From assembly GCA_018436095.1 (NCBI GenBank), contig JAHDMJ010000010.1, forward strand, positions 1 through 64,000: 64,000 nt of DNA, in the 5' to 3' direction. This DNA comes from Clostridia bacterium. GTDB taxonomy: Bacteria; Bacillota; Peptococcia; DRI-13; UBA5745. Both the position numbers and the translations under genes were made by a program. The notes below the pieces were generated by a model that saw nothing but the letters and a program-made list of their open reading frames with translations, searched no databases and was not told the DNA's origin. Below, piece after piece: positions 1 to 64,000 of this stretch. Position 1 is the stretch's first letter, and every line of letters begins with the position of its first letter.

Positions 1-238
1 TGACGGCAAGCAGAGGATTTGGTTGTTTTTCGGTTCCAGATGCACAAAAATCGAAGTTGTGTGATGGATTATAGGGCAGTTCTTTGTAATCTGAGCCAAT
101 TTGAAGGAAATAGTGCGGCACAACTTCGATTTTTGTGCAGTTAGCCTCTGCTTTTAACCTAAATTTGGTGTCCGCTGCGACACAACTTCGATTTTTGTGC
201 ACCTCGCCCGATTTGCCGCCGACTTTTTCAGTGCCCTC
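1..238 (-). mobile_element. MITE-like repeat, family A, copy 1 (cut by window edge)
   Basis: The reverse complement of this stretch matches the complete element at 37022-37340 along its whole visible length, with scattered substitutions (I estimate 85-90 percent identity by eye). The end at 238 carries the same terminal inverted repeat, GAGGGCACTGAAAAAGTC on the minus strand. The other end lies before base 1. It contains three copies of the core motif TGCACAAAAATCGAAGTTGT, at 41-60 on the plus strand and near 118-139 and 180-201 on the minus strand. No coding potential is visible. Confidence 0.8.
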
Positions 239-253
239 CTTTAAGCCTGGAAA

Positions 254-304
254 TTTGAGCAAAATACTGTGATCGGTTGTTACAAACTTGCATTTTTGCT
301 CAAA
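254..304. repeat. Inverted repeat with 11-bp arms
   Basis: TTTGAGCAAAA (254-264) is mirrored by TTTTTGCTCAAA (293-304) around a 28-base centre. No T-run follows, so it is not an obvious terminator. It may be another small element end or a structured RNA. The rest of the 239-482 stretch has no convincing gene; it holds two near-identical short direct repeats (GCAAGCCGCYAAGCCTC at about 352 and 371). Confidence 0.45.
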
Positions 305-482
305 AAATTAATACGCGCTTTTTCGAGATTATGTGATATTTTTCGCAAGCCGCTAAGCCTCCCCAAGATGGCAAGCCGCCAAGCCTCATCAAATTGCCAA
401 TTCGGCAAATCAGGGCTATTGCCTGAAAAGTGGAGAAGAGGAATTTTAATTTACCATTACTATGCGGACATGTTTTCAGCCT

Positions 483-512
483 CTGCCTCATAATCTGTAT
501 CAGGCAGTTTTT
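483..512 (+). terminator. Rho-independent terminator-like hairpin
   Basis: CTGCCT and AGGCAG form a 6-bp stem around a 13-base loop, followed directly by TTTTT. It sits just upstream of the gene at 535, so it would end transcription coming from outside the window or act as a leader hairpin. Confidence 0.45.
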
Positions 513-534
513 GCCGGTAACGGAGGCATAAAGC

Positions 535-1323
535 ATGAGGCGTAGAAATAAAAAGGGACAGATGTTCCTGCTCTTATTAGCGACCGTATTATTGCTGGCA
601 GCACTGAGCCAACTGCTGCCGGCATTGCAAAAAGGGGAGATCCAAAGCAACCCTTTATTGCTTTTTTCCACCGATGGCCGCAACGGTCCGGCGGCAGAAG
701 GAGGCAACGAAAATCCGTCTGCCTTTGACCCTGAAAGTGGCGCCGCTTCTTATGAGGTGGAATTGGACCAATTAACGTATTATACTGTGGAAGTGGCCGG
801 TAAGGGGGAGGAAGAGCCTTCCTACTTTGCCGGTTTCAGCAATGGGGAAAAAGCCCTGGCTTCTTGGCTGGCCGCCGCTTCATCTGCCGGTAGAGAGGGC
901 AAGCTGGTACAGAAAAGCTTTCCCGAAGGCCGGCTGCAGCGCTCCGGAGAAGTACCCCCCTATTTATCGGAATTGATGCTGCTATGCAACCAGCAGATTC
1001 GGCATTTGCGGCGGGGAGCCGATTTTTTCGGCAGCCCCTGGGAGGAAATTGAAACCCAAAATACCACCTGGAAACGGTTGGATCTGCTGCTGGAAGAAGG
1101 CAGAGAGTGCCGCCGCCAGATGGCGGGGTTGGGAGCTTATTATCAATCCTTAAAAGATATCCAAGCCTTTGGCAGCCTGGAGGACGGCTGGGGTCAATGG
1201 ATTGGGAGGCTTGAGGAGCTAAAGCAGAATAAGGACGGCCGCTCCTTTTGGCTGGCCCAGCAGCAGGCCCTGGCCGTTGTAAATCTCTGGCATCAGTTAT
1301 TGTGGGATGTTGGTTTTGTATGA
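535..1323 (+). CDS. Hypothetical membrane-anchored protein
   Basis: This 262-residue protein is of no family I recognise. A positively charged start (MRRRNKKG) is followed by one hydrophobic segment at about residues 9-30, so it is probably a type II anchored or secreted protein with its bulk outside the membrane. The outer part is acidic, rich in Glu, Gly and Ala, and ends in a helical section of about 130 residues with many Leu, Arg and Trp. GGAGG lies about 10 bases before the ATG. It is alone between a terminator-like hairpin and rex, on the same strand as rex. Confidence 0.6.
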   Translation: MRRRNKKGQMFLLLLATVLLLAALSQLLPALQKGEIQSNPLLLFSTDGRNGPAAEGGNENPSAFDPESGAASYEVELDQLTYYTVEVAGKGEEEPSYFAGFSNGEKALASWLAAASSAGREGKLVQKSFPEGRLQRSGEVPPYLSELMLLCNQQIRHLRRGADFFGSPWEEIETQNTTWKRLDLLLEEGRECRRQMAGLGAYYQSLKDIQAFGSLEDGWGQWIGRLEELKQNKDGRSFWLAQQQALAVVNLWHQLLWDVGFV

Positions 1324-1390
1324 TATAATCAGGTAATCAAAATGAATTTAAGCGATACATTAGATAAAATGCCGGGGAAGAGGTGTAAAC

Positions 1391-2059
1391 TTGAAAGCAG
1401 AGCGGATTCCGGAAGCGACGGTTACTCGATTATCCGTCTACTCCAGACACCTTCAGCAGTTGGAGAACAATGGCATAGCCAGGGTATCCTCCCAGGAAAT
1501 TGCTGAGTTGGTTGATGGTTCTTCTGCCCAAGTGCGAAAGGACTTGGCCTATTTTGGCGAATTTGGCACCAGAGGGGTAGGGTATGATGTCCGTTTGTTA
1601 AACCGCAATCTCATGAAGATCTTGGGATTGGAAAAAGGCCGCACGGCCATAATTGTAGGCGCAGGACGGCTGGGCAAAGCCCTTACTTTGTATAACGGGT
1701 TTGAACAGCGGGGCTTCAACATTATGGGGATATTCGATAAAGACATGAGCAAAGTGGGAGGACAGGTGGGCAAGCTGACGGTTTCTCCCATGTATAAACT
1801 GGATGAGTTCGTCAAAAGCAACAACATCCAAATCGGCGTGATTACCGTACCGGGTTTTGCCGCCCAGGAGACAGTGGACATGCTGACCCGGGCAGGTGTT
1901 AAAGCTGTTTTGAATTTTGCCCCCGTATCCGTGGTGGTGCCGCCGGACATCCGCTGCCGCAATGTGGATTTGGCGGTAAATATGGAAGTGCTCAGTTTTT
2001 ATATGGGTATTGAGGAAAGCAAAGAAGCCAAAAAATCCGGGGCAAAGAAGAATTCATAA
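1391..2059 (+). CDS. rex: Redox-sensing transcriptional repressor Rex
   Basis: Rex senses the NADH/NAD+ ratio and represses fermentation and respiration genes when NADH is low. The 222-residue length is typical. Residues 1-80 form the winged helix (SSAQVRKDLAYFGEFGTRGVGY is the family signature region, residues 44-65), and a Rossmann domain follows with the nucleotide-binding GAGRLG at 90-95. The start is TTG at 1391, preceded by GGGGAAGAGGTG. The gene is followed by two DRTGG proteins, a PHP protein and an ATPase, a module elsewhere linked to hydrogenases, which fits redox control. I see no clear Rex operator nearby. Confidence 0.95.
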   Translation: MKAERIPEATVTRLSVYSRHLQQLENNGIARVSSQEIAELVDGSSAQVRKDLAYFGEFGTRGVGYDVRLLNRNLMKILGLEKGRTAIIVGAGRLGKALTLYNGFEQRGFNIMGIFDKDMSKVGGQVGKLTVSPMYKLDEFVKSNNIQIGVITVPGFAAQETVDMLTRAGVKAVLNFAPVSVVVPPDIRCRNVDLAVNMEVLSFYMGIEESKEAKKSGAKKNS

Positions 2060-2117
2060 ACCCAAACATCATTGGAAACAAGGAACTTTCTTTAGGCCGA
2101 AAGGAATGAGAACACAT

Positions 2118-2465
2118 ATGAAGCTAAGCGAAGTTCAGAGATTATTAAATGCCACCTGCCTAAACTCTTGTGCCCAGGAGGATAAGGAAGTATCCCGGGC
2201 CTGCGCCGCTGACCTCCTCAGCGATGTGCTGGCCTTTACGGAGACGAATACGGTTTTGCTCACCGGCCTGATTCATGGCCAGGTTATCCGTACGGCGGAG
2301 ATGCTGGATTTGGCGGCGGTGGTGGTGGTAAGGGGCAAATCTCCTTCGGAAGATATGCTGGCTATTGCCACCGAAAAAGGCATACCTCTCTTTGGCACCG
2401 ACTATAATATGTATACGGCTGTTGGCAAGCTATATCAGGCTGGCCTGCGGGGGATGGAGGAATAG
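2118..2465 (+). CDS. DRTGG domain protein 1
   Basis: This 115-residue protein begins MKLSEVQRLL and has the alternating beta/helix pattern of DRTGG domains (conserved DLLSDVLAF, then a valine-rich strand and GIPLFGTDYN). DRTGG domains are small regulatory modules of unproven ligand, often found next to PHP and ATPase proteins and Fe-only hydrogenase genes in Clostridia. I chose the ATG at 2118 because the family starts at this Met; an in-frame ATG at 2106 and an upstream extension overlapping rex are possible but carry no recognisable sequence. It is 1 base short of the next gene, so they are probably translated together. Confidence 0.75.
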   Translation: MKLSEVQRLLNATCLNSCAQEDKEVSRACAADLLSDVLAFTETNTVLLTGLIHGQVIRTAEMLDLAAVVVVRGKSPSEDMLAIATEKGIPLFGTDYNMYTAVGKLYQAGLRGMEE

Positions 2466-2466
2466 T

Positions 2467-2811
2467 ATGCTGGCTGGTGAAGCAGCCCGGCTCATGGGTA
2501 TGGAACTGCTGCTGCCGGAGATGGCTGATCAGCCTATGGAGATCAAGGGCTGTTATATCGGAGATCTGCTGAGCAATGTTATGGGCAAAGCCGCCGGAGG
2601 CCAGCTTTGGCTTACGGTAATAACGAATATCAACATCGTGGCAGTGGCGCAATTATTGGGACTTTCCGGCATAGTGCTGCTGGAGGGCCACCAGCCGGCA
2701 GCAGGGGTGCTGGAGCGGGCCCGGACCGAGGGCATCCCGGTTTTTTCCGCAGAGGGGACGGCTTATGAACTGGCTAAAAAGTTTCAGGAATTGGAGCTTC
2801 TTCAGTCATGA
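2467..2811 (+). CDS. DRTGG domain protein 2
   Basis: A 114-residue second DRTGG protein, paralogous to the gene just upstream. It shows the better-conserved family pattern GCYIGDLLSNVMGKAAGG followed by LWLTVITNINIVAVA. The ATG at 2467 follows the previous stop after 1 base, and its TGA overlaps the ATG of the next gene. In related genomes one or two such proteins stand with an anti-sigma-type ATPase and a PHP protein near NAD-dependent hydrogenases; the biochemical role is not known. Confidence 0.75.
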   Translation: MLAGEAARLMGMELLLPEMADQPMEIKGCYIGDLLSNVMGKAAGGQLWLTVITNINIVAVAQLLGLSGIVLLEGHQPAAGVLERARTEGIPVFSAEGTAYELAKKFQELELLQS

Positions 2812-3551
2812 GAGAATGGGCTATTGATTTGCATATGCACACACCCCTGTCGCCCTGCGGTCAAGACAGCATGCTGCCGGGGCCGGTGATTCAGCGTTGC
2901 CTGGATTTTGGCCTGGATGTTATCGCTATCACCGATCACAACTCCAGCGCCAACGTCAGGCCCTTTTGGGAAGAAGGCAAAGCAAAAGGTTTAATTGTTG
3001 TACCGGGTATGGAGCTGCAGACCCAGGAGGATATTCATGTGGTCTGTTTGTTCGATACCATTGAGGCGTTGGAAACTTTTGAAGGATTCCTCCGGCCCTT
3101 TATGACCGACAAAAAAAACGACAGCCGTTTTTTGGGCCATCAATGGCAGCTTTCCCGTCAAGGGGAAAGGATAGGAGAAGAAGAGAGGATGCTTCTTGCT
3201 TCTATGAATATTAGCGTAGATGACGCCATTGCCTTTACTCACCGCTGCGGCGGCCTTTGCATCGCCGCCCATGTGGACAGGCCGGCCTTCAGTGTTACCG
3301 CCGCTTTGGGCATCATTCCGGATTATTTACCCTTTGACGGCATTGAACTCACCCGCCATTTGCCCCGGGACGAAAAATTGCTGGAGCGAATTCAGCAGCT
3401 AGGTTACCGGTATGTGACGGCTTGCGACGCCCATGCCCTGGAACAGATCGGGCAGATACACTGCATCGCTTATCTGGAACAGTGGTCCCTGGCGGAACTG
3501 GCCCTGGCGATGAAAGGCCAGGCGGGCAGAGACATCGTAGTATCCAGATAA
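2808..3551 (+). CDS. PHP domain metal-dependent phosphoesterase
   Basis: A 247-residue protein of the PHP family, whose members hydrolyse phosphoesters using a trinuclear metal site. The metal-binding motifs are present in order: DLHMHTPLSPCG near residues 7-18, ITDHNSSAN near 42-50, HVDRP in the middle, and CDAH near the end. The ATG overlaps the stop of the upstream DRTGG gene (ATGA), indicating translational coupling. The substrate is unknown. In hydrogenase gene clusters a PHP protein of this kind occupies the same position relative to DRTGG and ATPase genes. Confidence 0.85.
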   Translation: MREWAIDLHMHTPLSPCGQDSMLPGPVIQRCLDFGLDVIAITDHNSSANVRPFWEEGKAKGLIVVPGMELQTQEDIHVVCLFDTIEALETFEGFLRPFMTDKKNDSRFLGHQWQLSRQGERIGEEERMLLASMNISVDDAIAFTHRCGGLCIAAHVDRPAFSVTAALGIIPDYLPFDGIELTRHLPRDEKLLERIQQLGYRYVTACDAHALEQIGQIHCIAYLEQWSLAELALAMKGQAGRDIVVSR

Positions 3552-3567
3552 CGAGAGGAAACGTAAT

Positions 3568-4116
3568 ATGCGGGAATTAGCCCTTCATATTTTGGATATC
3601 GTGCAAAACTCCGTGGTTGCAGGCGCCGGTGTTATTACTATCACCATTGAAGAAGACAGTTCAAAAGACCGTCTGGCCTTTTCCATAGCCGACGACGGCA
3701 AGGGCATGGATGAGGAGACCATAGCCAAAGTCACGGATCCTTTTTATACCACCCGTACCACCCGCAAGGTAGGTTTGGGGCTGCCCATGCTGAAGGAGAC
3801 CGCTCTTTCCTGCGGCGGCAGCTTTGCCATTGACTCCCGGCCCGGTGAAGGTACTGTGGTTAGCGCTTCTTACCAAAGGAGCCACATCGACCGCCCGCCA
3901 TTGGGGGATATGGTCTCCACAATGCTGGCTGTTTTGTTGGGCAATGAAGAGATCAATATCCGCTATTCTCATAGACGGGATCAGCAGGTTTTCGCTTTTG
4001 AGTCCGGAGAGATGAAGGAAGTCCTGGATGGCCTTTCCTTTCAAAATCCGGAGGTTTACCAATGGCTGAAGGAGTTTTTGACGGAAGGGGAAAAAAGTGT
4101 AGATGGCGAGATATAA
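3568..4116 (+). CDS. Anti-sigma-type/GHKL ATP-binding protein
   Basis: A 182-residue protein consisting of a histidine-kinase-like ATPase domain with no sensor or phospho-acceptor domain. The N-box (DIVQNSVVAGA, about residues 10-20), G1 box (ADDGKGMDEE) and G2 box (KVGLGLPMLKE) are visible. Such stand-alone ATPases follow PHP and DRTGG proteins in clostridial hydrogenase clusters and are presumed regulators. It ends 14 bases inside the next gene. Its partner protein is unknown. Confidence 0.8.
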   Translation: MRELALHILDIVQNSVVAGAGVITITIEEDSSKDRLAFSIADDGKGMDEETIAKVTDPFYTTRTTRKVGLGLPMLKETALSCGGSFAIDSRPGEGTVVSASYQRSHIDRPPLGDMVSTMLAVLLGNEEINIRYSHRRDQQVFAFESGEMKEVLDGLSFQNPEVYQWLKEFLTEGEKSVDGEI

Positions 4117-4360
4117 TGGAAGCAGAAATCCCTGGCTTTTGGTGGCGCTGTTAATTGCCTGCGGCGTTATCGGCGGCTTCATCGGTATCCTGCTGGAGCC
4201 TGTTGCTCCCTGGGCCGGCAAGATCCTGATTTCTTTAGGGTCCTCTTCTTTTACTTTGGATTTAATGGTGCTGTCCATTACCTTGGGAGCGGCTTTGCAT
4301 CTGAATTTATGCTCGATTCTTGGCTTTATTATAGCAATTATGATATTTTTTAGGGTCTGA
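4103..4360 (+). CDS. DUF4321 small membrane protein
   Basis: An 85-residue protein with three hydrophobic stretches (about residues 11-32, 38-60 and 64-84). Its composition and its position immediately before maf match the DUF4321 family of Clostridia, whose function is unknown. It overlaps the upstream ATPase gene by 14 bases and starts at ATGGCGAG. Confidence 0.7.
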   Translation: MARYNGSRNPWLLVALLIACGVIGGFIGILLEPVAPWAGKILISLGSSSFTLDLMVLSITLGAALHLNLCSILGFIIAIMIFFRV

Positions 4361-4433
4361 CCCCAGGTCTGGACAGAAACCATCGAATTGTGGTAGAATA
4401 TACAAAAATTACCAATCGCTCGAGGGTTAAAGC

Positions 4434-5024
4434 ATGATAAACTTAATTTTAGCTTCGGCATCTCCCCGGCGCCAGCAATTGTTGTCTTTATTAGGGGTAG
4501 ATTTTACGGTGAAGCCCAGTCCTATTGATGAGAAAACGCTCGTTCTCTCCGGCGGTCCTGCCAGACAGGTCATGGATTCAGCCAGAGCCAAAGCGGAGGC
4601 TGTGGCCTTGACGGAGAAAGATAGCTGGATATTGGCCGCAGATACCATAGTATGCATTGATGGGCAGATTCTGGGCAAGCCCGACCACCGGGAAGAGGGC
4701 CGCCGGATGCTGGGCCTGCTTGCCGGCAGGAGCCATCAAGTGTTCACCGGTATTTGCCTTTTTCACCAGGGAGAGTCCTGCCCGCCGCCGGTCTATGAGG
4801 AGACCAGGGTTTGGATGGCGCCTCTTTCCCGGGAGCAGATAGAGGCTTACCTGGATACCGGCGAGCCTATGGATAAGGCGGGAGCTTACGGAATACAAGG
4901 CTTTGGCGGCTCCCTGATCCCCAGGATTGAGGGGTGTTATTTTAATGTAATGGGGCTGCCTCTATACCGGACTGCCCAGTTGTTGGGACAGGCGGGCATT
5001 AAGACAGGTGGGGCCAATGGATAA
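4434..5024 (+). CDS. maf: Maf-family nucleoside triphosphate pyrophosphatase
   Basis: Maf proteins hydrolyse dTTP/UTP or modified pyrimidine triphosphates to monophosphates and are linked to septum control. This 196-residue copy has the N-terminal signature ILASASPRRQQLL (residues 5-17), the catalytic region ILAADTIVCIDGQILGKP, and the conserved DKAGAYGIQGFGG near residue 145. Its last 8 bases overlap the chosen start of radC. The gene order maf-radC-mreC-mreD is common in Firmicutes. Confidence 0.95.
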   Translation: MINLILASASPRRQQLLSLLGVDFTVKPSPIDEKTLVLSGGPARQVMDSARAKAEAVALTEKDSWILAADTIVCIDGQILGKPDHREEGRRMLGLLAGRSHQVFTGICLFHQGESCPPPVYEETRVWMAPLSREQIEAYLDTGEPMDKAGAYGIQGFGGSLIPRIEGCYFNVMGLPLYRTAQLLGQAGIKTGGANG

Positions 5025-5769
5025 GGCTGCTGCCAAAAGCAATAGCCTGGGCCTAAAGCAAATGCCTGTCTACCAGCGGCCCCGGGAGCGCCTCTTGGCC
5101 TTTGGCCCCGGTCGTTTGACCAATCAGGAGCTTTTGGCTATATTGATCGGCTCCGGCAGTGGCGAGGAATCGGCTCTGACCTTAGCCCAACGGCTTTTGC
5201 AGGCTGAGGGGGGCAGATTTATTCTGGAAGCGGAGGCTGGCGAGCTCAAGGAGATTAAGGGTATTGGGGAGGCCAAGGCCTGCCGGATCAAGGCGGCTAT
5301 GGAGCTGTCCCGCCGGTTGCTTTATTTTTCGGCTGAGAGCCGCCCGTCTATTGCGGGGCCTAAAGACGCCGCCGATCTGCTGCAGAGCGAGATCGGTTTT
5401 TTAGACAGGGAGGCTGTCCGGGTCATCAATCTTAATTCGGCCAACCAGGTTATTGCTGTGGACAGCGTATCTCTGGGCGGCCTCAATTCAGCGCCGGCCC
5501 ATCCCCGGGAAGTGTTTAAACCGCCGCTGAAGCGCAGCGCCGCCGGTATTATTCTGCTCCATAATCATCCCAGCGGCGATTTAAGGCCCAGCCAGCGGGA
5601 TATCGAGGAAACCCGGCGATTGGCTGCGGCCGGCGAGCTTTTAGGCATCCGTCTTTATGATCATATTATTTTGTCCCATGGTCAATACCACAGTATGCTG
5701 GAGTCCGGCAAGATGGCGGCCATTACCGCCGAAATTCAAAATCCTACGCGAAAAGGAAAGAAAAAATGA
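5017..5769 (+). CDS. radC: RadC family JAMM-domain protein
   Basis: This 250-residue protein has a helix-hairpin-helix region near residues 70-90 (EIKGIGEAKA) and a C-terminal JAB1/MPN metalloprotease-like domain with the zinc motif HNHPSGD starting at His182, followed by D-x-x-x-T. The family role in DNA repair is disputed. I chose ATG at 5017 with AGGTGGGG just upstream; GTG at 5008 is also open. It overlaps both the end of maf and the start of mreC, so it belongs to the cell-shape operon. Confidence 0.92.
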   Translation: MDKAAAKSNSLGLKQMPVYQRPRERLLAFGPGRLTNQELLAILIGSGSGEESALTLAQRLLQAEGGRFILEAEAGELKEIKGIGEAKACRIKAAMELSRRLLYFSAESRPSIAGPKDAADLLQSEIGFLDREAVRVINLNSANQVIAVDSVSLGGLNSAPAHPREVFKPPLKRSAAGIILLHNHPSGDLRPSQRDIEETRRLAAAGELLGIRLYDHIILSHGQYHSMLESGKMAAITAEIQNPTRKGKKK

Positions 5770-6656
5770 AGCGCAAAGGAGCTCTTTGGGCTATTGCGGT
5801 CACTTTGGCAGTGATCCTTCTGCTTTACCTGATGCAAAGCACAGGCTGGCAGCATCCGGATATGGTGGGGGCGGGCAAGCCTCTGCGGGAGCTGGCCTGG
5901 CCGGTACAAAAAGCCGTTAGCGTCATCGGCGACGGGCTGGGCGGTTTTTTTGGCTATTTTAAAGATAACCGCCTATTGCGTCAGGAAAATGAAGCGTTAA
6001 AAGAATCCCTGGCCGCCGCGGAATATTGGATTCAGCAAATGCAGGAGCTGCAGGAGGAAAACCGCCGCCTTGGCGCATTGCTGGACTATAAGACCACCCA
6101 TAGCCGGACCTTTAATCTGGTGACGGCGCAGGTGATCGGCAGAGATACGGACAACTGGAATCAAACAGTAGTTCTGGATAAAGGCACTACATCGGGCTTG
6201 GCCTGCGAAATGGCAGTGATAGCTCCTGCCGGTATGGTAGGCCGCATTGTGGCGGTAACGCCTCACACGGCAGAGGTGCTGCTTTTGATTGACCGGGAAA
6301 GCGCCGTGGGAGCCAGAATATCGGAAACCCGTTTTTCTCCCGGCATGGTCACCGGCACCGGGCAGGACGATTTGCTGGAAATGCTGCGGCTGGATCATGA
6401 TGCGGAGATATCCCCGGGCCAGAGGGTCATTACCTCAGGCTACGGCAGCGTATTTCCCAAAGGTTTAATGGTGGGTGTAGTTGAAGAAGTGGTACCGGAT
6501 TCCAACGGTTTGACCAAACGGGCCACCGTCCGGCCGGCAGTGGATTTTCGGCGGCTGGAGGAGGTTATGATTATCCGGTCGGTAAATGCCGACGAGGAGC
6601 CGGTATTGCCGGAAGGCCAGGAATTTAGCATGCAGCCGGAAGGCAGCCAAAAATAA
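5766..6656 (+). CDS. mreC: Rod shape-determining protein MreC
   Basis: MreC is the bitopic scaffold of the elongasome that links cytoplasmic MreB to PBP2 and RodA. The 296-residue protein has one membrane segment at about residues 8-22, a coiled coil at about 70-105 (heptads rich in Glu and Leu), and the two-barrel periplasmic-type domain (WNQTVVLDKGTTSGL, then GSVFPKGLMVGVV). Its ATG overlaps the radC stop. No mreB lies between radC and mreC, although that is the usual place for it. Confidence 0.93.
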   Translation: MKRKGALWAIAVTLAVILLLYLMQSTGWQHPDMVGAGKPLRELAWPVQKAVSVIGDGLGGFFGYFKDNRLLRQENEALKESLAAAEYWIQQMQELQEENRRLGALLDYKTTHSRTFNLVTAQVIGRDTDNWNQTVVLDKGTTSGLACEMAVIAPAGMVGRIVAVTPHTAEVLLLIDRESAVGARISETRFSPGMVTGTGQDDLLEMLRLDHDAEISPGQRVITSGYGSVFPKGLMVGVVEEVVPDSNGLTKRATVRPAVDFRRLEEVMIIRSVNADEEPVLPEGQEFSMQPEGSQK

Positions 6657-6694
6657 ATTCCATGGCGGCAGCTTTTTAGGGAGATGTGAGAAAT

Positions 6695-7192
6695 ATGTAT
6701 AATTTGATGCTGGCAGGCATCACCTTTGCCGGACTGATCCTCAGGAGTATTTTCCCCCGGGCCTTAGGGCTGGCCTGGGCTACGCCGGATTTTCCTCTGT
6801 TGCTGGTAGTGTTCAACGCCATGTTTCGGGGCCCGGTTTACGGCGCCGTCACCGGCTTTCTGATAGGCTTGGCGGAGGATTTGTTTTTTGGCCGGTTTAT
6901 CGGCCTTAACGCTTTGGCAAAATGCGTGGTAGGCTTTTTGGCCGGTTCTTTGGCTAAAAGCATTTTCAAAGAAAATATCTGGGTACCGATTATTAATGTT
7001 TTGGCCGGCTCTGTTCTCAGCCTGGTTTTGGTATTTATTATGGGGCATTTGGCGGGGGCCCGCTGGTATTTGGCCAATATTTTTTATCAAGGCCTGTTTG
7101 AGGTGCTATTTAACGTGTGCCTGGTCCCCTTTTTATATGGGCCCTTTTTTCACCTGGCCGACAGGCAGTTGCATCTTCAGGAGGAAAACTAA
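6695..7192 (+). CDS. mreD: Rod shape-determining protein MreD
   Basis: A 165-residue, highly hydrophobic protein with five predicted membrane segments, the expected size and position for MreD, an inner-membrane elongasome subunit. Conserved features include the GFLIGLAEDLFFGRFIGLNAL stretch split by Asp. I chose ATG at 6695 because GGGAGA lies 10 bases upstream; GTG at 6686 is too close to that site. Confidence 0.88.
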   Translation: MYNLMLAGITFAGLILRSIFPRALGLAWATPDFPLLLVVFNAMFRGPVYGAVTGFLIGLAEDLFFGRFIGLNALAKCVVGFLAGSLAKSIFKENIWVPIINVLAGSVLSLVLVFIMGHLAGARWYLANIFYQGLFEVLFNVCLVPFLYGPFFHLADRQLHLQEEN

Positions 7193-7195
7193 CTC

Positions 7196-9295
7196 ATGTC
7201 TATCGGATCTCCTCTCTGGGAAGAGAGCAAAGAAAGGAAGCAGACGCGAAAGCGGCTTATATTATACGGAGCCCTGGTTACCGCCATTTTTTTTGTGCTG
7301 GTAAGCCGGCTTTTTTGGCTGCAAGTGATGCAGGAAGAGATCTTTCTCAACAAAGCCATCAGCCAGTCCACCCGCTGGATTACGGAAAAGGCTTCCCGGG
7401 GAGAGATTATGGATCACCGGGGCAATGTACTGGTTTCCAACCGGCCTGTTTATAATCTGACGTTAAATTATCTGGGTCTGAAAGATCAGGATATTACCCA
7501 GGTAGTGGAAGGGCTGGTCAGCGTTTTAGGGGATCCGGATATTACGGTGGAAGCGGTGCAAGACAGCATAGATGCCCAAGCCAGCCGCCTTTATGAGCCT
7601 ATTGTCATCAAGAGGGATATTCCTCTGGAAACGGTGATCCGTTTGGAAGAACGGCGCTGGCAGCTGCCGGGTATATTAATTGAAACCAGTCCCCAGCGCT
7701 ATTATCCCTACGGCGGCCTCATGGGCCATATTCTGGGTTATGTCCACCCTATTAAAGAAGAAATTGACCAGGCAGGTTACGAAAACCATGGCCTGGGGGA
7801 TCTGGTAGGCAAGACCGGGATAGAAAAATCCTATGAGTTTGATCTTAAAGGCACCAACGGTTACCGGGAAGTAACGGTCAATGCCAGAAATCATCCTTTG
7901 CAGGAGGTGTCCAATCTTCCTTCCGTATCCGGCAACAGTCTGCAGCTGACCGTGGACTTAGAGCTGCAAAAGGTTTTAGAGGAGAACTTTGACAGTGTGC
8001 TGGCTGCCGTGGCAGAAAACTACCCCAAAGCCCAAGCAGGAGCGGCCATAGTCTTGGACGTCAATACCGGCGGTGTTTTAGCCTCCGTAAGCCGTCCTAT
8101 TATGTATCCCGGCGATTTCAACGGCAACCCTTTAACCCAGGCGCAGGCGGACTATTATTTTAACCAGCAGCCGGCAGCTTTGTATAACCGGGCTATTCAG
8201 GGCAGCTACGTACCCGGATCTACCTTTAAACCCATTACCGGTATGGCGGCCTTAGCTTCCGGCAATATTACGCCGGAAACCCGTATTACCTGCACCGGTT
8301 CTTACTGGTTTAAGCCTTATATCAAATGTACGGGCGTTCATGGCTCGCTGAATTATTATCAGGCTATGGCTAAAAGCTGCAACGTCTATTTTCAGGAGGC
8401 CGCCCGCCGGGCCGGCATCGGCATGATCGGCAAAATCGGCCACGAATTCAATATGGACGCCAAAACCGGATTGGACCTGCCTTTTGAAGGAGCGGGGCTT
8501 TTGCCCAGCTTGAATTGGCAAACCATCGAATTCGGCCGGCGCTCCGACGTAATCAATAAAGATATCGACAAGCAACTGGCGGATTTAGCGGCCACTTACC
8601 AGCCTTTGATCAGTCAGGCGGCAACGGAACAGGAAAAAAAGAGCCTGGAAAGAGAATTACGCAGCAAAGTCAATACCCTGGAGGCCCGGCGCCGGGAAAG
8701 GCTGAATGCCGATACGATCTGGCGTGAAGCCGATACTTTTAATACCGGCATCGGCCAGGGATATAATCAGTATACAATTATTGAACTGGCTGCTTATACG
8801 GCTACCATTGCCAATGGCGGTACCTATTATACGCCTTATGTGGTGGACAAAATCTACAACCCCGACGGTTCTCTCAAGTATCAGCATGAGCCGGAGAGCC
8901 GCAAGGTTGACGTGGAACAATGGATACTGGATGTAACGAAGGAGGCCCTAACCACGGTAACCAGGCCGGGAGGCACGGCCTACAGCGCTTTTGCGGGCCT
9001 GGCCCCGGGCATCGGCGGCGGAGCCAAGACAGGTACGGCCCAGCCCGGCCGGGTAGGATACAGCAAAAACAAGGATTTTGACGGCCTGTTTATTTGTTTT
9101 GCTCCGGCAGAAAATCCTCAGATTGCTTTTGCTTGCGTCATGGAGCACGGCCACAGCGGCTCCGGCTCTGCCGGCAGGGTGGCCAAAGCCGTATTGGAAT
9201 ATTACTTCAGCGAAAAACCCCAGGAGGAGCTGCCGGAAGAACCGGCGGCACAACCGGGAGAAGGGCCGGGAGAACAACAGGTCAATGCAGAGTAA
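7196..9295 (+). CDS. mrdA: Class B penicillin-binding protein 2 (peptidoglycan transpeptidase)
   Basis: This 699-residue transpeptidase cross-links peptidoglycan during elongation together with RodA. It has one N-terminal membrane segment (about residues 22-42), a PBP dimer domain, and the transpeptidase motifs: SxxK as Ser342-Thr-Phe-Lys345, SxN as SCN about 50 residues later, and KTG in GGAKTGTAQ near residue 610. Compared with typical PBP2, there is an extra charged helical insertion of roughly 70-90 residues (about 440-520) between the SCN motif and the GIGQGYNQYT segment. The tail is rich in Pro, Glu and Gly. AGGAGG lies before the ATG. Confidence 0.93.
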   Translation: MSIGSPLWEESKERKQTRKRLILYGALVTAIFFVLVSRLFWLQVMQEEIFLNKAISQSTRWITEKASRGEIMDHRGNVLVSNRPVYNLTLNYLGLKDQDITQVVEGLVSVLGDPDITVEAVQDSIDAQASRLYEPIVIKRDIPLETVIRLEERRWQLPGILIETSPQRYYPYGGLMGHILGYVHPIKEEIDQAGYENHGLGDLVGKTGIEKSYEFDLKGTNGYREVTVNARNHPLQEVSNLPSVSGNSLQLTVDLELQKVLEENFDSVLAAVAENYPKAQAGAAIVLDVNTGGVLASVSRPIMYPGDFNGNPLTQAQADYYFNQQPAALYNRAIQGSYVPGSTFKPITGMAALASGNITPETRITCTGSYWFKPYIKCTGVHGSLNYYQAMAKSCNVYFQEAARRAGIGMIGKIGHEFNMDAKTGLDLPFEGAGLLPSLNWQTIEFGRRSDVINKDIDKQLADLAATYQPLISQAATEQEKKSLERELRSKVNTLEARRRERLNADTIWREADTFNTGIGQGYNQYTIIELAAYTATIANGGTYYTPYVVDKIYNPDGSLKYQHEPESRKVDVEQWILDVTKEALTTVTRPGGTAYSAFAGLAPGIGGGAKTGTAQPGRVGYSKNKDFDGLFICFAPAENPQIAFACVMEHGHSGSGSAGRVAKAVLEYYFSEKPQEELPEEPAAQPGEGPGEQQVNAE

Positions 9296-10421
9296 AATAA
9301 AAACAATTATCAAAAATATAGATTATACGCTGCTGGTTTTCTTGCTGCTGATTCTTTGCGCCGGTTTTGTGGTGTTAGATAGCGCCAGCGTTGCCGCCTC
9401 CGTCAGATACGGCATCAACTATGTGTTGCTGCAGGCTACAGCCGCCGCTATGGGCTTTGTGCTGATTTTTTGCCTGCAGGTCATGGATTTAAGCCGCCTG
9501 CTAAATATTGAGCGAACCCTATACATCCTGATGAACCTGATGCTTTTGGCCGTTTTGTTTTTTGGGGTATCCGCCAAGGGTACTCAGGGGTGGATTGAGC
9601 TGGGGCCTCTTCGCTTTCAGCCGGCAGAGCCGGCAAAGATCATGCTGATCTTTTGCATGGCAAAATATCTGGCGGCCAAAAAAGGCCAGCTTAAAACCTG
9701 GGGACAGATGCTGCCCGCTTTCATTTACGGCGGTGTACCCCTGCTTTTGGTGCTGGCCCAGCCGGACCTGGGCACTGCTCTGGTGTTTGTGGCTATTCTG
9801 TTTGGCATGCTTTTGGCGGCAGGAGGTTCCCTCTGGAAGCTGGGCCTGCTTTTCGGCGGCGGGCTGGGAGCCGTTATCCTGTGGATATATGGCCATCTCA
9901 ATTGGGGCTGGTGGTTGCCTTTACAGGAATACCAGCTAATGCGGCTGGTGGTTTTCATCAATCCGGAATATGATCCCCGCAATTGGGGCTGGAATGTAAT
10001 TCAAGCTCAGATTACCGTGGGCTCCGGCGGCCTGTGGGGCCAGGGCTGGGGTCAAGGATCCCAGACTGCCAGCGGCTATCTGCCGGAGCAATGGACAGAC
10101 TTCATCTTTTGTGTGCTGGGGGAAGAATTTGGTTTTGTAGGTTGTTTTGTGGTGCTGGTTCTGTTTTTTGCCTTGCTGCTGCGCTGCCTGACCATTGCCG
10201 GCCGTTCCAAAGACCTCTTTGGCGCCCTGCTGGTATCCGGCGTGGTTTCCCTATTGGTATTTCATATTCTGCAAAATGTGGGAATGGCCGTGGGCATCAT
10301 GCCTATTACCGGCATCCCCCTGCCTTTTGTCAGCTATGGACGCAGCGCTCTTTTAGCCAATATGATTGCTATGGGTATGGTTATCAACGTCGGCGTTTAT
10401 AAGGATCCCTTGATGTTTTAG
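9285..10421 (+). CDS. rodA: Rod shape-determining protein RodA (SEDS glycosyltransferase)
   Basis: RodA polymerises lipid II into glycan strands in partnership with PBP2. The 378-residue protein has about ten membrane segments and SEDS landmarks: WIELGPLRFQPAEPAK, VLAQPDLGTALVF, and the C-terminal GIPLPFVSYGRSALLANM. The start ATG at 9285 overlaps the last 11 bases of the PBP2 gene, so the pair is translationally coupled. It closes the maf-radC-mreCD-mrdA-rodA operon. Confidence 0.93.
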   Translation: MQSKIKTIIKNIDYTLLVFLLLILCAGFVVLDSASVAASVRYGINYVLLQATAAAMGFVLIFCLQVMDLSRLLNIERTLYILMNLMLLAVLFFGVSAKGTQGWIELGPLRFQPAEPAKIMLIFCMAKYLAAKKGQLKTWGQMLPAFIYGGVPLLLVLAQPDLGTALVFVAILFGMLLAAGGSLWKLGLLFGGGLGAVILWIYGHLNWGWWLPLQEYQLMRLVVFINPEYDPRNWGWNVIQAQITVGSGGLWGQGWGQGSQTASGYLPEQWTDFIFCVLGEEFGFVGCFVVLVLFFALLLRCLTIAGRSKDLFGALLVSGVVSLLVFHILQNVGMAVGIMPITGIPLPFVSYGRSALLANMIAMGMVINVGVYKDPLMF

Positions 10422-10623
10422 AGTTATTACGAAGCGTTATCATCAAGAGATATAATGAAATGTTATAACAGTGCTTTACATTACAAGCGTTTTAAGACTT
10501 TTTCACCGGTGCATAAAAAAAATATAAAGAAGAAAAATATTTTATTTTTGGGGTAGTATCTTGCAAGAAAAAGGGTTAGAATATATACATAAAGAAAAAA
10601 AAGAAGAATCAGGAGTATACAGG

Positions 10624-11352
10624 ATGTTGCCAGAACGTGACCAGCAGGAGTATGCAGCACTGCAGATCATTGCCCAAAGCATTTCTCCTGTGGGCTCCGG
10701 TTATCTGAGCAGGGAGATGGGCCGGATTGGTGTTGCTGTCAGCGAAGCCACAGCAGGCAGGATTTTGAATCGTTTTGATCAGTCCGGTCTCACCACAAAA
10801 ATAGGCTTTCAAGGCCGCACACTCACCGAAGAAGGGTACAGCAGATTAAAGGATCTGGAAAGCAGGGCTGCCAGAAACCAGCAAGGGGAAGAGTTTTTCA
10901 GTGTTCTCGGCAGCCAGTCAAAAGAGAGACTCGTTGATATACTCATTGCCCGCAAGGCTATTGAGCGGGAACTGGCCAGGCTGGCGGCCATTCATGCTAC
11001 TAAGGAAGAGATTCAGGAGATGTGGGCCGTCCAAAAAATCCAGTATGAGACTTTTTCCCGGGATATGGAGGCTGCTGAGCAAGATGTGCAGTTCCACCGC
11101 CTGATCGCCAAGGCCGCCCGAAATCCCGTTCTTTACTCGGCCATTGAGATGATCCGGCAAGACGGTCAATTGACTCCGGTTCTGGAGTATATCAGAAAAA
11201 CAGTACACAGCATTATCTCTTATGATCATGCCCAGATCATTCGGGCCATTGAAAACCGGGATCCTCGCTTAGCGGAAGAAGCTATGGTTAGGCACATTGA
11301 AAGCCTGATCCACGACGTCAATAAATATTGGCATTATGTGGAGGATAATTAG
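10624..11352 (+). CDS. FCD-type (GntR-like) transcriptional regulator
   Basis: A 242-residue regulator. Residues 1-80 look like a winged helix (AALQIIAQSISPVGSGYLSR then VSEATAGRILNRFDQSGL), closer to the NrpR N-terminal type than to classical GntR. Residues about 95-235 form an all-helical FCD ligand-binding domain (HRLIAKAARNPVL and the His-containing segment IVRAIENRDPRLAEEAM-like near the end). FCD domains usually bind organic or amino acids through a metal. I chose ATG at 10624 with CAGGAG 8 bases upstream; a TTG at 10561 would add 21 residues. It directly precedes the B12/PLP genes and probably controls them. Confidence 0.8.
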   Translation: MLPERDQQEYAALQIIAQSISPVGSGYLSREMGRIGVAVSEATAGRILNRFDQSGLTTKIGFQGRTLTEEGYSRLKDLESRAARNQQGEEFFSVLGSQSKERLVDILIARKAIERELARLAAIHATKEEIQEMWAVQKIQYETFSRDMEAAEQDVQFHRLIAKAARNPVLYSAIEMIRQDGQLTPVLEYIRKTVHSIISYDHAQIIRAIENRDPRLAEEAMVRHIESLIHDVNKYWHYVEDN

Positions 11353-11428
11353 GGAAGATGGCGAATAGCTTCATTATAGTTTGAGAAAATATCGAAATAA
11401 TTTTTAACTAATTTTTTTATACAACACT

Positions 11429-11445
11429 GCTCATCAATGATGAGC
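11429..11445. promoter_or_regulatory. 17-bp palindrome, candidate operator
   Basis: GCTCATC-AAT-GATGAGC is a perfect inverted repeat with 7-bp arms, located just downstream of an AT-rich promoter-like stretch (TTATAC at 11417) and 20 bases upstream of the small gene at 11466. It is well placed to be bound by the upstream FCD regulator. As RNA it would form a hairpin next to the ribosome site. Confidence 0.5.
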
Positions 11446-11465
11446 GATAAGGAAGGAAGATGATC

Positions 11466-11696
11466 ATGGAGACCTGCTTAAAAAAGGTTATGGACGCAGT
11501 AGATATCGAAACCTTCTTTGTCTGCAAGGACGAGGAGGAGGGCCGGGAATTGGCCTTAGCGTTATTGGAAAAGTTCGGTCTGAAGGATACGGACATCGTC
11601 TTCATTGAGCATTCCGGTCCCGGAGCCAGAGTCAGAGCCAGAGGCTATTTGTACCGGGCCGGCGATCAATATGCTTGGCTGGAAGGAGAAAACTAA
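11466..11696 (+). CDS. Small protein of unknown family, B12-locus
   Basis: A 76-residue acidic protein that I do not recognise. It reads as one compact alpha/beta domain: an N-terminal helix (METCLKKVMDAV), a short strand (ETFFVC), a helix (EEGRELALALLEKFGL), and two strands ending in ARVRARGYLYR. It has two Cys (residues 4 and 20) and no membrane segment. GGAAGG lies 8-9 bases before the ATG at 11466; an ATG at 11460 is also possible. Only 2 bases separate it from the B12-binding gene, so it may be a small subunit or chaperone of that enzyme, comparable in position (not sequence) to OraS of ornithine aminomutase. Confidence 0.7.
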   Translation: METCLKKVMDAVDIETFFVCKDEEEGRELALALLEKFGLKDTDIVFIEHSGPGARVRARGYLYRAGDQYAWLEGEN

Positions 11697-11698
11697 TT

Positions 11699-13513
11699 AT
11701 GAATAAGGATAAAAAAGTTTTATTGGCTCCTCTTGATCCCGTCCATGATATCGGCCTGAAAATAATGAACAGGGCCCTTAAAGAAAATGGTTATGAAACT
11801 GTTCTTTTGCCGCCGGACTATCAGCCGGAAGAGATTTTAAAGGCCGCTTTGGATAATGAAGTAGGAGCGGTTTTGATCAGCCGTACCTTGGGCTATGGCG
11901 TAGCGGAACTGTTATCGAAGTTTATCGACCAGGCAGAGGCCGTAGGTTTGCGGGAAAAAGTGAAAATCGCTATCGGCGGCATGGGTATCCGGGTGGAGTT
12001 AGCCCAGGAGTTAGGTTATGACGCCGGCTTTGGCCCCGGCACCGTACCGGAGCAGGTTATTGCCTTTATTGAGGACCGGGAGCCTGTATTGGATTTGTCC
12101 GGCGCCATCAAGGCCAAAAAGGATATTACCACAGGCTATGACTACGCTTATGCCAATAAGAGAATCGAAGAGCTTTTGGATCAGATTGCCGAAAAAACCA
12201 TGACATGGGCTGCGGATAAAACCACTTCAGCCATTCAGCGGGCCGAACTGCGCCGCCAGATGCTGGAACTGCCCGAGGGCAAAGAGAGAGAAGAAGCCCG
12301 CAAAAAGTATGTTGAGCTTTCTGACGAGAAAATCCGCAATTTCTATGAGAACGGCACCATGCCTCCTTACACCCGGCCTTTGGCTCCCCAGGAGATGGCT
12401 GACCTGGAAAAATACGTGGAAACCACCAAAAGCCAGATGCGGATGAAGAAGCTTCAAAAAACGGACAAGAATCCTACTGTATTTATCCAATACGGTACCG
12501 GCTGTCCTTTCATGGATATTGCTCATGCTAAGGTGGGCGAGTCCTGGGGCGCCGACGGCGTCGTCCATTTTGATCCCTCCTGGAATGCCAGAGCCGAAGG
12601 CTTTTTGGAAGGCGTCTTGACCCACGAGCAGGATGGTACCATCATTACCTGGGAAAACTTACAGAAAATCAAAGAATCCTTGGAGCCCTCCACTCTTTGG
12701 CAGGTTCGGGCCCACCGGGGTTTGAATACTCCTGAAACCGTGCTTCTGGCCGGTAAAGCAGGGGCTGATATGACGAAGATCAATGTGGCTTACGGCTCCC
12801 TGGGCGGCGGCACCGATCCTGCCCGGCTTACCGTGGACGCTATTCAGTGCATGAAATATGCCAAAGAATTCGGAATGCCCTTCGACGTTGTCACCAACGA
12901 AGAGCTTTGCGGCGTACCGGCGGCCAAAGCTTTTGCCGGCATGCTGACCACAGCCCATATTGCTATTAAAATGGGATGCCGTCCCGTGTTGCAGCCCTTG
13001 TTTGTCTACTCTCCCGAAGTCATGATCACCGGCGAGATGGAAGACAACTATGTGGATTTCAATGCCGGCAAGATCATGGCTTTGCGGAGCATCATCAACG
13101 CTCCTATCTGGCCCGGCGCTCCCATCGGTTTCTTGACACAGACAGAGGATAGAGTACAATCCTCCCTGTCTACAGCTATGCACGGCGCCCTGGCTTCTTC
13201 ATTAGGCGTTGAAGCCATCTCGATTGCTTCTTCCGACGAAGCTTACTCCGGCGGCCCCATTGCCGGGCCTTCCCGAATCGATACCCTTACGGCCTTGAAA
13301 GAAAGCTTCCGCTTCTTTGGCAGCGCCTCCATCAAGCCTACGGAGCAAGCCGCCGTTATTGCCGAGAAGATTGTCAATGGCATCATTGATACCCTGGAGA
13401 AAGCTTTGGAATATGAGACCTTCCCTGTGGCTTTATATGCCGGCGTATACGGCAGCACCGCAGAAGGCGCTTATCCCGGCCGGGGCGGCAAAGGTACCGT
13501 CGTAACAAAATAA
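11699..13513 (+). CDS. Adenosylcobalamin-type mutase: B12-binding domain fused to KamD/OraE-like barrel
   Basis: A 604-residue protein. Residues 5-135 form a B12-binding Rossmann domain with His16 in PVHDIG as the likely cobalt ligand, ISRTLGYG around residue 61 and IGGMG around 95. The usual D-x-H-x-x-G is altered: Pro14 stands where Asp is expected and Asp13 is one place earlier. Residues about 190-604 resemble the TIM-barrel subunit of lysine 5,6-aminomutase (PTVFIQYGTGCPFMDIAHA matches its first barrel strand pattern, and the C-terminal GGKGTVVTK matches its tail). The domain order is reversed relative to OraE. AAGGAG lies 10 bases before the ATG. Substrate unknown; probably carbon-skeleton or amino-group migration with the PLP enzyme downstream. 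Confidence 0.72.
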   Translation: MNKDKKVLLAPLDPVHDIGLKIMNRALKENGYETVLLPPDYQPEEILKAALDNEVGAVLISRTLGYGVAELLSKFIDQAEAVGLREKVKIAIGGMGIRVELAQELGYDAGFGPGTVPEQVIAFIEDREPVLDLSGAIKAKKDITTGYDYAYANKRIEELLDQIAEKTMTWAADKTTSAIQRAELRRQMLELPEGKEREEARKKYVELSDEKIRNFYENGTMPPYTRPLAPQEMADLEKYVETTKSQMRMKKLQKTDKNPTVFIQYGTGCPFMDIAHAKVGESWGADGVVHFDPSWNARAEGFLEGVLTHEQDGTIITWENLQKIKESLEPSTLWQVRAHRGLNTPETVLLAGKAGADMTKINVAYGSLGGGTDPARLTVDAIQCMKYAKEFGMPFDVVTNEELCGVPAAKAFAGMLTTAHIAIKMGCRPVLQPLFVYSPEVMITGEMEDNYVDFNAGKIMALRSIINAPIWPGAPIGFLTQTEDRVQSSLSTAMHGALASSLGVEAISIASSDEAYSGGPIAGPSRIDTLTALKESFRFFGSASIKPTEQAAVIAEKIVNGIIDTLEKALEYETFPVALYAGVYGSTAEGAYPGRGGKGTVVTK

Positions 13514-13599
13514 TTTTCAACAAAATAATTCTGGTTAAATAAGTAAAGACTATGTCCGAGAGCGGCAATACCGCCAAGGGTAAATAAGTTTAAGTGACG

Positions 13600-13710
13600 C
13601 AGGATTTTTTTCGTCAGGCAAGGCGCCTCCCGAAGGCGGCGAAGGAGCGTACCTAGACGTACGTGACTGAGCCGAAAGAGGGAAGGCAACGCCGCTCCTT
13701 CGGAACTCAA
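13600..13710 (+). repeat. Structured leader segment with long hairpin
   Basis: Between the B12 and PLP genes, CGAAGGAGCG and CGCTCCTTCG form a 10-bp stem enclosing a smaller palindrome (CGTACCTAGACGTACG) and GCC/GGC pairs. No ORF is present. The sequence type, with its GTACGTGACTGAGCC stretch, looks like a dispersed intergenic repeat or an RNA leader; I cannot tell which. It runs straight into the tandem repeats at 13695-13907. Confidence 0.5.
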
Positions 13711-13907
13711 TTTGCTATCCGAAGATACTTAGGGCGCAAATGTCCGACGGAAAAAAGACAAGTCAGGTCCTACGGACCCAATTCGCTATCCGTAGAAACC
13801 TAGGGCGCGTATGGTCTTACAGACTCAATCCGCTATCCGTAGAAACCTAGGGCGCGTATGGTCTTACAGACTCAATCCGCTATCCGTAGAAACCTAGGGC
13901 GCGTATG
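13695..13907 (+). repeat. Four tandem 46-47-bp units with conserved hairpin
   Basis: Four copies of a unit built on CTATCCGTAGAAACCTAGGG occur in a row. The last two (13811-13857 and 13858-13904) are identical 47-mers; the first two have diverged. In unit 1 TTCGGA pairs with TCCGAA and in unit 2 TACGGA pairs with TCCGTA, a compensatory change that supports an RNA stem. Units 3 and 4 have one mismatch in this stem. They lie in the 5' leader of the strongly expressed PLP gene, ending about 65 bases before its ATG. Confidence 0.75.
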
Positions 13908-13972
13908 TGGTTGTCGTCCAGCCGAGCAGCTGGTGAACAATAAATATTTTTAATTAAAAGGAGTGGATTCCA

Positions 13973-15463
13973 ATGGCAAAGTTTCAGTACAAGACACAGA
14001 TGTACCAACACCTGTACGCCAACATCAAGAACATTTATGCTGAATGTGCAGAGGAAGCCAAGAAGATCGGCATTGCTGATAAATTGGCTCAGTTAAAGGC
14101 AGAAGGTCGCGGCACCTTCGGTTTGACCGGTGGTGTTTCCGGCTGCCCCGCCCCCCTGCGTGACGACGTTCTCGAATACACCCATAAAGAAGCTAAGTCC
14201 GTTAAAGGCTTGGCCGGTTATGTAGAAGAAATCCGCTACATGGTAAAAGACTACTATGGTGCTGATTATGATGCTTGCCCTACCGCCACTTGCGAAGCCG
14301 GCATCAATGTTTGCTACACCAGCATGTTTATGCCTCCTGTTCTGGGCGCAGGCGATTCCTATCGTGCTCGCTACATCGCTCCTTACGAGAAGCATTTCCA
14401 TCATCAGGGTGGTTATGGCCGTCCCTTCCCCCCCAAGTACAAGGACATCATTGCTAACAGAGGATGTACTGCCGGCGAACTGGGTATGCAAGGTAAGAGA
14501 CAGCCCAACCTGGATGTTCTCGTAACCAAGCTGAAAGGTGCTGACTACAGCAACCACGGTATCCAATACTTCCCCGCAGTGCAGCTGACCGGTGTTAAGG
14601 GTGAAGAGAACAGAGCCGTATTCGAAGAAATGGCTGCTCGTCATGCCAATATGCTGAGCGGTATTACTTCTATCGGTTATGACACCCCTGGTTATGGCTA
14701 CGGCGACAAGGACGCAGAAGGCACCCCCATTCTGCAGAAGGTCCTGGCTGATGTAGCTCATCAATACGATGTTCCTTACGTTGTTGACGCTGCATGGTGC
14801 CTGCCTTTCGTTGGCCATGACATCCGTAAGACCGATGCCGACGCCATCGTTTACTCCTTGGACAAGGCTTCCGCTTCTTCCATCTGCGGCATGATCATCG
14901 GTAAAGAAGAGATCATGGTTAATGCTCGCCGGGCTATGGGCTTTGCCGGCAACCGTTACGGTTCCTTGAGCTCCTATGGTAAAGCTGTCAGCGTTGGCTT
15001 CGATCCCGGTAAAGAAGGCCTCTGCGGCGCTATCGCTGCAATGCGCGTTCTGAAGGACAAACCCGAAATCATGACCAAGCCTGTTGATGCCATGTACGAT
15101 GTCATCGTTGATGAATTCAAGAAGGGCATGGATCCTGAATTGCTGAAGGGCATTACCTTCACCAAGACCTATGGTTCTTGCGCTGTTGAAATCAACTACG
15201 AAGGCACCTGGAAAGATGGCAAGATGGGTATTCCCATCTTCTCCATTGAGGATATGTACGGCGGCACCAATATCTTCCAGGAAGGTATCGGCGCTATGGG
15301 CATGATCCCCACCATTGCTTATGACGGCAACATTTATGTTTCCACCGGCCTGAACACCCTGGATGACCAAGGTGCTCTGATCGAAGAGAACATGAGACTT
15401 GCTATCAAAGGCTTGATTGCTCTGATCAACGTCACTGTGAAATACGCCGGTATCTTAGACTAA
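13973..15463 (+). CDS. Fold-type I PLP-dependent enzyme, highly expressed
   Basis: A 496-residue protein with the layout of fold-type I PLP enzymes: a glycine- and cysteine-rich N-terminal region, Asp272 in VVDAAW to hold the pyridine nitrogen, and Lys298 in SLDKAS as the Schiff-base lysine 26 residues later. The DAAW/K spacing resembles group II decarboxylases and SepSecS/SelA-like enzymes, but I cannot name the reaction. Codon use differs from the neighbours: it favours GGT, GCT, CGT, GTT and AAC, typical of a very highly expressed gene. AAAAGGAGTGG precedes the ATG, and a strong terminator follows. It probably acts with the B12 mutase in an amino-acid pathway. Confidence 0.78.
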   Translation: MAKFQYKTQMYQHLYANIKNIYAECAEEAKKIGIADKLAQLKAEGRGTFGLTGGVSGCPAPLRDDVLEYTHKEAKSVKGLAGYVEEIRYMVKDYYGADYDACPTATCEAGINVCYTSMFMPPVLGAGDSYRARYIAPYEKHFHHQGGYGRPFPPKYKDIIANRGCTAGELGMQGKRQPNLDVLVTKLKGADYSNHGIQYFPAVQLTGVKGEENRAVFEEMAARHANMLSGITSIGYDTPGYGYGDKDAEGTPILQKVLADVAHQYDVPYVVDAAWCLPFVGHDIRKTDADAIVYSLDKASASSICGMIIGKEEIMVNARRAMGFAGNRYGSLSSYGKAVSVGFDPGKEGLCGAIAAMRVLKDKPEIMTKPVDAMYDVIVDEFKKGMDPELLKGITFTKTYGSCAVEINYEGTWKDGKMGIPIFSIEDMYGGTNIFQEGIGAMGMIPTIAYDGNIYVSTGLNTLDDQGALIEENMRLAIKGLIALINVTVKYAGILD

Positions 15464-15495
15464 GACTTAGTCCTGCAAAAAGATATGGCATAAGT

Positions 15496-15543
15496 AAAAA
15501 AACCGGAACGCGGCTTTTAAGGAGCCGGGTTCCGGTTTTTCTT
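15496..15543 (+). terminator. Strong rho-independent terminator
   Basis: AACCGGAAC-GCGGCT pairs with AGCCGG-GTTCCGGTT around a short loop, followed by TTTTTCTTT. It ends the PLP gene transcript and closes the B12/PLP locus. Confidence 0.9.
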
Positions 15544-15650
15544 TAAATTGGAGGCATTGACGGGAGTGCCGCGTCCAAAATTTTAAGTTTGTAGATATTT
15601 TAAGCAGTTTTAAGCTCGCTGCCTCACGCTGCCTCTACCGCAAATGCGTA

Positions 15651-16421
15651 TCAGCGGACGTTGGTGATGCGGCCCCCCTGGTTATTGCGCCGGTGTCTGA
15701 GCCACATGATCAAGAGAGCAAGAATGATGGCGCCGCCGCTGACCAACTGGGCTACCCGCCAATTGCCCAGCATCAGGCTGTCGGTGCGTAAGCCCTCAAT
15801 AACCAACCGGCCGGCAGAATACAAGGCGACATACATCAAAGCCACGTCGCCGGTGACCAAGCCCCGGCGGCGGCGGTACCAGAGCAGAAAGATAAAGATC
15901 AGTAAATTCCAGATGGACTCATAGAGAAAAGTGGGATGGCGGTAGGCGCCGTCAATGAACATGGCCCAAGGGATTTGTTCAGGGTTTACCTCATAGCCGT
16001 AGGCTTCCTGATTGAAAAAATTGCCCCAGCGGCCGACGGCCTGGCCGATAACTACGGAAGGCGCTGCGATGTCCAGGGTCTTCCAGATACCAAAACGGTA
16101 ATGAGTACCCATAATGATAAAGACCAGGGCACCGGCAATGATACCGCCGTGGATAGCCAGCCCGCCTTCCCAGGTGGCAATAATTTCGGCCGGATGGGCG
16201 CTGTAATAAGACCAGTTAAAGGCTACGTAATAGAGTCTGGCCCCTATGATAGCCGCGGGCAGCACAACCAAGGCCATGTTGAAGAAATGGTCCGGGTTAA
16301 GGTCCTGACGTTTCGTTTCCCGGCAGGCTAAAAATATACCTAAAGCCATTCCTATAACGATCATTACGCCATACCATCTTATTATAAATGGCCCCCAGGC
16401 AAAAAGGATCGGATCAGGCAT
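15651..16421 (-). CDS. lgt: Prolipoprotein diacylglyceryl transferase
   Basis: Lgt transfers diacylglyceryl from phosphatidylglycerol to the lipobox cysteine of prelipoproteins in the cytoplasmic membrane. The 256-residue protein has seven membrane segments and the hallmark motifs HGGIIAG at residues 91-97 and GRWGNFFNQE at 130-139. Its start abuts the ACT gene stop (1-base overlap at 16421). Lipoproteins in this window that need it include the GerMN protein, the metal-binding protein at 41185 and the GerC-type subunit at 57552. Confidence 0.96.
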   Translation of the reverse strand: MPDPILFAWGPFIIRWYGVMIVIGMALGIFLACRETKRQDLNPDHFFNMALVVLPAAIIGARLYYVAFNWSYYSAHPAEIIATWEGGLAIHGGIIAGALVFIIMGTHYRFGIWKTLDIAAPSVVIGQAVGRWGNFFNQEAYGYEVNPEQIPWAMFIDGAYRHPTFLYESIWNLLIFIFLLWYRRRRGLVTGDVALMYVALYSAGRLVIEGLRTDSLMLGNWRVAQLVSGGAIILALLIMWLRHRRNNQGGRITNVR

Positions 16422-16849
16422 CAGATTTGATAAACCTCCTCAGGCGTCATAAATTCCATATTGCATTTCTTGATAATCTCTATACCCTTGGCATTGTCAT
16501 TGAGGCGCAGGATAACCATGGCCTGGTTGCCGCATTTGCCCAGGAAAGCATACATATATTCTACGGAAATGCCTTCTTTTTCTAGCTGGTCCAAAGCGTC
16601 GGCCAAGCCGCCGGGACGGTCGTCCACCTTGATGCCCACCACATCGGTGATACTGACCAAAAATCCCCGGGCCTTCAATCTTTCTTCAGCCAGATCAGGA
16701 TTGTCCACAATCAGGCGCAACACACCAAAATCCGTGGTATCGGCTATGGATAAAGCCCGGATATTGATGTCTTCCTGGGCCATGACCCGGCAGACGTGGG
16801 CCAGCCGGCCAGGCTTGTTTTCCAAAAATAACGATACTTGTTTAAGCAT
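16421..16849 (-). CDS. Tandem ACT-domain protein
   Basis: A 142-residue cytoplasmic protein made of two ACT domains (residues about 3-68 and 70-138; KQVSLFLENKPGRLAHVCRVM and VVGIKVDDRPGGLADALDQL). ACT domains bind amino acids. Genes of this type stand beside phenylacetate-CoA ligase-like genes and indolepyruvate ferredoxin oxidoreductase in many anaerobes; here only the ligase neighbour is present, 69 bases upstream on the same strand. It probably senses an aromatic or branched-chain amino acid. Confidence 0.88.
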   Translation of the reverse strand: MLKQVSLFLENKPGRLAHVCRVMAQEDINIRALSIADTTDFGVLRLIVDNPDLAEERLKARGFLVSITDVVGIKVDDRPGGLADALDQLEKEGISVEYMYAFLGKCGNQAMVILRLNDNAKGIEIIKKCNMEFMTPEEVYQI

Positions 16850-16918
16850 AGTTTCCCTCCTTATATTATGCTTGGGTTTTAGCCCTGCTATGCGAAAATG
16901 GGCTATATTGGACCGGCA

Positions 16919-18217
16919 TTAAATTTCCCGTTTATCGATAACCCGTTTGCTCTTGCCTTCAAAACGGGGAACCCGGCCAGGCTCTACCAGCCGGATATCG
17001 GCGCTGATGCCCAAGACAGAGTCGATACGGCGGCGAATCCGGGCCTCCAGCTTGGATAAGCCGGTGACCGTATCGGAGAATAAGGCAGCAGAGAGCTCCA
17101 CTTCGATGGTCAGCTTATCCAAAGTACCTTCCCGTTCTACAATCAATTGATAATGGGGAGCCGCTTCGCCAAACTCAAGCAGCACAGATTCCACTTGGGT
17201 GGGGAAAACATTGACGCCCCGGATGATCAGCATATCGTCGGTACGGCCGGTGATCTTGTCCATGCGTACCAAAGTGCGGCCGCAATCGCAGGTTTCCCGG
17301 TGCAGCGCGGTGATATCCCGGGTGCGGTAACGCAAGAGGGGGAAAGCTTCTTTGGTGAAGGTGGTGAAAACCAGTTCGCCTTTTTTGCCTTCAGGCAGAA
17401 CTTCCTCCGTAGCCGGGTCAATAATTTCCGGATAAAAATGATCTTCGTGAATATGAAGGCCTTTTCTGGCGTCACAGTCATTGGCTACGCCGGGACCCAT
17501 GATTTCCGAAAGGCCATAAATATCGTATGCCTTGATTTGCCAGCGGTCCTCGATCTGCTTGCGCATTCTTTCGGACCAGGGCTCGGCGCCGAAAACGCCG
17601 TATTTGATTTTAAACCGGCTGCGGTCCATGCCGGACTGCTCCAGAACCTCCGCCATATGCATGGCATAGGAAGGTGTGCAACCTAATAAAGTAGTGCCGA
17701 AGTCTTCCATCAGCATAAGCTGTTTTTCGGTATTGCCGCCGCTCATGGGAATGACGGAAGCGCCAATGCGCTCGGCGCCGCCGTGGATACCAAGGCCGCC
17801 GGTAAAAAGACCGTAGCCATAGGCCACCTGCACTACGCCCTGACGGTCCGTATTGGCCATGTAGAGGCAGCGGGCGGTAACCTCAGCCCAATTGTCCAGA
17901 TCCTTGCGGCTGTAACCAACCACTGTGGGTTTGCCGGTGGTGCCGGAAGAGGCGTGGACTCTGACTACTTCGGACATAGGTACGGCAAAAATACCAAAGG
18001 GATAATTATCCCGCAGATCCTGCTTTGTGGTAAAAGGCAGTTTGCTCAGGTCTGATAAATGGCGGATGTCGCCGGGCATAAAGCCTACTTCCTGTAACTT
18101 TCTGCGATAAAAGGGTACATTGTAATAGATTCTGTCTACCATTTCCTGAAGCCGCCGCAACTGCAGGGCTTCCATGTCTTCTCTGCTCATGCACTCAATA
18201 TGCTGATTCCAGATCAT
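16919..18217 (-). CDS. Phenylacetate-CoA ligase family protein
   Basis: A 432-residue AMP-forming acyl-CoA ligase of the PaaK type. The ATP-binding loop [17 protein letters not shown] is at about residues 88-104, followed by [25 protein letters not shown] and the C-terminal [15 protein letters not shown] hinge. PaaK activates aryl acids such as phenylacetate or indoleacetate to CoA thioesters, which in anaerobes can conserve energy from aromatic amino acid fermentation. It is probably co-transcribed with the ACT protein and lgt. Confidence 0.9.
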
Positions 18218-18392
18218 TACTTCAACCTCCTGAGTATTGCCTTTAATAATGTTGGGAAATTAAATCCCTATAATAACCGCTTTGCGTTATTATACCATAC
18301 AAGAATTAATCTTGATATGATCAGGAAAGAAAAAAAAGGGTATTTTCCAGTGCTATCCCTGGGCCGGCGGATTTTGGTCTTAAAAAGAGTTA

Positions 18393-18532
18393 GCTGCACA
18401 AAAAACGAGATAATGCATTAAACGAAAGCCGGCTTATACAAAATTTAGAATATCTATTCTGCATATACGAATATCCACTCAAAAAAACTGCATGTATCGC
18501 TGCTATATTGCTGCACTACCTCGTTTTTTGCT
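18393..18532. repeat. Small interspersed repeat, family B, copy 1
   Basis: Begins TGCACAAAAAACGAGATAAT followed by GCATTAAACGAA and ends with a reverse copy, GCACTACCTCGTTTTTTGC. The same ends frame a longer relative at 37378-37538; the AT-rich centres are more diverged. The ends contain the same core motif as the family A elements. It lies in the 429-bp gap between the ligase and cobT, which has no gene I can support. Confidence 0.65.
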
Positions 18533-18608
18533 CACTACCCAATGCCGCCTTGAGTGCCGCCCGGCAAGGCTGCCCTTTTCATGAACAAGCACCGAGAAGA
18601 AACACCCG

Positions 18609-18656
18609 GTTTATCGCCAGGTCTATCGTCAGGTTTACCGCCTGATTTACCGCCAG
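18609..18656. repeat. Four imperfect 12-bp tandem repeats at the cobT stop
   Basis: GGTTTATCGCCA, GGTCTATCGTCA, GGTTTACCGCCT and GATTTACCGCCA follow each other. The cobT stop codon (18647-18649 on the minus strand) falls inside the last unit, so repeat expansion has probably reached the 3' end of the gene. Confidence 0.6.
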
Positions 18657-19801
18657 CCGGGAAACCAGCGGTCCAGATCGTCAAAAGAGGCCATGTAGTT
18701 AAGGACTTGGCGGGCGCAATCCAAGAGGGGAAACATGAGAACGGCGCCGGTGCCTTCGCCCAGGCGCATGTCCATGTGAAGAGGGGGCAAAGCTAGTTCG
18801 GCTTCCTGATCCGGGCGGCTTATATTTAATCCTAAAGTCCGGGCGGCTAAGCCGGCGCCTTTTTCGGCGGAATGGTGGGAGAGGATCATGAACTCTTTGA
18901 CGGCCGGCTGCAAACGGACGGCGCATAAAGCGGCAGCCAGAGAGATAAAGCCGTCCAATACCACCGGTATCCGGCGGCGGCCGCAAGCCAGGTACAGGCC
19001 GGTCATGGCGGCGATATCCAGACCGCCTACCTTGGACAGTACGCCGATAACGTCCTGCGGATCCGGCTGATTGACGGCCAAAGCTTTTGCTACCGAGGCT
19101 ACTTTGCGGTCCAGCGCTTGTCCTAAAGAGCCGCTGCCCATGCCGGTAACTTCCTGGGCGGTAGCCCCGGTTAGGGCGGCCAAAATGGCGGCGCTGGTAG
19201 CTGTGTTGCCTAAGCCGATCTCCCCGGCAGATAAAACACTAATACCTTCGCCGATTAAGCCCTCCGCTTCTTCAATGCCAATGGCCATAGCCAGGCAGAC
19301 CTGCTCTCTGGTAAGAGCGGGACCTTGTGTAATATTGCCTGTGCCTCGGGGGCAGATGATCCGGTCAACTACCCGGATAGACTCTTGCTGCCGGCCGGCA
19401 GCCAAATCCCCTTCCGGAATGCAGCGCCCTTGCTTATAGTCGCCTTTCAAGCCAAGATTGATGATCTTTACCTGAGCTCCCAACGCAGTGGCCAGAAGGG
19501 AGCCGCCGCCCTTACCTACGGCCATGATCTCTGCCACCAGACGGCTGATTTGCTGGGGGTATTTGTTGAAGCCCTCATCAAAAACTCCGTTGTCGGCACA
19601 GAAGATTACATCAGCCTTTTTCTCAATACGATAATCCAGCTTTTCAAATATTCCGGCCATTACGGCGGCCAAATCCTCCAGCACTCCCAGAGAGCCTAAA
19701 GGTTTTACCTTGTTCTCCAATATTTCTCTGGCTTGAGCTTCCGCTTCCCGGTGGCGGGGCCGGATTTTGGCCGCATAATCAAGAATCTCTTGTTCGTTCA
19801 T
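18647..19801 (-). CDS. cobT: Nicotinate-nucleotide-dimethylbenzimidazole phosphoribosyltransferase
   Basis: CobT activates the lower-ligand base of cobalamin as its alpha-ribotide. The 384-residue protein shows KPLGSLGVLEDLA near residues 33-45, ADNGVFDEG, the GNTATSAAILAALTG region, and the C-terminal GEGTGAVLMFPLL with the catalytic Glu. It is about 25 residues longer than the E. coli enzyme. It stands alone here, away from other cobalamin genes, but about 3 kb from a B12-dependent-type mutase, which would use its product. Confidence 0.95.
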   Translation of the reverse strand: MNEQEILDYAAKIRPRHREAEAQAREILENKVKPLGSLGVLEDLAAVMAGIFEKLDYRIEKKADVIFCADNGVFDEGFNKYPQQISRLVAEIMAVGKGGGSLLATALGAQVKIINLGLKGDYKQGRCIPEGDLAAGRQQESIRVVDRIICPRGTGNITQGPALTREQVCLAMAIGIEEAEGLIGEGISVLSAGEIGLGNTATSAAILAALTGATAQEVTGMGSGSLGQALDRKVASVAKALAVNQPDPQDVIGVLSKVGGLDIAAMTGLYLACGRRRIPVVLDGFISLAAALCAVRLQPAVKEFMILSHHSAEKGAGLAARTLGLNISRPDQEAELALPPLHMDMRLGEGTGAVLMFPLLDCARQVLNYMASFDDLDRWFPGWR

Positions 19802-19888
19802 GGATTTTCCTTTCCGCTGCTTGCAACAGTTTTCTTAGATTTTGCCGATTATTCGACTTTTTTGTATTATAACGAATTATAACGCATC

Positions 19889-19915
19889 AGAAGCAAGTTT
19901 AAAAGGTAAACTTGC
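19889..19915. repeat. Short hairpin upstream of the GerMN gene
   Basis: GCAAGTTT and AAACTTGC form an 8-bp stem around seven bases. No T-run follows. The 277-bp gap between cobT and the GerMN gene shows no other feature I can support. Confidence 0.35.
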
Positions 19916-20078
19916 ATCGTAAAATTTCGAGTGTAGAAATTTGCTTACCTCTGTTCGTTTCAATGAGGCCCTGCTCCGGGGCTTGTCCACATTTTCAGCT
20001 TCCGTGGGGGCTGTGGTTCTTTCCTGAGCAAAAGTTGAATATACATGCTTTAGAAAAGCAAGGAAAGGGGATAGGCAA

Positions 20079-20759
20079 ATGAAAAAAATCCTGGCCATCA
20101 TATTGGTATGTTTGCTGGGAATGCAGCTTTTAGGCGGCTGTGGCATAACGGAAAAAGTAGGACAGCTAAGGTCGGCCTTCCGGGATAAGGAGGATACCGC
20201 TCAGACGGGAGATACCGGAGAACCGGAAGCAAACAACGGTGAAAATGCCGGCTTGCCGGAAGTAGTGATTCTGCCTGACGGCACCTCAACAGTTGCCGGC
20301 GGTGAGGAAAACGGCAGTACCCAGACCGCAGCCCCCTTAGGGCAAGCAAAATCGGTAATCCTTTATTTTACGGATCAGGATGGGGAACAATTGATTGCGG
20401 AAGAACGCCAAATCGCCAAAGTAGAGGGGATTGCCAGAGCTTCCATCGAAGCTTTATTGGCAGGCCCCGTCAGCGCCGACCTGCAATCGGCTTTGCCGGA
20501 AGGAACCCGGCTCCTGGATATCAATATTACGAAGGAAGGCTTAGCCATTGTGGACTTTAGCGGCGACTTGTCGGAGAATTTGAAAGACAGCAATAAGAAA
20601 GAAAAAACAGCCATATATGCTATCGTCAATACGCTAACGGAATTTCCTACGGTAACAAAAGTGGAGATTCGTATCGACGGCAAAAAAATCAACACGATTT
20701 CAGGCAAAGTCAAACTGGACCAGGACTTGTTCAGGGATGAAAGCCTGGTTAAGAAGTAA
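20079..20759 (+). CDS. GerMN domain lipoprotein
   Basis: A 226-residue lipoprotein: signal peptide, lipobox LGGC with Cys21, an acidic linker to about residue 85, then a GerMN domain (SVILYFTDQDGEQLIAEERQI to the end). GerMN domains occur in GerM of spore formers and in LpqB-like proteins; GerM helps attach spore-development proteins during engulfment. A single domain is present here rather than the two of B. subtilis GerM, so the exact role is uncertain. AAGGGGATAGG precedes the ATG. Confidence 0.85.
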   Translation: MKKILAIILVCLLGMQLLGGCGITEKVGQLRSAFRDKEDTAQTGDTGEPEANNGENAGLPEVVILPDGTSTVAGGEENGSTQTAAPLGQAKSVILYFTDQDGEQLIAEERQIAKVEGIARASIEALLAGPVSADLQSALPEGTRLLDINITKEGLAIVDFSGDLSENLKDSNKKEKTAIYAIVNTLTEFPTVTKVEIRIDGKKINTISGKVKLDQDLFRDESLVKK

Positions 20760-20769
20760 CGAGAAATCC

Positions 20770-20832
20770 GGATATGTCCCCCGCCTCCCCAGATAGGGGA
20801 TCCTGCTATTTTTTCAGGCGGCGGGCATATCC
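20770..20832. terminator. Terminator-like hairpin between convergent genes
   Basis: GGATATG with a following CCCCGCCT pairs with AGGCGG-GGG-CATATCC to form a long, slightly imperfect stem; the loop contains TTTTTT. A second AT-rich stem, AGAAAAATTT with AAATTTTTCT, lies at about 20862-20890. Together they separate the GerMN gene from the oppositely oriented glycosyltransferase gene. Confidence 0.55.
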
Positions 20833-20886
20833 CCCGCCTCGTTGAAACCCATGCAGGTAAGAAAAATTTCCACAAGCGAAATTTTT

Positions 20887-21972
20887 CTACTGAGGCGTTA
20901 TAATACCCAGGCCGGCAAAGTAAGCTTTGTTGTGCAAATAACTGGGATCCTGAGGCTTAAACTCACCCGCTTTCTCATTATGGAAGCGGGCTTTTTCGTT
21001 GTCGCCCATTCTGGCATAGCAGAGGCAGAGCTGGATGTGAGGCAAATAGCCGTAAGCGTCAGGGGAAACGAAAGCTCCGGATTGATCCTGACGGCGGCAG
21101 GCAAGAGCCTGTTCGTACCAAAAAATAGCCCTGTCATAGTTTTGGCGGTTTAAGAAGTGTTTGCCGATTTCACAGCAGACCTCGGCCCGGGGCAGGTCAA
21201 AGCAGAAGGATTGCAGAAGGGCCCTTAAGGCCAGGTGGGGCTTATTAAGCGGATAATAACAATAAGCCAGGAAGCGGCAGCCTTCAATCAGGTTTTCCCG
21301 CCAGCCCAGGCCGTTATCCGCATAGGCCTGGAGCAGGGCGGCACATTCCTCATAGCGGCCGTGATAATAAAGCTCCCTGCCATAATAAAAGGTTTCCCGG
21401 GGGTTTAGCTTTTCGCCGGCAGCTATCTGCTTTTCAAAAATCTGCAGGTTACGCCGGGGGTCTGAAGGCCGGAGCTTTTTATGGACAACCTTTAACTCTG
21501 AATAGATTATTTTGCCGAAGCCTTCGATGGCTTCATGGACGGCTCCCTTCCAGAGAGCTTGCGGGCAATTGCGTAAAATCCTTTCCCGGAAAAAGGCGAA
21601 AGAAGGATTGCCCTGCTGATCAAAAGCCGTAACGTATTTCATCATAACCACGTCAACATCTGCCGGCATATTCTGTTTTAACGCCAAAAGTCCCGCCCGG
21701 TCTTCCGGCAGCAGGATATCGTCGGCATCCAGCCACATACAGTACTGCATGGTGGCTTTGGCAAAAGAAAAATTCCTGGCGGCGGCAAAATTGTCGATCC
21801 AGGGAAAGTCAAAGACCTTATCCGTATATTGGCTGGCGATTTCTTTGGTTTTGTCATCGCTGCCGGTATCGACGATGATGATCTCATCAAAAAGGCCCTC
21901 TACGCTATCCAGGCAGCGGCCCAGCACGTCCTCTTCATTTTTTACGATCATGCATAAGCTGAAGGTGGTCAT
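20887..21972 (-). CDS. Family 2 glycosyltransferase with TPR-like tail
   Basis: A 361-residue GT-A fold transferase. Residues 1-90 carry the nucleotide-sugar site (TFSLCMIVKNEEDVLGRCLDS, VDTGSDDKT) and the metal-binding LDADD at about 83-87. From about residue 190 the protein becomes helical with TPR-like repeats (YYGRELYYHGRYEECAALL and similar). Bacterial proteins of this layout, as SunS-like or spore-associated enzymes, glycosylate unknown acceptors. I set the start at 21972 because AAGGAGGG lies just upstream; an earlier ATG would add 11 residues. Confidence 0.85.
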   Translation of the reverse strand: MTTFSLCMIVKNEEDVLGRCLDSVEGLFDEIIIVDTGSDDKTKEIASQYTDKVFDFPWIDNFAAARNFSFAKATMQYCMWLDADDILLPEDRAGLLALKQNMPADVDVVMMKYVTAFDQQGNPSFAFFRERILRNCPQALWKGAVHEAIEGFGKIIYSELKVVHKKLRPSDPRRNLQIFEKQIAAGEKLNPRETFYYGRELYYHGRYEECAALLQAYADNGLGWRENLIEGCRFLAYCYYPLNKPHLALRALLQSFCFDLPRAEVCCEIGKHFLNRQNYDRAIFWYEQALACRRQDQSGAFVSPDAYGYLPHIQLCLCYARMGDNEKARFHNEKAGEFKPQDPSYLHNKAYFAGLGIITPQ

Positions 21973-22179
21973 GGCTTTCCCTCCTTGTTTTATCAACATC
22001 AGCATATGCGGCTATTTGAGAAAAAGGAACCATCCCCTCCTGATTTCATTTCCCGGGTAATATAGCGAAAACGAAAAAAGTCTGTTATAATTGGTTGACT
22101 ATTGCGGAAAATAGCCTGATGGACAGGTGCTTTGTGACCTCTAAAAGTTGTCGCAGAGTACTAAGGGAGGAGAATAAAG

Positions 22180-22938
22180 ATGAGGCTTGTATCATGGAAT
22201 GTCAATGGATTCAGAGCAGTGATGAATAAGGATTTTATGAAGATCTTTGAAGAACTGGACGCGGACATCTTTTGCCTGCAGGAAACGAAGCTTCAGGCCG
22301 GCCAGCATGAGGTAGATCTGGAAGGCTATCATGAATATTGGAATTATGCCGAGAAAAAAGGCTATTCCGGCACGGCAATTTTTACGAAGGAAGCTCCTTT
22401 GGGCATGGCCTTCGGCATCGGCCAGGAGGCCCATGATAAAGAGGGCAGGGTGATTACCCTGGAATATCCCGGATTTTTTATGGTTACCTGCTATACGCCT
22501 AATTCCCAGGATGGTTTGGCCCGGTTGGATTACCGGCTGGAATGGGATGACGCTTTCCGGGAATATCTTGCAGGCCTAAAAGCGAAGAAGCCGGTAGTGG
22601 TCTGCGGTGATTTGAATGTGGCCCATCAGGAAATCGACTTGAAAAACCCCAAGCAGAACCGGCAGAACGCCGGCTTCACCGATGAAGAAAGGGCCCAATT
22701 CGGCCGTCTCTTGGAGGCCGGCTTTGCCGATACTTTCCGCCGGCTGTATCCTGATGCCACGGAGGCCTATAGCTGGTGGTCCTACCGCTTCCAGGCCAGG
22801 CAGCGCAATGCCGGGTGGCGTATCGACTATTTCCTGGTATCGGAAGATTTGATGCCTCAAGTCAAAGACAGCCGAATTTTGGCGGAAATCATGGGCAGCG
22901 ATCATTGTCCGGTTTTGTTGGAATTGGATACAAAATAG
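22180..22938 (+). CDS. xth: Exodeoxyribonuclease III / AP endonuclease
   Basis: A 252-residue endonuclease/exonuclease/phosphatase-fold enzyme for base-excision repair. All family motifs are present: SWNVNGFRA at residues 4-12, [31 protein letters not shown], and the final [10 protein letters not shown] with the catalytic Asp-His pair. AGGGAGGAG precedes the ATG. It is transcribed alone. Confidence 0.96.
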
Positions 22939-23134
22939 AAACATCAGTCCATATAATGGAGTGTATGAGGTGCATAGGGCGTTATAATGTAGTTAAAACC
23001 AGGAACGGTTTCATAAAACTACCAGGCCGGTTTACAATCTGTTCAGGCTTTTTGCCTTGTTTTGTCCAATTATTGCGATATATAATAGGTGGCGTACTAA
23101 AACAGTACAAATATAATTGTTTAGGGAGCCGGGA

Positions 23135-24310
23135 ATGAGGGGAAAAAGCGAAAATTTTATGAAAAAGAGTAAAATCAAATTCACTATTCTTATTATGCTT
23201 TGCCTGATGCTTACCTTATCCTCCGCCGCCCCCCTGTGGGCTCGGGTGGTTACCGTGGAAAAAGACCAGGTCAACGTAAGGCAATCAGCCAGTACAAAGT
23301 CGGAAATTATCGGCAAAGTCAACAAGAATATGCTGTTTGGCTGGTACGGCGCTGAGGAGAATTGGACGCAGATTAAGTTGGACAATGGCAAACTGGGCTA
23401 TATCCGCAATGATTTGCTGCAGGGTTATGATGAAGTTACCGTTACCGGTTCCACTGTCCGCATCCGTAAAAGCCCTTCTTTGGAAGGGGAGATCATGGGA
23501 CAGGCAGGCAGAGGAGAGAGCCTGGCCGCTCTGGATTATCAGCAGGGCTGGTTCAAGGTTCAGTACGGACAGGATACGGGCTGGATTTCCGGCGACTATG
23601 TGAAGCTGGGGACAGCGGTGGTTCTGACTTCTTCCCAAACGGCAGAACAAGAAAGTCCGGGTCAAGCTCACAACATGGATTCCGTCACTGTTAGTACCGG
23701 CAATCCGGGGGGCATCCTCAGCGGTAAAATTATTACGCTGGATCCCGGCCATGGCGTCCGTTCCGACGGCGGCCCCGTAGACCCCGGAGCCAAAGGTGTG
23801 AATCTGGGGATTTGGGAGAAAGACGTTAATCTGGATGTAGCCTTTAAATTGAAGGCTATTTTGGAGGAAATGGGTGCTACCGTATGGATGACCCATACCG
23901 GCGCAACCAGCCTGAACCTCTATGGCCGGGCGGCGGTGGCCAATGATAATGGCTCCCATATCTTTGTCAGCATTCATGCCAACGCCTCAACTTCTCCACA
24001 GCATAGCGGTCATTCGGTGTATTATTACGCACCGGCAAGCAATCCCCGCTTCAGCGGCCGCCGGGAGTTGACCAAGGCTTTAGCCCAATTTGTCCAGGAC
24101 AGTTTGGTCAATATTTGCGGCCGGGCAAATTTGGGGATCATAGAAAGCAATTTTGTGGTGGTCCGGGAAACCAATTGCCCTTCTATATTGGTAGAAACCG
24201 CCTTTTTATCCAATGCCGAGGAGGAGCAGCTGCTGGCTCAGGGAGAATTCCGGCAAAAGCTGGCCACGGCGGTGGCCCAGGGCATTAAGAAGTACTTCGG
24301 CGTTGAATAA
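23135..24310 (+). CDS. N-acetylmuramoyl-L-alanine amidase with SH3 domains
   Basis: A secreted 391-residue cell-wall hydrolase. After a signal peptide (about residues 1-36) come two bacterial SH3 domains (VEKDQVNVRQSAST and VTGSTVRIRKSPS starts), a linker, and an Amidase_3 catalytic domain with the zinc ligands in ITLDPGHG, Glu in the WEKDVNLDVA segment, VSIHANAS, and the catalytic Glu in ILVETAFLSN. ATG at 23135 is preferred because AGGGAG lies 6 bases upstream; a later ATG (23159) has no site at the right distance. Confidence 0.92.
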   Translation: MRGKSENFMKKSKIKFTILIMLCLMLTLSSAAPLWARVVTVEKDQVNVRQSASTKSEIIGKVNKNMLFGWYGAEENWTQIKLDNGKLGYIRNDLLQGYDEVTVTGSTVRIRKSPSLEGEIMGQAGRGESLAALDYQQGWFKVQYGQDTGWISGDYVKLGTAVVLTSSQTAEQESPGQAHNMDSVTVSTGNPGGILSGKIITLDPGHGVRSDGGPVDPGAKGVNLGIWEKDVNLDVAFKLKAILEEMGATVWMTHTGATSLNLYGRAAVANDNGSHIFVSIHANASTSPQHSGHSVYYYAPASNPRFSGRRELTKALAQFVQDSLVNICGRANLGIIESNFVVVRETNCPSILVETAFLSNAEEEQLLAQGEFRQKLATAVAQGIKKYFGVE

Positions 24311-24314
24311 ACAT

Positions 24315-24344
24315 TTGACAAGGCAAGAGAATAGGTAGTAAGAT
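24315..24344 (+). promoter_or_regulatory. Sigma-A-type promoter for the DUF2179-murI-rph-rdgB operon
   Basis: TTGACA at 24315-24320 and TAAGAT at 24339-24344 are separated by 18 bases. A hairpin (AAGGGGC/GCCCCTT, about 24349-24370) lies in the leader, perhaps a leftover terminator of the amidase gene. Confidence 0.6.
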
Positions 24345-24405
24345 TTATAAGGGGCTGTTAAGGCCCCTTAGCTTTCATTTATGAGGAAAAATTGGGAAGG
24401 GAAGG

Positions 24406-24978
24406 ATGAAAATGCCTGGAATTTTTATGGAATATGCCGTACTGGGTTATATTTTTATATTCTTAGCCAGGATTTGTGATGTATCCTTACAGACCTTGCG
24501 CATGATACTAGTGGTGCGGGGAGAAAGGCTAAAGGCTGCCTGCATCGGATTTTTTGAAGTGCTCATCTATGTGGTAGCATTGAATGTGATTTTTGACAAC
24601 CTTGATAATATCGGCAATTTGCTGGCCTATGCTTTTGGCTTTGCTACCGGCAATTATGTCGGCGGCATTGTGGAGGAGAGGCTGGCCATCGGCATCCAGT
24701 TTATTCAATTGATTACCAAAAAGGAGCCCCTGAAGCTGGCGGAGATTTTGCGGGAGCAGGGCTATGGCGTTACCGTAGTGGAAGGCTCCGGACGCTCCGG
24801 TCCTCAGTTTGTGCTGCAGGTGCTGCTGGAAAGAAGGCACGCTAAGGAATTTTCCAAAGCGGTATCCGAGTGGGATCAAAGCGTTTTCATGATTGTTACC
24901 GACGCCAAAAAATATCATGGCGGTATAATGTTTAAGCATAAAAAACCTGCGGCGGCGCTGGCCAGGAAAGGGAAGTGA
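24406..24978 (+). CDS. DUF2179/DUF5698 (UPF0316) membrane protein
   Basis: A 190-residue protein with three or four N-terminal membrane segments (residues about 8-95: DVSLQTLRMILVVRGERLKAA in the family signature) and a C-terminal cytoplasmic DUF2179 domain of beta-alpha type (YGVTVVEGSGRSGPQFVLQVLLERR). The family is widespread in Firmicutes; its function is not known. It is the first gene of an operon with murI, 4 bases upstream of it. Confidence 0.85.
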   Translation: MKMPGIFMEYAVLGYIFIFLARICDVSLQTLRMILVVRGERLKAACIGFFEVLIYVVALNVIFDNLDNIGNLLAYAFGFATGNYVGGIVEERLAIGIQFIQLITKKEPLKLAEILREQGYGVTVVEGSGRSGPQFVLQVLLERRHAKEFSKAVSEWDQSVFMIVTDAKKYHGGIMFKHKKPAAALARKGK

Positions 24979-24982
24979 GGCT

Positions 24983-25840
24983 ATGGTTATAGATATCACT
25001 ACTGCCGAAACCCAGCATATGGCGGCCTCTGCGAAAAACAGCCCCATAGGGCTGTTTGATTCCGGTGTAGGCGGCCTGTCGGTGCTGCGGGTTTTGGAGC
25101 AGCGGCTGCCGGCGGAAAACTACATCTATTTCGGGGACACGGCCAGGGTGCCTTACGGCGACCGCAGTCCCCAGGAGGTCAGGGATTTTACGGTGGAAAT
25201 CGGCAGCTGGCTTCAGGATCAGGGCTGCAAGATGATACTGATTGCCTGTAATACGGCTACGCTGCTGGGCATGGAGGCCTTGGCGGCAGCGGCTAAAGTA
25301 CCGGTTTACGGTATGGTGGAAGCGGCCTTGGCAGGAGCCATGGCTGGAGGCCAGAATGCTGCAGGCCTTTGGCCCCTGGGGCTGATTGCCACCCGGGGTA
25401 CGGTGGAAAGCGGCGGCTACCAGGCGGCTGTGGCGGCTAAAGCGCCCGGACAGCCTTTTTATGCTCAGTCTTGCCCTGATTTCGTGCCTTTGATCGAAAA
25501 GGGTATCCTTACAGGACCTGAAGTAGAGCAGGCTGTGGAAAAGTATTTAAAACCATTGAAGGAAAAAGGTGTGGCCACGTTGATCCTGGGCTGTACTCAT
25601 TATCCTTTTCTTGCTCCGGCTATTGCCGCCTACCTGGGGGAGAACGTCAGGCTGGTGGATCCTGCCCGCCAATTGGCAATAATGGTAGAGGATTATTTAA
25701 AAGACCGGGGCTTGCTTAATGACGGCGCTACAACAGGCTTCAGGGAGTTTTATTGCAGCGGCGGCAGCGAGGCTTTTAAAGCCCAGGGCAGCAATCTTTT
25801 GGGCCGGCCTTTAAAAGAGATAAGGAAGCAGGTGTTCTGA
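24983..25840 (+). CDS. murI: Glutamate racemase
   Basis: MurI makes D-glutamate for peptidoglycan. The 285-residue protein has [18 protein letters not shown] near residues 21-38, [10 protein letters not shown], and the two catalytic cysteines in ACNTAT (about residue 89) and LGCTHYPFL (about residue 206). Its stop overlaps the rph start by 1 base (TGATG), pointing to translational coupling. Confidence 0.96.
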
Positions 25841-26568
25841 TGCGGGTAGACGGCAGGGATAACCGGCAGTTGCGGCCGGTAAAGATGACGAAAGGCTATA
25901 TTCAATGGCCGGAAGGCTCCGTTCTGATTGAAATAGGAGATACCCGGGTATTGTGCAATGCCACTGTGGAGGACAGAGTTCCTTCCTTTTTGAAAGGCAG
26001 CGGCAGAGGCTGGGTTACTGCCGAATATTCCATGCTGCCCCGGGCCACCCAGACCCGTACCGGCAGGGAAGTCAACTCTGGCAAACCTTCAGGACGAACC
26101 AGCGAAATTCAGCGCCTCATCGGCCGGGCTTTGCGCTCTGTGGTGGATATGAATAAGCTGGGGGAGCGCACTATCTTGCTGGATTGCGATGTTCTCCAGG
26201 CTGACGGCGGAACCAGGACCGCAGCCATTACCGGGGCTTTTGTGGCTCTTGGCTTGGCCCTGCGTAAAATGCAGCGGGAGGGCCTTTTGGATTCGCTTCC
26301 TTTAAAAGACTGGCTGGCGGCGGTAAGCGTAGGCAAGGTGGCGGGAATCGGCTCTTGCCTGGATTTGGCTTACGATGAGGACAGCGTCGCTTTAGTGGAT
26401 ATGAATGTGGTAATGACCGGCAGCGGCGGCTTGGTGGAGATACAAGGTACTGCCGAAGGCATGACTTTCAGCCGGGAAGAACTGGATGTCTTTTTAGATC
26501 TGGCTAAGGAAGGCATTGACCAATTGATCCTTTGCCAAAAAGAGCAGTTAGGGGCGGATTTTATTTGA
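25840..26568 (+). CDS. rph: Ribonuclease PH
   Basis: A 242-residue phosphorolytic 3'-5' exoribonuclease that trims tRNA 3' ends. Recognisable segments are [20 protein letters not shown], the phosphate-site region [15 protein letters not shown] (about residues 86-100) and [19 protein letters not shown]. It is fused by overlap to murI upstream and rdgB downstream. The gene stands about 3 kb before the tRNA cluster. Confidence 0.96.
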
Positions 26569-27341
26569 AGGAGTCCGCCGTCTCAACAGTTAAGGATTTA
26601 GGCCCTAAGGGTTTTGGGGCAAAGCGTTTATTGGTGGCCACAGGCAATGCCGGCAAGGTGGAAGAGCTAAACCGGCTGCTGGCAGACGGAGACTGGCAAG
26701 TTATCAGCCTGAAAGATTTGGCCTTATTGTGGCAGAAGGAAGAGCTGGGCGGCCTGCCGCCTCTGACAGGCCCTCGGGAGTCGGTTGAGGCGGAGCTTGG
26801 CCGGCGCTATGCCCAATTAGAAGAAAAAATGGCGGAAACCGGCGCCACTTTTGAGGAAAATGCCATAATCAAAGCTAAGGGAGCGGCGGAGTTTACCGGG
26901 CTCCTTACTTTGGCTGATGATTCCGGTCTGGAAGTGGATTATCTGGGAGGCGCACCCGGCGTTTATTCCGCCCGTTATGCCGGACCCGGCAAAGATGCCC
27001 AAGCTTGCAATGAGCTGTTGCTGCAAAACATGAGGGCAGCAGGGGCGGGTCAGCGCCAGGCCCGATTTAAAACGGCGGTAGCTTTGGCTTCACCGGCCGG
27101 AGAGCTTTATATTACCGAAGGCCTTTGCGAAGGCAGCATAGGTTTTGCCCCTCAAGGCGAGGGCGGCTTTGGTTACGATCCTTTATTTGTATTGTCCGGC
27201 GGCACGAAAACCATGGCTCAATTGACCATGGCGGAAAAAAATCAGATCAGCCACCGGGGTCAGGCATTAAGAAAAATCCTGCCCATATTGACGGGCCTGC
27301 TGGCAAAAAACTATTCACAAAAGGGAGCTTTGGATTTATAA
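26565..27341 (+). CDS. rdgB: XTP/dITP diphosphatase with an insertion
   Basis: RdgB/HAM1 removes non-canonical purine triphosphates. The 258-residue protein is longer than usual (about 200). Family motifs are [70 protein letters not shown] and ISHRGQALR. Between the first two motifs there is an insertion of about 35 residues, and about 22 extra residues precede the first strand. I propose TTG at 26565, which overlaps the rph stop (TTGA); no better start exists before the first motif. Confidence 0.9.
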
Positions 27342-27407
27342 TGAATTAATTAATAAGTAATGATAATCAATAATAATTGATCAATACTACATAAAGGTAA
27401 AAACGCT

Positions 27408-29534
27408 ATGTTTTTCTCTAAGCAAAAAGCTAATCCGGATGAATCTGTTCTTAGTGATATTCTGGATTCCCAGGATATCGATATTGTGATTACCAGCAGT
27501 AAGGATTGCAAGGTTCTCTTAATGAATGCTGCCGCTAAGAACCATCTGGATGAAGGAATGTCAGTGTTAAACTGCAGGAATGGCTACTCTTATCTTTTCC
27601 CTGATCTCTGCAGGAATTGCCCTAATGAGTATCCTGAGGATAGGGAAGGGCCTGTTGCCTATGAAGTGCAGGATGAAGAGGGGCACTACTTTTCTGTTCG
27701 CTATAATTCAATCAAATGGCTGGACGGCAAGCCGGCTACCATTATGTTTTTGCGGGATATCAATGAAGAGCGCACGGCTAAAGAAAAACTATACAATTTA
27801 GCTTATATCGACCAGCTTACCGGCGTACCTAACCGGCAAAAGCTCAAAGAAGACTTTGAAGCCATAGTGAAAAAAATTGCCAATACGGAATTAGTAGGCG
27901 TTGTAACTATTTTTGATCTGGATAATTTTAAGGCTATCAACGATACCTATGGCCATAGCACCGGCGACGTTATGCTGAAGCGGCTGACGGATCATTTGGA
28001 AGGCGATTCAGCGTTTAAAGGCCATCTCTACCGGCTGGGCGGCGACGAATTTGTTTTGTTCTATGCCGAACCCTCGGAGAAATTCACTACGCAAGGGGAA
28101 TGCTACACCTATTATAAAAAGCTGCTGCAGGGAGCTTTGCTGTCCTATACTATGCCCAATATTGAGGCCTCCTGCACCATCAGTATGGGAGTGGCTTTCT
28201 TTCCCTGGCATGGGGAAACCTTCTCCGAGCTTTTGCGAAAAGCGGATATTGCCCTTTATAAAGCTAAGGGAGCCGGCCGCAACCAGATTGCTTATTTCGA
28301 GGATCATTATGATACCGCCAAAAAGTTTAAGGATTTATATATCAATATCCAGCCTATTTTGCTGGATGATGGGCGCACCTACGGTTACGAGCTGGTGGAT
28401 CAGAGCAATGACGGCAAAGAAGATGACGATTCCCTCAATCTTAACGAATTCGACCGTACCATGGAAGCTTTGGGTCTTGACGACCTGGAAAGCGATACCC
28501 TTTATTTCATTTCCTATTCCAATCAGTTGCTAAACCAATCGGTGATGAGAAATTTGCCGAAAAACAAATTTATTATTCAGATCCGTCTTACGGATGAATG
28601 CACGGATAAGGATCTGGAGCGCTACAAAAAACTGCGGACTTTCGGCTACTCCCTGGCTTTGGCGGGCCTCAATAAGCTCAATGCCATACCCCAGTTAGTC
28701 AGTCTGGCTTATTACTGCAAATTTGATCCCCGGGAGAAAGACGAGGTTTTCCGGCGTAATCTGATTGCCCAGCACCCTTCCAAAAAATTCATCGCCACTA
28801 ATGTGGATACCGCAGCCCAATTTGAAACTGCCAAGGGCCAGGGGTATGCATTATATCAGGGCTTCTTTTTTAACCGGCCCAACATAGTTAAGAAGACGAA
28901 GCAAATCGATCCTTTACGGGTCAATTATTTGCGGCTGCTTAAGCTTACTAGTACCGAAGATTACGTTGACTTTCAGGAGATCAGTGCCGTTATTGCATCG
29001 GATGTGGCCTTGACTTATAAACTGCTGCGGCTGCTCAATTCGGCGGCAGTGGGGCTGCGCAATCCTATTTCCTCTATTCCTATGGCCGTAGCCTATTTGG
29101 GGGAAGTCAGCCTGAAAAAGTGGATTGCCATGCTGGCCTTGCGGGGAGTGGCTTCTGATAAACCCTTGGAGTTGATTCGTCTTTCCCTGATCAGAGCCCA
29201 GTTTGGCGAGCATTTGGCCCCTCTTTGCCGGCCCAGGCGCAACGCTAAGCATGTGTTTTTGCTGGGTTTGCTTTCTCTTTTGGATATCGCTTTAGAAAAA
29301 ACTAAGGAAGAAGTCTTTGCCGAAATTACAGTGGCCGATGAAATTCGGGATTCTTTGCTTACTCCTGACGGCCCCTATTCCGATATGGTCAGATTTTTTG
29401 CCAATTACGAGTATGCTAACTGGGATGAAGTGGCAGCCTTTGCTACTAAAAATGGCTTAACAGACCGGCAAATCAACAATGCCTATATTGCGGCAGTGAA
29501 ATGGTACAATGATTTGCTTAATGTGAAGGAATAA
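27408..29534 (+). CDS. PAS-GGDEF-degenerate EAL-HDOD signalling protein
   Basis: A 708-residue cytoplasmic protein. Residues 20-125 look like a PAS domain with a Cys pair (CRNC). Residues 130-300 form a diguanylate cyclase domain with an intact RLGGDEF. Residues about 315-505 resemble an EAL domain that has lost its catalytic motif (YGYELVDQS replaces the ELL segment), as in YuxH-type proteins, and residues 510-705 form an HDOD domain (ISSIPMAVAYLG). The EAL-HDOD pair is common; having an active GGDEF in front is less so. It probably makes cyclic di-GMP and uses the C-terminal half for protein contacts. Confidence 0.85.
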   Translation: MFFSKQKANPDESVLSDILDSQDIDIVITSSKDCKVLLMNAAAKNHLDEGMSVLNCRNGYSYLFPDLCRNCPNEYPEDREGPVAYEVQDEEGHYFSVRYNSIKWLDGKPATIMFLRDINEERTAKEKLYNLAYIDQLTGVPNRQKLKEDFEAIVKKIANTELVGVVTIFDLDNFKAINDTYGHSTGDVMLKRLTDHLEGDSAFKGHLYRLGGDEFVLFYAEPSEKFTTQGECYTYYKKLLQGALLSYTMPNIEASCTISMGVAFFPWHGETFSELLRKADIALYKAKGAGRNQIAYFEDHYDTAKKFKDLYINIQPILLDDGRTYGYELVDQSNDGKEDDDSLNLNEFDRTMEALGLDDLESDTLYFISYSNQLLNQSVMRNLPKNKFIIQIRLTDECTDKDLERYKKLRTFGYSLALAGLNKLNAIPQLVSLAYYCKFDPREKDEVFRRNLIAQHPSKKFIATNVDTAAQFETAKGQGYALYQGFFFNRPNIVKKTKQIDPLRVNYLRLLKLTSTEDYVDFQEISAVIASDVALTYKLLRLLNSAAVGLRNPISSIPMAVAYLGEVSLKKWIAMLALRGVASDKPLELIRLSLIRAQFGEHLAPLCRPRRNAKHVFLLGLLSLLDIALEKTKEEVFAEITVADEIRDSLLTPDGPYSDMVRFFANYEYANWDEVAAFATKNGLTDRQINNAYIAAVKWYNDLLNVKE

Positions 29535-29538
29535 GGCC

Positions 29539-29568
29539 TTGACAAGAGGTAAGTTTAGTTGGTAAAAT
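29539..29568 (+). promoter_or_regulatory. Promoter of the tRNA cluster
   Basis: TTGACA (29539-29544) and TAAAAT (29563-29568) with an 18-base spacer, 43 bases before tRNA-Arg. It lies directly after the stop of the GGDEF/HDOD gene. Confidence 0.75.
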
Positions 29569-29611
29569 GATTGACGTGTCCTTGAGAAAAAGAGGATGAG
29601 TTAGTTGTTCA

Positions 29612-29688
<77 letters not shown>

Positions 29689-29692
29689 TTAT

Positions 29693-29766
29693 GGTGGATG
29701 TGGCGAAGTGGTTAACGCACCGGATTGTGGCTCCGGCACTCGGGGGTTCAAGTCCCCTCATTCACC
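29693..29766 (+). tRNA. tRNA-His (GTG)
   Basis: The cloverleaf has acceptor GTGGATG/CATTCAC, the extra G at position -1 typical of tRNA-His, anticodon GTG, T arm GGGGGTTCAAGTCCCC-type and discriminator C. CCA is not encoded. Its last 18 bases are the start of the 191-bp repeat that follows. Confidence 0.95.
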
Positions 29767-30150
29767 CTCAATATACGTATATGTATCCAGGCTTTGGCGC
29801 TAAGTGCTCAGGAGGGTCCCCAAGGGGGGACTTGAACGGGCGGACTTAGGAAGCAGCAAAGCCGACCTATGGAAGGGTTTGCCCGCCCCGGCGTGATAGC
29901 GAACTGCCAGGCAGCGGGGCCGGGATATGGTGAGCGGCGCAAGTCCCCTCATTCACCCTCAATATACGTATATGTATCCAGGCTTTGGCGCTAAGTGCTC
30001 AGGAGGGTCCCCAAGGGGGGACTTGAACGGGCGGACTTAGGAAGCAGCAAAGCCGACCTGTGGAAGGGTTTGCCCGCCCCGGCGTGATAGCGAACTGCCA
30101 GGCAGTGGGGCCGGGATATGGTGAGCGGCGCAAGTCCCCTCATTCACCCT
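29749..30150 (+). repeat. 191-bp tandem duplication anchored on the tRNA-His 3' end
   Basis: Two units, 29749-29939 and 29940-30130, differ at only two positions (CCTATGG/CCTGTGG and GCAGC/GCAGT). Each starts with the 20 bases CAAGTCCCCTCATTCACCCT, which include the tRNA-His 3' end, and the same 20 bases appear a third time at 30131-30150. The unit is GC-rich and structured: GTCCCC/GGGGAC hairpin, CGGGC/GCCCG stem, a TAGG/CCTA inner stem, and an antisense copy of a T-arm-like string (GGGGGACTTGAAC). No ORF of note. The arrangement resembles site-specific insertion or slippage at the tRNA 3' end. Confidence 0.9.
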
Positions 30151-30157
30151 TTTTTGT

Positions 30158-30232
30158 TGGGGCGTCGCCAAGCGGTAAGGCACGGGACTTTGACTCCCGC
30201 ATTCGAAGGTTCGATTCCTTCCGCCCCAGCCA
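30158..30232 (+). tRNA. tRNA-Gln (TTG)
   Basis: Acceptor TGGGGCG/CGCCCCA, anticodon TTG in CTTTGACT, T arm GAAGGTTCGATTCCTTC, discriminator G, CCA encoded. Starts 8 bases after the last partial repeat copy. Confidence 0.95.
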
Positions 30233-30259
30233 TTTTTTTATTTTACGGCTAATTTATAT

Positions 30260-30341
<82 letters not shown>

Positions 30342-30355
30342 CTGTAGAAAAGATG

Positions 30356-30396
30356 AAGCACGTAAAGGGTTTTAAGCCTCTACGGTGCTTTTTCGT
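30356..30396 (+). terminator. Terminator of the tRNA cluster
   Basis: AAGCAC-GTA pairs with TAC-G-GTGCTT (one bulged G), followed by TTTTCGTGTTTTT. The rest of the 302-bp gap to the next gene contains a perfect 8-bp inverted repeat, GATATTCT (30543) with AGAATATC (30569), but no gene or known riboswitch that I recognise. Confidence 0.6.
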
Positions 30397-30643
30397 GTTT
30401 TTAGGCAATAACTTAATTTTATTTTTGTTGTCACTCGTGGCCATTTTTGAGATTTTATAAGGACTGTCCCTTTAAAATAGATGGAGCAGATTACGGCCCC
30501 CTGGTCAGGGAATTAGGTTGCATCATAAATATTGCCGCAATGGATATTCTCGTTTATATGAGAAAATAAGAATATCTTAAAAGCCTGGGGCGCTGGATAA
30601 GAGCAAGGATGCTGAGGTCAGGCTTGGGAAAAGGGCGTTGGTA

Positions 30644-33418
30644 ATGAAAAATATTAAGGGAACGACTGCTTCGGCATTGAGAAAACGATCGGCTATTGTG
30701 ATGGTTTTATGCAGCATTGTATTTGCGGCATCTATTTTTCTGCTTTTTGCCCGGGAAAAAGCAAATCTAGATACGGAATATGAGGGTATGATCGCCAACA
30801 GCCTGAATATTCATACCTATGAAAATGCCGCCAACATTGATCGGGCAATTAAAGATGCAGCCAGGGCTATAGGTACGGCAAAAACCATGTTTGCGTTTAC
30901 CAAAACTGATGATCTTAGGAACTATTTGGCCCGGCGCAATGCCGCAAACCCTGTCTATATCATTGAATATGCCGATGCCGGGGAGATGATGACGGGTATG
31001 CTGGCTGCCCTGGCGCCCTTTGATGAGCAGGAGACTTTCCGGAGTTTGAGCCAGGGTGAAACAGTACTGTGCGGCCCCTATTATGACGAGTCCAGCGAGG
31101 AAGCGCTTCTTTCTGTGATTATTGCGCTGCAAGAGGAAGGGGTCACTACCGGCGTCTTATATACTCTCTTAAAAGTGAGTGACATGCTTCCGGAGTCTTC
31201 TGAGAGCGCCGTTTATCAGAGCGTTCATAGCTGCATTATCACCGGCAATGGAGATATTGTGTTTAATACCTACGAACCCCGCCGGGTCAGTAATTTCTTT
31301 GACGATTTGGGGGCATACGGCTTAACGCCGCCGGACATCCAACGGATTGCCGGGGTTATCAGCAGCCCGGAGGTTGAAAGTACCACTTTTGAGCGTCACG
31401 GAGAGGCTTACTTTGCCACTGCCGCTCCGCTCCAATATAACGGCTGGCATTTGGTGGCTATAGTAAGAGGGCCCGATGTACTGCTGCGGTCCGCCACAAT
31501 TTTTCAGGATGTAGTACGCACCAGCGTTATAGCGATTCTGATCACTCTTTCGGCGGCCTGCGTTATTTTTCTGCAACTGCTTTTCAGCAAAAAGAGGCTG
31601 GAAGAAGAACAGGAGCGTAACCTCGAGCTGGTTAATCGCTTTCAAGCTATGTTTGACCAACACAGTGCTCTCAAGGTGCTAATAGACATAGAAACCAAGG
31701 AGATTGTAGATGCGAATCCTGCTACCTGCAGGTATTTTGGCGTCGAGCGCCAGGAGATGCTGGGGCGGCCTATGCAGGATTACAACCTGCTTTCTGACCA
31801 GACTCAAGAAGAGCAATTGCAAAACCTATCCAAGGGCGGCGCCATGTTTTTTGCGGTGCCCCATTGCCTGCCCGGCGGGGAAACCAGATTTCTGGATGTA
31901 TATGCTTCCATAATTCATGATAATAATCGGGAATTGGTCTATGCTATTTTGTACGATTCAACAGACAGGGAAAAGTACAAGGAGGAGCTGCTGCGGGAAA
32001 AAGAGCTCCTGCGTACAACACTGCAATCCATCGGCGACGGCGTGGTTACTACCGACAGCCAGGGGCGGATCACCAGCCTCAACAGAGTGGCCGAGGAATT
32101 GACGGGCTGGACAAGCAATGAGGCAGTAGGTAAATCCTTTGCCGATGTGTTTACCCTGGAAAATGAGGATACAGGACAGCCCGTGGAAAATCCTATCCGG
32201 AAAGTATTGGAGACGGGGTTAATGGTTGGGCTTGCTAATCATACGGAGTTGGTGAGGCGGCAAGGAGATACCATTCCTATTGCCGACAGCGCCGCCCCCA
32301 TCAAGGCAGAGAACGGCCAAACCTTCGGCGTTGTCATGGTTTTTCGTGATGTTAGCGACGCAAAGGAACATAATCGAAAAATTGAGTTTCTAAGTTATCA
32401 CGACTCCCTTACCGGCCTGTACAACCGGCATTATCTGGAGGAAATGATGCCCCGGCTGAATGGGGTAGAGTGTTTTCCTGTTTCCGTCATTATGGCGGAT
32501 GTGGATGGGCTAAAAATTACCAACGACGTGTTTGGCCACCGGGCCGGGGATATTTTGCTGAAAAATGTAGCTGACCTGATACTCAGATACTGCAAAGAAA
32601 AAGGCTTGGTTGCCCGCTGGGGTGGGGATGAATTTGTTGTTTTGATGCCTGGTACATTCCTGGAAGCAGCAGAAGAACTGGCCTGGGAAATGAAAAACGC
32701 CCGTGTCTCAATTGAAAGCAGCAATCTGGTTTTCAGCCTGTCCCTGGGATGCGCCTGTACAGATACGGCAGACGGAAGTATTACCGCTGCCATGCAGCAG
32801 GCGGAAAAAAATATGTATCAGCAAAAGCTTCTAAACGGAAAAAGCTACCGTAATGCCATCATCAGTACGCTGCTGGCAACGCTTTATGAGAAGAGCAACG
32901 AAACGGAAGAGCATTCCAAACGGTTGGAAACATATTGCCACGCCATTGGGCAAAAACTCCAGCTTTCTTCCAAAGAGATGGATGAGCTATCATTGTTGGC
33001 GCTCCTTCATGATATTGGCAAAGTCGGAATTAACCCCAATATTCTGCAGAAGGCCGGTCCCTTGACCCCCGCCGAATGGGATGAGATGAAACGCCATCCG
33101 GAAATCGGCTATCGAATCGCCCGGGAAACGCCGGAGTTGGCTCTGGTAGCGGACTTAATCTTATCCCATCATGAGCGCTGGGATGGAACGGGCTATCCTC
33201 AAGGCTTACAGGCAGAGGAGATTCCTCTTGCTTGCCGCATCCTGGCTGTGGTGGATGCTTTTGACGCCATGACCAATGACCGGATATACCGGCGTGCCAT
33301 GACCATACAAGATGCCTTGGCGGAGCTTGAGAGAAACGCAGGAGGGCAGTTTGATCCCCGGACAGCGGAAATTTTGATTGAAATTGTTGCCGGAGAAGAG
33401 CCGACGCAAAGCAAATAA
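30644..33418 (+). CDS. Membrane sensor PAS-PAS-GGDEF-HD-GYP (cyclic di-GMP turnover)
   Basis: A 924-residue transmembrane signalling protein. A membrane segment at about 14-35 and another at about 285-305 flank an extracellular Cache-like sensor. Two PAS domains follow (about 325-440 and 455-570), then a GGDEF domain with RWGGDEF intact and an HD-GYP phosphodiesterase domain with LLHDIGKVGI, RHPEIGYRIA and HHERWDGTGYP. It could both make and break cyclic di-GMP; which activity dominates cannot be told. ATG at 30644 has AAGGG 8 bases upstream. Confidence 0.93.
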   Translation: MKNIKGTTASALRKRSAIVMVLCSIVFAASIFLLFAREKANLDTEYEGMIANSLNIHTYENAANIDRAIKDAARAIGTAKTMFAFTKTDDLRNYLARRNAANPVYIIEYADAGEMMTGMLAALAPFDEQETFRSLSQGETVLCGPYYDESSEEALLSVIIALQEEGVTTGVLYTLLKVSDMLPESSESAVYQSVHSCIITGNGDIVFNTYEPRRVSNFFDDLGAYGLTPPDIQRIAGVISSPEVESTTFERHGEAYFATAAPLQYNGWHLVAIVRGPDVLLRSATIFQDVVRTSVIAILITLSAACVIFLQLLFSKKRLEEEQERNLELVNRFQAMFDQHSALKVLIDIETKEIVDANPATCRYFGVERQEMLGRPMQDYNLLSDQTQEEQLQNLSKGGAMFFAVPHCLPGGETRFLDVYASIIHDNNRELVYAILYDSTDREKYKEELLREKELLRTTLQSIGDGVVTTDSQGRITSLNRVAEELTGWTSNEAVGKSFADVFTLENEDTGQPVENPIRKVLETGLMVGLANHTELVRRQGDTIPIADSAAPIKAENGQTFGVVMVFRDVSDAKEHNRKIEFLSYHDSLTGLYNRHYLEEMMPRLNGVECFPVSVIMADVDGLKITNDVFGHRAGDILLKNVADLILRYCKEKGLVARWGGDEFVVLMPGTFLEAAEELAWEMKNARVSIESSNLVFSLSLGCACTDTADGSITAAMQQAEKNMYQQKLLNGKSYRNAIISTLLATLYEKSNETEEHSKRLETYCHAIGQKLQLSSKEMDELSLLALLHDIGKVGINPNILQKAGPLTPAEWDEMKRHPEIGYRIARETPELALVADLILSHHERWDGTGYPQGLQAEEIPLACRILAVVDAFDAMTNDRIYRRAMTIQDALAELERNAGGQFDPRTAEILIEIVAGEEPTQSK

Positions 33419-33484
33419 AAAGAGAAGCACAAAGCAAAATAAAGAGAGAATTGACCTCTGTGGCTTGATGTGTTATCCTTGAGC

Positions 33485-33500
33485 ATACCCCTATAGGTAT
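33485..33500. promoter_or_regulatory. CsoR-type operator before the repressor gene
   Basis: ATACCCCTATAGGTAT resembles the CsoR operator type (ATACCC...GGGTAT). It lies 17 bases before the repressor ATG and just after a TTGACC/TATCCT promoter-like pair (33451, 33474), so the repressor probably controls itself. Confidence 0.65.
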
Positions 33501-33517
33501 AAGTGAGGAGTGAGACC

Positions 33518-33793
33518 ATGCGCCAATGTATGGATGCGGATAATCTTCACCGCAGGTTGAACAAGATCATCGGTCAGATAAAAGCCATTGATAAGATGGT
33601 GGACGAGGATATTCCCTGTGAGAGTTTGCTTGTTCAAATCAATGCCGCCAAAAGCGCCCTCCATAAGGTGGGTCAGGTGGTTTTGGAAGGGCACCTGAAT
33701 CACTGTGTACGGGAAGGCATCGAACACGGGGACGCTGATAAAACCATTGCGGATTTTGCCAAAGCCGTTGAGCATTTTTCCCGCATGACCTGA
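33518..33793 (+). CDS. csoR: CsoR family metal-sensing repressor
   Basis: A 91-residue all-helical repressor of the DUF156/CsoR family. The ligand residues expected for Cu(I) sensors are present: Cys34, His59 and Cys63 with the exact 4-residue His-Cys spacing of CsoR. It lacks the extra His of nickel-sensing RcnR. GAGGAG precedes the ATG at 33518. Its target is evidently the P-type ATPase gene 150 bp downstream, which has a matching long operator. Confidence 0.88.
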   Translation: MRQCMDADNLHRRLNKIIGQIKAIDKMVDEDIPCESLLVQINAAKSALHKVGQVVLEGHLNHCVREGIEHGDADKTIADFAKAVEHFSRMT

Positions 33794-33866
33794 GAGGTAT
33801 TAAAGAGATAGGAAAAGAATATCGGGAAAGCACATTGAGCAGCCTGGGGCTGCTTTTTTCGATTGC

Positions 33867-33926
33867 TTGACAAGAGTATACCCATAGGGGTATACTCTTG
33901 TATTATACGGATACCCCCATGAGTAT
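33867..33926 (+). promoter_or_regulatory. ATPase promoter with embedded CsoR operator
   Basis: TTGACA (33867-33872) and TATACT (33891-33896) are 18 bases apart. A perfect 30-bp inverted repeat with 13-bp arms, CAAGAGTATACCC-ATAG-GGGTATACTCTTG (33871-33900), covers the spacer and -10 box, so repressor binding would block polymerase. A second half-conserved site, ATACCCCCATGAGTAT (33911-33926), follows. Confidence 0.85.
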
Positions 33927-33942
33927 AAAAGGAGTGGTATGA

Positions 33943-35799
33943 TTGATCTCATTTTTAAGAGATGATGAGAAACGGACAATCCTATTTCTTTGTTTAGCGG
34001 CAGTATCGCTTATTATCAGCTTTTTCGATATCGGCGGATTGCCATTTGACGCCGCCTGGATAGCTATTTTGCTTTGCGGCATCCCTATTGTCAAAGGCGC
34101 GGTCGTTGGCCTCATTACCGAGTTTGATATTAAGGCCGATGTTTTGGTGGCTATTGCCCTAGTTGCCTCTGTCATTATCAACGAAACCTTTGCTGCCGGT
34201 GAAGTCGCTTTCATTATGACTATCGGCGCTTTTCTGGAGGAGAGAACGGTGGCCAAAGCCCGGGCCGGCATCGAAAAGCTGGTGCACCTCACCCCCACTA
34301 CGGCCCGGGTGGTGCGGCAGGGTGAAGAGCAGGTCATTCCTGCCCGCCAGATACAGGTTGGCGATACTCTCCGGGTATTGGCCGGTGAGACCATTGCTGT
34401 TGACGGGCTGATTACGAAGGGTAAAACCTCGGTCAATCAGGCGGTGATGACCGGCGAATCCCTGCCTGTGGATAAAGGCGAGGGTGATGAAGTGCAAAGC
34501 GGCACAGTCAACCAGTTTGGGACCTTTGACATGGTTGCCCAAAAAGTGGGGGAGGATAGTTCACTGCAACGTATGATACGCCTTGTGGAGTCCGCCGATG
34601 CCGGAAAAGCAAAAATTGTCGGACTGGCCGACCGCTGGGCAACCTGGATAGTGGCTATAGCCTTGTTGTCGGCAGCAGCTACCTGGTTTATTACAGGAGA
34701 AATCATACGTTCTGTTACCATTCTCGTTGTGTTTTGCCCTTGTGCTCTTGTGCTGGCTACGCCTACGGCAATTATGGCCGGCATTGGCAACGCCACAAAA
34801 TACGGCATATTAGTCAGCCAGGGCGACGCCCTTGAAAGGCTTGCTAAAATTAAGCGTATTGCTTTTGATAAAACCGGTACCCTCACCTACGGCAGACCTT
34901 CCGTAGTGCAGGTGCAAAGCTGCCGGGAAGATATAAGCGAGGATCAATTATTTACTATTGCGGCCTCTGCAGAGCTGCGCTCGGAGCATCCTCTTGGGAA
35001 GGCTATTGTCGCAGGCTATCGGGAAACACATCAAAAAACGCCCGCCCAGCCCGATGATTTCCGGCTTTTGGCAGGGCGGGGTGTAGTTGCTGCAATAGAA
35101 GGGCGTTCCTTTTGGGCGGGTAATGAGGCTCTGGTCAGAGAGCAGGGGTTGACGGTGCCGGAAAGTTTGTATGAAAATACGGAACATTTCAAATCTCAGG
35201 GAGGCACGATCATTTATATAATGGATCAGGAGAAAATGCTGGGTATGGTTGCCCTTGCCGATACCATCCGTCCGGATGCGGCCCAAGTAATAAAGGCAAT
35301 TGAAGCTACCGGCGTCAACACCCTTCTGCTTACAGGGGATTCTTCTCAAGCCGCCGGCCATATGGCCAAGATTGCCGGGATCAGAGATGTTCGTTCCGAT
35401 TGTCTGCCGGAAGATAAGCTGAAGGTAATAGAGAATTACCAGCAAAAAGCCCAGCCTGTCTGTATGGTAGGAGATGGAATTAATGACGCTCCCGCCCTCA
35501 AAACCGCTCATGTAGGCATTGCCATGGGTGGCGTGGGCAGCGATATTGCCATTGAAGCGGCAGACATCGTTCTGGTAGGCGATGATATTAAGGAAATACC
35601 GCACCTGCTCCTGCTGGCCCAAAAGACCATAAAAACCATCAACATTAACTTGGCGGCTTCCATGATCTTGAATTTCGCCGCAATTTCCCTGGCTATTACC
35701 GGTATTCTGAATCCCGTGTTGGGCGCCCTTGTTCATAATGTGGGGTCAGTGGCGGTTATCATCAATTCGTCCTTATTACTGAAATGGCGGGCAAAATAA
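33943..35799 (+). CDS. Heavy-metal P1B-type ATPase
   Basis: A 618-residue metal exporter. It has no N-terminal heavy-metal-associated domain. Key motifs are TGES in the actuator domain (MTGESLP), CPC in FCPCALVLATPTA, the phosphorylation site DKTGTLT, the HP of SEHPLGKAI and GDGINDAPAL. The last membrane segments (HNVGSVAVIINSS) are not those of classical Cu(I) CopA, so copper is suggested mainly by the CsoR-type regulator; zinc, cadmium or cobalt remain possible. The start is TTG at 33943 with AAAAGGAG upstream; a nearby ATG is out of frame. Confidence 0.9.
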   Translation: MISFLRDDEKRTILFLCLAAVSLIISFFDIGGLPFDAAWIAILLCGIPIVKGAVVGLITEFDIKADVLVAIALVASVIINETFAAGEVAFIMTIGAFLEERTVAKARAGIEKLVHLTPTTARVVRQGEEQVIPARQIQVGDTLRVLAGETIAVDGLITKGKTSVNQAVMTGESLPVDKGEGDEVQSGTVNQFGTFDMVAQKVGEDSSLQRMIRLVESADAGKAKIVGLADRWATWIVAIALLSAAATWFITGEIIRSVTILVVFCPCALVLATPTAIMAGIGNATKYGILVSQGDALERLAKIKRIAFDKTGTLTYGRPSVVQVQSCREDISEDQLFTIAASAELRSEHPLGKAIVAGYRETHQKTPAQPDDFRLLAGRGVVAAIEGRSFWAGNEALVREQGLTVPESLYENTEHFKSQGGTIIYIMDQEKMLGMVALADTIRPDAAQVIKAIEATGVNTLLLTGDSSQAAGHMAKIAGIRDVRSDCLPEDKLKVIENYQQKAQPVCMVGDGINDAPALKTAHVGIAMGGVGSDIAIEAADIVLVGDDIKEIPHLLLLAQKTIKTININLAASMILNFAAISLAITGILNPVLGALVHNVGSVAVIINSSLLLKWRAK

Positions 35800-35826
35800 A
35801 AAAGGGGCGGGCGCTCCTTTTTTATT
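35798..35826 (+). terminator. Terminator after the metal ATPase
   Basis: AAAAAAGG-GCG pairs with CGC-CCTTTTTT around two bases, followed by ATTTTTG. The symmetrical A/T runs allow it to work in both directions, also for the hicB gene from the other side. Confidence 0.85.
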
Positions 35827-35849
35827 TTTGCTAAAACCCTGCGATTTAT

Positions 35850-36059
35850 TTAAGCGTAATTAAGCCGGCCTTTAGGCGCGGGGACGGGACGTCCCAACTC
35901 AATCGCCGTGTCAATCCACTCTTGAATAACCAGTTCAATATTTTGCAGAACCTCATTTCTGCTTTTGCCGTCTGCCATACAACCGGGGAGCTCCGGGGCC
36001 TCGGCGATAAAGGCCTTATCCTCTTCGCTCCAGAAAATAATGATCTCATATTTATCCAT
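35850..36059 (-). CDS. hicB: HicB-like antitoxin
   Basis: A 69-residue protein of the HicB fold: YEIIIFWSEEDKAFIAEAPELPGCMADGKSR is the typical start, followed by EVLQNIELVIQEWIDTAIELGRPVPAP. HicB neutralises the HicA mRNA interferase. No added DNA-binding domain is present. It overlaps the 3' end of a hicA-like frame immediately upstream by 8 bases, the usual hicAB arrangement, but that frame has lost its start codon. Confidence 0.85.
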   Translation of the reverse strand: MDKYEIIIFWSEEDKAFIAEAPELPGCMADGKSRNEVLQNIELVIQEWIDTAIELGRPVPAPKGRLNYA

Positions 36060-36255
36060 TGATATCGCCTCCTAACTTATACTTATGGATAAGGTTACGA
36101 ACTTGTTTAACCTGATATGCCTTAGCCTTGTTGTTTAAAGGTTGCAAGTTTACGATTTCCTCTACACCGTTCATTGTATGTATGTAGTGGTCGCCTTTTA
36201 TACGGCAACTAAATCCTAAAGCTTTTAAGAGAGTAAGAAGATCAGTAAATCGTAT
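36052..36255 (-). pseudogene. hicA: HicA-like toxin frame without a start codon
   Basis: The minus strand encodes a HicA-like domain of about 67 residues: FTDLLTLLKALGFSC, then KGDHYIH with the catalytic-type His, NGVEEIVNLQPLNN, and a helix ending KYKLGGDING. An in-frame TAA lies at 36256-36258 and the first codons are ATA-CGA-TTT; there is no ATG, GTG or TTG before the internal ATG at codon 28, which would remove the active-site half. The toxin is therefore probably silent unless ATA or another rare start works. Confidence 0.7.
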
Positions 36256-36380
36256 TTAATTTAATATACGAATTCAGTATATCTAAACCAGAAATACAGG
36301 TCAAGGAGGATATTGCATTACCGGTTATATGCCGTAGCCAATGACGGTGAATGAGAGAGCCGAAATATACTTGGGCAAAA

Positions 36381-36405
36381 TAAAAAAGGGGCTGCAGACA
36401 GCCCC
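36381..36405 (-). terminator. Terminator of the superoxide dismutase gene
   Basis: On the minus strand GGGGCTG and CAGCCCC form a perfect 7-bp stem with a 4-base loop, followed by TTTTTT. It starts 16 bases after the dismutase stop. Confidence 0.9.
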
Positions 36406-36420
36406 AGTTTGTCAAAAATA

Positions 36421-36912
36421 CTATAGCCAGCGGATAACACCGCAAGCGATTCTGGCGCCGGAATTCCCTGCCGGCTGAGTGGTGAAATCATCGGGAGAGT
36501 CGTGGACGATAACGGTACGCCCTACGATCTCCGAAATCGTGAAGCGGTTTGTCAATACCGTCATCAATGCATAACCGTTGTTGCCAAACAAAGGGGGAAG
36601 ATCCCCGGCATGGTAGGGATGCAGGCAGTTTGCCGGATTATAGTGGGCTCCTGCATCGGCAAAGGGGTCACTAGCGTTTCCTGTGCAGGAAGAACCTTCG
36701 TGAATATGGAAACCGAATATCCGGCTTCCGCAAGGGGCGGCTCCGAAAGGCAGGCCGGTGACACTGGCCGCTACAACCACGCCGCAGCTTACTCTGTAGA
36801 AATTTACGATCCCTCTTATCTGAGGGAAAGCCGGACTACCCTGCAAAAAGGCCTGGGCGTCAGGCCGGTGATTAAGCAAGCATCCTAAATCACCGAATTG
36901 TGATGAATTCAT
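36421..36912 (-). CDS. Cu/Zn superoxide dismutase family protein
   Basis: A 163-residue protein of the Cu/Zn superoxide dismutase fold. Metal ligands are visible in FGFHIHEGSSC, the zinc loop GAHYNPANCLHPYHAGDLP, and VIVHDSPDDF, and the C-terminal CGVIRW contains the disulphide Cys and the family Gly-Val-Ile. There is no signal peptide or lipobox, unlike most bacterial members, so it appears cytoplasmic or possibly spore-associated. Strong GGGAGGTG precedes the ATG. Monocistronic with its own terminator. Confidence 0.88.
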   Translation of the reverse strand: MNSSQFGDLGCLLNHRPDAQAFLQGSPAFPQIRGIVNFYRVSCGVVVAASVTGLPFGAAPCGSRIFGFHIHEGSSCTGNASDPFADAGAHYNPANCLHPYHAGDLPPLFGNNGYALMTVLTNRFTISEIVGRTVIVHDSPDDFTTQPAGNSGARIACGVIRWL

Positions 36913-37012
36913 TTAATTCACCTCCCACCAAAAGTATATGCGCCATCAGGACAAGAGGTTTCTCATAAAAGAAAAAAATTTAAAATGGTTCGCTGGGAAA
37001 GTGCAAATTGCA

Positions 37013-37021
37013 GACTTTTCG
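37013..37021. repeat. Left 9-bp target-site duplication
   Basis: GACTTTTCG here and at 37341-37349 flank the family A element exactly at its inverted-repeat ends. Confidence 0.8.
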
Positions 37022-37340
37022 GAGAGCGCTGAAAAAGTCAACCGGCAAATTGGGCGAGGTGCACAAAAATCGAAGTTGTGTTGCAGCGGACATCAAATTA
37101 AGGCTAAAAGCAGAGGCTAACTGCACAAAAAACGAAGTTGTGTTGCACTATTTCCTTCAAATTTAGCTCAGATTACGAAAAACTACCCTCTAATCCGTCT
37201 ACAACTTCAATTTTTGTGCACCTGGAAGCGAAAAACGATCAAATCCGCTGCCTGCCGGAACACAACCTCGATTTTTGTGCAGTTGACCCAGCGAATCCGA
37301 TTTTAGCCGCTATACGGATTGCGACTTTTTCAGTGCCCTC
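37022..37340 (+). mobile_element. Miniature inverted-repeat element, family A, complete copy
   Basis: A 319-bp non-coding element. Its ends, GAGAGCGCTGAAAAAGTC on the left and GAGGGCACTGAAAAAGTC (reverse strand) on the right, match at 16 of 18 positions. It is flanked by a 9-bp direct duplication GACTTTTCG (37013-37021 and 37341-37349). Inside are four copies of the core TGCACAAAAATCGAAGTTGT, two per orientation (from about 37060, 37122, 37200 and 37260). No ORF is convincing, so it depends on a transposase encoded elsewhere. A relative with 9-bp duplications is the expected helper. Confidence 0.85.
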
Positions 37341-37377
37341 GACTTTTCGTTGTTGGCCAGTCATTCGGGAGAACCTA

Positions 37378-37538
37378 ACTGTACAAAAATCGAGGTATTG
37401 CATTAAACGAAGGCGGCAATATGCATATTCCGGTATATCCATTCCATATATTCGCATATCCATTCGGAAAGTGGATATATTCTGCAGCAGCATCGCAAAA
37501 GCCTGGCCAAAACCGTGCACTACCTCGATTTTTGTGCA
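37378..37538. repeat. Small interspersed repeat, family B, copy 2
   Basis: Begins TGTACAAAAATCGAGGTATT followed by GCATTAAACGAA and ends GCACTACCTCGATTTTTGTGCA-like in reverse. It matches the ends of the copy at 18393-18532. It lies only 38 bp from the family A element and shares its core motif, so the two families may use the same enzyme. Confidence 0.65.
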
Positions 37539-37643
37539 TTCCGGTTTTGCTTGCCACCAAATCAAGCACCTAGGTGTTGCTACAGCGAATATCACCTTTT
37601 TCATAAATGCACCCTCAATCCTTCGCAATCCTTACTCTTTGCA

Positions 37644-37673
37644 TTGACAGCAGACAAGGTGTTGCGGTATACT
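37644..37673 (+). promoter_or_regulatory. Promoter of the lar operon
   Basis: TTGACA (37644-37649) and TATACT (37668-37673) with an 18-base spacer. It lies 159 bases before larE, leaving a leader of about 150 bases. Confidence 0.8.
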
Positions 37674-37756
37674 AAAAAACACATCCGGCATGAAGCTGGG
37701 CGGCGGCAGAAGCCGCAATCAAAACAAACTATTAAAATAATAGAATAATAGAATAA

Positions 37757-37817
37757 AAGCCCGCTGAAGGGCTTAAAGAGGACAGAAGTTCACGCAACCG
37801 TGGGCTTCTGTTTTTTT
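37757..37817 (+). promoter_or_regulatory. Attenuator-like leader before larE
   Basis: A terminator, ACAGAAG-CAC with GTG-CTTCTGT followed by TTTTTTT, lies at 37782-37817, only 14 bases before the larE start codon. Just upstream AAGCCC (37757-37762) pairs with GGGCTT (37769-37774), but could instead pair with the GGGCTT inside the terminator stem (37802-37807). The two foldings exclude each other, as in transcription attenuation. Earlier in the leader GCGGC/GCCGC forms another hairpin. The ligand, perhaps a metal or the cofactor, is unknown. Confidence 0.6.
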
Positions 37818-37831
37818 ATAGGAGGTTTGTT

Positions 37832-38590
37832 ATGATATTGCAGCAATTCTTTGCAGAAAATCCCAAAGTTGCTCTTGGTTTCTCCGGCGGAGTGGATTCT
37901 TCCTATTTGCTTTATGCCGGCATGCGTTGCGGCGCTCAAGTAAAGGCGTATTTTGTTAAGTCTGTTTTTCAGCCGGCTTTTGAGCTGGAAGATGCTCAAA
38001 GGCTTGCCGACCAGCTTGACGCCGATTTCGAGGTGATAGAGGCTGATGTTCTGGCTGACCGGCAAGTGGCCAGCAATCCCGCCGACCGCTGTTATTGGTG
38101 CAAGCAGCAGGTCTTTAATGCCCTCAAAGACCGGGCCCGAACGGCGGGGTATGAAACCATTATCGATGGCAGCAACGCCTCAGACAGGGCAGACGACAGG
38201 CCGGGGATGCAGGCTTTAGCTGAACTGGGCGTAAGGTCCCCTCTGCGGGAGTGCGGCCTTACTAAAGGGGAGATACGCCGCTTGTCCAAAGAGGCCAGCC
38301 TGTTTACCTGGAATAAGCCCTCCTATGCCTGCCTTGCCACCAGGATCCCTACAGGCCGTCTGATTACGGCCCAGTTGCTGCAGCGCGTTGAAAAAGCGGA
38401 GGAAGCGTTGTTTGCTTTGGGTTTTAGCGACTTGCGGGTACGGCTTTTAGAGGAAAGCGCCAAAATCCAATTGCCGGCCAGACAGATGGCGGCGGCCCTT
38501 GAGCAGCGCCAAGAAATTCTTATGGCCATAAAGCCCTATTTTGCTTCGGTTTTGCTGGATTTGGAGGATAGAAAGGAGGAATTAAAATAA
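37832..38590 (+). CDS. larE: Sulfur-insertion enzyme LarE (nickel-pincer cofactor)
   Basis: LarE converts the two carboxylates of the pyridine precursor to thiocarboxylates. The 252-residue protein has the PP-loop SGGVDSS at residues 18-24. Three cysteines, Cys87 and Cys90 (CYWC) plus Cys167 (SYACLAT), match the LarE class that holds a [4Fe-4S] cluster as sulfur carrier instead of sacrificing a single Cys. GGAGG precedes the ATG. Its stop overlaps the proposed start of larB. Confidence 0.93.
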   Translation: MILQQFFAENPKVALGFSGGVDSSYLLYAGMRCGAQVKAYFVKSVFQPAFELEDAQRLADQLDADFEVIEADVLADRQVASNPADRCYWCKQQVFNALKDRARTAGYETIIDGSNASDRADDRPGMQALAELGVRSPLRECGLTKGEIRRLSKEASLFTWNKPSYACLATRIPTGRLITAQLLQRVEKAEEALFALGFSDLRVRLLEESAKIQLPARQMAAALEQRQEILMAIKPYFASVLLDLEDRKEELK

Positions 38591-39333
38591 GCAGACAAAG
38601 CGCACTGGCTATTTTAAAGGACGTGGAAGCGGGGAAGCTAACGCCGGAGGAGGGGCTGCTGCAACTTCGCATGGAGCCCTTTGAGGATTTGGGCTATGCT
38701 AAGCTTGACCATCATCGGGAGTTAAGGCAAGGTGTGGCGGAGGTAATCTATGGCGCCGGCAAAACCCCGGGGCAAATAGCGGGTATAGCGGCTGCCATGA
38801 AGGAGAAAGGACAGGAAACCATACTGATTACCCGGCTGTCTCCTGCCGCCGCCGCTGAATTGAAGGATTCCCTGGAATTTTGCTATCATGAAAGGGCCCA
38901 AATCGGTATTGCCGGCCCTATCCCTCAGCCAAGAGCCAGCGGTAAAATTGTGGTGGCTACCGGCGGCACCAGCGATATGCCGGTGGCTGAAGAGGCGGCA
39001 TTGACGGCTGAGGTTTTGGGCAATGAAGTGGTCCGGCTTTATGATGTGGGGGTAGCGGGAATCCACCGCTTGTTTGCGCATATGGAGGATATTATGGCGG
39101 CAAAGGTTATTATTGCCATTGCCGGTATGGAAGGAGCTCTGGCCAGCGTAATCGGGGGCTTGGCCAATTGCCCTGTCATCGGCGTGCCAACCAGCGTGGG
39201 CTACGGCGCTTCTTTTCAAGGTTTATCCGCTTTACTATCCATGCTCAATTCCTGTGCCAGCGGAGTCAGTGTAGTCAATATTGATAATGGTTTTGGCGCC
39301 GGCTATCTAGCCAGCATGATCAATCAGTTATAG
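38587..39333 (+). CDS. larB: Pyridinium-3,5-biscarboxylate synthase LarB, apparent ATA start
   Basis: LarB carboxylates and hydrolyses nicotinic acid adenine dinucleotide to start nickel-pincer cofactor synthesis. It resembles PurE in its C-terminal half (VVATGGTSDMPVAEEAA, PTSVGYGASFQG). The natural N-terminus (SRQSALAILKDVEAGKLTPEEG) begins after ATA at 38587, which lies 7 bases behind AGGAGG and overlaps the larE stop as ATAA. GTG at 38623 is the first ordinary start but is 43 bases from the ribosome site and would cut the first helix. With ATA the protein has 248 residues. Confidence 0.85.
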   Translation: MSRQSALAILKDVEAGKLTPEEGLLQLRMEPFEDLGYAKLDHHRELRQGVAEVIYGAGKTPGQIAGIAAAMKEKGQETILITRLSPAAAAELKDSLEFCYHERAQIGIAGPIPQPRASGKIVVATGGTSDMPVAEEAALTAEVLGNEVVRLYDVGVAGIHRLFAHMEDIMAAKVIIAIAGMEGALASVIGGLANCPVIGVPTSVGYGASFQGLSALLSMLNSCASGVSVVNIDNGFGAGYLASMINQL

Positions 39334-39350
39334 CGTCAGGAGGGAATAGA

Positions 39351-40634
39351 ATGAAAACCCTATATATTGAATGTAATATGGGAGCGGCCGGAGATATGCT
39401 GATGGCGGCACTGCTGGAACTACATGAAGACCGGTCAGGTTTTTTGCGGCGGCTTAATGATGCCGGTATCCCTGGGGTATCCATTACTGCCGGACCCTCT
39501 CTCAAGTGTGGTATAACCGGTACACACATAACCGTCAGCATAAACGGCCAGGTGGAAGGAGCTGATCAGGACCAAGCCCATGGTCATGGCCACGTCCACA
39601 GCCATGACCACGGTCATAGTCATGACCACGGTCATAGTCATGACCACGGTCATAATCACGGCCATGCTCACGATCATGATCATGGCGGCCATCAACACCA
39701 TTCCCACAGCAGTATGCAGCATATTAAGCATTTGATTAATGGATTAAAGGTGTCGGAAAAGGTAAAAAAAGACGCTTTAGCCGTTTACCGGCTGATTGCC
39801 GAGGCGGAAAGCCATGCCCACAATGTGCCTGTAACGGACATACATTTTCATGAGGTAGGCGCCATGGATGCGGTGGCCGATATTATCGGCGTCTGTATGT
39901 TGATGGAGGATTTAGCTCCGGAGCTGGTGCTGGCCTCGCCTGTCCATGTGGGCAGCGGCCAGGTCCGATGCGCCCATGGTATTCTGCCCGTGCCGGCGCC
40001 GGCCACAGCCCATATCCTGAAAGGAGCGCCCCTTTACGGCGGCCAGGTTAACGGCGAATTATGCACGCCTACGGGAGCGGCTTTACTGAAATATTTTGCC
40101 GCCGGTTTTGGCGACATGCCGGTAATGACGCTGCAAAAAACCGGCTATGGCATGGGAACCAAGGATTTTGAAAGAGCCAACTGTATCCGGGCCTTTCTTG
40201 GCCATAAGGGCAGCGGTCATGAAGAAATAACGGAATTGATCTGCAATATCGATGATATGACGCCGGAAGCTATCGCTTTTGCCCAGCAGCTGCTGATGGA
40301 GGAAGGAGCGCTGGATGTTTATACAATCCCAATCGGCATGAAAAAGGGCAGGCCCGGTATTCTTTTTACCTGTATGTGCAGGCAGAGCCAGACGGAGAAG
40401 TTCGTTTCCCTGATCTTCAAGCACACCACCACCTTAGGGCTTAGGGAGACCGTCAGCCGCAGGCATTCCCTGGAACGGGTAGAACAAGTTATGGCAACGC
40501 CTTACGGCCCGGTGCGCATGAAAAAGGCCAGCGGTTACGGCGTTACAAGGGTGAAGGCGGAATATGAGGATATGGCTAAAATAGCCAGGGAAAACCAACT
40601 TTCTCTGGCAGAGGTTAGCTTGCTTTTAAAATAA
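39351..40634 (+). CDS. larC: Nickel-insertion protein LarC
   Basis: LarC inserts nickel into the pincer cofactor in a CTP-dependent way. The 427-residue protein starts YIECNMGAAGDMLMAALLEL, has a His/Asp-rich metal loop at about residues 75-120 (repeated GHSHDH units; the DNA carries an 18-bp tandem repeat there), HFHEVGAMDAVADIIG in the middle and the C-terminal CTP domain (ICNIDDMTPEAIAFA). In Lactiplantibacillus this protein is made by ribosomal frameshifting from larC1 and larC2; here it is one uninterrupted frame. Confidence 0.94.
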   Translation: MKTLYIECNMGAAGDMLMAALLELHEDRSGFLRRLNDAGIPGVSITAGPSLKCGITGTHITVSINGQVEGADQDQAHGHGHVHSHDHGHSHDHGHSHDHGHNHGHAHDHDHGGHQHHSHSSMQHIKHLINGLKVSEKVKKDALAVYRLIAEAESHAHNVPVTDIHFHEVGAMDAVADIIGVCMLMEDLAPELVLASPVHVGSGQVRCAHGILPVPAPATAHILKGAPLYGGQVNGELCTPTGAALLKYFAAGFGDMPVMTLQKTGYGMGTKDFERANCIRAFLGHKGSGHEEITELICNIDDMTPEAIAFAQQLLMEEGALDVYTIPIGMKKGRPGILFTCMCRQSQTEKFVSLIFKHTTTLGLRETVSRRHSLERVEQVMATPYGPVRMKKASGYGVTRVKAEYEDMAKIARENQLSLAEVSLLLK

Positions 40635-40646
40635 GGAGGGAGCGCA

Positions 40647-41171
40647 ATGAACATGACCTATTGGGAAAAAGCCAAAGCTTTTCATGGCCACGAGTGTCCC
40701 GGCTTGGCCATCGGCGTTAAGGCCTGCGAGGCGGCGGTAGAAAAAATGGGTATCAGTCCGGCTTTTGATGAAGAGATAGTTTGTATCACCGAAAATGACG
40801 CTTGCGGTGTGGATGCTGTCCAGGCTCTGATGAGCTGCACTATGGGTAAGGGCAATTTAATTTATAAAGGTACCGGCAAGCAGGCTTTTACCTTTATCCG
40901 CCGGGACACTGGGGAAGCCATGCGTTTTTATCTCAAAGCAAAAAATAATGGTATGGAGAGGTCCCGGTATCAGGACTATCTGCTTAATGCACCGGTGGAT
41001 GAAATTTTTGATTGCAGGAGCGTAGACGTTAAACTGCCGGAGCAAGCCAGGCTTTTTTCTTCCGTAGCTTGTGAGGTGTGCGGCGAGGCGGCGCCGGAGC
41101 ATAAAATCCGGTTGCAGCAGGGCAAAACCGTCTGTCTGGATTGCTTTCAGGAATATAGCCGGGGCTGGTAA
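40647..41171 (+). CDS. FmdE-family protein with zinc ribbon
   Basis: A 174-residue protein of the FmdE/FwdE type: FHGHECPGLAIGVKACEAA at the start and ITENDACGVDAVQ with conserved Cys and Asp. The C-terminal 45 residues form a zinc ribbon (CEVCG and CLDC). FmdE-like proteins occur beside molybdenum or nickel metabolism genes and metal transporters; the function is not settled. It lies between larC and a metal importer in one operon, suggesting a metal-handling role. Confidence 0.85.
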   Translation: MNMTYWEKAKAFHGHECPGLAIGVKACEAAVEKMGISPAFDEEIVCITENDACGVDAVQALMSCTMGKGNLIYKGTGKQAFTFIRRDTGEAMRFYLKAKNNGMERSRYQDYLLNAPVDEIFDCRSVDVKLPEQARLFSSVACEVCGEAAPEHKIRLQQGKTVCLDCFQEYSRGW

Positions 41172-41184
41172 GGAGAATTGCAAC

Positions 41185-42339
41185 ATGAATATAAAAAAGT
41201 TACTAGGGTTGTTTTTATCGATAGTAATATTAGGCCTTGCTGCCTGCAGTAATACCCCGGCAAATGCCGGGGCTGGAGCCGGCCCTCAAACCGCTGATGT
41301 TGCTGCGCCGGATGACGGCGGTTCCCAGCTCAGAACCGTTACCGATGTGTGGGACCGCAGGGTGGAAATACCCGAAACAGTGACATCCGTCATCTGTCTG
41401 GGCTCCGGCGCCCCTCGCATGGCTGCCTATTTGGACGTTATGGATATGCTGGTGGGTAACGAACAGCACGATGCAGATGAGATGACGGTTTTGAGAGACT
41501 ATAGCCCTGTCTGGCAGGCGTCTATGAAAGAATTGCCGGTGGTGGGAGCCGGCGGCGGCAGCGGCAGCAACAACGGTTATCCCGAGGAGATTATCACCCT
41601 GGCCCCCGACGTGATTCTGGCCGGTTTTTCCCGGGAGGCCGCAGATGAGCTGCAAAAGCAAACCGGTATCCCTGTTGTGGCTGTTCGTTATATCAGCAAC
41701 GGCCTGGCCGACGATAGCTTTTATACGGCTATGCGGGTTTTTGCCGAAACTGTTGGCGCCCAGGAGCGTTGTGAAGCGGTGCTGTCCTTTATCGATACCT
41801 GTAAAGAGGATTTAGCGGGGCGCACTGCCCATATTCCTGACAGCGAGAAGCTGAAAGCCTATGCCGGAGCCGTTACCTTCAGCGGCAGGCATGGTTTTGC
41901 GGGGACATATTCAAATTTTGGACCCTTCACTGCAATCAATGCTCTCAATGTGGCCGATGAGGCTGACAAAGACGGCTATTATGAAGCGGATTTTGAAAAA
42001 ATTATCGCCTGGAATCCTGACGTCATCTTTCTGGACCCCGGCAACATGAATCTGGTTAACGATGAGTATGCCGCCAACCCGAAGTATTTCCAGTCCCTTC
42101 CCGCCGTGCAAAAAGGCCGGGTTTATACCATGCCCTCTTTTAACAACTGCGGTATGAACATCACCTATGCCCTGATGAACGCTTATTATGCGGGCACGGT
42201 TTTGTTTCCCGGGCAGTTTGCGGAGGTGGATATGGCTGCTAAAGCTGCGGAAATTCTGACCTTCTTCCTTGGAGCGGATACCTATAATACAATGGTTGAA
42301 GGTGGACTTTATTATGGAACCCTCACCATAGGCTCATGA
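41185..42339 (+). CDS. Metal/metallophore ABC transporter substrate-binding lipoprotein
   Basis: A 384-residue lipoprotein with lipobox LAAC (Cys21) and a cluster A-II periplasmic-binding fold: TDVWDRRVEIPETVTSVICLG at the N-terminal lobe, DVILAGFSREAADELQKQTG in the helix-hinge region. This family binds iron siderophores, haem, cobalamin or nickel complexes. Placement behind larECB-type genes suggests nickel, but the ligand cannot be read from the sequence. The stop overlaps the permease start by 4 bases. Confidence 0.85.
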   Translation: MNIKKLLGLFLSIVILGLAACSNTPANAGAGAGPQTADVAAPDDGGSQLRTVTDVWDRRVEIPETVTSVICLGSGAPRMAAYLDVMDMLVGNEQHDADEMTVLRDYSPVWQASMKELPVVGAGGGSGSNNGYPEEIITLAPDVILAGFSREAADELQKQTGIPVVAVRYISNGLADDSFYTAMRVFAETVGAQERCEAVLSFIDTCKEDLAGRTAHIPDSEKLKAYAGAVTFSGRHGFAGTYSNFGPFTAINALNVADEADKDGYYEADFEKIIAWNPDVIFLDPGNMNLVNDEYAANPKYFQSLPAVQKGRVYTMPSFNNCGMNITYALMNAYYAGTVLFPGQFAEVDMAAKAAEILTFFLGADTYNTMVEGGLYYGTLTIGS

Positions 42340-43388
42340 GCAGCGACTACAACCGGTACGTCCGGCGAAAAAGCCTTGTTCTGTTTGCCTTGGCCACTGT
42401 TGTGCTGGTCATGGCCGTGATTTCTTTATCAGCGGGATCTTCCGGCCTGTCCTTGTCTGAGATAATCGAAGCTGTTTTGGGCAGGGGCACCGTCCAGAGC
42501 AAGACCATCGTCTGGAATGTGCGGATGCCCCGAATCGGAGCAGGTGCTGCAGTAGGAGCCGCCCTTGCCATGACAGGCTGCATTATGCAAAATGTACTGC
42601 GCAATCCGCTGGCCTCTTCGTCAACCCTGGGGGTATCCCAGGGCGCCGCTTTCGGCGCAGCCTTTGCCATCGTATATCTTGGAGCAGGCATTCAGGTCAA
42701 TGCCGCCGGCGCTGCCGGCATTACGGTAACGAATCCTTATACGGTGACTATCTGTGCCTTTTTGGGGGGGATTGCCACTACCGCCGTCATTTTGGGATTG
42801 TACCGTATCAGCAGTATCACTCCATCCGCCATGATTCTGGCCGGCGTTGCCATCAGTTCTTTATTCACCGGCGCCACTTCGCTGATCCAGTATTTTGCCG
42901 ACGACGTCATGGTATCTACCGTGGTGTATTGGACCTTTGGCAGCCTGGGAAGGGCCGGCTGGCGGGAGATTGCTCTCATATCCGGGCTTAGTCTTTTGGC
43001 CTTTCTGTATTTTATTTTTAACCGCTGGAACTACAATGCCCTGGAAAGCGGGGGACATACAGCCAAAAGTCTTGGGGTGCCGGTGGATACTTTGATTCTT
43101 ATCAGCATGATCGTCTGCTCTCTGATCGCTGCGGTGTCGGTCGCCTTTGTGGGTTGTATTAATTTTATCGGCCTGATTGCTCCCCACATAGTGCGCAGGT
43201 TTGTGGGCAATGATTACCGCTTCCTGATTCCCTGCTCCGCTTTAATGGGAGCCGTGCTGATGCTGGCCGCCGATGTGGTATCCCGCATGCTGATCGCGCC
43301 GGTAGTATTGCCTATTGGCGCTCTTACCTCTTTTCTGGGGGCGCCGCTGTTTTTGTACATAATCATGAAGAAAGGAAATATTAAGTGA
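42336..43388 (+). CDS. FecCD-family ABC transporter permease
   Basis: A 350-residue permease with about ten membrane segments and family motifs: VWNVRMPRIGAGAAVGAALAMTGCIMQNVLRNPLASSSTLGVSQGA, GISSLFTGATSL-like, and CINFIGLIAPHIVRRFVG near the cytoplasmic coupling region. It pairs with the lipoprotein upstream and the ATPase downstream, overlapping both by 4 bases. Confidence 0.93.
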   Translation: MSSDYNRYVRRKSLVLFALATVVLVMAVISLSAGSSGLSLSEIIEAVLGRGTVQSKTIVWNVRMPRIGAGAAVGAALAMTGCIMQNVLRNPLASSSTLGVSQGAAFGAAFAIVYLGAGIQVNAAGAAGITVTNPYTVTICAFLGGIATTAVILGLYRISSITPSAMILAGVAISSLFTGATSLIQYFADDVMVSTVVYWTFGSLGRAGWREIALISGLSLLAFLYFIFNRWNYNALESGGHTAKSLGVPVDTLILISMIVCSLIAAVSVAFVGCINFIGLIAPHIVRRFVGNDYRFLIPCSALMGAVLMLAADVVSRMLIAPVVLPIGALTSFLGAPLFLYIIMKKGNIK

Positions 43389-44134
43389 TCAGGATTAAGC
43401 ATATTTCTTTTTCTTATGGACAAAGAGAGATTTTAAAAGACATTAGCTTTGATGTGCAGCCCGGGGAATGTGTGGGGGTTCTGGGCAATAACGGCGCGGG
43501 AAAAAGTACGCTGATTACCTGTCTGAATAAGATACGCACCCCGAAAACAGGGGCGGTCTATTTCGGCAATCAGGATATCTTAAAAATGGGACGGCTGGAG
43601 ACGGCCCGGCATATCTCTTACGTGGCCCAAAAAAATGAGATCAGTCAGATGACGGTGTTCGATACCGTGCTGCTGGGGCGAAAGCCCTATATCAAATGGG
43701 CAGTGTCTCAGGAAGATATTGATTTGTGTGATAAAGTAATCCGGCAGGTTGGGCTGGCAGAGTATAAGCTGCGGTATATTAACGAGCTTTCCGGCGGCGA
43801 GCTGCAAAAAGTGATGCTGGCCAGGGCCTTCGTTCAGGAACCAAAGCTTTTGTTGCTGGATGAGCCCACAAGCAATCTCGATCCCAAAAACCAGTATGAG
43901 ATGCTGGCCATGGTGCAGCATATGGTGCGGCAGCGGCATATCAGCGCCCTCATTGTCATCCATGATTTGAGTCTTGCCTTGCGCTATTGCAATAAGTTCT
44001 TATTCATCCGGGAAGGAGAGGTGTTTCGCTATGGCGACGCCTCCGTTATTACTAAGGAAATAATCTCGGCTGTTTATGGGATAGACTCTACGGTTGCCGA
44101 AATCGACGGACGAAAAATTGTCGTAATTGGCTAA
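43385..44134 (+). CDS. ABC transporter ATPase (FecE/BtuD type)
   Basis: A 249-residue ATPase: Walker A GNNGAGKST (about residues 36-44), Q-loop YVAQKNEIS, signature LSGGELQKVMLARA, Walker B LLLLDEPTSNLD and H-loop IHDL. It starts with GTG at 43385 inside the permease gene end. It energises the metal or metallophore importer. Confidence 0.95.
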   Translation: MIRIKHISFSYGQREILKDISFDVQPGECVGVLGNNGAGKSTLITCLNKIRTPKTGAVYFGNQDILKMGRLETARHISYVAQKNEISQMTVFDTVLLGRKPYIKWAVSQEDIDLCDKVIRQVGLAEYKLRYINELSGGELQKVMLARAFVQEPKLLLLDEPTSNLDPKNQYEMLAMVQHMVRQRHISALIVIHDLSLALRYCNKFLFIREGEVFRYGDASVITKEIISAVYGIDSTVAEIDGRKIVVIG

Positions 44135-44164
44135 ATAAGTTAAGCGATGTAAAATATTGTCTAA

Positions 44165-44207
44165 CGCCTCCATTTTTGTTAGAATACAAAATGGAGGCGG
44201 TTTTTTT
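44165..44207 (+). terminator. Terminator of the lar/importer operon, containing the next gene's ribosome site
   Basis: CGCCTCCATTTT and AAAATGGAGGCG form a perfect 12-bp stem, followed by GTTTTTTTG. The descending arm contains GGAGG, which is 8 bases before the TTG start of the next gene, so hairpin formation would both stop transcription and hide that ribosome site in any read-through transcript. Confidence 0.85.
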
Positions 44208-44517
44208 GTTTGCGCAGCGATTAGATTTTCTGATGAGGCTTACCAATACAAAGAGCAGCAGCCTGGGCCGGGTTTTGTATCTGGATATTTCTACGATCAG
44301 CCGCTTGCGTTCAGGCAAAAGAGAGCTGCCGAAAGGCCAGGACTTTATCAAAGCCATGAGCCTTTATTTTGCTGGAAAAATTAAGGAAGACCATCAAAGA
44401 AAGGGGGCTGCCGCCGTTATTTGCCCCGGTAAAGAGTGGCCTTTGGAACCGGGCCGGGCTGCTGAGCTGATACACGATTTTTTGGTGGGAAATCCCCAGC
44501 CGGCAAAGGAGATTTAG
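44206..44517 (+). CDS. Small helix-turn-helix protein
   Basis: A 103-residue protein. Residues 1-55 (LFAQRLDFLMRLTNTKSSSLGRVLYLDISTISRLRSGKRELPK) look like a phage-repressor-type HTH with the recognition helix around ISTISRLRSG. The rest is a short tail with no known domain. I propose TTG at 44206, because GGAGG sits 8 bases upstream; an in-frame ATG at 44191 lies inside the terminator stem without a ribosome site. A regulator of the neighbouring metal operon is possible. Confidence 0.65.
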   Translation: MFAQRLDFLMRLTNTKSSSLGRVLYLDISTISRLRSGKRELPKGQDFIKAMSLYFAGKIKEDHQRKGAAAVICPGKEWPLEPGRAAELIHDFLVGNPQPAKEI

Positions 44518-44550
44518 CCGGCCAATAATTAGAGACAGGCAGGTGTGATG

Positions 44551-45474
44551 ATGTTTCGGAAACTGGTGGCGATAGAGCCTCTGAATTTTACGGATACATA
44601 TAAAGAGAAATTGAAGGATTTTGCAGATCAGACTGAGTTTTATGAGGACAGGCCCGGGGATAATGAGGAGATCATCGGCAGAATCGGCGACGCAGACGGG
44701 GTGTTGGTCAGCTACACCACCCCTATCGACAAAGAAGTTATTGCCGCCTGCCCTAATATTCGTTATATAGGGATGTGCTGCAGCCTCTATTCCCCGGAAA
44801 GCGCCAATGTGGATATTCGTTTTGCCGCCCAGCGCAATATTACGGTGCTGGGGGTACGGGATTACGGTGATGAAGGCGTCGTAGAATACGTTGTCAGCGA
44901 ACTGGTTCGTTTGCTCCATGGCTTTGGGCCCCGGATGTGGCGGCAGGAGCCGGTGGAGCTGACGGGTCTGGCTGTAGGCATAGCAGGCATGGGCACGACA
45001 GGAACAATGATTGCCAAGGGCCTCAGCTTTTTTGGCGCCGATATTTATTACTACAGCCGCAGCCGCAAAGAAGCACTGGAACAGGCCCAAGGCTATACGT
45101 ATCTGACTCTGGATGAGTTGCTGGCCAAAAGCGATATTCTCTGCACCTGTCTCAACAAAAATGTAATTTTATTGGGGGAGCGGGAATTTAAGCTCTTTGG
45201 CAACGGCAAAATACTGGTGAATACCTCCATTGGTCCCTCCCATGAAACCGAAGCCCTGGAGGCCTGGCTGCAAGCCCCCGGCAACTATATCTTAAGCGAC
45301 ACGGCTGCCGCCATTGATCCGTCGGGCCGGATTCTGGATTTGCCCAATGCAGTCTGTGTCCAAAAAACCGCAGGGGTGACTGCCCAGGCCCGGGAGAGAC
45401 TGGGACAAAAGGTTATCGACAATATCAGAAGCTTTTTTTCTGGACAAAGTGTCACTGCCGGCCGGATTGTTTAG
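44551..45474 (+). CDS. D-isomer-specific 2-hydroxyacid dehydrogenase
   Basis: A 307-residue NAD(P)-dependent dehydrogenase of the D-2-hydroxyacid type. The nucleotide-binding GIAGMGTTG lies near residue 145, followed by YYSRSR; the substrate domain is residues 1-95 and 270-307. The usual catalytic His segment is unusual (GVTAQARERLG at the end; no clear GxxH). It could reduce a 2-oxoacid, linking lar-dependent 2-hydroxyacid metabolism and the dehydratase genes downstream. Its 3' end overlaps the opposite gene by 23 bases. Confidence 0.82.
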   Translation: MFRKLVAIEPLNFTDTYKEKLKDFADQTEFYEDRPGDNEEIIGRIGDADGVLVSYTTPIDKEVIAACPNIRYIGMCCSLYSPESANVDIRFAAQRNITVLGVRDYGDEGVVEYVVSELVRLLHGFGPRMWRQEPVELTGLAVGIAGMGTTGTMIAKGLSFFGADIYYYSRSRKEALEQAQGYTYLTLDELLAKSDILCTCLNKNVILLGEREFKLFGNGKILVNTSIGPSHETEALEAWLQAPGNYILSDTAAAIDPSGRILDLPNAVCVQKTAGVTAQARERLGQKVIDNIRSFFSGQSVTAGRIV

Positions 45475-46735
45475 CCATCAGGATGGCTACCAGGGCATCG
45501 TCGGAGGGGTTCTTTGTGCAGGCAGTAATCTGTCCCAGGTTTTGCAAGGTGCTTTCCAGCGAATTGCCGGCAATGCCGTCATAATAACCTACGGAGGCGC
45601 CGGCCAGGGCCAGGCTGGCGAAAGTGAAGGCTTCGAAAGCGGCTACGCCCATTTTTAGGGCGCAACTATTTTTGGCGCCATCACATAACATGCCTGCTAA
45701 AGCGCTTACCGCATTTTTAATGGCATTGCCAATTTGTTCGGCATTACCGCCCCGGAGCCAGGTTATGGCGGCTGCCGAGCCGGCGCAGGAGGCTACGGCG
45801 CAGAGACAGGTGCTGGAAATACGGCCGGCATATTGTTTGACAAAATAAGTGGTCAAATGACTTAAGGCTAAGCCCCGGCAAAGCTGATCGTCGCTGAGGG
45901 CCCGGCTTTCCGCCCAGACAGCCACGGGAAGGATAGCGGTTATACCCTGATTGCCGCTGCCTACAGTGCTCATGGCCGGCAGCAGGCTGCCGCCCATCCG
46001 GGCGTCGGCGGCGGCGCAAGTTAGGATCTTAGAGCGCAGGGCCGGGTCCCCGGGCAGGCTCTCGCCTCCGGCCGCTAAAAACAAGGCTCTGCCGGAACCT
46101 AAGCCGATATGGTTTTCCAGGCCGTAACGGGCTAAAGCCCGGTTCATTACAGCCCCTTCCTTTAAAAAGGCAATATCGTTAAAAGCCACGCTTTCCGTAT
46201 AATCCAGTATTTCATCGTAAGTGATTGCCCTTTGGTCCTGGGGGATGGCCTGTTTTTTATCCGGGGCGGCTGCCGCTGCTTTGCCGTTTACCTCAACGGA
46301 GGTAATAGTGCTATGCGTGTCTCTGATTACCGTGCGGACGGTTTCTGCCTCTGTGGTAACGACGGCTTCTATATAGATGCCCTTTTCTGTTGCGGAGCAG
46401 TTTACTTGGACCCTTGATTCCCTGAGAAAGGTTTTGGCTTTTTCCATATCTTCCGGTCCGGCGCTGTTCAGTACTTCCAATCCTAAACGGTAATCGCCGC
46501 CGAATAAGCCCAAAGCAGCTCCCAAATCGTTGCCCTTTTGATCGGTGCCCGGTACGGCCACCCCCCAGCCGTTTTTATATATGCCGGGAGAAAGGGTTAT
46601 TTCTATAGAGAGGGGCGGGGCCGTTATTTCCGCTTGGCAGCGGGCGGCAGCCAAAGCTACGGCTACCGGCGCCGTGCAGCCTAAAGCAGGGGTAACCTCT
46701 TTTTTTAACAATTCGGTAAAACGGTGCTTTTTCAT
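45452..46735 (-). CDS. L-cysteine desulfidase / CyuA-family protein (UPF0597)
   Basis: A 427-residue protein related to the alpha subunit of iron-sulfur serine dehydratases. It begins with the conserved EVTPALGCTAPVAVALAAA and has further conserved cysteines (SSTCLCAVASCAGSAAA near residue 305; DGAKNSCALK near residue 350) for an iron-sulfur cluster. Family members release sulfide, ammonia and pyruvate from cysteine. Convergent with and overlapping the 2-hydroxyacid dehydrogenase gene by 23 bases. Confidence 0.88.
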   Translation of the reverse strand: MKKHRFTELLKKEVTPALGCTAPVAVALAAARCQAEITAPPLSIEITLSPGIYKNGWGVAVPGTDQKGNDLGAALGLFGGDYRLGLEVLNSAGPEDMEKAKTFLRESRVQVNCSATEKGIYIEAVVTTEAETVRTVIRDTHSTITSVEVNGKAAAAAPDKKQAIPQDQRAITYDEILDYTESVAFNDIAFLKEGAVMNRALARYGLENHIGLGSGRALFLAAGGESLPGDPALRSKILTCAAADARMGGSLLPAMSTVGSGNQGITAILPVAVWAESRALSDDQLCRGLALSHLTTYFVKQYAGRISSTCLCAVASCAGSAAAITWLRGGNAEQIGNAIKNAVSALAGMLCDGAKNSCALKMGVAAFEAFTFASLALAGASVGYYDGIAGNSLESTLQNLGQITACTKNPSDDALVAILMAKQSGRQ

Positions 46736-46854
46736 AATGCAGCCCCCTCAATATTTTCTTTTATTATAGTCTATGGCCGGAGATAGAGTAGATTCTTTTA
46801 TTCCGGTATGATAAAATTCCTTGCAGAAGCAAATAGATAAGGAGCTTGGGGAAG

Positions 46855-47790
46855 ATGAAAACAGGAGCCCTGATTATTACCGGCGGCGACACGGATAGAG
46901 AAAAAGTCTTTGAACCCTTGCATAAAATTGGCGGTACTTCGATTTTGCGGCGGCTGATCACCATTTTTCACTTAGCCGGCATCGACACTATCGTCGTGAT
47001 GATAGCGGAGGCCCAGCGCAAAAAACTGGAGAAAGAGGCGGCCCGTTTAGGCGTTGTCTTTTTGACGGTAGAAGGCGATAGCAAGGAAATGTTTGACTAC
47101 GTTAAAACAGGCCTGGCCTATCTGAAAGAAACTTGCAGCCAGGTCTTTGTGACGCCTGTGGATGTAACCCTTTTTTCCAGTGACACGCTGAAAGATTTGC
47201 TGACCTATGACCGCAAGCTGGTGGTCCCCGTATGGCAGGGCAAGAAAGGCCATCCTCTGCTGATTGCTCAAGACGTGATCCCCTCGATTCTACAGTATAA
47301 AGGAGACCGGGGATTGGCGGGAGCCGTTAAAGAAAGCGAGTACAAGCTCACCTTGGCGGAGGTGAAGGATCCGGGGGTTGTGTTAAAATTTGACCAGGCG
47401 GTGGAAAATCAGGATATTTTGGTTAATCATGAGTTAAACCGCTGGCGGCCGGTAACCAGGCTGCAAATCGCCAAAGAAACAGTTTTTTTGGGCCCGGGAG
47501 TCCGGCAGCTGCTGCAGCTCATCGGCAATACCGATTCTGTCCAATTGGCCTGCCGCCAGATGGGTGTATCTTATAGCAAGGCTTGGAAAATGTTAAACAC
47601 TCTTGAAGAGCAATTAGGCTATGAGGTAGTTGTTCGCAGACAGGGCGGCCGCTATGGCGGCGAAACCAGCCTGAGCGAAAGAGGCCGGCAGTTGCTGGAG
47701 TGGTTTATCGCTTTAGAAAAGGAATGTGATGCTGCCGTAAAAGAAATTTTTTCCCGTAACTTGCTAAAGCTAATGGATAGTCAGAAATAA
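46855..47790 (+). CDS. MobA-like nucleotidyltransferase fused to ModE-like HTH
   Basis: A 311-residue fusion. Residues 1-190 are a nucleotidyltransferase fold of the MobA/MocA type (ALIITGG, KIGGTSILRRLI, VFVTPVDVTLFS). Residues about 220-305 form a winged helix of the ModE/LysR type (QLACRQMGVSYSKAWKMLNTLEEQLGYEVVVRRQGG). The glycine-rich loop near the start is shorter than in MobA. Related fusions occur near molybdenum hydroxylases; here the neighbour is a dehydratase-type trio, so the target is uncertain. ATG at 46855 has AAGGAG 10 bases upstream. Confidence 0.85.
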   Translation: MKTGALIITGGDTDREKVFEPLHKIGGTSILRRLITIFHLAGIDTIVVMIAEAQRKKLEKEAARLGVVFLTVEGDSKEMFDYVKTGLAYLKETCSQVFVTPVDVTLFSSDTLKDLLTYDRKLVVPVWQGKKGHPLLIAQDVIPSILQYKGDRGLAGAVKESEYKLTLAEVKDPGVVLKFDQAVENQDILVNHELNRWRPVTRLQIAKETVFLGPGVRQLLQLIGNTDSVQLACRQMGVSYSKAWKMLNTLEEQLGYEVVVRRQGGRYGGETSLSERGRQLLEWFIALEKECDAAVKEIFSRNLLKLMDSQK

Positions 47791-47931
47791 AGATAAGCCT
47801 TATTTGACTTATTTGTTGCCTATTATTATGCTGGTGGTGGTTTTTGCAGCCGGTTATTTCTATATGTTTTTTACGAAATAAACCATAAAACGTTATATTT
47901 GCCGGTTCTCTGGCCATAATAGCCTTGGGTG

Positions 47932-48849
47932 ATGAAAATGAAAATAGGGATTCCCAAGGCTTTTCTTTATTATCGTTACGGGGAATTATGGCAAACATTT
48001 TTTCAGGAAATCGGCTGTGAGATCGTTACCAGCCAGGACACTAACCGGGCTATGCTGCTGGAGGGAGCGAAGGACTCCATTGATGAAAGCTGCCTGCCGG
48101 CAAAAATTTATCTAGGTCACGTCCGGTCCTTAATCGGCCGCTGTGACCATATTTTTGTGCCCCGCTTTGAGAACTTCGGCAAAAATGACGTGATGTGCGA
48201 CCGGTTTATGGGTTTGTACGATATTGTCCGCAATGTTTACCCGGAAGCCAGTCTTATTGGCTTTGACCTGGCAGCTACAGAACATAAAAGCCAATGGCAG
48301 GCTTATCTGGGCTTGGGCAAAACCCTGGGCAAAGGCGCTGTCGATATCTTGTTGGCCTTGCGCCGGGCCAGGCTGGTTCAGGAAGCGGCAGATCAAAAGC
48401 GGCAGGAGCAGCAAACAGGGCTTTTTCAGGAAAATGGCATCAAGATTCTTCTGGCCGCCCAGCCCTATTTGATCCATGATCCCTATATAGGCCAACCCTT
48501 GGCGGCTATGATCAGGGAACAGGGGGCTATTCCCCTATACTCGGACCACTGCTGCCGCCGCCAGTGCCGTCAGCGGGCTCTGGAGATCTGCGGCAATTTG
48601 TACTGGATAATGAATAAGGAATCCGTAGGGGCTATAGCCATGCACCGTCATCAGGTGGATGGCATAATTCTGTTGGCCGCCTATCCTTGCGGTTCCGATG
48701 CTTTAGTCAATGAGCTGGTTCTTCGCAAGGTCAAGGATGTGCCTGTGATACAGATTATCCTGGATGAGCAGCAAAGCCAGGCGGGGCTGGCCACCAGGCT
48801 GGAAAGCTTTATCGATATATTAAAAGAGAGGAGGCGGGCAACGGCATGA
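47932..48849 (+). CDS. 2-hydroxyacyl-CoA dehydratase-type protein (DUF2229), subunit 1
   Basis: A 305-residue protein beginning KIGIPKAFLYYRYGELWQTFF, the DUF2229 start, with conserved Cys in DSIDESCLPAKIYLGH, CDHIFVPRFE, DHCCRRQC and AYPCGSDALV. These proteins resemble the subunits of 2-hydroxyglutaryl-CoA dehydratase and benzoyl-CoA reductase that bind [4Fe-4S] clusters. It overlaps the next gene by 4 bases. The substrate is not known. Confidence 0.82.
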   Translation: MKMKIGIPKAFLYYRYGELWQTFFQEIGCEIVTSQDTNRAMLLEGAKDSIDESCLPAKIYLGHVRSLIGRCDHIFVPRFENFGKNDVMCDRFMGLYDIVRNVYPEASLIGFDLAATEHKSQWQAYLGLGKTLGKGAVDILLALRRARLVQEAADQKRQEQQTGLFQENGIKILLAAQPYLIHDPYIGQPLAAMIREQGAIPLYSDHCCRRQCRQRALEICGNLYWIMNKESVGAIAMHRHQVDGIILLAAYPCGSDALVNELVLRKVKDVPVIQIILDEQQSQAGLATRLESFIDILKERRRATA

Positions 48850-49991
48850 GCAAAATAGAGCGGAAAGCAAATGAGCTGGTTTTCAGCTTCCCTCACATGG
48901 GGGATTACCATGTACCTATTGCCCGGCTTTTGGAGAACATGTTTCCGGCGGGGCGGGTTCTGGTACCGCCTCCCATTACCAAGAAAACCATCGAATTAGG
49001 CAGCCGCTATAGCCCGGATTTTATTTGCGCTCCTTTCAAATTTAATGTGGGAAATTATATTGAAGCCTTGGAAAAAGGCGCTAACGTTTTGATCCAGACC
49101 GGTTTAGGCTGCCGTTTCGGCTACTTTGGAGAAGTGCAGGAGCGGATCTTGCAGGATTTGGGTTACGAGTTTCAATTCTTCAGCCTGGCCCGGGAAAATG
49201 CTAAGGTTAAAAATGCATACCAGGGGTTTCGGCGGCTGGGTTCGCCTCACTCGCCGGCCAAATTCCTTGCCTATGTATTGATTGCCGCTGAAAGCATCAG
49301 GATCATGGACCACTTCGCTTTTATCATGAGGGAGCGGACCGGCTTTGCTTTACGGCCCGGCAGCTTTGAATATTTATATGGCTGTATGCTGGAAGAGTTA
49401 AGGCAGGTTTCCACGTTAAGGGAGCTGATTGCTATTCGCCGTCAATATACGGATAGCTTCAGCAAAGTGGAGGTGCGCCGCCCTCCCGACCTGTTGCGGG
49501 TAGGTATTGTGGGAGAGCTTTATACCCTAATGGAGCCTTACAGCAACTTATTTATTGAAAAGGAATTAGCGAAGCACAATATTGTGGTTAGCCGGAAGAT
49601 GAGTGCTGCCTTTCTTTTGTTTGGCAAAAACAGCAGGAAATCTTTAAAAGATACGGGCAAATATATGAAATATTGGCCTGGAGCCAATGCTACGGATAGC
49701 GTGGCTCAAAGCCGGCGCTACGGCCGGTTAGGCTATGACGGCATTATTCATATGAAATCCTACGGCTGCACGCCGGAAATCAATGCTATGCCGGTCTTGC
49801 ACAATCTGGGCAAGGACTACAATATTCCTATTTTGTACCTGAGTTTTGATGGCCAGACCAACGAAACAGGCGTCCAGACAAGGCTGGAAGCCTTTGTGGA
49901 TATGCTGGAGATGAGGAGGAAAACATTTGAAAAAGATAGCTTATCTAGGGGTGGACATCGGTTCCATTTCGACAAAGGGAGTCGTTCTTGA
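48846..49991 (+). CDS. 2-hydroxyacyl-CoA dehydratase-type protein (DUF2229), subunit 2
   Basis: A 381-residue partner of the preceding protein. It carries VFSFPHMGDYHVPIARLLENMF, DFICAPFKFNVGNYIEALEKGAN, GLGCRFGYFGE, MKSYGCTPEINAMPVL and the final LSFDGQTNETGVQTRLEAFVDML. Cluster-ligand cysteines are in the CAPF, GCRF and GCTP segments. The frame runs 65 bases into the activase gene; its last 20 or so residues have no family character and may simply be read-through of the overlap. Confidence 0.82.
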   Translation: MSKIERKANELVFSFPHMGDYHVPIARLLENMFPAGRVLVPPPITKKTIELGSRYSPDFICAPFKFNVGNYIEALEKGANVLIQTGLGCRFGYFGEVQERILQDLGYEFQFFSLARENAKVKNAYQGFRRLGSPHSPAKFLAYVLIAAESIRIMDHFAFIMRERTGFALRPGSFEYLYGCMLEELRQVSTLRELIAIRRQYTDSFSKVEVRRPPDLLRVGIVGELYTLMEPYSNLFIEKELAKHNIVVSRKMSAAFLLFGKNSRKSLKDTGKYMKYWPGANATDSVAQSRRYGRLGYDGIIHMKSYGCTPEINAMPVLHNLGKDYNIPILYLSFDGQTNETGVQTRLEAFVDMLEMRRKTFEKDSLSRGGHRFHFDKGSRS

Positions 49992-50901
49992 CCAGGCTCA
50001 GCAAGTTATTGCCGAAGAATATATCTGGACAGAGGGTAATCCCATTGCGGCAGTGAAGAGCCTTCTGGGCTCTTTGAAGGAAAGCTTGGGTAAGCTGAAT
50101 GAAGACGTGGAAGTATGTGCCGTGGGGACTACCGGCTCCGCCCGCAAGCTGGCGGGAGTGATGCTGGGAGCCGACGCCGTCAAAAACGAGATAACTGCCC
50201 ATGGTGTAGGAACCCTTTCCCGTTATCCTGATGCCAGGACTATTTTTGAAATTGGCGGCCAGGACGCCAAGTTGATACTGATCAACAACGGCGTTATCGT
50301 GGATTATGCGATGAATACCCTATGTGCTGCCGGCACGGGAGCTTTTCTGTCTTCCCAAGCCAAGCGGCTGGGTATTGCGGTAGAAGAAATGGGGGATATG
50401 GCTCTCCGTTCATTGGCACCGGCTAAAATCGCAGCCCGTTGCACGGTTTTTGCTGAATCCGATATGGTGCATAAGGCCCAATCCGGCTATCGCAAGGAGG
50501 ATTTAGTGGCTGGCCTCTGCACGGCAGTTGTCACTAATTATTTGAACAACTTGGGCAAAGGCAAGGTCATTCAACCGCCCGTTGTGTTCCAAGGGGGCGT
50601 CAGCAAAAATCCGGCAGTGGCCAGAGCCTTTGAAAAAGAAACGGGCTTTCCGGTGATTGTGGATGAAAATTCTCACCTCATGGGGGCGATCGGCGCCGCC
50701 ATTTTAGCCCAAAGGGCCGCTGCCGGCAAGGTTTTCGACTTCCGGGCTGCCGAAAGAACCTTCAGTACCAGGGCTTATGAATGCGGCGGCTGCGCCAACC
50801 AATGCGAAGTAGTCTGCTTCTATCAGGATGGTGTTTTATTGGATACCTGGGGTAACCGCTGCCCCAATTACGACAGGAAAAAGGCGGCACTGGTCAGCTA
50901 A
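49927..50901 (+). CDS. CoA-dehydratase activase (ASKHA ATPase)
   Basis: A 324-residue BadF/HgdC-type activase that uses ATP to push one electron into the dehydratase. It has the phosphate motif GVDIGSISTKGVVLD near residue 8, FEIGGQDAKLI, the cluster-binding CAAGTGAFL and ARCTVFAESD (one Cys each for the dimer-bridging [4Fe-4S]), and an added Cys-rich C-terminus (CGGCANQCEV). Start TTG at 49927, with AGGAGG upstream. The Cys-rich tail is typical of the DUF2229-linked activases. Confidence 0.88.
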   Translation: MKKIAYLGVDIGSISTKGVVLDQAQQVIAEEYIWTEGNPIAAVKSLLGSLKESLGKLNEDVEVCAVGTTGSARKLAGVMLGADAVKNEITAHGVGTLSRYPDARTIFEIGGQDAKLILINNGVIVDYAMNTLCAAGTGAFLSSQAKRLGIAVEEMGDMALRSLAPAKIAARCTVFAESDMVHKAQSGYRKEDLVAGLCTAVVTNYLNNLGKGKVIQPPVVFQGGVSKNPAVARAFEKETGFPVIVDENSHLMGAIGAAILAQRAAAGKVFDFRAAERTFSTRAYECGGCANQCEVVCFYQDGVLLDTWGNRCPNYDRKKAALVS

Positions 50902-50929
50902 GAGCGAACTTGTAATTCTCCTTATATAT

Positions 50930-50960
50930 ACGGGAGGATGCTGTGTAAGCATCCTCCCGT
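50930..50960. terminator. Bidirectional terminator
   Basis: ACGGGAGGATGC and GCATCCTCCCGT form a perfect 12-bp stem with a 7-base loop between the convergent activase and MerR genes. T-runs are weak on both sides. Confidence 0.75.
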
Positions 50961-50970
50961 AGTGCTCTTT

Positions 50971-51789
50971 CTACTTCTTCATAACAGGGGCCTGCAGCTC
51001 AGTTTCCAGTTTTTCGGGGTCGCTTACATCATCCGGCGAGGTGATGACATGACCGCGAAGGGGACCTGCAAAGCAATACCCATTGTCCTCCATCCACCGG
51101 GCCAGCTTCTCGGTAGCCGCGTCATAGCCCCCATCAAAGGGTCCGGTGAAGCGCAGCGTGGCGGCAAGGGGGATTTCATCGTATTCTTTATAGACAAATT
51201 CGCCGCTGTTTGTGCCAAGGGTGTCCACTGGAATGGCAATCTCCACATCGGGGTCGCTCTCCTTATATTCCTCGTCGAAGTAGGTGGAATAGCCGTCGCT
51301 GTGGCAGGCAATTTGATTTTCGCCGATGTATCTGCCCAGTTTCTCCCACAGGATGCCCTCCTGATTGTACTGGGGGATGATGCCTCGCAGGGACAGCACC
51401 TTCACGGCGGGAATTTTCTTCAGTTCAACCTCATAAATCATAATCGTACGCTCCTTTCGCATTGTGCCGCTCATTTCCAGCAGCCGGGCAAGCTTTTGCC
51501 GCTCTGCTGTAATGACTGACTGTACAGAATCTGCCTTGGCGCGCAAAACCTTGTTCATGTAGGCAAAGTCATTCATCCGTGGCAGAATATCGCCCATCTC
51601 ATCAATGGAAAAGCCCAAATCCCGCAGCAGCACAATATTTTTTGCAAGGGGAATCTGTTCGGCGCTGTACTGCCGGTAGCCTGTGTATTTATCAATCTCG
51701 GCGGGATACAGCAGTCCGCATTTCTCATAGTGCCGGAGCATCCGGGGTGATATACGCACAAGATGGGAAAACACGCTTATTTTGAACAA
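50971..51789 (-). CDS. MerR-family regulator with GyrI-like effector domain
   Basis: A 272-residue regulator. Residues 1-70 are the MerR winged helix (FSHLVRISPRMLRHYEKCGLLYPAEIDKYTGYRQYS), a coiled-coil linker follows (75-110), and residues 118-265 are a GyrI/SOUL-like effector domain that binds lipophilic cations or drugs in BmrR-type proteins. Its own promoter has the 19-base spacer typical of MerR-controlled promoters. No transporter gene is adjacent. Confidence 0.9.
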   Translation of the reverse strand: MFKISVFSHLVRISPRMLRHYEKCGLLYPAEIDKYTGYRQYSAEQIPLAKNIVLLRDLGFSIDEMGDILPRMNDFAYMNKVLRAKADSVQSVITAERQKLARLLEMSGTMRKERTIMIYEVELKKIPAVKVLSLRGIIPQYNQEGILWEKLGRYIGENQIACHSDGYSTYFDEEYKESDPDVEIAIPVDTLGTNSGEFVYKEYDEIPLAATLRFTGPFDGGYDAATEKLARWMEDNGYCFAGPLRGHVITSPDDVSDPEKLETELQAPVMKK

Positions 51790-51831
51790 GAGCGCACCTC
51801 CTTTGGTTGTTGCAATCCGGTTTGCAGATTC

Positions 51832-51862
51832 ATCGTAAGCCTTGACACAATGTTAAAGTCAA
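51832..51862 (-). promoter_or_regulatory. MerR-type promoter with 19-bp spacer and palindrome
   Basis: On the minus strand TTGACT (51862-51857) and TACGAT (51837-51832) are separated by 19 bases, the over-long spacing MerR activators correct by twisting DNA. CTTGAC/GTCAAG form an inverted repeat around the -35 box and spacer. It points to the regulator gene starting at 51789, implying autoregulation. Confidence 0.8.
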
Positions 51863-51872
51863 GAGGCACTTT

Positions 51873-51968
51873 TCAGCCAACTCGTGGGGATCGTTTAAAC
51901 ATAGCGCCCAGATAATCGTCGCCCAATCCGGGGACGCCGGGGCATTTGCTGAGAAGTTTGATTTCCAT
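51873..51968 (-). CDS. Possible 31-residue peptide
   Basis: A short frame of 31 codons behind a strong site (GGGGAGG, 6 bases before the ATG at 51968). The peptide is basic at its end with a Gly/Pro-rich middle (CPGVPGLGDDYLGAMF). It lies between the DUF4003 and MerR genes on the same strand. It may be a real small protein, a leader peptide, or the remaining start of a lost gene. Confidence 0.4.
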   Translation of the reverse strand: MEIKLLSKCPGVPGLGDDYLGAMFKRSPRVG

Positions 51969-52040
51969 ATTTACCTCCCCGTTTCTATTTGTTTTATTTA
52001 ACCTTTTCCGGTTCACATACTACCGCAAAGGCAATAAAGC

Positions 52041-53033
52041 CTATGAAGATGATGACGATGCCGCCGCTGCGGTGGAGGCGGAAATCGCTGCTATCATGGC
52101 GGCTTGCTGTGCTATCATAATATTGGTGATACTGGTCGAAAGCGTTGCCGTCAATACCCCGTCTTTTACGCTCTCGGCATAACCGCCCGCTACGATTGAC
52201 GCCGCAAAAAGCAGCAGCTCCTGTGTTGAGACCGACAGCACGCCAAATCCTTTCTGCGCTCTCAAGGTATTCCGGGCTGTACCGATGTCATGGACAATCG
52301 TATCTATCTCCACCGGCAGCAGGGTGAGGATTCCCAAAACCGGCAGGGTATAAGCTTTATCCAACTTGATTCGCTGCACCCGAAGAGCATCCCGCAGAGC
52401 GAGAAGGCGATCCGTAGCGCTATCATCCGAATTTCCGAGGACCAGCACCTGCGCCAAAGCCTGAACGCTGTTTTTGCTGGAAAACCCGCCTTTTAACCGG
52501 CTGTAAAGCTGCTCAATGCGCTCCGCTCCCCCCGTCACCTCCAAATCCGTAAGCCCCAGCATAGCCGCATAGATATAATCATCCTGCCCCGTATAAAAGA
52601 AATGACGGGCTTTCATACCATCGTAAAAGCTTCGCGCGCGGGTTGCAACATTCTCATAATCGGAAGCATCGGCTTGCACCGCAACCTGATAGGCGGCAAC
52701 CACAAGAAAGTCGGAAGCACGGAACTTTACGTCTTTCAATAAGTCATATACCTTCAGCGTTTCGCTAAATACCTGCTGGGGATTAGGGGACAACGAGAGC
52801 AGCGCCGCTACACATAACGCCATATTGCCCCGAAAGGCAGAAAAGGCGCCGGTGTTCTGCTTCATCAAAGCGTGGCACTGTCGAATAGCTTCACAGTCAA
52901 CCGTTCTACCCTTCTGCGCATACAGAAGCGCTGCCAGCCGCTTTGTCAGGGTGTTTTGCCAAGTGAATTCTTTTTTGATGATTTGCGCATTATCCGCAAA
53001 AAGTTCCAACCTGCTTTTTCCTGTGTAATTCAT
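52041..53033 (-). CDS. DUF4003 family protein
   Basis: A 330-residue, mainly helical cytoplasmic protein. RLELFADNAQIIKKEFTWQNTLTKRLAALLYA and GNMALCVAALLSLSPNPQQVF are in the style of DUF4003, a family of unknown function in Firmicutes. The C-terminus (residues about 295-330) is a low-complexity run of Ala, Ile and Ser ending in six serines. It could be membrane-interacting at that end. Confidence 0.75.
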   Translation of the reverse strand: MNYTGKSRLELFADNAQIIKKEFTWQNTLTKRLAALLYAQKGRTVDCEAIRQCHALMKQNTGAFSAFRGNMALCVAALLSLSPNPQQVFSETLKVYDLLKDVKFRASDFLVVAAYQVAVQADASDYENVATRARSFYDGMKARHFFYTGQDDYIYAAMLGLTDLEVTGGAERIEQLYSRLKGGFSSKNSVQALAQVLVLGNSDDSATDRLLALRDALRVQRIKLDKAYTLPVLGILTLLPVEIDTIVHDIGTARNTLRAQKGFGVLSVSTQELLLFAASIVAGGYAESVKDGVLTATLSTSITNIMIAQQAAMIAAISASTAAAASSSSS

Positions 53034-53087
53034 GTAAACAAGGCCTCCATAAATTCATCCTAAAATATCTCAAGACTTTTTTGCTCT

Positions 53088-53253
53088 TTACCAGGCAGAT
53101 GTTTTACAAGATGGACATTCTTCCCTATGTACGCAAAGCGTTTCACCGCAGGCGGGACAACGATACTGTTCTTTCTACTGCCGCAGAAATGCTTGCGTGC
53201 CCATAGCATAAACGGCAATTCATGCCGCAGGGCGCGATCAGCGTTTCTTTCAT
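53088..53253 (-). pseudogene. DUF3795-like gene remnant
   Basis: The minus strand starts well (MKETLIAPCGMNCRLCYGH), the N-terminus of DUF3795 cysteine-rich proteins, but the frame then ends after 36 codons. The family's C-terminus appears in another frame, after an in-frame TAG: AFLRQ, stop, KEQYRCPACGETLCVHREECPSC-type zinc ribbon to a TAA at 53088. The central third of the domain is missing. This is a gene decayed by internal deletion, frameshift and a stop. Confidence 0.7.
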
Positions 53254-53509
53254 CTTATCACCTTTCCTTCGATTGGGTTGCTTAAATCACCAAACCTAAG
53301 GCTGACACTAAGCCGGAATCTATCAATAACGTATAATGCTTTAATAAATAATTATACCAATTCCGAAATCTTTATGGAAGAGATACACTGCGAATTGATA
53401 GATTGACGCCCTTAATAGTCTCTTGTTTCGGGACGAGTGGAGCACCCCTCGACCAACTTAAGAATATTATATTTAGAGCACCACTTTATTTCCACACTGA
53501 GACAGAAAG

Positions 53510-53859
53510 ATGATTTATATGGATACTACTAACTATAGGTGCAATAAATGCCATGCCTCTTATGGCTGCTGTTGCTGCAATTCAGGCTATTATTGTTGTG
53601 TTCCCGGTCCTCAAGGCCCCGCTGTGCTGCGCAGGCCAACACAATGCAAACCCAAGAGTTTAGCACGGCAGAACTCAATACTTTTGTGTTCTCGAATATC
53701 ATGACACTGTCTGCCGGAGACCAGTTGAGCCTTCTGATGGCCTCAGATCCGGATACACTATTTAGTACGCCACAAATGGGGCCTATATGCTCGCAAGCAA
53801 AGAGCCGGCCTATCCCTGTTGGGCAAGCCGGCTCTTTATTTTCTGCGTTTTTCGGGTGA
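53510..53859 (+). pseudogene. Collapsed collagen-like spore surface protein gene
   Basis: Frame 1 from 53510 (or ATG 53519) encodes a Cys-rich start (GCCCCNSGYYCC) followed by GPQGPA, one and a half Gly-X-Y units, and then nonsense. Frame 2, after a shift near 53610, encodes NTMQTQEFSTAELNTFVFSN and on, resembling the C-terminal part of exosporium-type collagen-like proteins. The Gly-X-Y repeats between them seem to have been deleted with a frame change. The second frame also runs into the terminator at 53799. A functional protein is unlikely. Confidence 0.6.
53799..53842 (+). terminator. Rho-independent terminator
   Basis: AAAGAGCCGGC and GCCGGCTCTTT form a perfect 11-bp stem around 17 bases, followed by ATTTTC. 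The mirrored A-run on the other side lets it also serve the chemoreceptor gene that ends at 53864. Confidence 0.88.
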
Positions 53860-53863
53860 GCGC

Positions 53864-55669
53864 TTATCCTTGGATTCCGAAAAGATCACATCCAGTATGG
53901 GGAAGTAGGACTGTCGTTTCACTGGAGCAGATTACATCCTCATATTTAAATGTGGATACCGCATCCTTTAGTATGGCCGCCTGAGCGGAAAGCTCTTCGC
54001 TGGATGCAGAGCTTTCTTCTGCCGTGGCCGCATTGGTCTGCACAACAGTGGATATCTGCTCCATACCCGATGTAATCTGCGTGATGGCGGCGGCCTGCCC
54101 TTGCACGTCCCCCGCAATGCTCTCCATGATTCTCTGCATGCCGGAAATTTCACCGGATGCATATTCCGTTGAAACCCGTGTTTCCTGCGCAAGCCGCAGT
54201 CCTTCGTCCACTTCTCGCATGGAGCGCTTGATGAGCTCCGCCGTTTTCTTTGCGGATTCAGCCGATTGCCCGGCCAAATTCCGCACCTCCTCGGCGACAA
54301 CGGCAAAGCCCTTGCCTGCTGTACCGGCGCGTGCCGCTTCAATCGCCGCATTCAGCGCCAGGATATTGGTCTGTTGTGCAATATCCTGGATGGTATCGGC
54401 AATTCCATTGATTTGGTTCGAACTGTCTTTGATCCGCTCCATAGACGCAAGCAGCCGTATCATTTTCTCTTGTCCTTCCTCGGCCCCGGCTGCGGTTTTT
54501 GCCACACTTTCGGAGACCTGTTTGACACTTTCTGCAATATGGCTTGCTTCCCCGGACACTGTGGCAATGGATGCCGAAAGCTCCTGAACCGAAGCGGCTT
54601 GCTCCGTGGCTCCGGAGGCAAGGGCCTGGGCGGCATCAGAGATTTGAGCCGCTCCCGAATTGACCATGTCGGCCGACGTGTTGATGTTGGATAAGGCATG
54701 TGCGGTACCCAGATAAGCCTGCTGTAAGGACTCCTGAATCGGGGCAAAATCTCCCACATACTGATACGTAAAATGTGTCGTCAGATCTCCCTTTGCCATA
54801 TTTCCCATATGGCGTGTAAGATCCTCGACAATTCCCCGAATGGTTAAAATCAGAGTTTCCGTGGCTTGCGTCAGCGTTTGCAGCTCGTCCCTGTCTTTTG
54901 TAACCGGCACCGGCGGCGTATGCGCATCGCCCGCTGCAAGCTGCTCAAGGCGTTTTGCGACGCCGGCCAGCGGGCCGGTCAGCCGTTTGAGGCCAAAGAA
55001 GGCGATCAAAACGCCAATGATAGCATTGCCGAAGCTGACTGCCAGCAGTATGGCCTGTGCGGACGCTTCCTGCTTATAAAACGCCGCCTCGGCCTGCTCG
55101 ATGTCTTCCGCATAATTTCCTGCGTTTATGTACCAGCCGTAGGGCTCAAACTTCAGCGTATAGGTTCTCTTCTGAAAGAGTCCTTCCTGTCCCGGTTTTT
55201 TCGTGTAATAATCGGTATAACCGCCGCCGGACTGGTTTCCTGCAGCAATAATATTGCGAACGTAATAGGTTCCTTCCTGGTCTGTAAGGTCATATCGCCG
55301 TGTGCCCTCGATTTCCGGATCCATGTGAACGACGCAAGCGCCGTCCTCTGTGTATGCCCAGAGATAGCCGTCGCCGTTATAGCGTGTATCGCGGATTATT
55401 TTTTCTGCAGATTCCAGTGCTTCTTGCATAGTGATTTCCCCGTTCAGGTACCTTTGATGGTTCACGCTCAAAACGCCGGTCATGCTTTCTGCCACAGCTT
55501 TGATTTTGCTGTCATAATCCTGCCGCTTTGCTGAGATGGCCAGGCTATAAGCTCTATCCATGTTGACATAGGATATTATCGAAGATAGCAAGATAGATGC
55601 AACCAGTAAAACGCCAATAAACAACGCTAACTTTTCTTTTAATTGAAATTTGAATTTTATTTTTGCCAT
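53864..55669 (-). CDS. Methyl-accepting chemotaxis protein with Cache sensor
   Basis: A 601-residue transmembrane receptor. A membrane segment at about 10-32, a single Cache sensor domain (about 35-185; [26 protein letters not shown] is a typical sCache core), a second membrane segment at about 190-212, HAMP, and a signalling domain whose hairpin tip is [35 protein letters not shown] set the start at 55669 because GAGGAGGAG lies just upstream; the longer frame adds 19 residues without family character. Confidence 0.93.
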
Positions 55670-55945
55670 TATTATCTCCTCCTCATGCCAGATGCCCTTT
55701 GTCAGCTTGGCTTTTTTCTGTTGCAAGGCAGCACAAAAACGCTGACATATCTAAACTATTATAGTGATATCGAACTCTGCATAGTTTGCTCATACCGCAA
55801 ATTGGCCGTTTGGTGACTTGAATAGCAAAATAAAACGAATTTGGTCAAATGCAATTCCAATATAACCCTTCACGGATGTAGCCTCTACCGCCGATAAGGC
55901 AAGGCAAACCAAGCTATTCAGGGCATATCAACGCTTGTTTTCTGA

Positions 55946-55975
55946 GTATATAATTGGTTATATTTGCCGACAATA
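55946..55975 (+). promoter_or_regulatory. Possible forespore (sigma-F/G) promoter of the germination operon
   Basis: GTATA (55946-55950) and GCCGACAATA (55966-55975) with a 15-base gap resemble the forespore sigma factor consensus, 30 bases before the first germination gene. The remaining part of the 335-bp gap back to the chemoreceptor has no gene I can support. Confidence 0.45.
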
Positions 55976-56004
55976 AAACTATACTTGGGAAACGAGGCGT
56001 GGCT

Positions 56005-57555
56005 ATGTTTGGTTTTTTCGACAAAAAGAGAAAGCAAAAAAAACAGGAAACCTTTCAGAAAATGCTCCCTCATCAAGAAATGGGAGAGGTCTCTGAAAGC
56101 TATCAGGAAACGATTGTACATCTGAAAAATGTATTTAAGGATGATGATCCCATTGAATTCAGGGAGATTTCGGCCGGCAGGCATAAGCCCATACGAGTCT
56201 GTTTTGTCTTTTGCGACGGGTTGGCGGATGCATCGCTGATCGATGATTTTTTGATTCGCCCCTTGATGCAGATCGATGAGTCCACGTTGGAAAAACTGAC
56301 TGCGGATACGTTACTCTCCAATGTTTTGCAGATTAATAGCGCTAAAAAAACCGGGAATTTAAATGAAATTATTGAGAACATAACCTATGGCGACACGCTT
56401 TTGGTAGCGGAAGGAATCGGCCAACCCATACTTTTCAGCACGAAGAGCTTTCCTGCCAGAGCCGTTTCAGAGCCTGAGGGTGAGAAAATCCTCAGCGGGC
56501 CGCGGGAAGGGTTTACCGAGGTCATGATGACCAATCTGGCGATGGTCCGGCGGAAGCTCAGAACCGAGAAGCTTAAAATGCGTTATTACAAGCTGGGCAA
56601 GCAGACGAATACTCAGCTCTGTATTGCTTATTTGGACGGCATCGCTGACCCTGAAATTGTTCGGGAGCTTTATAGGCGGCTTGACAATATTGACATAGAC
56701 GGGATTTTGGACGCCAACTATATCAACGAGCTGATCCGCGATGACGTCTGGTCGCCGTTTCGGTCCACAGGCTATACCGAGCGTCCTGACGTGGTGGCTG
56801 CCAAGCTGCTGGAGGGCCGGATTGCGGTTTTCGTGGATGGAACGCCCGTAGTGCTCACGCTGCCATATCTGTTTATCGAGAATTTCCAGAGCAATGAAGA
56901 CTATTATCTGAGCTTTTACTACACAACCTTTACCCGGGGACTCAGGATTTTAGGATTCTTTCTCACCATACTGGTGCCTGCTATTTACATTGCAATCGTA
57001 GCGTATCATCAGGAAATGCTGCCGGCGCCGTTGCTCATCAGCATCGCCACGGAGCGGCAAGGCGTTCCGCTCCCAGCCGCGCTTGAAGCGATGATTATGC
57101 TCATCGTCTTTGAAATCCTCCGTGAAACGGCTCTTCGGATGCAGACGAACGTTGGGCAAGCGCTGAGCATCGTCGGCGCCCTTGTAGTGGGGCAGGCCGC
57201 AGTGGAGGCCAAGCTGATTGCCGCGCCTATGATTATCATTGTCGCCATGTCAGGCATTACCAGCCTGCTGGTCCCTAAAATGAACGCCCCAATTCTCATC
57301 CTTCGTTTTGGAATCCTGCTGCTCGCTTCCTGTTTGGGTTTCCTGGGCGTGACCGTCGGCGTCGCCTTTTTGCTGGCCCATGTTTTGGGTCTGCAGTCAT
57401 TTGGCGTCTGGCAGTTATCATCAGGCCGCAAACTGCATTTTCAGAGTATAAAAGACACGGTGATTCGGGCGCCGTGGCGTAAAATGATCCTGCGCCCGGA
57501 GCAGCTTGCGAAGAATGACGTACGTCAAAAGGGTCATCAGGAGGGGCAGCAATGA
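56005..57555 (+). CDS. Spore germinant receptor subunit A (GerA family)
   Basis: A 516-residue GerA/GerKA-type subunit. The N-terminal cytoplasmic domain (about 1-290) contains the family pattern IAYLDGIADPEIVRELYRRLDNIDIDGILDANYINELIRD; the C-terminal part has five or six membrane segments (FYYTTFTRGLRILGFFLTILVPAIYIAIVAYHQE). With subunits B and C it forms a ligand-gated ion channel in the spore inner membrane. ATG at 56005 is preferred. Its stop overlaps the next gene by 4 bases. Confidence 0.93.
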   Translation: MFGFFDKKRKQKKQETFQKMLPHQEMGEVSESYQETIVHLKNVFKDDDPIEFREISAGRHKPIRVCFVFCDGLADASLIDDFLIRPLMQIDESTLEKLTADTLLSNVLQINSAKKTGNLNEIIENITYGDTLLVAEGIGQPILFSTKSFPARAVSEPEGEKILSGPREGFTEVMMTNLAMVRRKLRTEKLKMRYYKLGKQTNTQLCIAYLDGIADPEIVRELYRRLDNIDIDGILDANYINELIRDDVWSPFRSTGYTERPDVVAAKLLEGRIAVFVDGTPVVLTLPYLFIENFQSNEDYYLSFYYTTFTRGLRILGFFLTILVPAIYIAIVAYHQEMLPAPLLISIATERQGVPLPAALEAMIMLIVFEILRETALRMQTNVGQALSIVGALVVGQAAVEAKLIAAPMIIIVAMSGITSLLVPKMNAPILILRFGILLLASCLGFLGVTVGVAFLLAHVLGLQSFGVWQLSSGRKLHFQSIKDTVIRAPWRKMILRPEQLAKNDVRQKGHQEGQQ

Positions 57556-58685
57556 AGCATCTTACCGCCTGTGCATTGATTTTATTATGTTGTGTATCGT
57601 TGAGCGGATGCTGGGATTACCGGGGGCTGGATGAGATCGATATCGTAACCGGAATCGCTGTGGATAAGGATAAGGCCGGAATCTACCGGCTGACCATAGA
57701 AATTGTTGATACCCAGGGCTCTGCCAAAGAGGGGGATCTCGGTGCAAAATACGTAGAAGCCCAGGGAGAAACCATATTTAACGCCATTCGCAATTCCAAG
57801 AAGCGGTTGATCAACAAGCTATATGGCGGTAATATGCAAACATTGGTAATCAGCCGGCAAATCGCCGAAACAGAAGGCGTTTCTGTTATTCTGGAGGAGA
57901 TGCTGCGCGACGGAGAACCCCGTGAGACCATGAGCGTTGTCATCTCACAGGAAGAAACAGCGAAGGATATTCTTCTTGCGGAAGGTATCGATTCTAAAAT
58001 CATATCCTATGAGATTCATGATATGGTTGAAGAGGATAACCGGGTAACCGCGGCAACGGTAAACATGCCGCTGTATAAGGCATATAACGCAATCAAGGGA
58101 ACAGGCAATTCTTTAACGCTTCCTGCGGTACACTGTGTACAAAATGGAGAGGAAACGGTTGTTGAAAGCAACGGGATCGCCGTATTTGAGGGCGACAAGC
58201 TTATCGGGTTTCTGCCTTCAAAGAACAGCATGTACTATCTGTTCTTTAGAAACGAGGTAAAGGGCGGCGTGATCTCATTACCGATAAGCCGGCCGGATGA
58301 CAGCGTTTCTCTGGAAATCAAGGGCTGCAAAACAAATGTTGATGTTTCCGTTCAAAAGGGACAGGCCTTCATTACCCTATCCATTGATATAAAGCTCAAT
58401 GTGATGGAGATCAAATCACAGTTAAGCATATCCCAGGCAAGCCAGCGTAAAGACCTGGAGCAGCAGATATCTGCGTTTTTACAGACAAGCATTGCCGGCT
58501 TTTTCAAAGATGTACAAACGCAGAATAAGGCTGATATCTTTGGATTTGGACGGCAACTCTACCAGAGAACCCCCGGTCAATGGGCGTCCATTGAAGATGA
58601 CTGGAACGAACTATTTCAAAACGCTGATATTCAGATAAAGGTTAACGCGAAAATCCAATCCGCCGGCGTATTGAAAGATTATTGA
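57552..58685 (+). CDS. Spore germinant receptor subunit C (Ger(x)C lipoprotein)
   Basis: A 377-residue lipoprotein with lipobox LSGC (Cys20) followed by WDYRGLDEIDIVTGIAVDKD, the universal Ger(x)C start, and three mixed domains. Subunit C sits on the outer face of the spore inner membrane and depends on Lgt. It overlaps the A gene by 4 bases and is followed by a 50-residue membrane protein and subunit B. Confidence 0.94.
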   Translation: MKHLTACALILLCCVSLSGCWDYRGLDEIDIVTGIAVDKDKAGIYRLTIEIVDTQGSAKEGDLGAKYVEAQGETIFNAIRNSKKRLINKLYGGNMQTLVISRQIAETEGVSVILEEMLRDGEPRETMSVVISQEETAKDILLAEGIDSKIISYEIHDMVEEDNRVTAATVNMPLYKAYNAIKGTGNSLTLPAVHCVQNGEETVVESNGIAVFEGDKLIGFLPSKNSMYYLFFRNEVKGGVISLPISRPDDSVSLEIKGCKTNVDVSVQKGQAFITLSIDIKLNVMEIKSQLSISQASQRKDLEQQISAFLQTSIAGFFKDVQTQNKADIFGFGRQLYQRTPGQWASIEDDWNELFQNADIQIKVNAKIQSAGVLKDY

Positions 58686-58699
58686 GGAGGTAAAGGCAA

Positions 58700-58852
58700 A
58701 TGGGTATCGCTGTTGTGATCGTGTTTTTTGCAGGGGTTATTCTGCTTGGCCTTTGCCGGGGATTTCCAGGCCGCAGCAGGAGAGAAAATGTTTTTTATAT
58801 TTTAAGCATAGGCGTCAGCCTGACGGTATTACTGATAAAGAGTATTGCCTGA
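58700..58852 (+). CDS. Small two-helix membrane protein, candidate receptor subunit D
   Basis: A 50-residue protein with two hydrophobic helices (residues about 2-18 and 32-49) separated by a basic loop (CRGFPGRSRREN). GAGGAGG lies about 10 bases before the ATG. Its size, topology and position inside a ger operon match the small D subunits reported for some Bacillus germinant receptors, which tune receptor response. The identity is inferred from context. Confidence 0.7.
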   Translation: MGIAVVIVFFAGVILLGLCRGFPGRSRRENVFYILSIGVSLTVLLIKSIA

Positions 58853-58898
58853 CATCCGGTTCATGGGAAGCGAAGCGCCTGCCCAAAGGAGTAAGCAT

Positions 58899-59981
58899 AT
58901 GGAATCTGAAAAATTGACGCCCTGGAATTTACGGAGCCTGCTCATTATCATGATCCTTTGCGGGTCATTGGTAAACGGCGCTTTTACTGTTGTGCAGGAT
59001 ACTTGGATCTCCGTACTGCTCATGGCAGTGATTTATCTCCCTGCGATTTTGATATACTGTAGAATCTGTACGCTTTTCCCGGAAGAAGACCTGTTCGGCA
59101 TAATGGAGGTACTGTTTGGCCGGATAGGAAGCGTGCTCTTCGTCTTGCCCATGACCTGTTATGCTTTGACTGTCACGGCGCTGCAACTGAGAAATTTTAC
59201 TGAGTTTACCGTTGTGATCGCTCTGAAGAACACGCCCCCCATTCCCATCATGATTGTATTGATTCTTACGGTGCTGTATCTTGCTAAGCAGGGGTTCTTC
59301 GTATTAGGGCGATGGTCCACCATAGTCTGCATTGTTATCAGCATGAATATCATTTTTACCATTTTGTTTTCTTTGAATATCATGGATATGTCTCATATCC
59401 TGCCGGTCATGAATCATACCCCCGGCGCTGTCCTGTCTAATTCCTTTGCACTGGGGAGTATTGCTGTGGGTGAGACGGTTATGATGATGGTCATACTGTG
59501 CAATAGAAAAAAAGAGCGGAGCGCTTACCGGATATACTTGCCAGGCGTCATACTGGGAGTCTGTCTCTTTGCGCTGGTCATATTGCGCAACATTTTTATC
59601 CTTGGAGCCGATCTGGAGAATTCCGCCAAGTTTTCCACCTATATGGCCGTGCGCATTATTGAGGTTGGGAGCTTTTTTGAGAGAATCGAGAGTTCCATCT
59701 CTTTTGTCTATATCCTTCTTGGCATTACAAAGATGGCGCTGTTTCTTTCCGGGGCAACCATGGGGATTTCCAAGCTGCTTAGGGTGGATGACTATAAAAA
59801 GCTCTTGGTCCCCACCGGTCTTCTTACGCTGGCCATCGGTGCCCTGGTTTTTAATAACGCCTTTGAAATGTTTGACCTCGTATGGGTATACCAGTATGCT
59901 GCAATCCCCTTTCAGTTGTTGATTCCCGCCGCCATCTGGATTGGGGCTGAAATAAAAGCGCCAAAACCTTCGGCAGGATAA
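58899..59981 (+). CDS. Spore germinant receptor subunit B (GerB, APC-type)
   Basis: A 360-residue integral membrane protein with about ten segments, related to amino acid permeases; it carries the germinant-binding pocket in characterised receptors. Start ATG 58899 is chosen because AAAGGAG lies 6-7 bases upstream; longer frames overlap the small upstream gene. The order A-C-(D)-B is that of the gerK operon type. Confidence 0.92.
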   Translation: MESEKLTPWNLRSLLIIMILCGSLVNGAFTVVQDTWISVLLMAVIYLPAILIYCRICTLFPEEDLFGIMEVLFGRIGSVLFVLPMTCYALTVTALQLRNFTEFTVVIALKNTPPIPIMIVLILTVLYLAKQGFFVLGRWSTIVCIVISMNIIFTILFSLNIMDMSHILPVMNHTPGAVLSNSFALGSIAVGETVMMMVILCNRKKERSAYRIYLPGVILGVCLFALVILRNIFILGADLENSAKFSTYMAVRIIEVGSFFERIESSISFVYILLGITKMALFLSGATMGISKLLRVDDYKKLLVPTGLLTLAIGALVFNNAFEMFDLVWVYQYAAIPFQLLIPAAIWIGAEIKAPKPSAG

Positions 59982-60125
59982 AAAGTGTTTCATCATTTGG
60001 TGTAAAGAGCCATCGGTCCATGTGACCGGTGGATTTTTTTATTCCCCGGCTTATAGCAAGGTTTCATTTACTACATGAAAGCCCAAATTAAGTACATGGC
60101 TGTGCCAGATATTCAATTCTAAATT

Positions 60126-60145
60126 ATACTTTCCATGGAAAGTAT
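60126..60145. promoter_or_regulatory. 20-bp perfect palindrome before the Rrf2 gene
   Basis: ATACTTTCCATGGAAAGTAT is a perfect 20-bp inverted repeat 36 bases before the Rrf2 start codon, within the promoter region (TATTTTATA-like stretch follows). It is the right size and place for a dimeric Rrf2 operator. Confidence 0.75.
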
Positions 60146-60180
60146 TTTATATCTTAAGCGAGACAAGAAGGTGAGATAAT

Positions 60181-60630
60181 GTGAGACTACAAATTACAAC
60201 GGACTATGCGATTCGCGTGATGCTTTTTATGGCGCAACAAGATGGGGAAGTGTCAACTGCTGAAGCTGCGGCAAAGGAACTGGGAATTACTTATAGCTAT
60301 TTCAACAAAGTAGCCTGGAAGATCAGGATGGCTGGTTTTCTGGAATCTGTACAGGGCCCGGGCGGAGGATACCGCATAGCAAAAAACCCGGCGGATATCA
60401 CCCTATACGATATCGTTACAGCGATGGAGGGGGACATCAGCATCAACCGATGCCTGGATGAGGATGGCTTTTGCAGCAGAAACGCCACTCTAATATGCCC
60501 AGTTCACAAAATCTTTGAAGGCATCCAAAACCAGATTATTGATACATTAAAGAGTATAAAAATTAGTGATTTATGTGGTGAAAAGCAGTCCAAGCCAATC
60601 CGGGAAATGATGATGACTTCCACAGTATAG
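60181..60630 (+). CDS. Rrf2-family regulator with three-cysteine cluster site
   Basis: A 149-residue winged-helix regulator (LQITTDYAIRVMLFMAQQ and PGGGYRIAKNPADITLYDIVTAMEG). Three cysteines in RCLDEDGFC and LICPVH, spaced C-x6-C-x8-C, match the iron-sulfur cluster site of IscR/NsrR-like members, so it probably senses iron-sulfur status, nitric oxide or oxygen. Start is GTG at 60181; the ATG two bases earlier stops at once. No isc or suf genes are nearby, so its target in this window is probably itself and possibly the surface protein. Confidence 0.88.
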   Translation: MRLQITTDYAIRVMLFMAQQDGEVSTAEAAAKELGITYSYFNKVAWKIRMAGFLESVQGPGGGYRIAKNPADITLYDIVTAMEGDISINRCLDEDGFCSRNATLICPVHKIFEGIQNQIIDTLKSIKISDLCGEKQSKPIREMMMTSTV

Positions 60631-60702
60631 GGCTATATTTGAAGTGCATTTTCAAAATGCAGTTAAGTCAATAAGGTTTAATATAAATGAGGAGGGGAAC
60701 AA

Positions 60703-61863
60703 ATGCATAAAGAAGTGCACTGTAAAACGGGGAAAATCATAAGCATGCTTTTAGCCGCAGTTTTGATCTGCGGGGTGTTGCCGGTGCAGGTATTGGCAAC
60801 GGAAGCTGAATCTGTTCCTGTTGCCATGATGGAAGAAACCGAAACCAACGATCAAACCGATGCCGGAGAAGAAGAGAACAATTGGCCGGCAGAGGAAACG
60901 TTGACAGAAGTTGAAGCCATAGTCCAAGAGGAAGATGTTATAACTGCTTCAGGCCAACCCTTTGAAATGGACCCAGTAGAAGAAGAGAGTATCACTTTAT
61001 TGAAAGAGTCAGATAAAAAAGCAGCTCCATCAGAAAGCTGCATTGTGGCCTTTGACCCCGATGATGGGAAGACGGGCTACAAGGACTTCTTCAAAGTGAC
61101 GGTTCCCGCCGGCGGCACAGTCACCGAAAAACCCGCCGATCCGACTCGTGACGGATACTTTTTCAAAGGCTGGTACAGCTATCTGGATGGAGAGGATCCC
61201 GTACTTTGGGACTTCGAAAACGACACTGTACCGGAGAAGAATATGACCCTGTGGGCCGCCTGGGAAAAAGGCTGTCTTGTGGTCTTTGACCCCGACGATG
61301 GGAAGACAGGCTACAAGGACTTCTTCAAAGTAACGGTTCCCGCCGGTGGCACAGTCACCGAAAAACCCGCCGATCCGACCCGCGACGGATATTTCTTCAA
61401 AGGCTGGTACAGCTATCTGGATGGAGATGATCCCGTACTTTGGGACTTCGAAAACGACACTGTACCGGATAAGAATATGACCCTGTGGGCCGCCTGGGAA
61501 AAAGATACCGGTAACGGCGAAACTGGCCCCGGCGGTGAAACTGGCCCCGGCGGTGAAACTGGCCCCGGCGGCGAAACTGGCCCCGGCGGTGAAACTGGCC
61601 CCGGCGGCGAAACTGGCCCCGGCGGTGAAACTGGCCCCGGCGGTGAAACTGGCCCCGGCGGCGAAACTAGCCCCGGCGGCGATGATTATATTGAAATAGA
61701 TGATGGAAAGGCCCCGAGCGGGTCCCTCGATCTGGACGATCTACCCAAAACCGGTGATAACGGCGCCGGGCATTTCCTCCTGTGGCTGCTCTGTGGTATT
61801 TCGGCTTCTGGTATGATTACACTGACTTTATCAGGAAAGAGACGCAGTTATATAACCGAATAA
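60703..61863 (+). CDS. LPXTG-anchored surface protein with InlB-type repeats
   Basis: A 386-residue secreted protein. Residues 1-30 are the signal peptide; an acidic stretch follows to about 112; then come two nearly identical 78-residue repeats (residues 113-190 and 191-268; DNA period 234 bp) of the Listeria-Bacteroides type (FDPDDGKTGYKDFF, TRDGYFFKGWYSYLDG, TLWAAWEK). Residues about 270-330 are nine ETGPGG units. The sorting signal LPKTG lies at 347-351, followed by a membrane helix and RRSYITE. The adjacent sortase presumably anchors it. Confidence 0.9.
   Translation: MHKEVHCKTGKIISMLLAAVLICGVLPVQVLATEAESVPVAMMEETETNDQTDAGEEENNWPAEETLTEVEAIVQEEDVITASGQPFEMDPVEEESITLLKESDKKAAPSESCIVAFDPDDGKTGYKDFFKVTVPAGGTVTEKPADPTRDGYFFKGWYSYLDGEDPVLWDFENDTVPEKNMTLWAAWEKGCLVVFDPDDGKTGYKDFFKVTVPAGGTVTEKPADPTRDGYFFKGWYSYLDGDDPVLWDFENDTVPDKNMTLWAAWEKDTGNGETGPGGETGPGGETGPGGETGPGGETGPGGETGPGGETGPGGETGPGGETSPGGDDYIEIDDGKAPSGSLDLDDLPKTGDNGAGHFLLWLLCGISASGMITLTLSGKRRSYITE
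61513..61680 (+). repeat. 18-bp tandem repeat array (ETGPGG)
   Basis: About nine units of GAAACTGGCCCCGGCGGY in a row within the surface protein gene. Units differ only in the last codon base and one ACT-AGC change, so the array is young and likely to vary in number between strains. Confidence 0.85.
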
Positions 61864-61869
61864 ATCAGT

Positions 61870-61911
61870 GAGGGGATAAGCGCTGCAATAATGGCATGTG
61901 CTTATCCCCTC
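61870..61911 (+). terminator. Strong hairpin after the surface protein gene
   Basis: GAGGGGATAAGC and GCTTATCCCCTC form a perfect 12-bp stem 7 bases after the stop. There is no T-run (AACACAAAAAG follows), so it may stabilise the 3' end rather than terminate on its own. The remaining gap to the sortase is AT-rich and non-coding. Confidence 0.6.
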
Positions 61912-62123
61912 AACACAAAAAGTAGATTTAATTGCAAAACATATCAAAGGCGGTTTTTAATTGGATATTTATAGGCTGGAAAGCAGATAAAACCATAACC
62001 TATTAGCCAATTCCGCATTTTACATTAAGTGATATTTGTAAAAGATATATATGCCAATTAAGCTTTTTTTCAAGGGCAACAGCTTTCCTGCTAAAGGCAT
62101 TCAGAAAACGGAGGAAGTGAATT

Positions 62124-62912
62124 ATGGAGGGAAATAAAACACAACGTTTTCTTCTTTTCGTTTGTATCGCTGTTTTTGTTTCCTCTATCTCAATATTGGG
62201 TTGGCAGCATATGCGAAGCCTCAAAGAGGAAAATGCGCTAAAACAGTTGGTACAAACAAAGGGGAGTACTAAGAGCTCTACTTTGCCCTCCATGGACATC
62301 TCAACACAAATGTTAGCGGAAGCATCGGCCTCGGCTATACTAGAGCAGTATTGTGAGTTGAGCCGGCAAAACAGGGACCTGATTGGATGGATTAAGATAG
62401 ATGGCACGGAAATAGATTATCCTGTTATGTATACGGGAGATGATTTCTATCTTAGGCACAGCTTTGATAAGACGGATTCCAAAAGCGGGCTTCCCTTTAT
62501 TGACAAGCGATGCGCCGTGAAACCGTTTGGTACAAATACAATTATTTATGCGCACAACATGAAAAACGGCACGATGTTTTCCGGACTTCTCAACTATAAA
62601 AGTTCGGATTATTATGCTGAGCACCCCATCATTCGTTTTGACACGCTGTATGAAGCGCAGGAATATAAAATTGTTGCTGTGTTCGAAAGTGAGGTTTACC
62701 AAAAGAGCGATATGGTATTTAAACATTATAATTTTCTAAACGCAGATAACCATGCGGCGTTTGATGAGTATAGCGCAGGGATCAAGGCGCTTTCCCTCTA
62801 TGATACGGGGATTTATCCGGAATATGGAGATGAGCTTATTACTCTTATGACTTGCTCTTACCATACCGAAAACGGCCGATTCGTAGTGGTTGCTAAAAAA
62901 TGTGACAGATAG
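62124..62912 (+). CDS. srtB: Class B sortase
   Basis: A 262-residue membrane-anchored transpeptidase. Residues about 8-27 form the signal anchor. The catalytic triad is visible as His144 in IIYAHNM, Cys244 in TLMTCSYH and Arg252 in NGRFVVVA. Segments NRDLIGWIKIDGTEIDYPVM and DDFYLRHSFD are typical of class B enzymes. Clostridial class B sortases can use LPxTG-like signals, so the surface protein just upstream is the natural substrate. Confidence 0.93.
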   Translation: MEGNKTQRFLLFVCIAVFVSSISILGWQHMRSLKEENALKQLVQTKGSTKSSTLPSMDISTQMLAEASASAILEQYCELSRQNRDLIGWIKIDGTEIDYPVMYTGDDFYLRHSFDKTDSKSGLPFIDKRCAVKPFGTNTIIYAHNMKNGTMFSGLLNYKSSDYYAEHPIIRFDTLYEAQEYKIVAVFESEVYQKSDMVFKHYNFLNADNHAAFDEYSAGIKALSLYDTGIYPEYGDELITLMTCSYHTENGRFVVVAKKCDR

Positions 62913-62978
62913 TATGACGCAGGGTCTGCTCTTTGGCAAGAGCGGCAGGCTTAAGCAGTCCACAAGCCCAATCTAACA

Positions 62979-63028
62979 AAAAGGCGGTTGATTTTGTACA
63001 ACGATACAGATTCCACCGCCTTTTATTA
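62979..63028 (+). terminator. Terminator after sortase
   Basis: AAAAGGCGGT and ACCGCCTTTT form a 10-bp stem around a 26-base loop, followed by ATTATT. A 63-codon frame running through this region is not convincing. Confidence 0.6.
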
Positions 63029-63169
63029 TTTGGCTTGATTGCCTTTGCTATTTTAGCCATAAACAAGGAGATTTTTCTTTCTGAAAAAAGAGCAGGCATG
63101 CACACTTTGTCCGATGGGACATAAAATACTACTGACTTAATGTCGCTATTAATTTAAGGAGGAAGAAAA

Positions 63170-63757
63170 GTGTCTTATTACGACCAAGAGGAATATAGCG
63201 ATTGTAGAGGATACAATCAAGAAGATACCTGGGAAAGTCAGAGGGAAGATTACTTTGGGCAGGAAGCCGGCTTTTACCGGAGCGAGGGAGACTGCTACCA
63301 AAATAGAGTTGAAGACGACGAAGAAGACGTTGAAGATGATGAAGAAGATAATGGTGAAGTCAGCGTTTTGAGTGCTGGAAATGGATCTGACGAACGCTGT
63401 GCAAACGAATGCAGGAGCGAATGCAATCGCTGCGAACAGTGTATAAGACAGTGCCGCCGCCAGGGCAATTCCTATTGGGAGTGCGAAATACGTTGCTGCG
63501 GTAGCTGTAAGCGTTGTGAAGCATGCAAAAGCGAATGTGCCGCCCGGTATGAATGTGAAGAAAGATGTAGACGTAACTGTAGGAGAAAGTGCAGGTGTTC
63601 CTGTAATCCTTGGCAATGCTTACGGAATTGTGAAAGAAACTGTGAGAGAAGATGCGGAAATCAGCAATCTGACTCTGAGGCAGAACGTCCTTCTTGCAGA
63701 CCCTGCTGGCCCAACGCCATCCGCCCTTGCCGGCCCTGTAATCCTTGCCGCCGTTAG
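63170..63757 (+). CDS. Cysteine-rich acidic/basic protein, possible spore surface component
   Basis: A 195-residue protein of no family I recognise, with GTG start behind AAGGAGG. Residues 1-75 are acidic and Tyr/Gln-rich with DDEED runs; residues 77-195 hold about 35 cysteines with many Arg and Glu in patterns such as CxxxC, CxxC and CRRxCRRKC. No signal peptide. Such composition recalls spore coat or exosporium Cys-rich proteins or metal-binding proteins. The end contains PCWPNAIRPCRPCNPC. Confidence 0.65.
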   Translation: MSYYDQEEYSDCRGYNQEDTWESQREDYFGQEAGFYRSEGDCYQNRVEDDEEDVEDDEEDNGEVSVLSAGNGSDERCANECRSECNRCEQCIRQCRRQGNSYWECEIRCCGSCKRCEACKSECAARYECEERCRRNCRRKCRCSCNPWQCLRNCERNCERRCGNQQSDSEAERPSCRPCWPNAIRPCRPCNPCRR

Positions 63758-63848
63758 TAGCCTTGTTCCTTTCCGTTTTCTGGGATAAACCCGGCGTACC
63801 GATGAGAGATTTGAGGATATAACCGGGCGATAAGCGCCCTTCGTAACA

Positions 63849-63884
63849 ACCCCTCTAGTGTAGAAAATTACTGCACTAGGGGGT
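63849..63884 (+). terminator. Terminator-like hairpin after the Cys-rich gene
   Basis: CCCCTCTAGTG pairs with CACTAGGGGG (one mismatch) around 13 bases, followed by TATTTTG. Confidence 0.6.
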
Positions 63885-63977
63885 ATTTTGATAAACGGCT
63901 TGCGATATCAGTGCAAAGGCGATAGCTTTGGCAAGAAAAAGAAGGGGAAAGGGAGAGAATAGCCGGCGGAAATTTGA

Positions 63978-64000
63978 TCAATCAAGAAATTATTGATTGA
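63978..64000. repeat. Inverted repeat at window end
   Basis: TCAATCAA and TTGATTGA form an 8-bp stem around 7 bases at the right edge. Meaning unclear because the downstream sequence is missing. Confidence 0.4.

Follow-up and report, generated by a model that had tools for sequence, protein, structure and literature searches.

A tandem array behind tRNA-His represents an apparently undescribed family of gene-less elements at tRNA and tmRNA 3' ends

Within the 64,000-nucleotide stretch analysed here (the window), a tRNA cluster of the order Arg-His-Gln-Leu holds a tandem array between its His and Gln genes. The host gene, tRNA-His(GTG), lies on the forward strand at 29694-29767 (ARAGORN), and the left edge of the array falls on C56 of its T-loop (29749). 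Two 191-bp units follow on the same strand at 29749-29939 and 29940-30130, with only two mismatches between them (29869/30060, A-G; 29915/30106, C-T). The 20-bp string CAAGTCCCCTCATTCACCCT, which runs from C56 to the tRNA 3' end plus 1 nt, recurs at 29749, 29940 and 30131 with spacings of 191 and 191, so that it opens each unit and closes the array as its right boundary (30131-30150). An earlier note made from the sequence had described these two units, their two differences and the string at all three boundaries exactly, and its likening of the arrangement to integrase attachment sites is borne out by the C56 boundary, the restored tRNA 3' end and the copy left as a direct repeat. The unit is indeed gene-less, as also noted then: the ORFs listed measure 20-78 aa, many overlap tRNAs, and none is plausible as a gene. 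A known RNA family was considered and rejected, because at the Rfam gathering score the tRNAs alone match and the best other matches are at chance level. Repetition of 191 bp at 99% identity is itself not attributable to chance.

Read in the direction of the tRNA, each unit is built from the tRNA-end copy (T), a linker (X), a complement of the T-arm (rcT; GGGNNTYG), AAC, a hairpin P2, the box GGCGTGATA, a second hairpin P3 and the motif GG[AC]G, after which the next T begins. In unit 1, T (29749-29768) is part of the functional tRNA-His; X (29769-29825) is tRNA operon interior and carries no T-run terminator, the linker elsewhere often being a terminator-like hairpin. The rcT of unit 1 (GGGGACTTGAAC, 29826-29837) is the exact complement of the T-arm at 29746-29757 and is followed by P2 (GGGCGG...CCGCCC, 29838-29889), the box (29890-29898), P3 (GCGAAC...GTGAGC with tandem G.A pairs, 29899-29935) and GGCG (29936-29939), directly 5' of the next tRNA-end copy. 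Unit 2 repeats this layout on the same strand, with rcT at 30017-30028, P2 at 30029-30080, the box at 30081-30089, P3 at 30090-30126 and GGCG at 30127-30130.

A search of the window's own 3.7-Mb genome (G000) revealed six further loci with related units, all directly 3' of a tRNA or tmRNA end (Leu-CAA, Met, Ala-GGC, Gly-CCC, Gly-UCC and tmRNA, the last with two tandem units). Because homologues occur at these other tRNAs as well, an accident confined to the tRNA-His locus is excluded. When compared with the 48 tRNA/tmRNA genes of this genome with a recognised T-loop, the right-hand tRNA-end copy of intact units matches its own tRNA at 18/18 positions and other tRNAs with a median of 8-10 mismatches. 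Likewise, no other tRNA of G000 fits the rcT better than the host does; in the relative G004, the 12-nt rcT of some units fits other tRNAs with the same T-arm equally or slightly better.

A covariance model built from 19 units extended the family, whose members span 100-200 bp, to 9/46 genomes of the window's class, 11/398 of its phylum and 11/391 of a second class, entered via a Clostridia MAG. Matches with readable flanks fall in two large Bacillota-type groups and lie nearly all at tRNA or tmRNA 3' ends, covering about 18 anticodons plus tmRNA. The host genes are His, Leu (CAA, GAG, UAG, UAA, AAG), Ala (GGC, CGC), Gly (CCC, UCC), Met, Val-CAC, Ser (GGA, GCU, CGA, UGA), Arg-UCU, Pro-UGG and tmRNA. 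The exceptions have a transposase gene next to them or resemble displaced copies (L290, L291), sit at a partial tRNA-Ser (L277) or follow a tRNA-like end that ARAGORN does not call (L363, L364). Tandem runs of units occur in G022, G453, G713 and G003. Those of about 101-bp units at tRNA-Ser in G022 (L295, L296) reach the contig borders, so their true lengths are uncertain and such arrays may break assemblies. The earlier note had suggested looking for the unit in phages and plasmids; phages gave no match, plasmids only chance-level matches, and viral contigs no convincing copy. Five viral-contig pattern matches were dismissed as chance, with no tRNA or rcT nearby. The broad contig pattern scan also returned mostly chance matches, of which the ones kept either adjoin a tRNA or contain GAACGGG. 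No description of such elements was found in the open-access literature, though subscription papers could hold one, and the family is apparently undescribed.

The satellite with a tRNA-targeting integrase that the earlier note had proposed thus holds in one respect, a mobile family with attachment-site geometry at tRNA ends, and fails in another, a single tRNA-His integrase, because one integrase with one attachment site does not account for a set of many tRNAs plus tmRNA with ends matched to each. We conclude that the family stands on its own, marked by a conserved core and a host-matched arm, and is not a one-tRNA satellite. The alternative offered in that note, a remnant, is wrong for the tRNA-His copy, and truncated remnants do exist at other tRNAs.

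Statistics on the core were drawn from 43 distinct units, retrieved by a parser that demanded AAC-like and GG[ACG]G motifs. The box GGCGTGATA is present in 39/43 of them, and the units terminate in GGAG (32) or GGCG (11), counts that lean towards the demanded motifs. Changes on both sides of a pair were seen in 8/15 pairs of P1 (rcT with T) and outer P2, more than in any of 500 shuffles. Since P1 covariation arises in part because both arms copy the tRNA, P2 and P3 provide the independent evidence: the outer pairs of P2 are paired in 85% of cases versus 76% in shuffles (maximum 80.5%), and the paired cells of P3 reach 68% versus 52% (maximum 59%). Positions 3-4 of P3 form tandem G.A pairs in 27/43 units and Watson-Crick pairs in the others (e.g., GGGGTCGAAGACCCC). 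Tandem G.A pairs fit the tRNA-sense strand only, which suggests that this is the folded strand, if either folds. The predicted stability of single units does not exceed that of shuffled sequences (z -0.36 and 0.31), and the structural case is therefore built on covariation.

Several other structures were observed in this survey. A second kind of core, with a hairpin TTTTGCGAAAGCAAAA, a motif AAAGGAGAAAGAGAGCGATAAGGCGTGGC and a T-arm complement of its own, lies between tRNA-Leu end copies (L330, G453:C16; also L335/L077); in one array the two kinds of core alternate. About 180 bp with inverted ends (GGATTCGACAGACAATAA... / ...TTATTGTCTGTCGAGTCC) splits the P2 of one unit (L048/L195, G005:C5) and looks like a small insertion. 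The dispersed short repeats GTGCAAAAATGCAGGTTTGTA and CACAAAAATCGAAGTTGTG occupy the expected right halves of several decayed units (L216, L236, L210) and are probably another repeat family of G000; CACAAAAATCGAAGTTGTG has four copies in the window.

Comparison of close relatives argues for mobility. The tRNA-Leu-GAG gene is empty in G221 and G292 (...GGGTTCAAGTCCCGCCTTCCGCACCAAT|CAGTAG), and in G245, of the same genus, it is filled by a unit inserted with the 23-bp repeat CAAGTCCCGCCTTCCGCACCAAT, the shown flanks being identical. This gene is also empty in G000 and followed by two 198-bp units in G004, and an alignment spanning the insertion recovers the native downstream sequence at 88%. tRNA-Leu-UAG is occupied in G433 and unoccupied in G428, G429, G432 and G437, and the tRNA-His array counts two units in G000 versus one in G004. 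Unit number therefore varies and the boundaries stay at the tRNA end, as the earlier note's reading required. These differences at otherwise identical sites, together with tandem copies, species-specific sets of occupied tRNAs and several decayed copies, also render very improbable a host RNA element kept by selection for tRNA-operon processing, termination or regulation and not mobile, even though such an element would accommodate a conserved sense-strand fold and the terminator-like hairpin often found between tRNA and core.

Outside tandem runs, the repeat flanking intact units measures 18-26 nt and reaches the mature tRNA 3' end with or without an encoded CCA, the pattern predicted for an element that brings the restoring end itself; decayed copies have a shorter repeat. 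In the Leu-GAG units of G245 and G433 the rcT reads CGGAAGAAGGGCCTTGAAC, which fits the tRNA-Leu-UAG of that family (GTTCAAGTCCCTTCTTCCG) at 18/19 positions and the resident Leu-GAG at 16/19, and both flanking tRNA-end copies in G245 are of the resident type. Units thus change targets, and the rcT, which travels with the element, appears to preserve the trace of a previous host. The tmRNA unit of G000 and the His unit of G002 have an almost identical P2 and different rcTs, each fitting its host; either units gain a new rcT, or chance fits are selected. As read from these comparisons, precise insertion, matched ends, tandem copy-number differences, a conserved fold and change of target all emerge as properties of the family.

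The G245 Leu-GAG junction has the appearance of a duplicated target, not of a reciprocal exchange, unless conversion came later. It suits a guided transposition in which the element comprises X, rcT and the core without a tRNA end of its own, the rcT (as RNA or single-stranded DNA) pairs with the tRNA 3' half, and a trans-acting transposase or comparable enzyme inserts the element, so that the duplicated target supplies both tRNA-end copies. The match of rcT to the host tRNA in most units, and the core boxes and covarying helices that point to a folded strand, agree with this scheme, but the repeat follows the tRNA end instead of keeping a fixed length and no candidate enzyme was found. We consider it unlikely, though not remote. 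A broader formulation, namely a new gene-less mobile class consisting of a folded strand (RNA or single-stranded DNA) with a replaceable T-arm-complement guide and a tRNA end duplicated at each insertion, appears somewhat less doubtful and is retained as a tentative alternative.

Candidate enzymes were sought in the carriers. Tyrosine recombinases are near universal in bacteria, and their presence in 12/13 element-bearing genomes tested (the exception being a 0.7-Mb MAG) is therefore weak evidence; profile scores and lengths, used here in place of a tree, made no common recombinase family evident beyond XerC/D-like proteins. The Phage_integrase profile likewise retrieved no dedicated integrase in G000 beyond XerC/XerD-like ones: its five matches, none on the window's contig, comprise two strong XerC/D-like proteins, one weak match of 389 aa and two fragments. 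Reverse transcriptase matches occur in 6/13 carriers and are absent from 7/13, among them the tandem-unit holders G022 and G453, several of these genomes being drafts; this absence also counts against guided transposition. Self-primed reverse transcription from a tRNA terminator, entertained as the origin of the T-X-rcT palindrome, is attractive for Ala-GGC and tRNA-Gly but was rejected: the terminators flanking on either side may be no more than remnants of tandem units, and reverse transcriptases are often missing. A tRNA minihelix or tRNA-like RNA was rejected because the rcT often covers the T-arm only or passes the CCA into the linker. Group I/II introns, hammerhead and similar RNAs were also set aside, presumably having no place in a core so small with such motifs. 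No autonomous transposon relative was found in the genomes and collections searched.

Some units keep company with integrases. In G026 an integrase gene (414 aa, without a match in viral contigs) lies near a unit together with a small excisionase-like ORF. In G245, the island genes beside a unit (L294 1-4556) encode an integrase, then an unidentified ORF, then a subtilase; at 4730-4790 of the same locus, about 4 kb from the integrase gene, a tRNA-Ser 3' half starting at the anticodon loop has a unit attached, as if both had been carried off together by the island. At tRNA-Pro of G399 (L292 1876-6125), units are separated by gene-bearing stretches of 1.5-3 kb (AAA ATPase, Fic). Units and islands thus share tRNA ends at least sometimes, which lends some substance to a passive role, with island tRNA-integrases recognising the tRNA-end copy and moving or duplicating units as by-products. 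However, within 15 kb beyond the 20 loci checked, only G399 tRNA-Pro has such gene-bearing cassettes, most units have no further tRNA-end copy over that distance, the integrase complement of G000 is as meagre as described, and the conserved core and rcT are left unexplained. We regard this passive role as distinctly unlikely.

Our preferred reading, to which we assign a probability of roughly 0.4, is that the array is a tandem pair of non-autonomous mobile elements, mobilised in trans when a site-specific recombinase acts on a folded end, in the manner of integrons. Such an element would enter tRNA and tmRNA genes at T-loop position C56 and rebuild the tRNA 3' end. Its single-stranded form would fold so that rcT pairs with the tRNA-end copy, making a double-stranded half-site that resembles a tRNA gene; a trans-acting tyrosine recombinase, of the XerC/XerD type or from a resident island, might then join this half-site to the tRNA T-loop. 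Tandem arrays would arise by recombination between tRNA-end copies. By analogy with integrons, a recombinase that reads structure more than sequence would accommodate many tRNAs. The relatives with readable flanks count in favour of this reading, nearly all of them lying at a tRNA/tmRNA 3' end, its fragment or a displaced copy; against it count the right end, which has no integron core GTTRRRY, and the sense-strand G.A pairs, which would suit RNA as well as single-stranded DNA. Both the geometry and the variation in repeat length fit a plain integrase that has an att core of its own. The precedent is mycobacteriophage Ms6, in which the T-loop of tRNA-Ala is the probable exchange region and a changed att core retargets integration to another tRNA T-loop, but because identity of the core is strongly required there (PMC1762012), one integrase is unlikely to serve many tRNAs.

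tRNA genes are classic docking sites of bacterial mobile DNA, usually viewed as served by one integrase per tRNA. A gene-less family of 100-200 bp at many tRNAs and tmRNA, with ends that follow the host, needs another kind of target choice. If the arm-complementary stretch is a guide, the family would represent programmable insertion of natural origin; should the fold be a recombination site, it would extend integron-like single-strand recombination to tRNA genes.

Among known systems, MITEs and REP/REPIN sequences are also short, gene-less, repeated, hairpin-rich and mobilised in trans, if at all; here, by contrast, the terminal inverted repeat is the host tRNA arm, the target is of a single type and no related autonomous transposon was seen. 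Casposons target the tRNA-Leu 3' end with target duplication (PMC6977970) and share with the family both the tRNA 3' end and its duplicated copy, whereas the units are far smaller, gene-less and without terminal inverted repeats of their own kind. Islands and elements of tyrosine integrases at tRNA and tmRNA genes (Islander, PMC4383910; Ms6, PMC1762012) resemble the family in the T-loop boundary, the restored 3' end and the displaced copy as a direct repeat. They differ in having an integrase and one att core per tRNA target, as opposed to 100-200 bp without any gene at about 18 anticodons plus tmRNA with different cores, and the inverted T-arm copy and the conserved three-helix core belong to the family alone. 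Integron cassettes and their attC sites (e.g., PMC3053210) share an imperfect palindromic site at the unit 3' end, tandem arrays and the existence of gene-less units. The right end of parsed units is GG[AC]GC instead of GTTRRRY, two hairpins with conserved junctions stand in place of one, many tRNA genes serve as the receiving site, and the general Phage_integrase profile yielded no integron integrase. The left inverted box GNNTYGAAC does resemble RYYYAAC of attC, and the palindrome that closes each unit, with its covarying helices, may by this analogy play an attC-like role.
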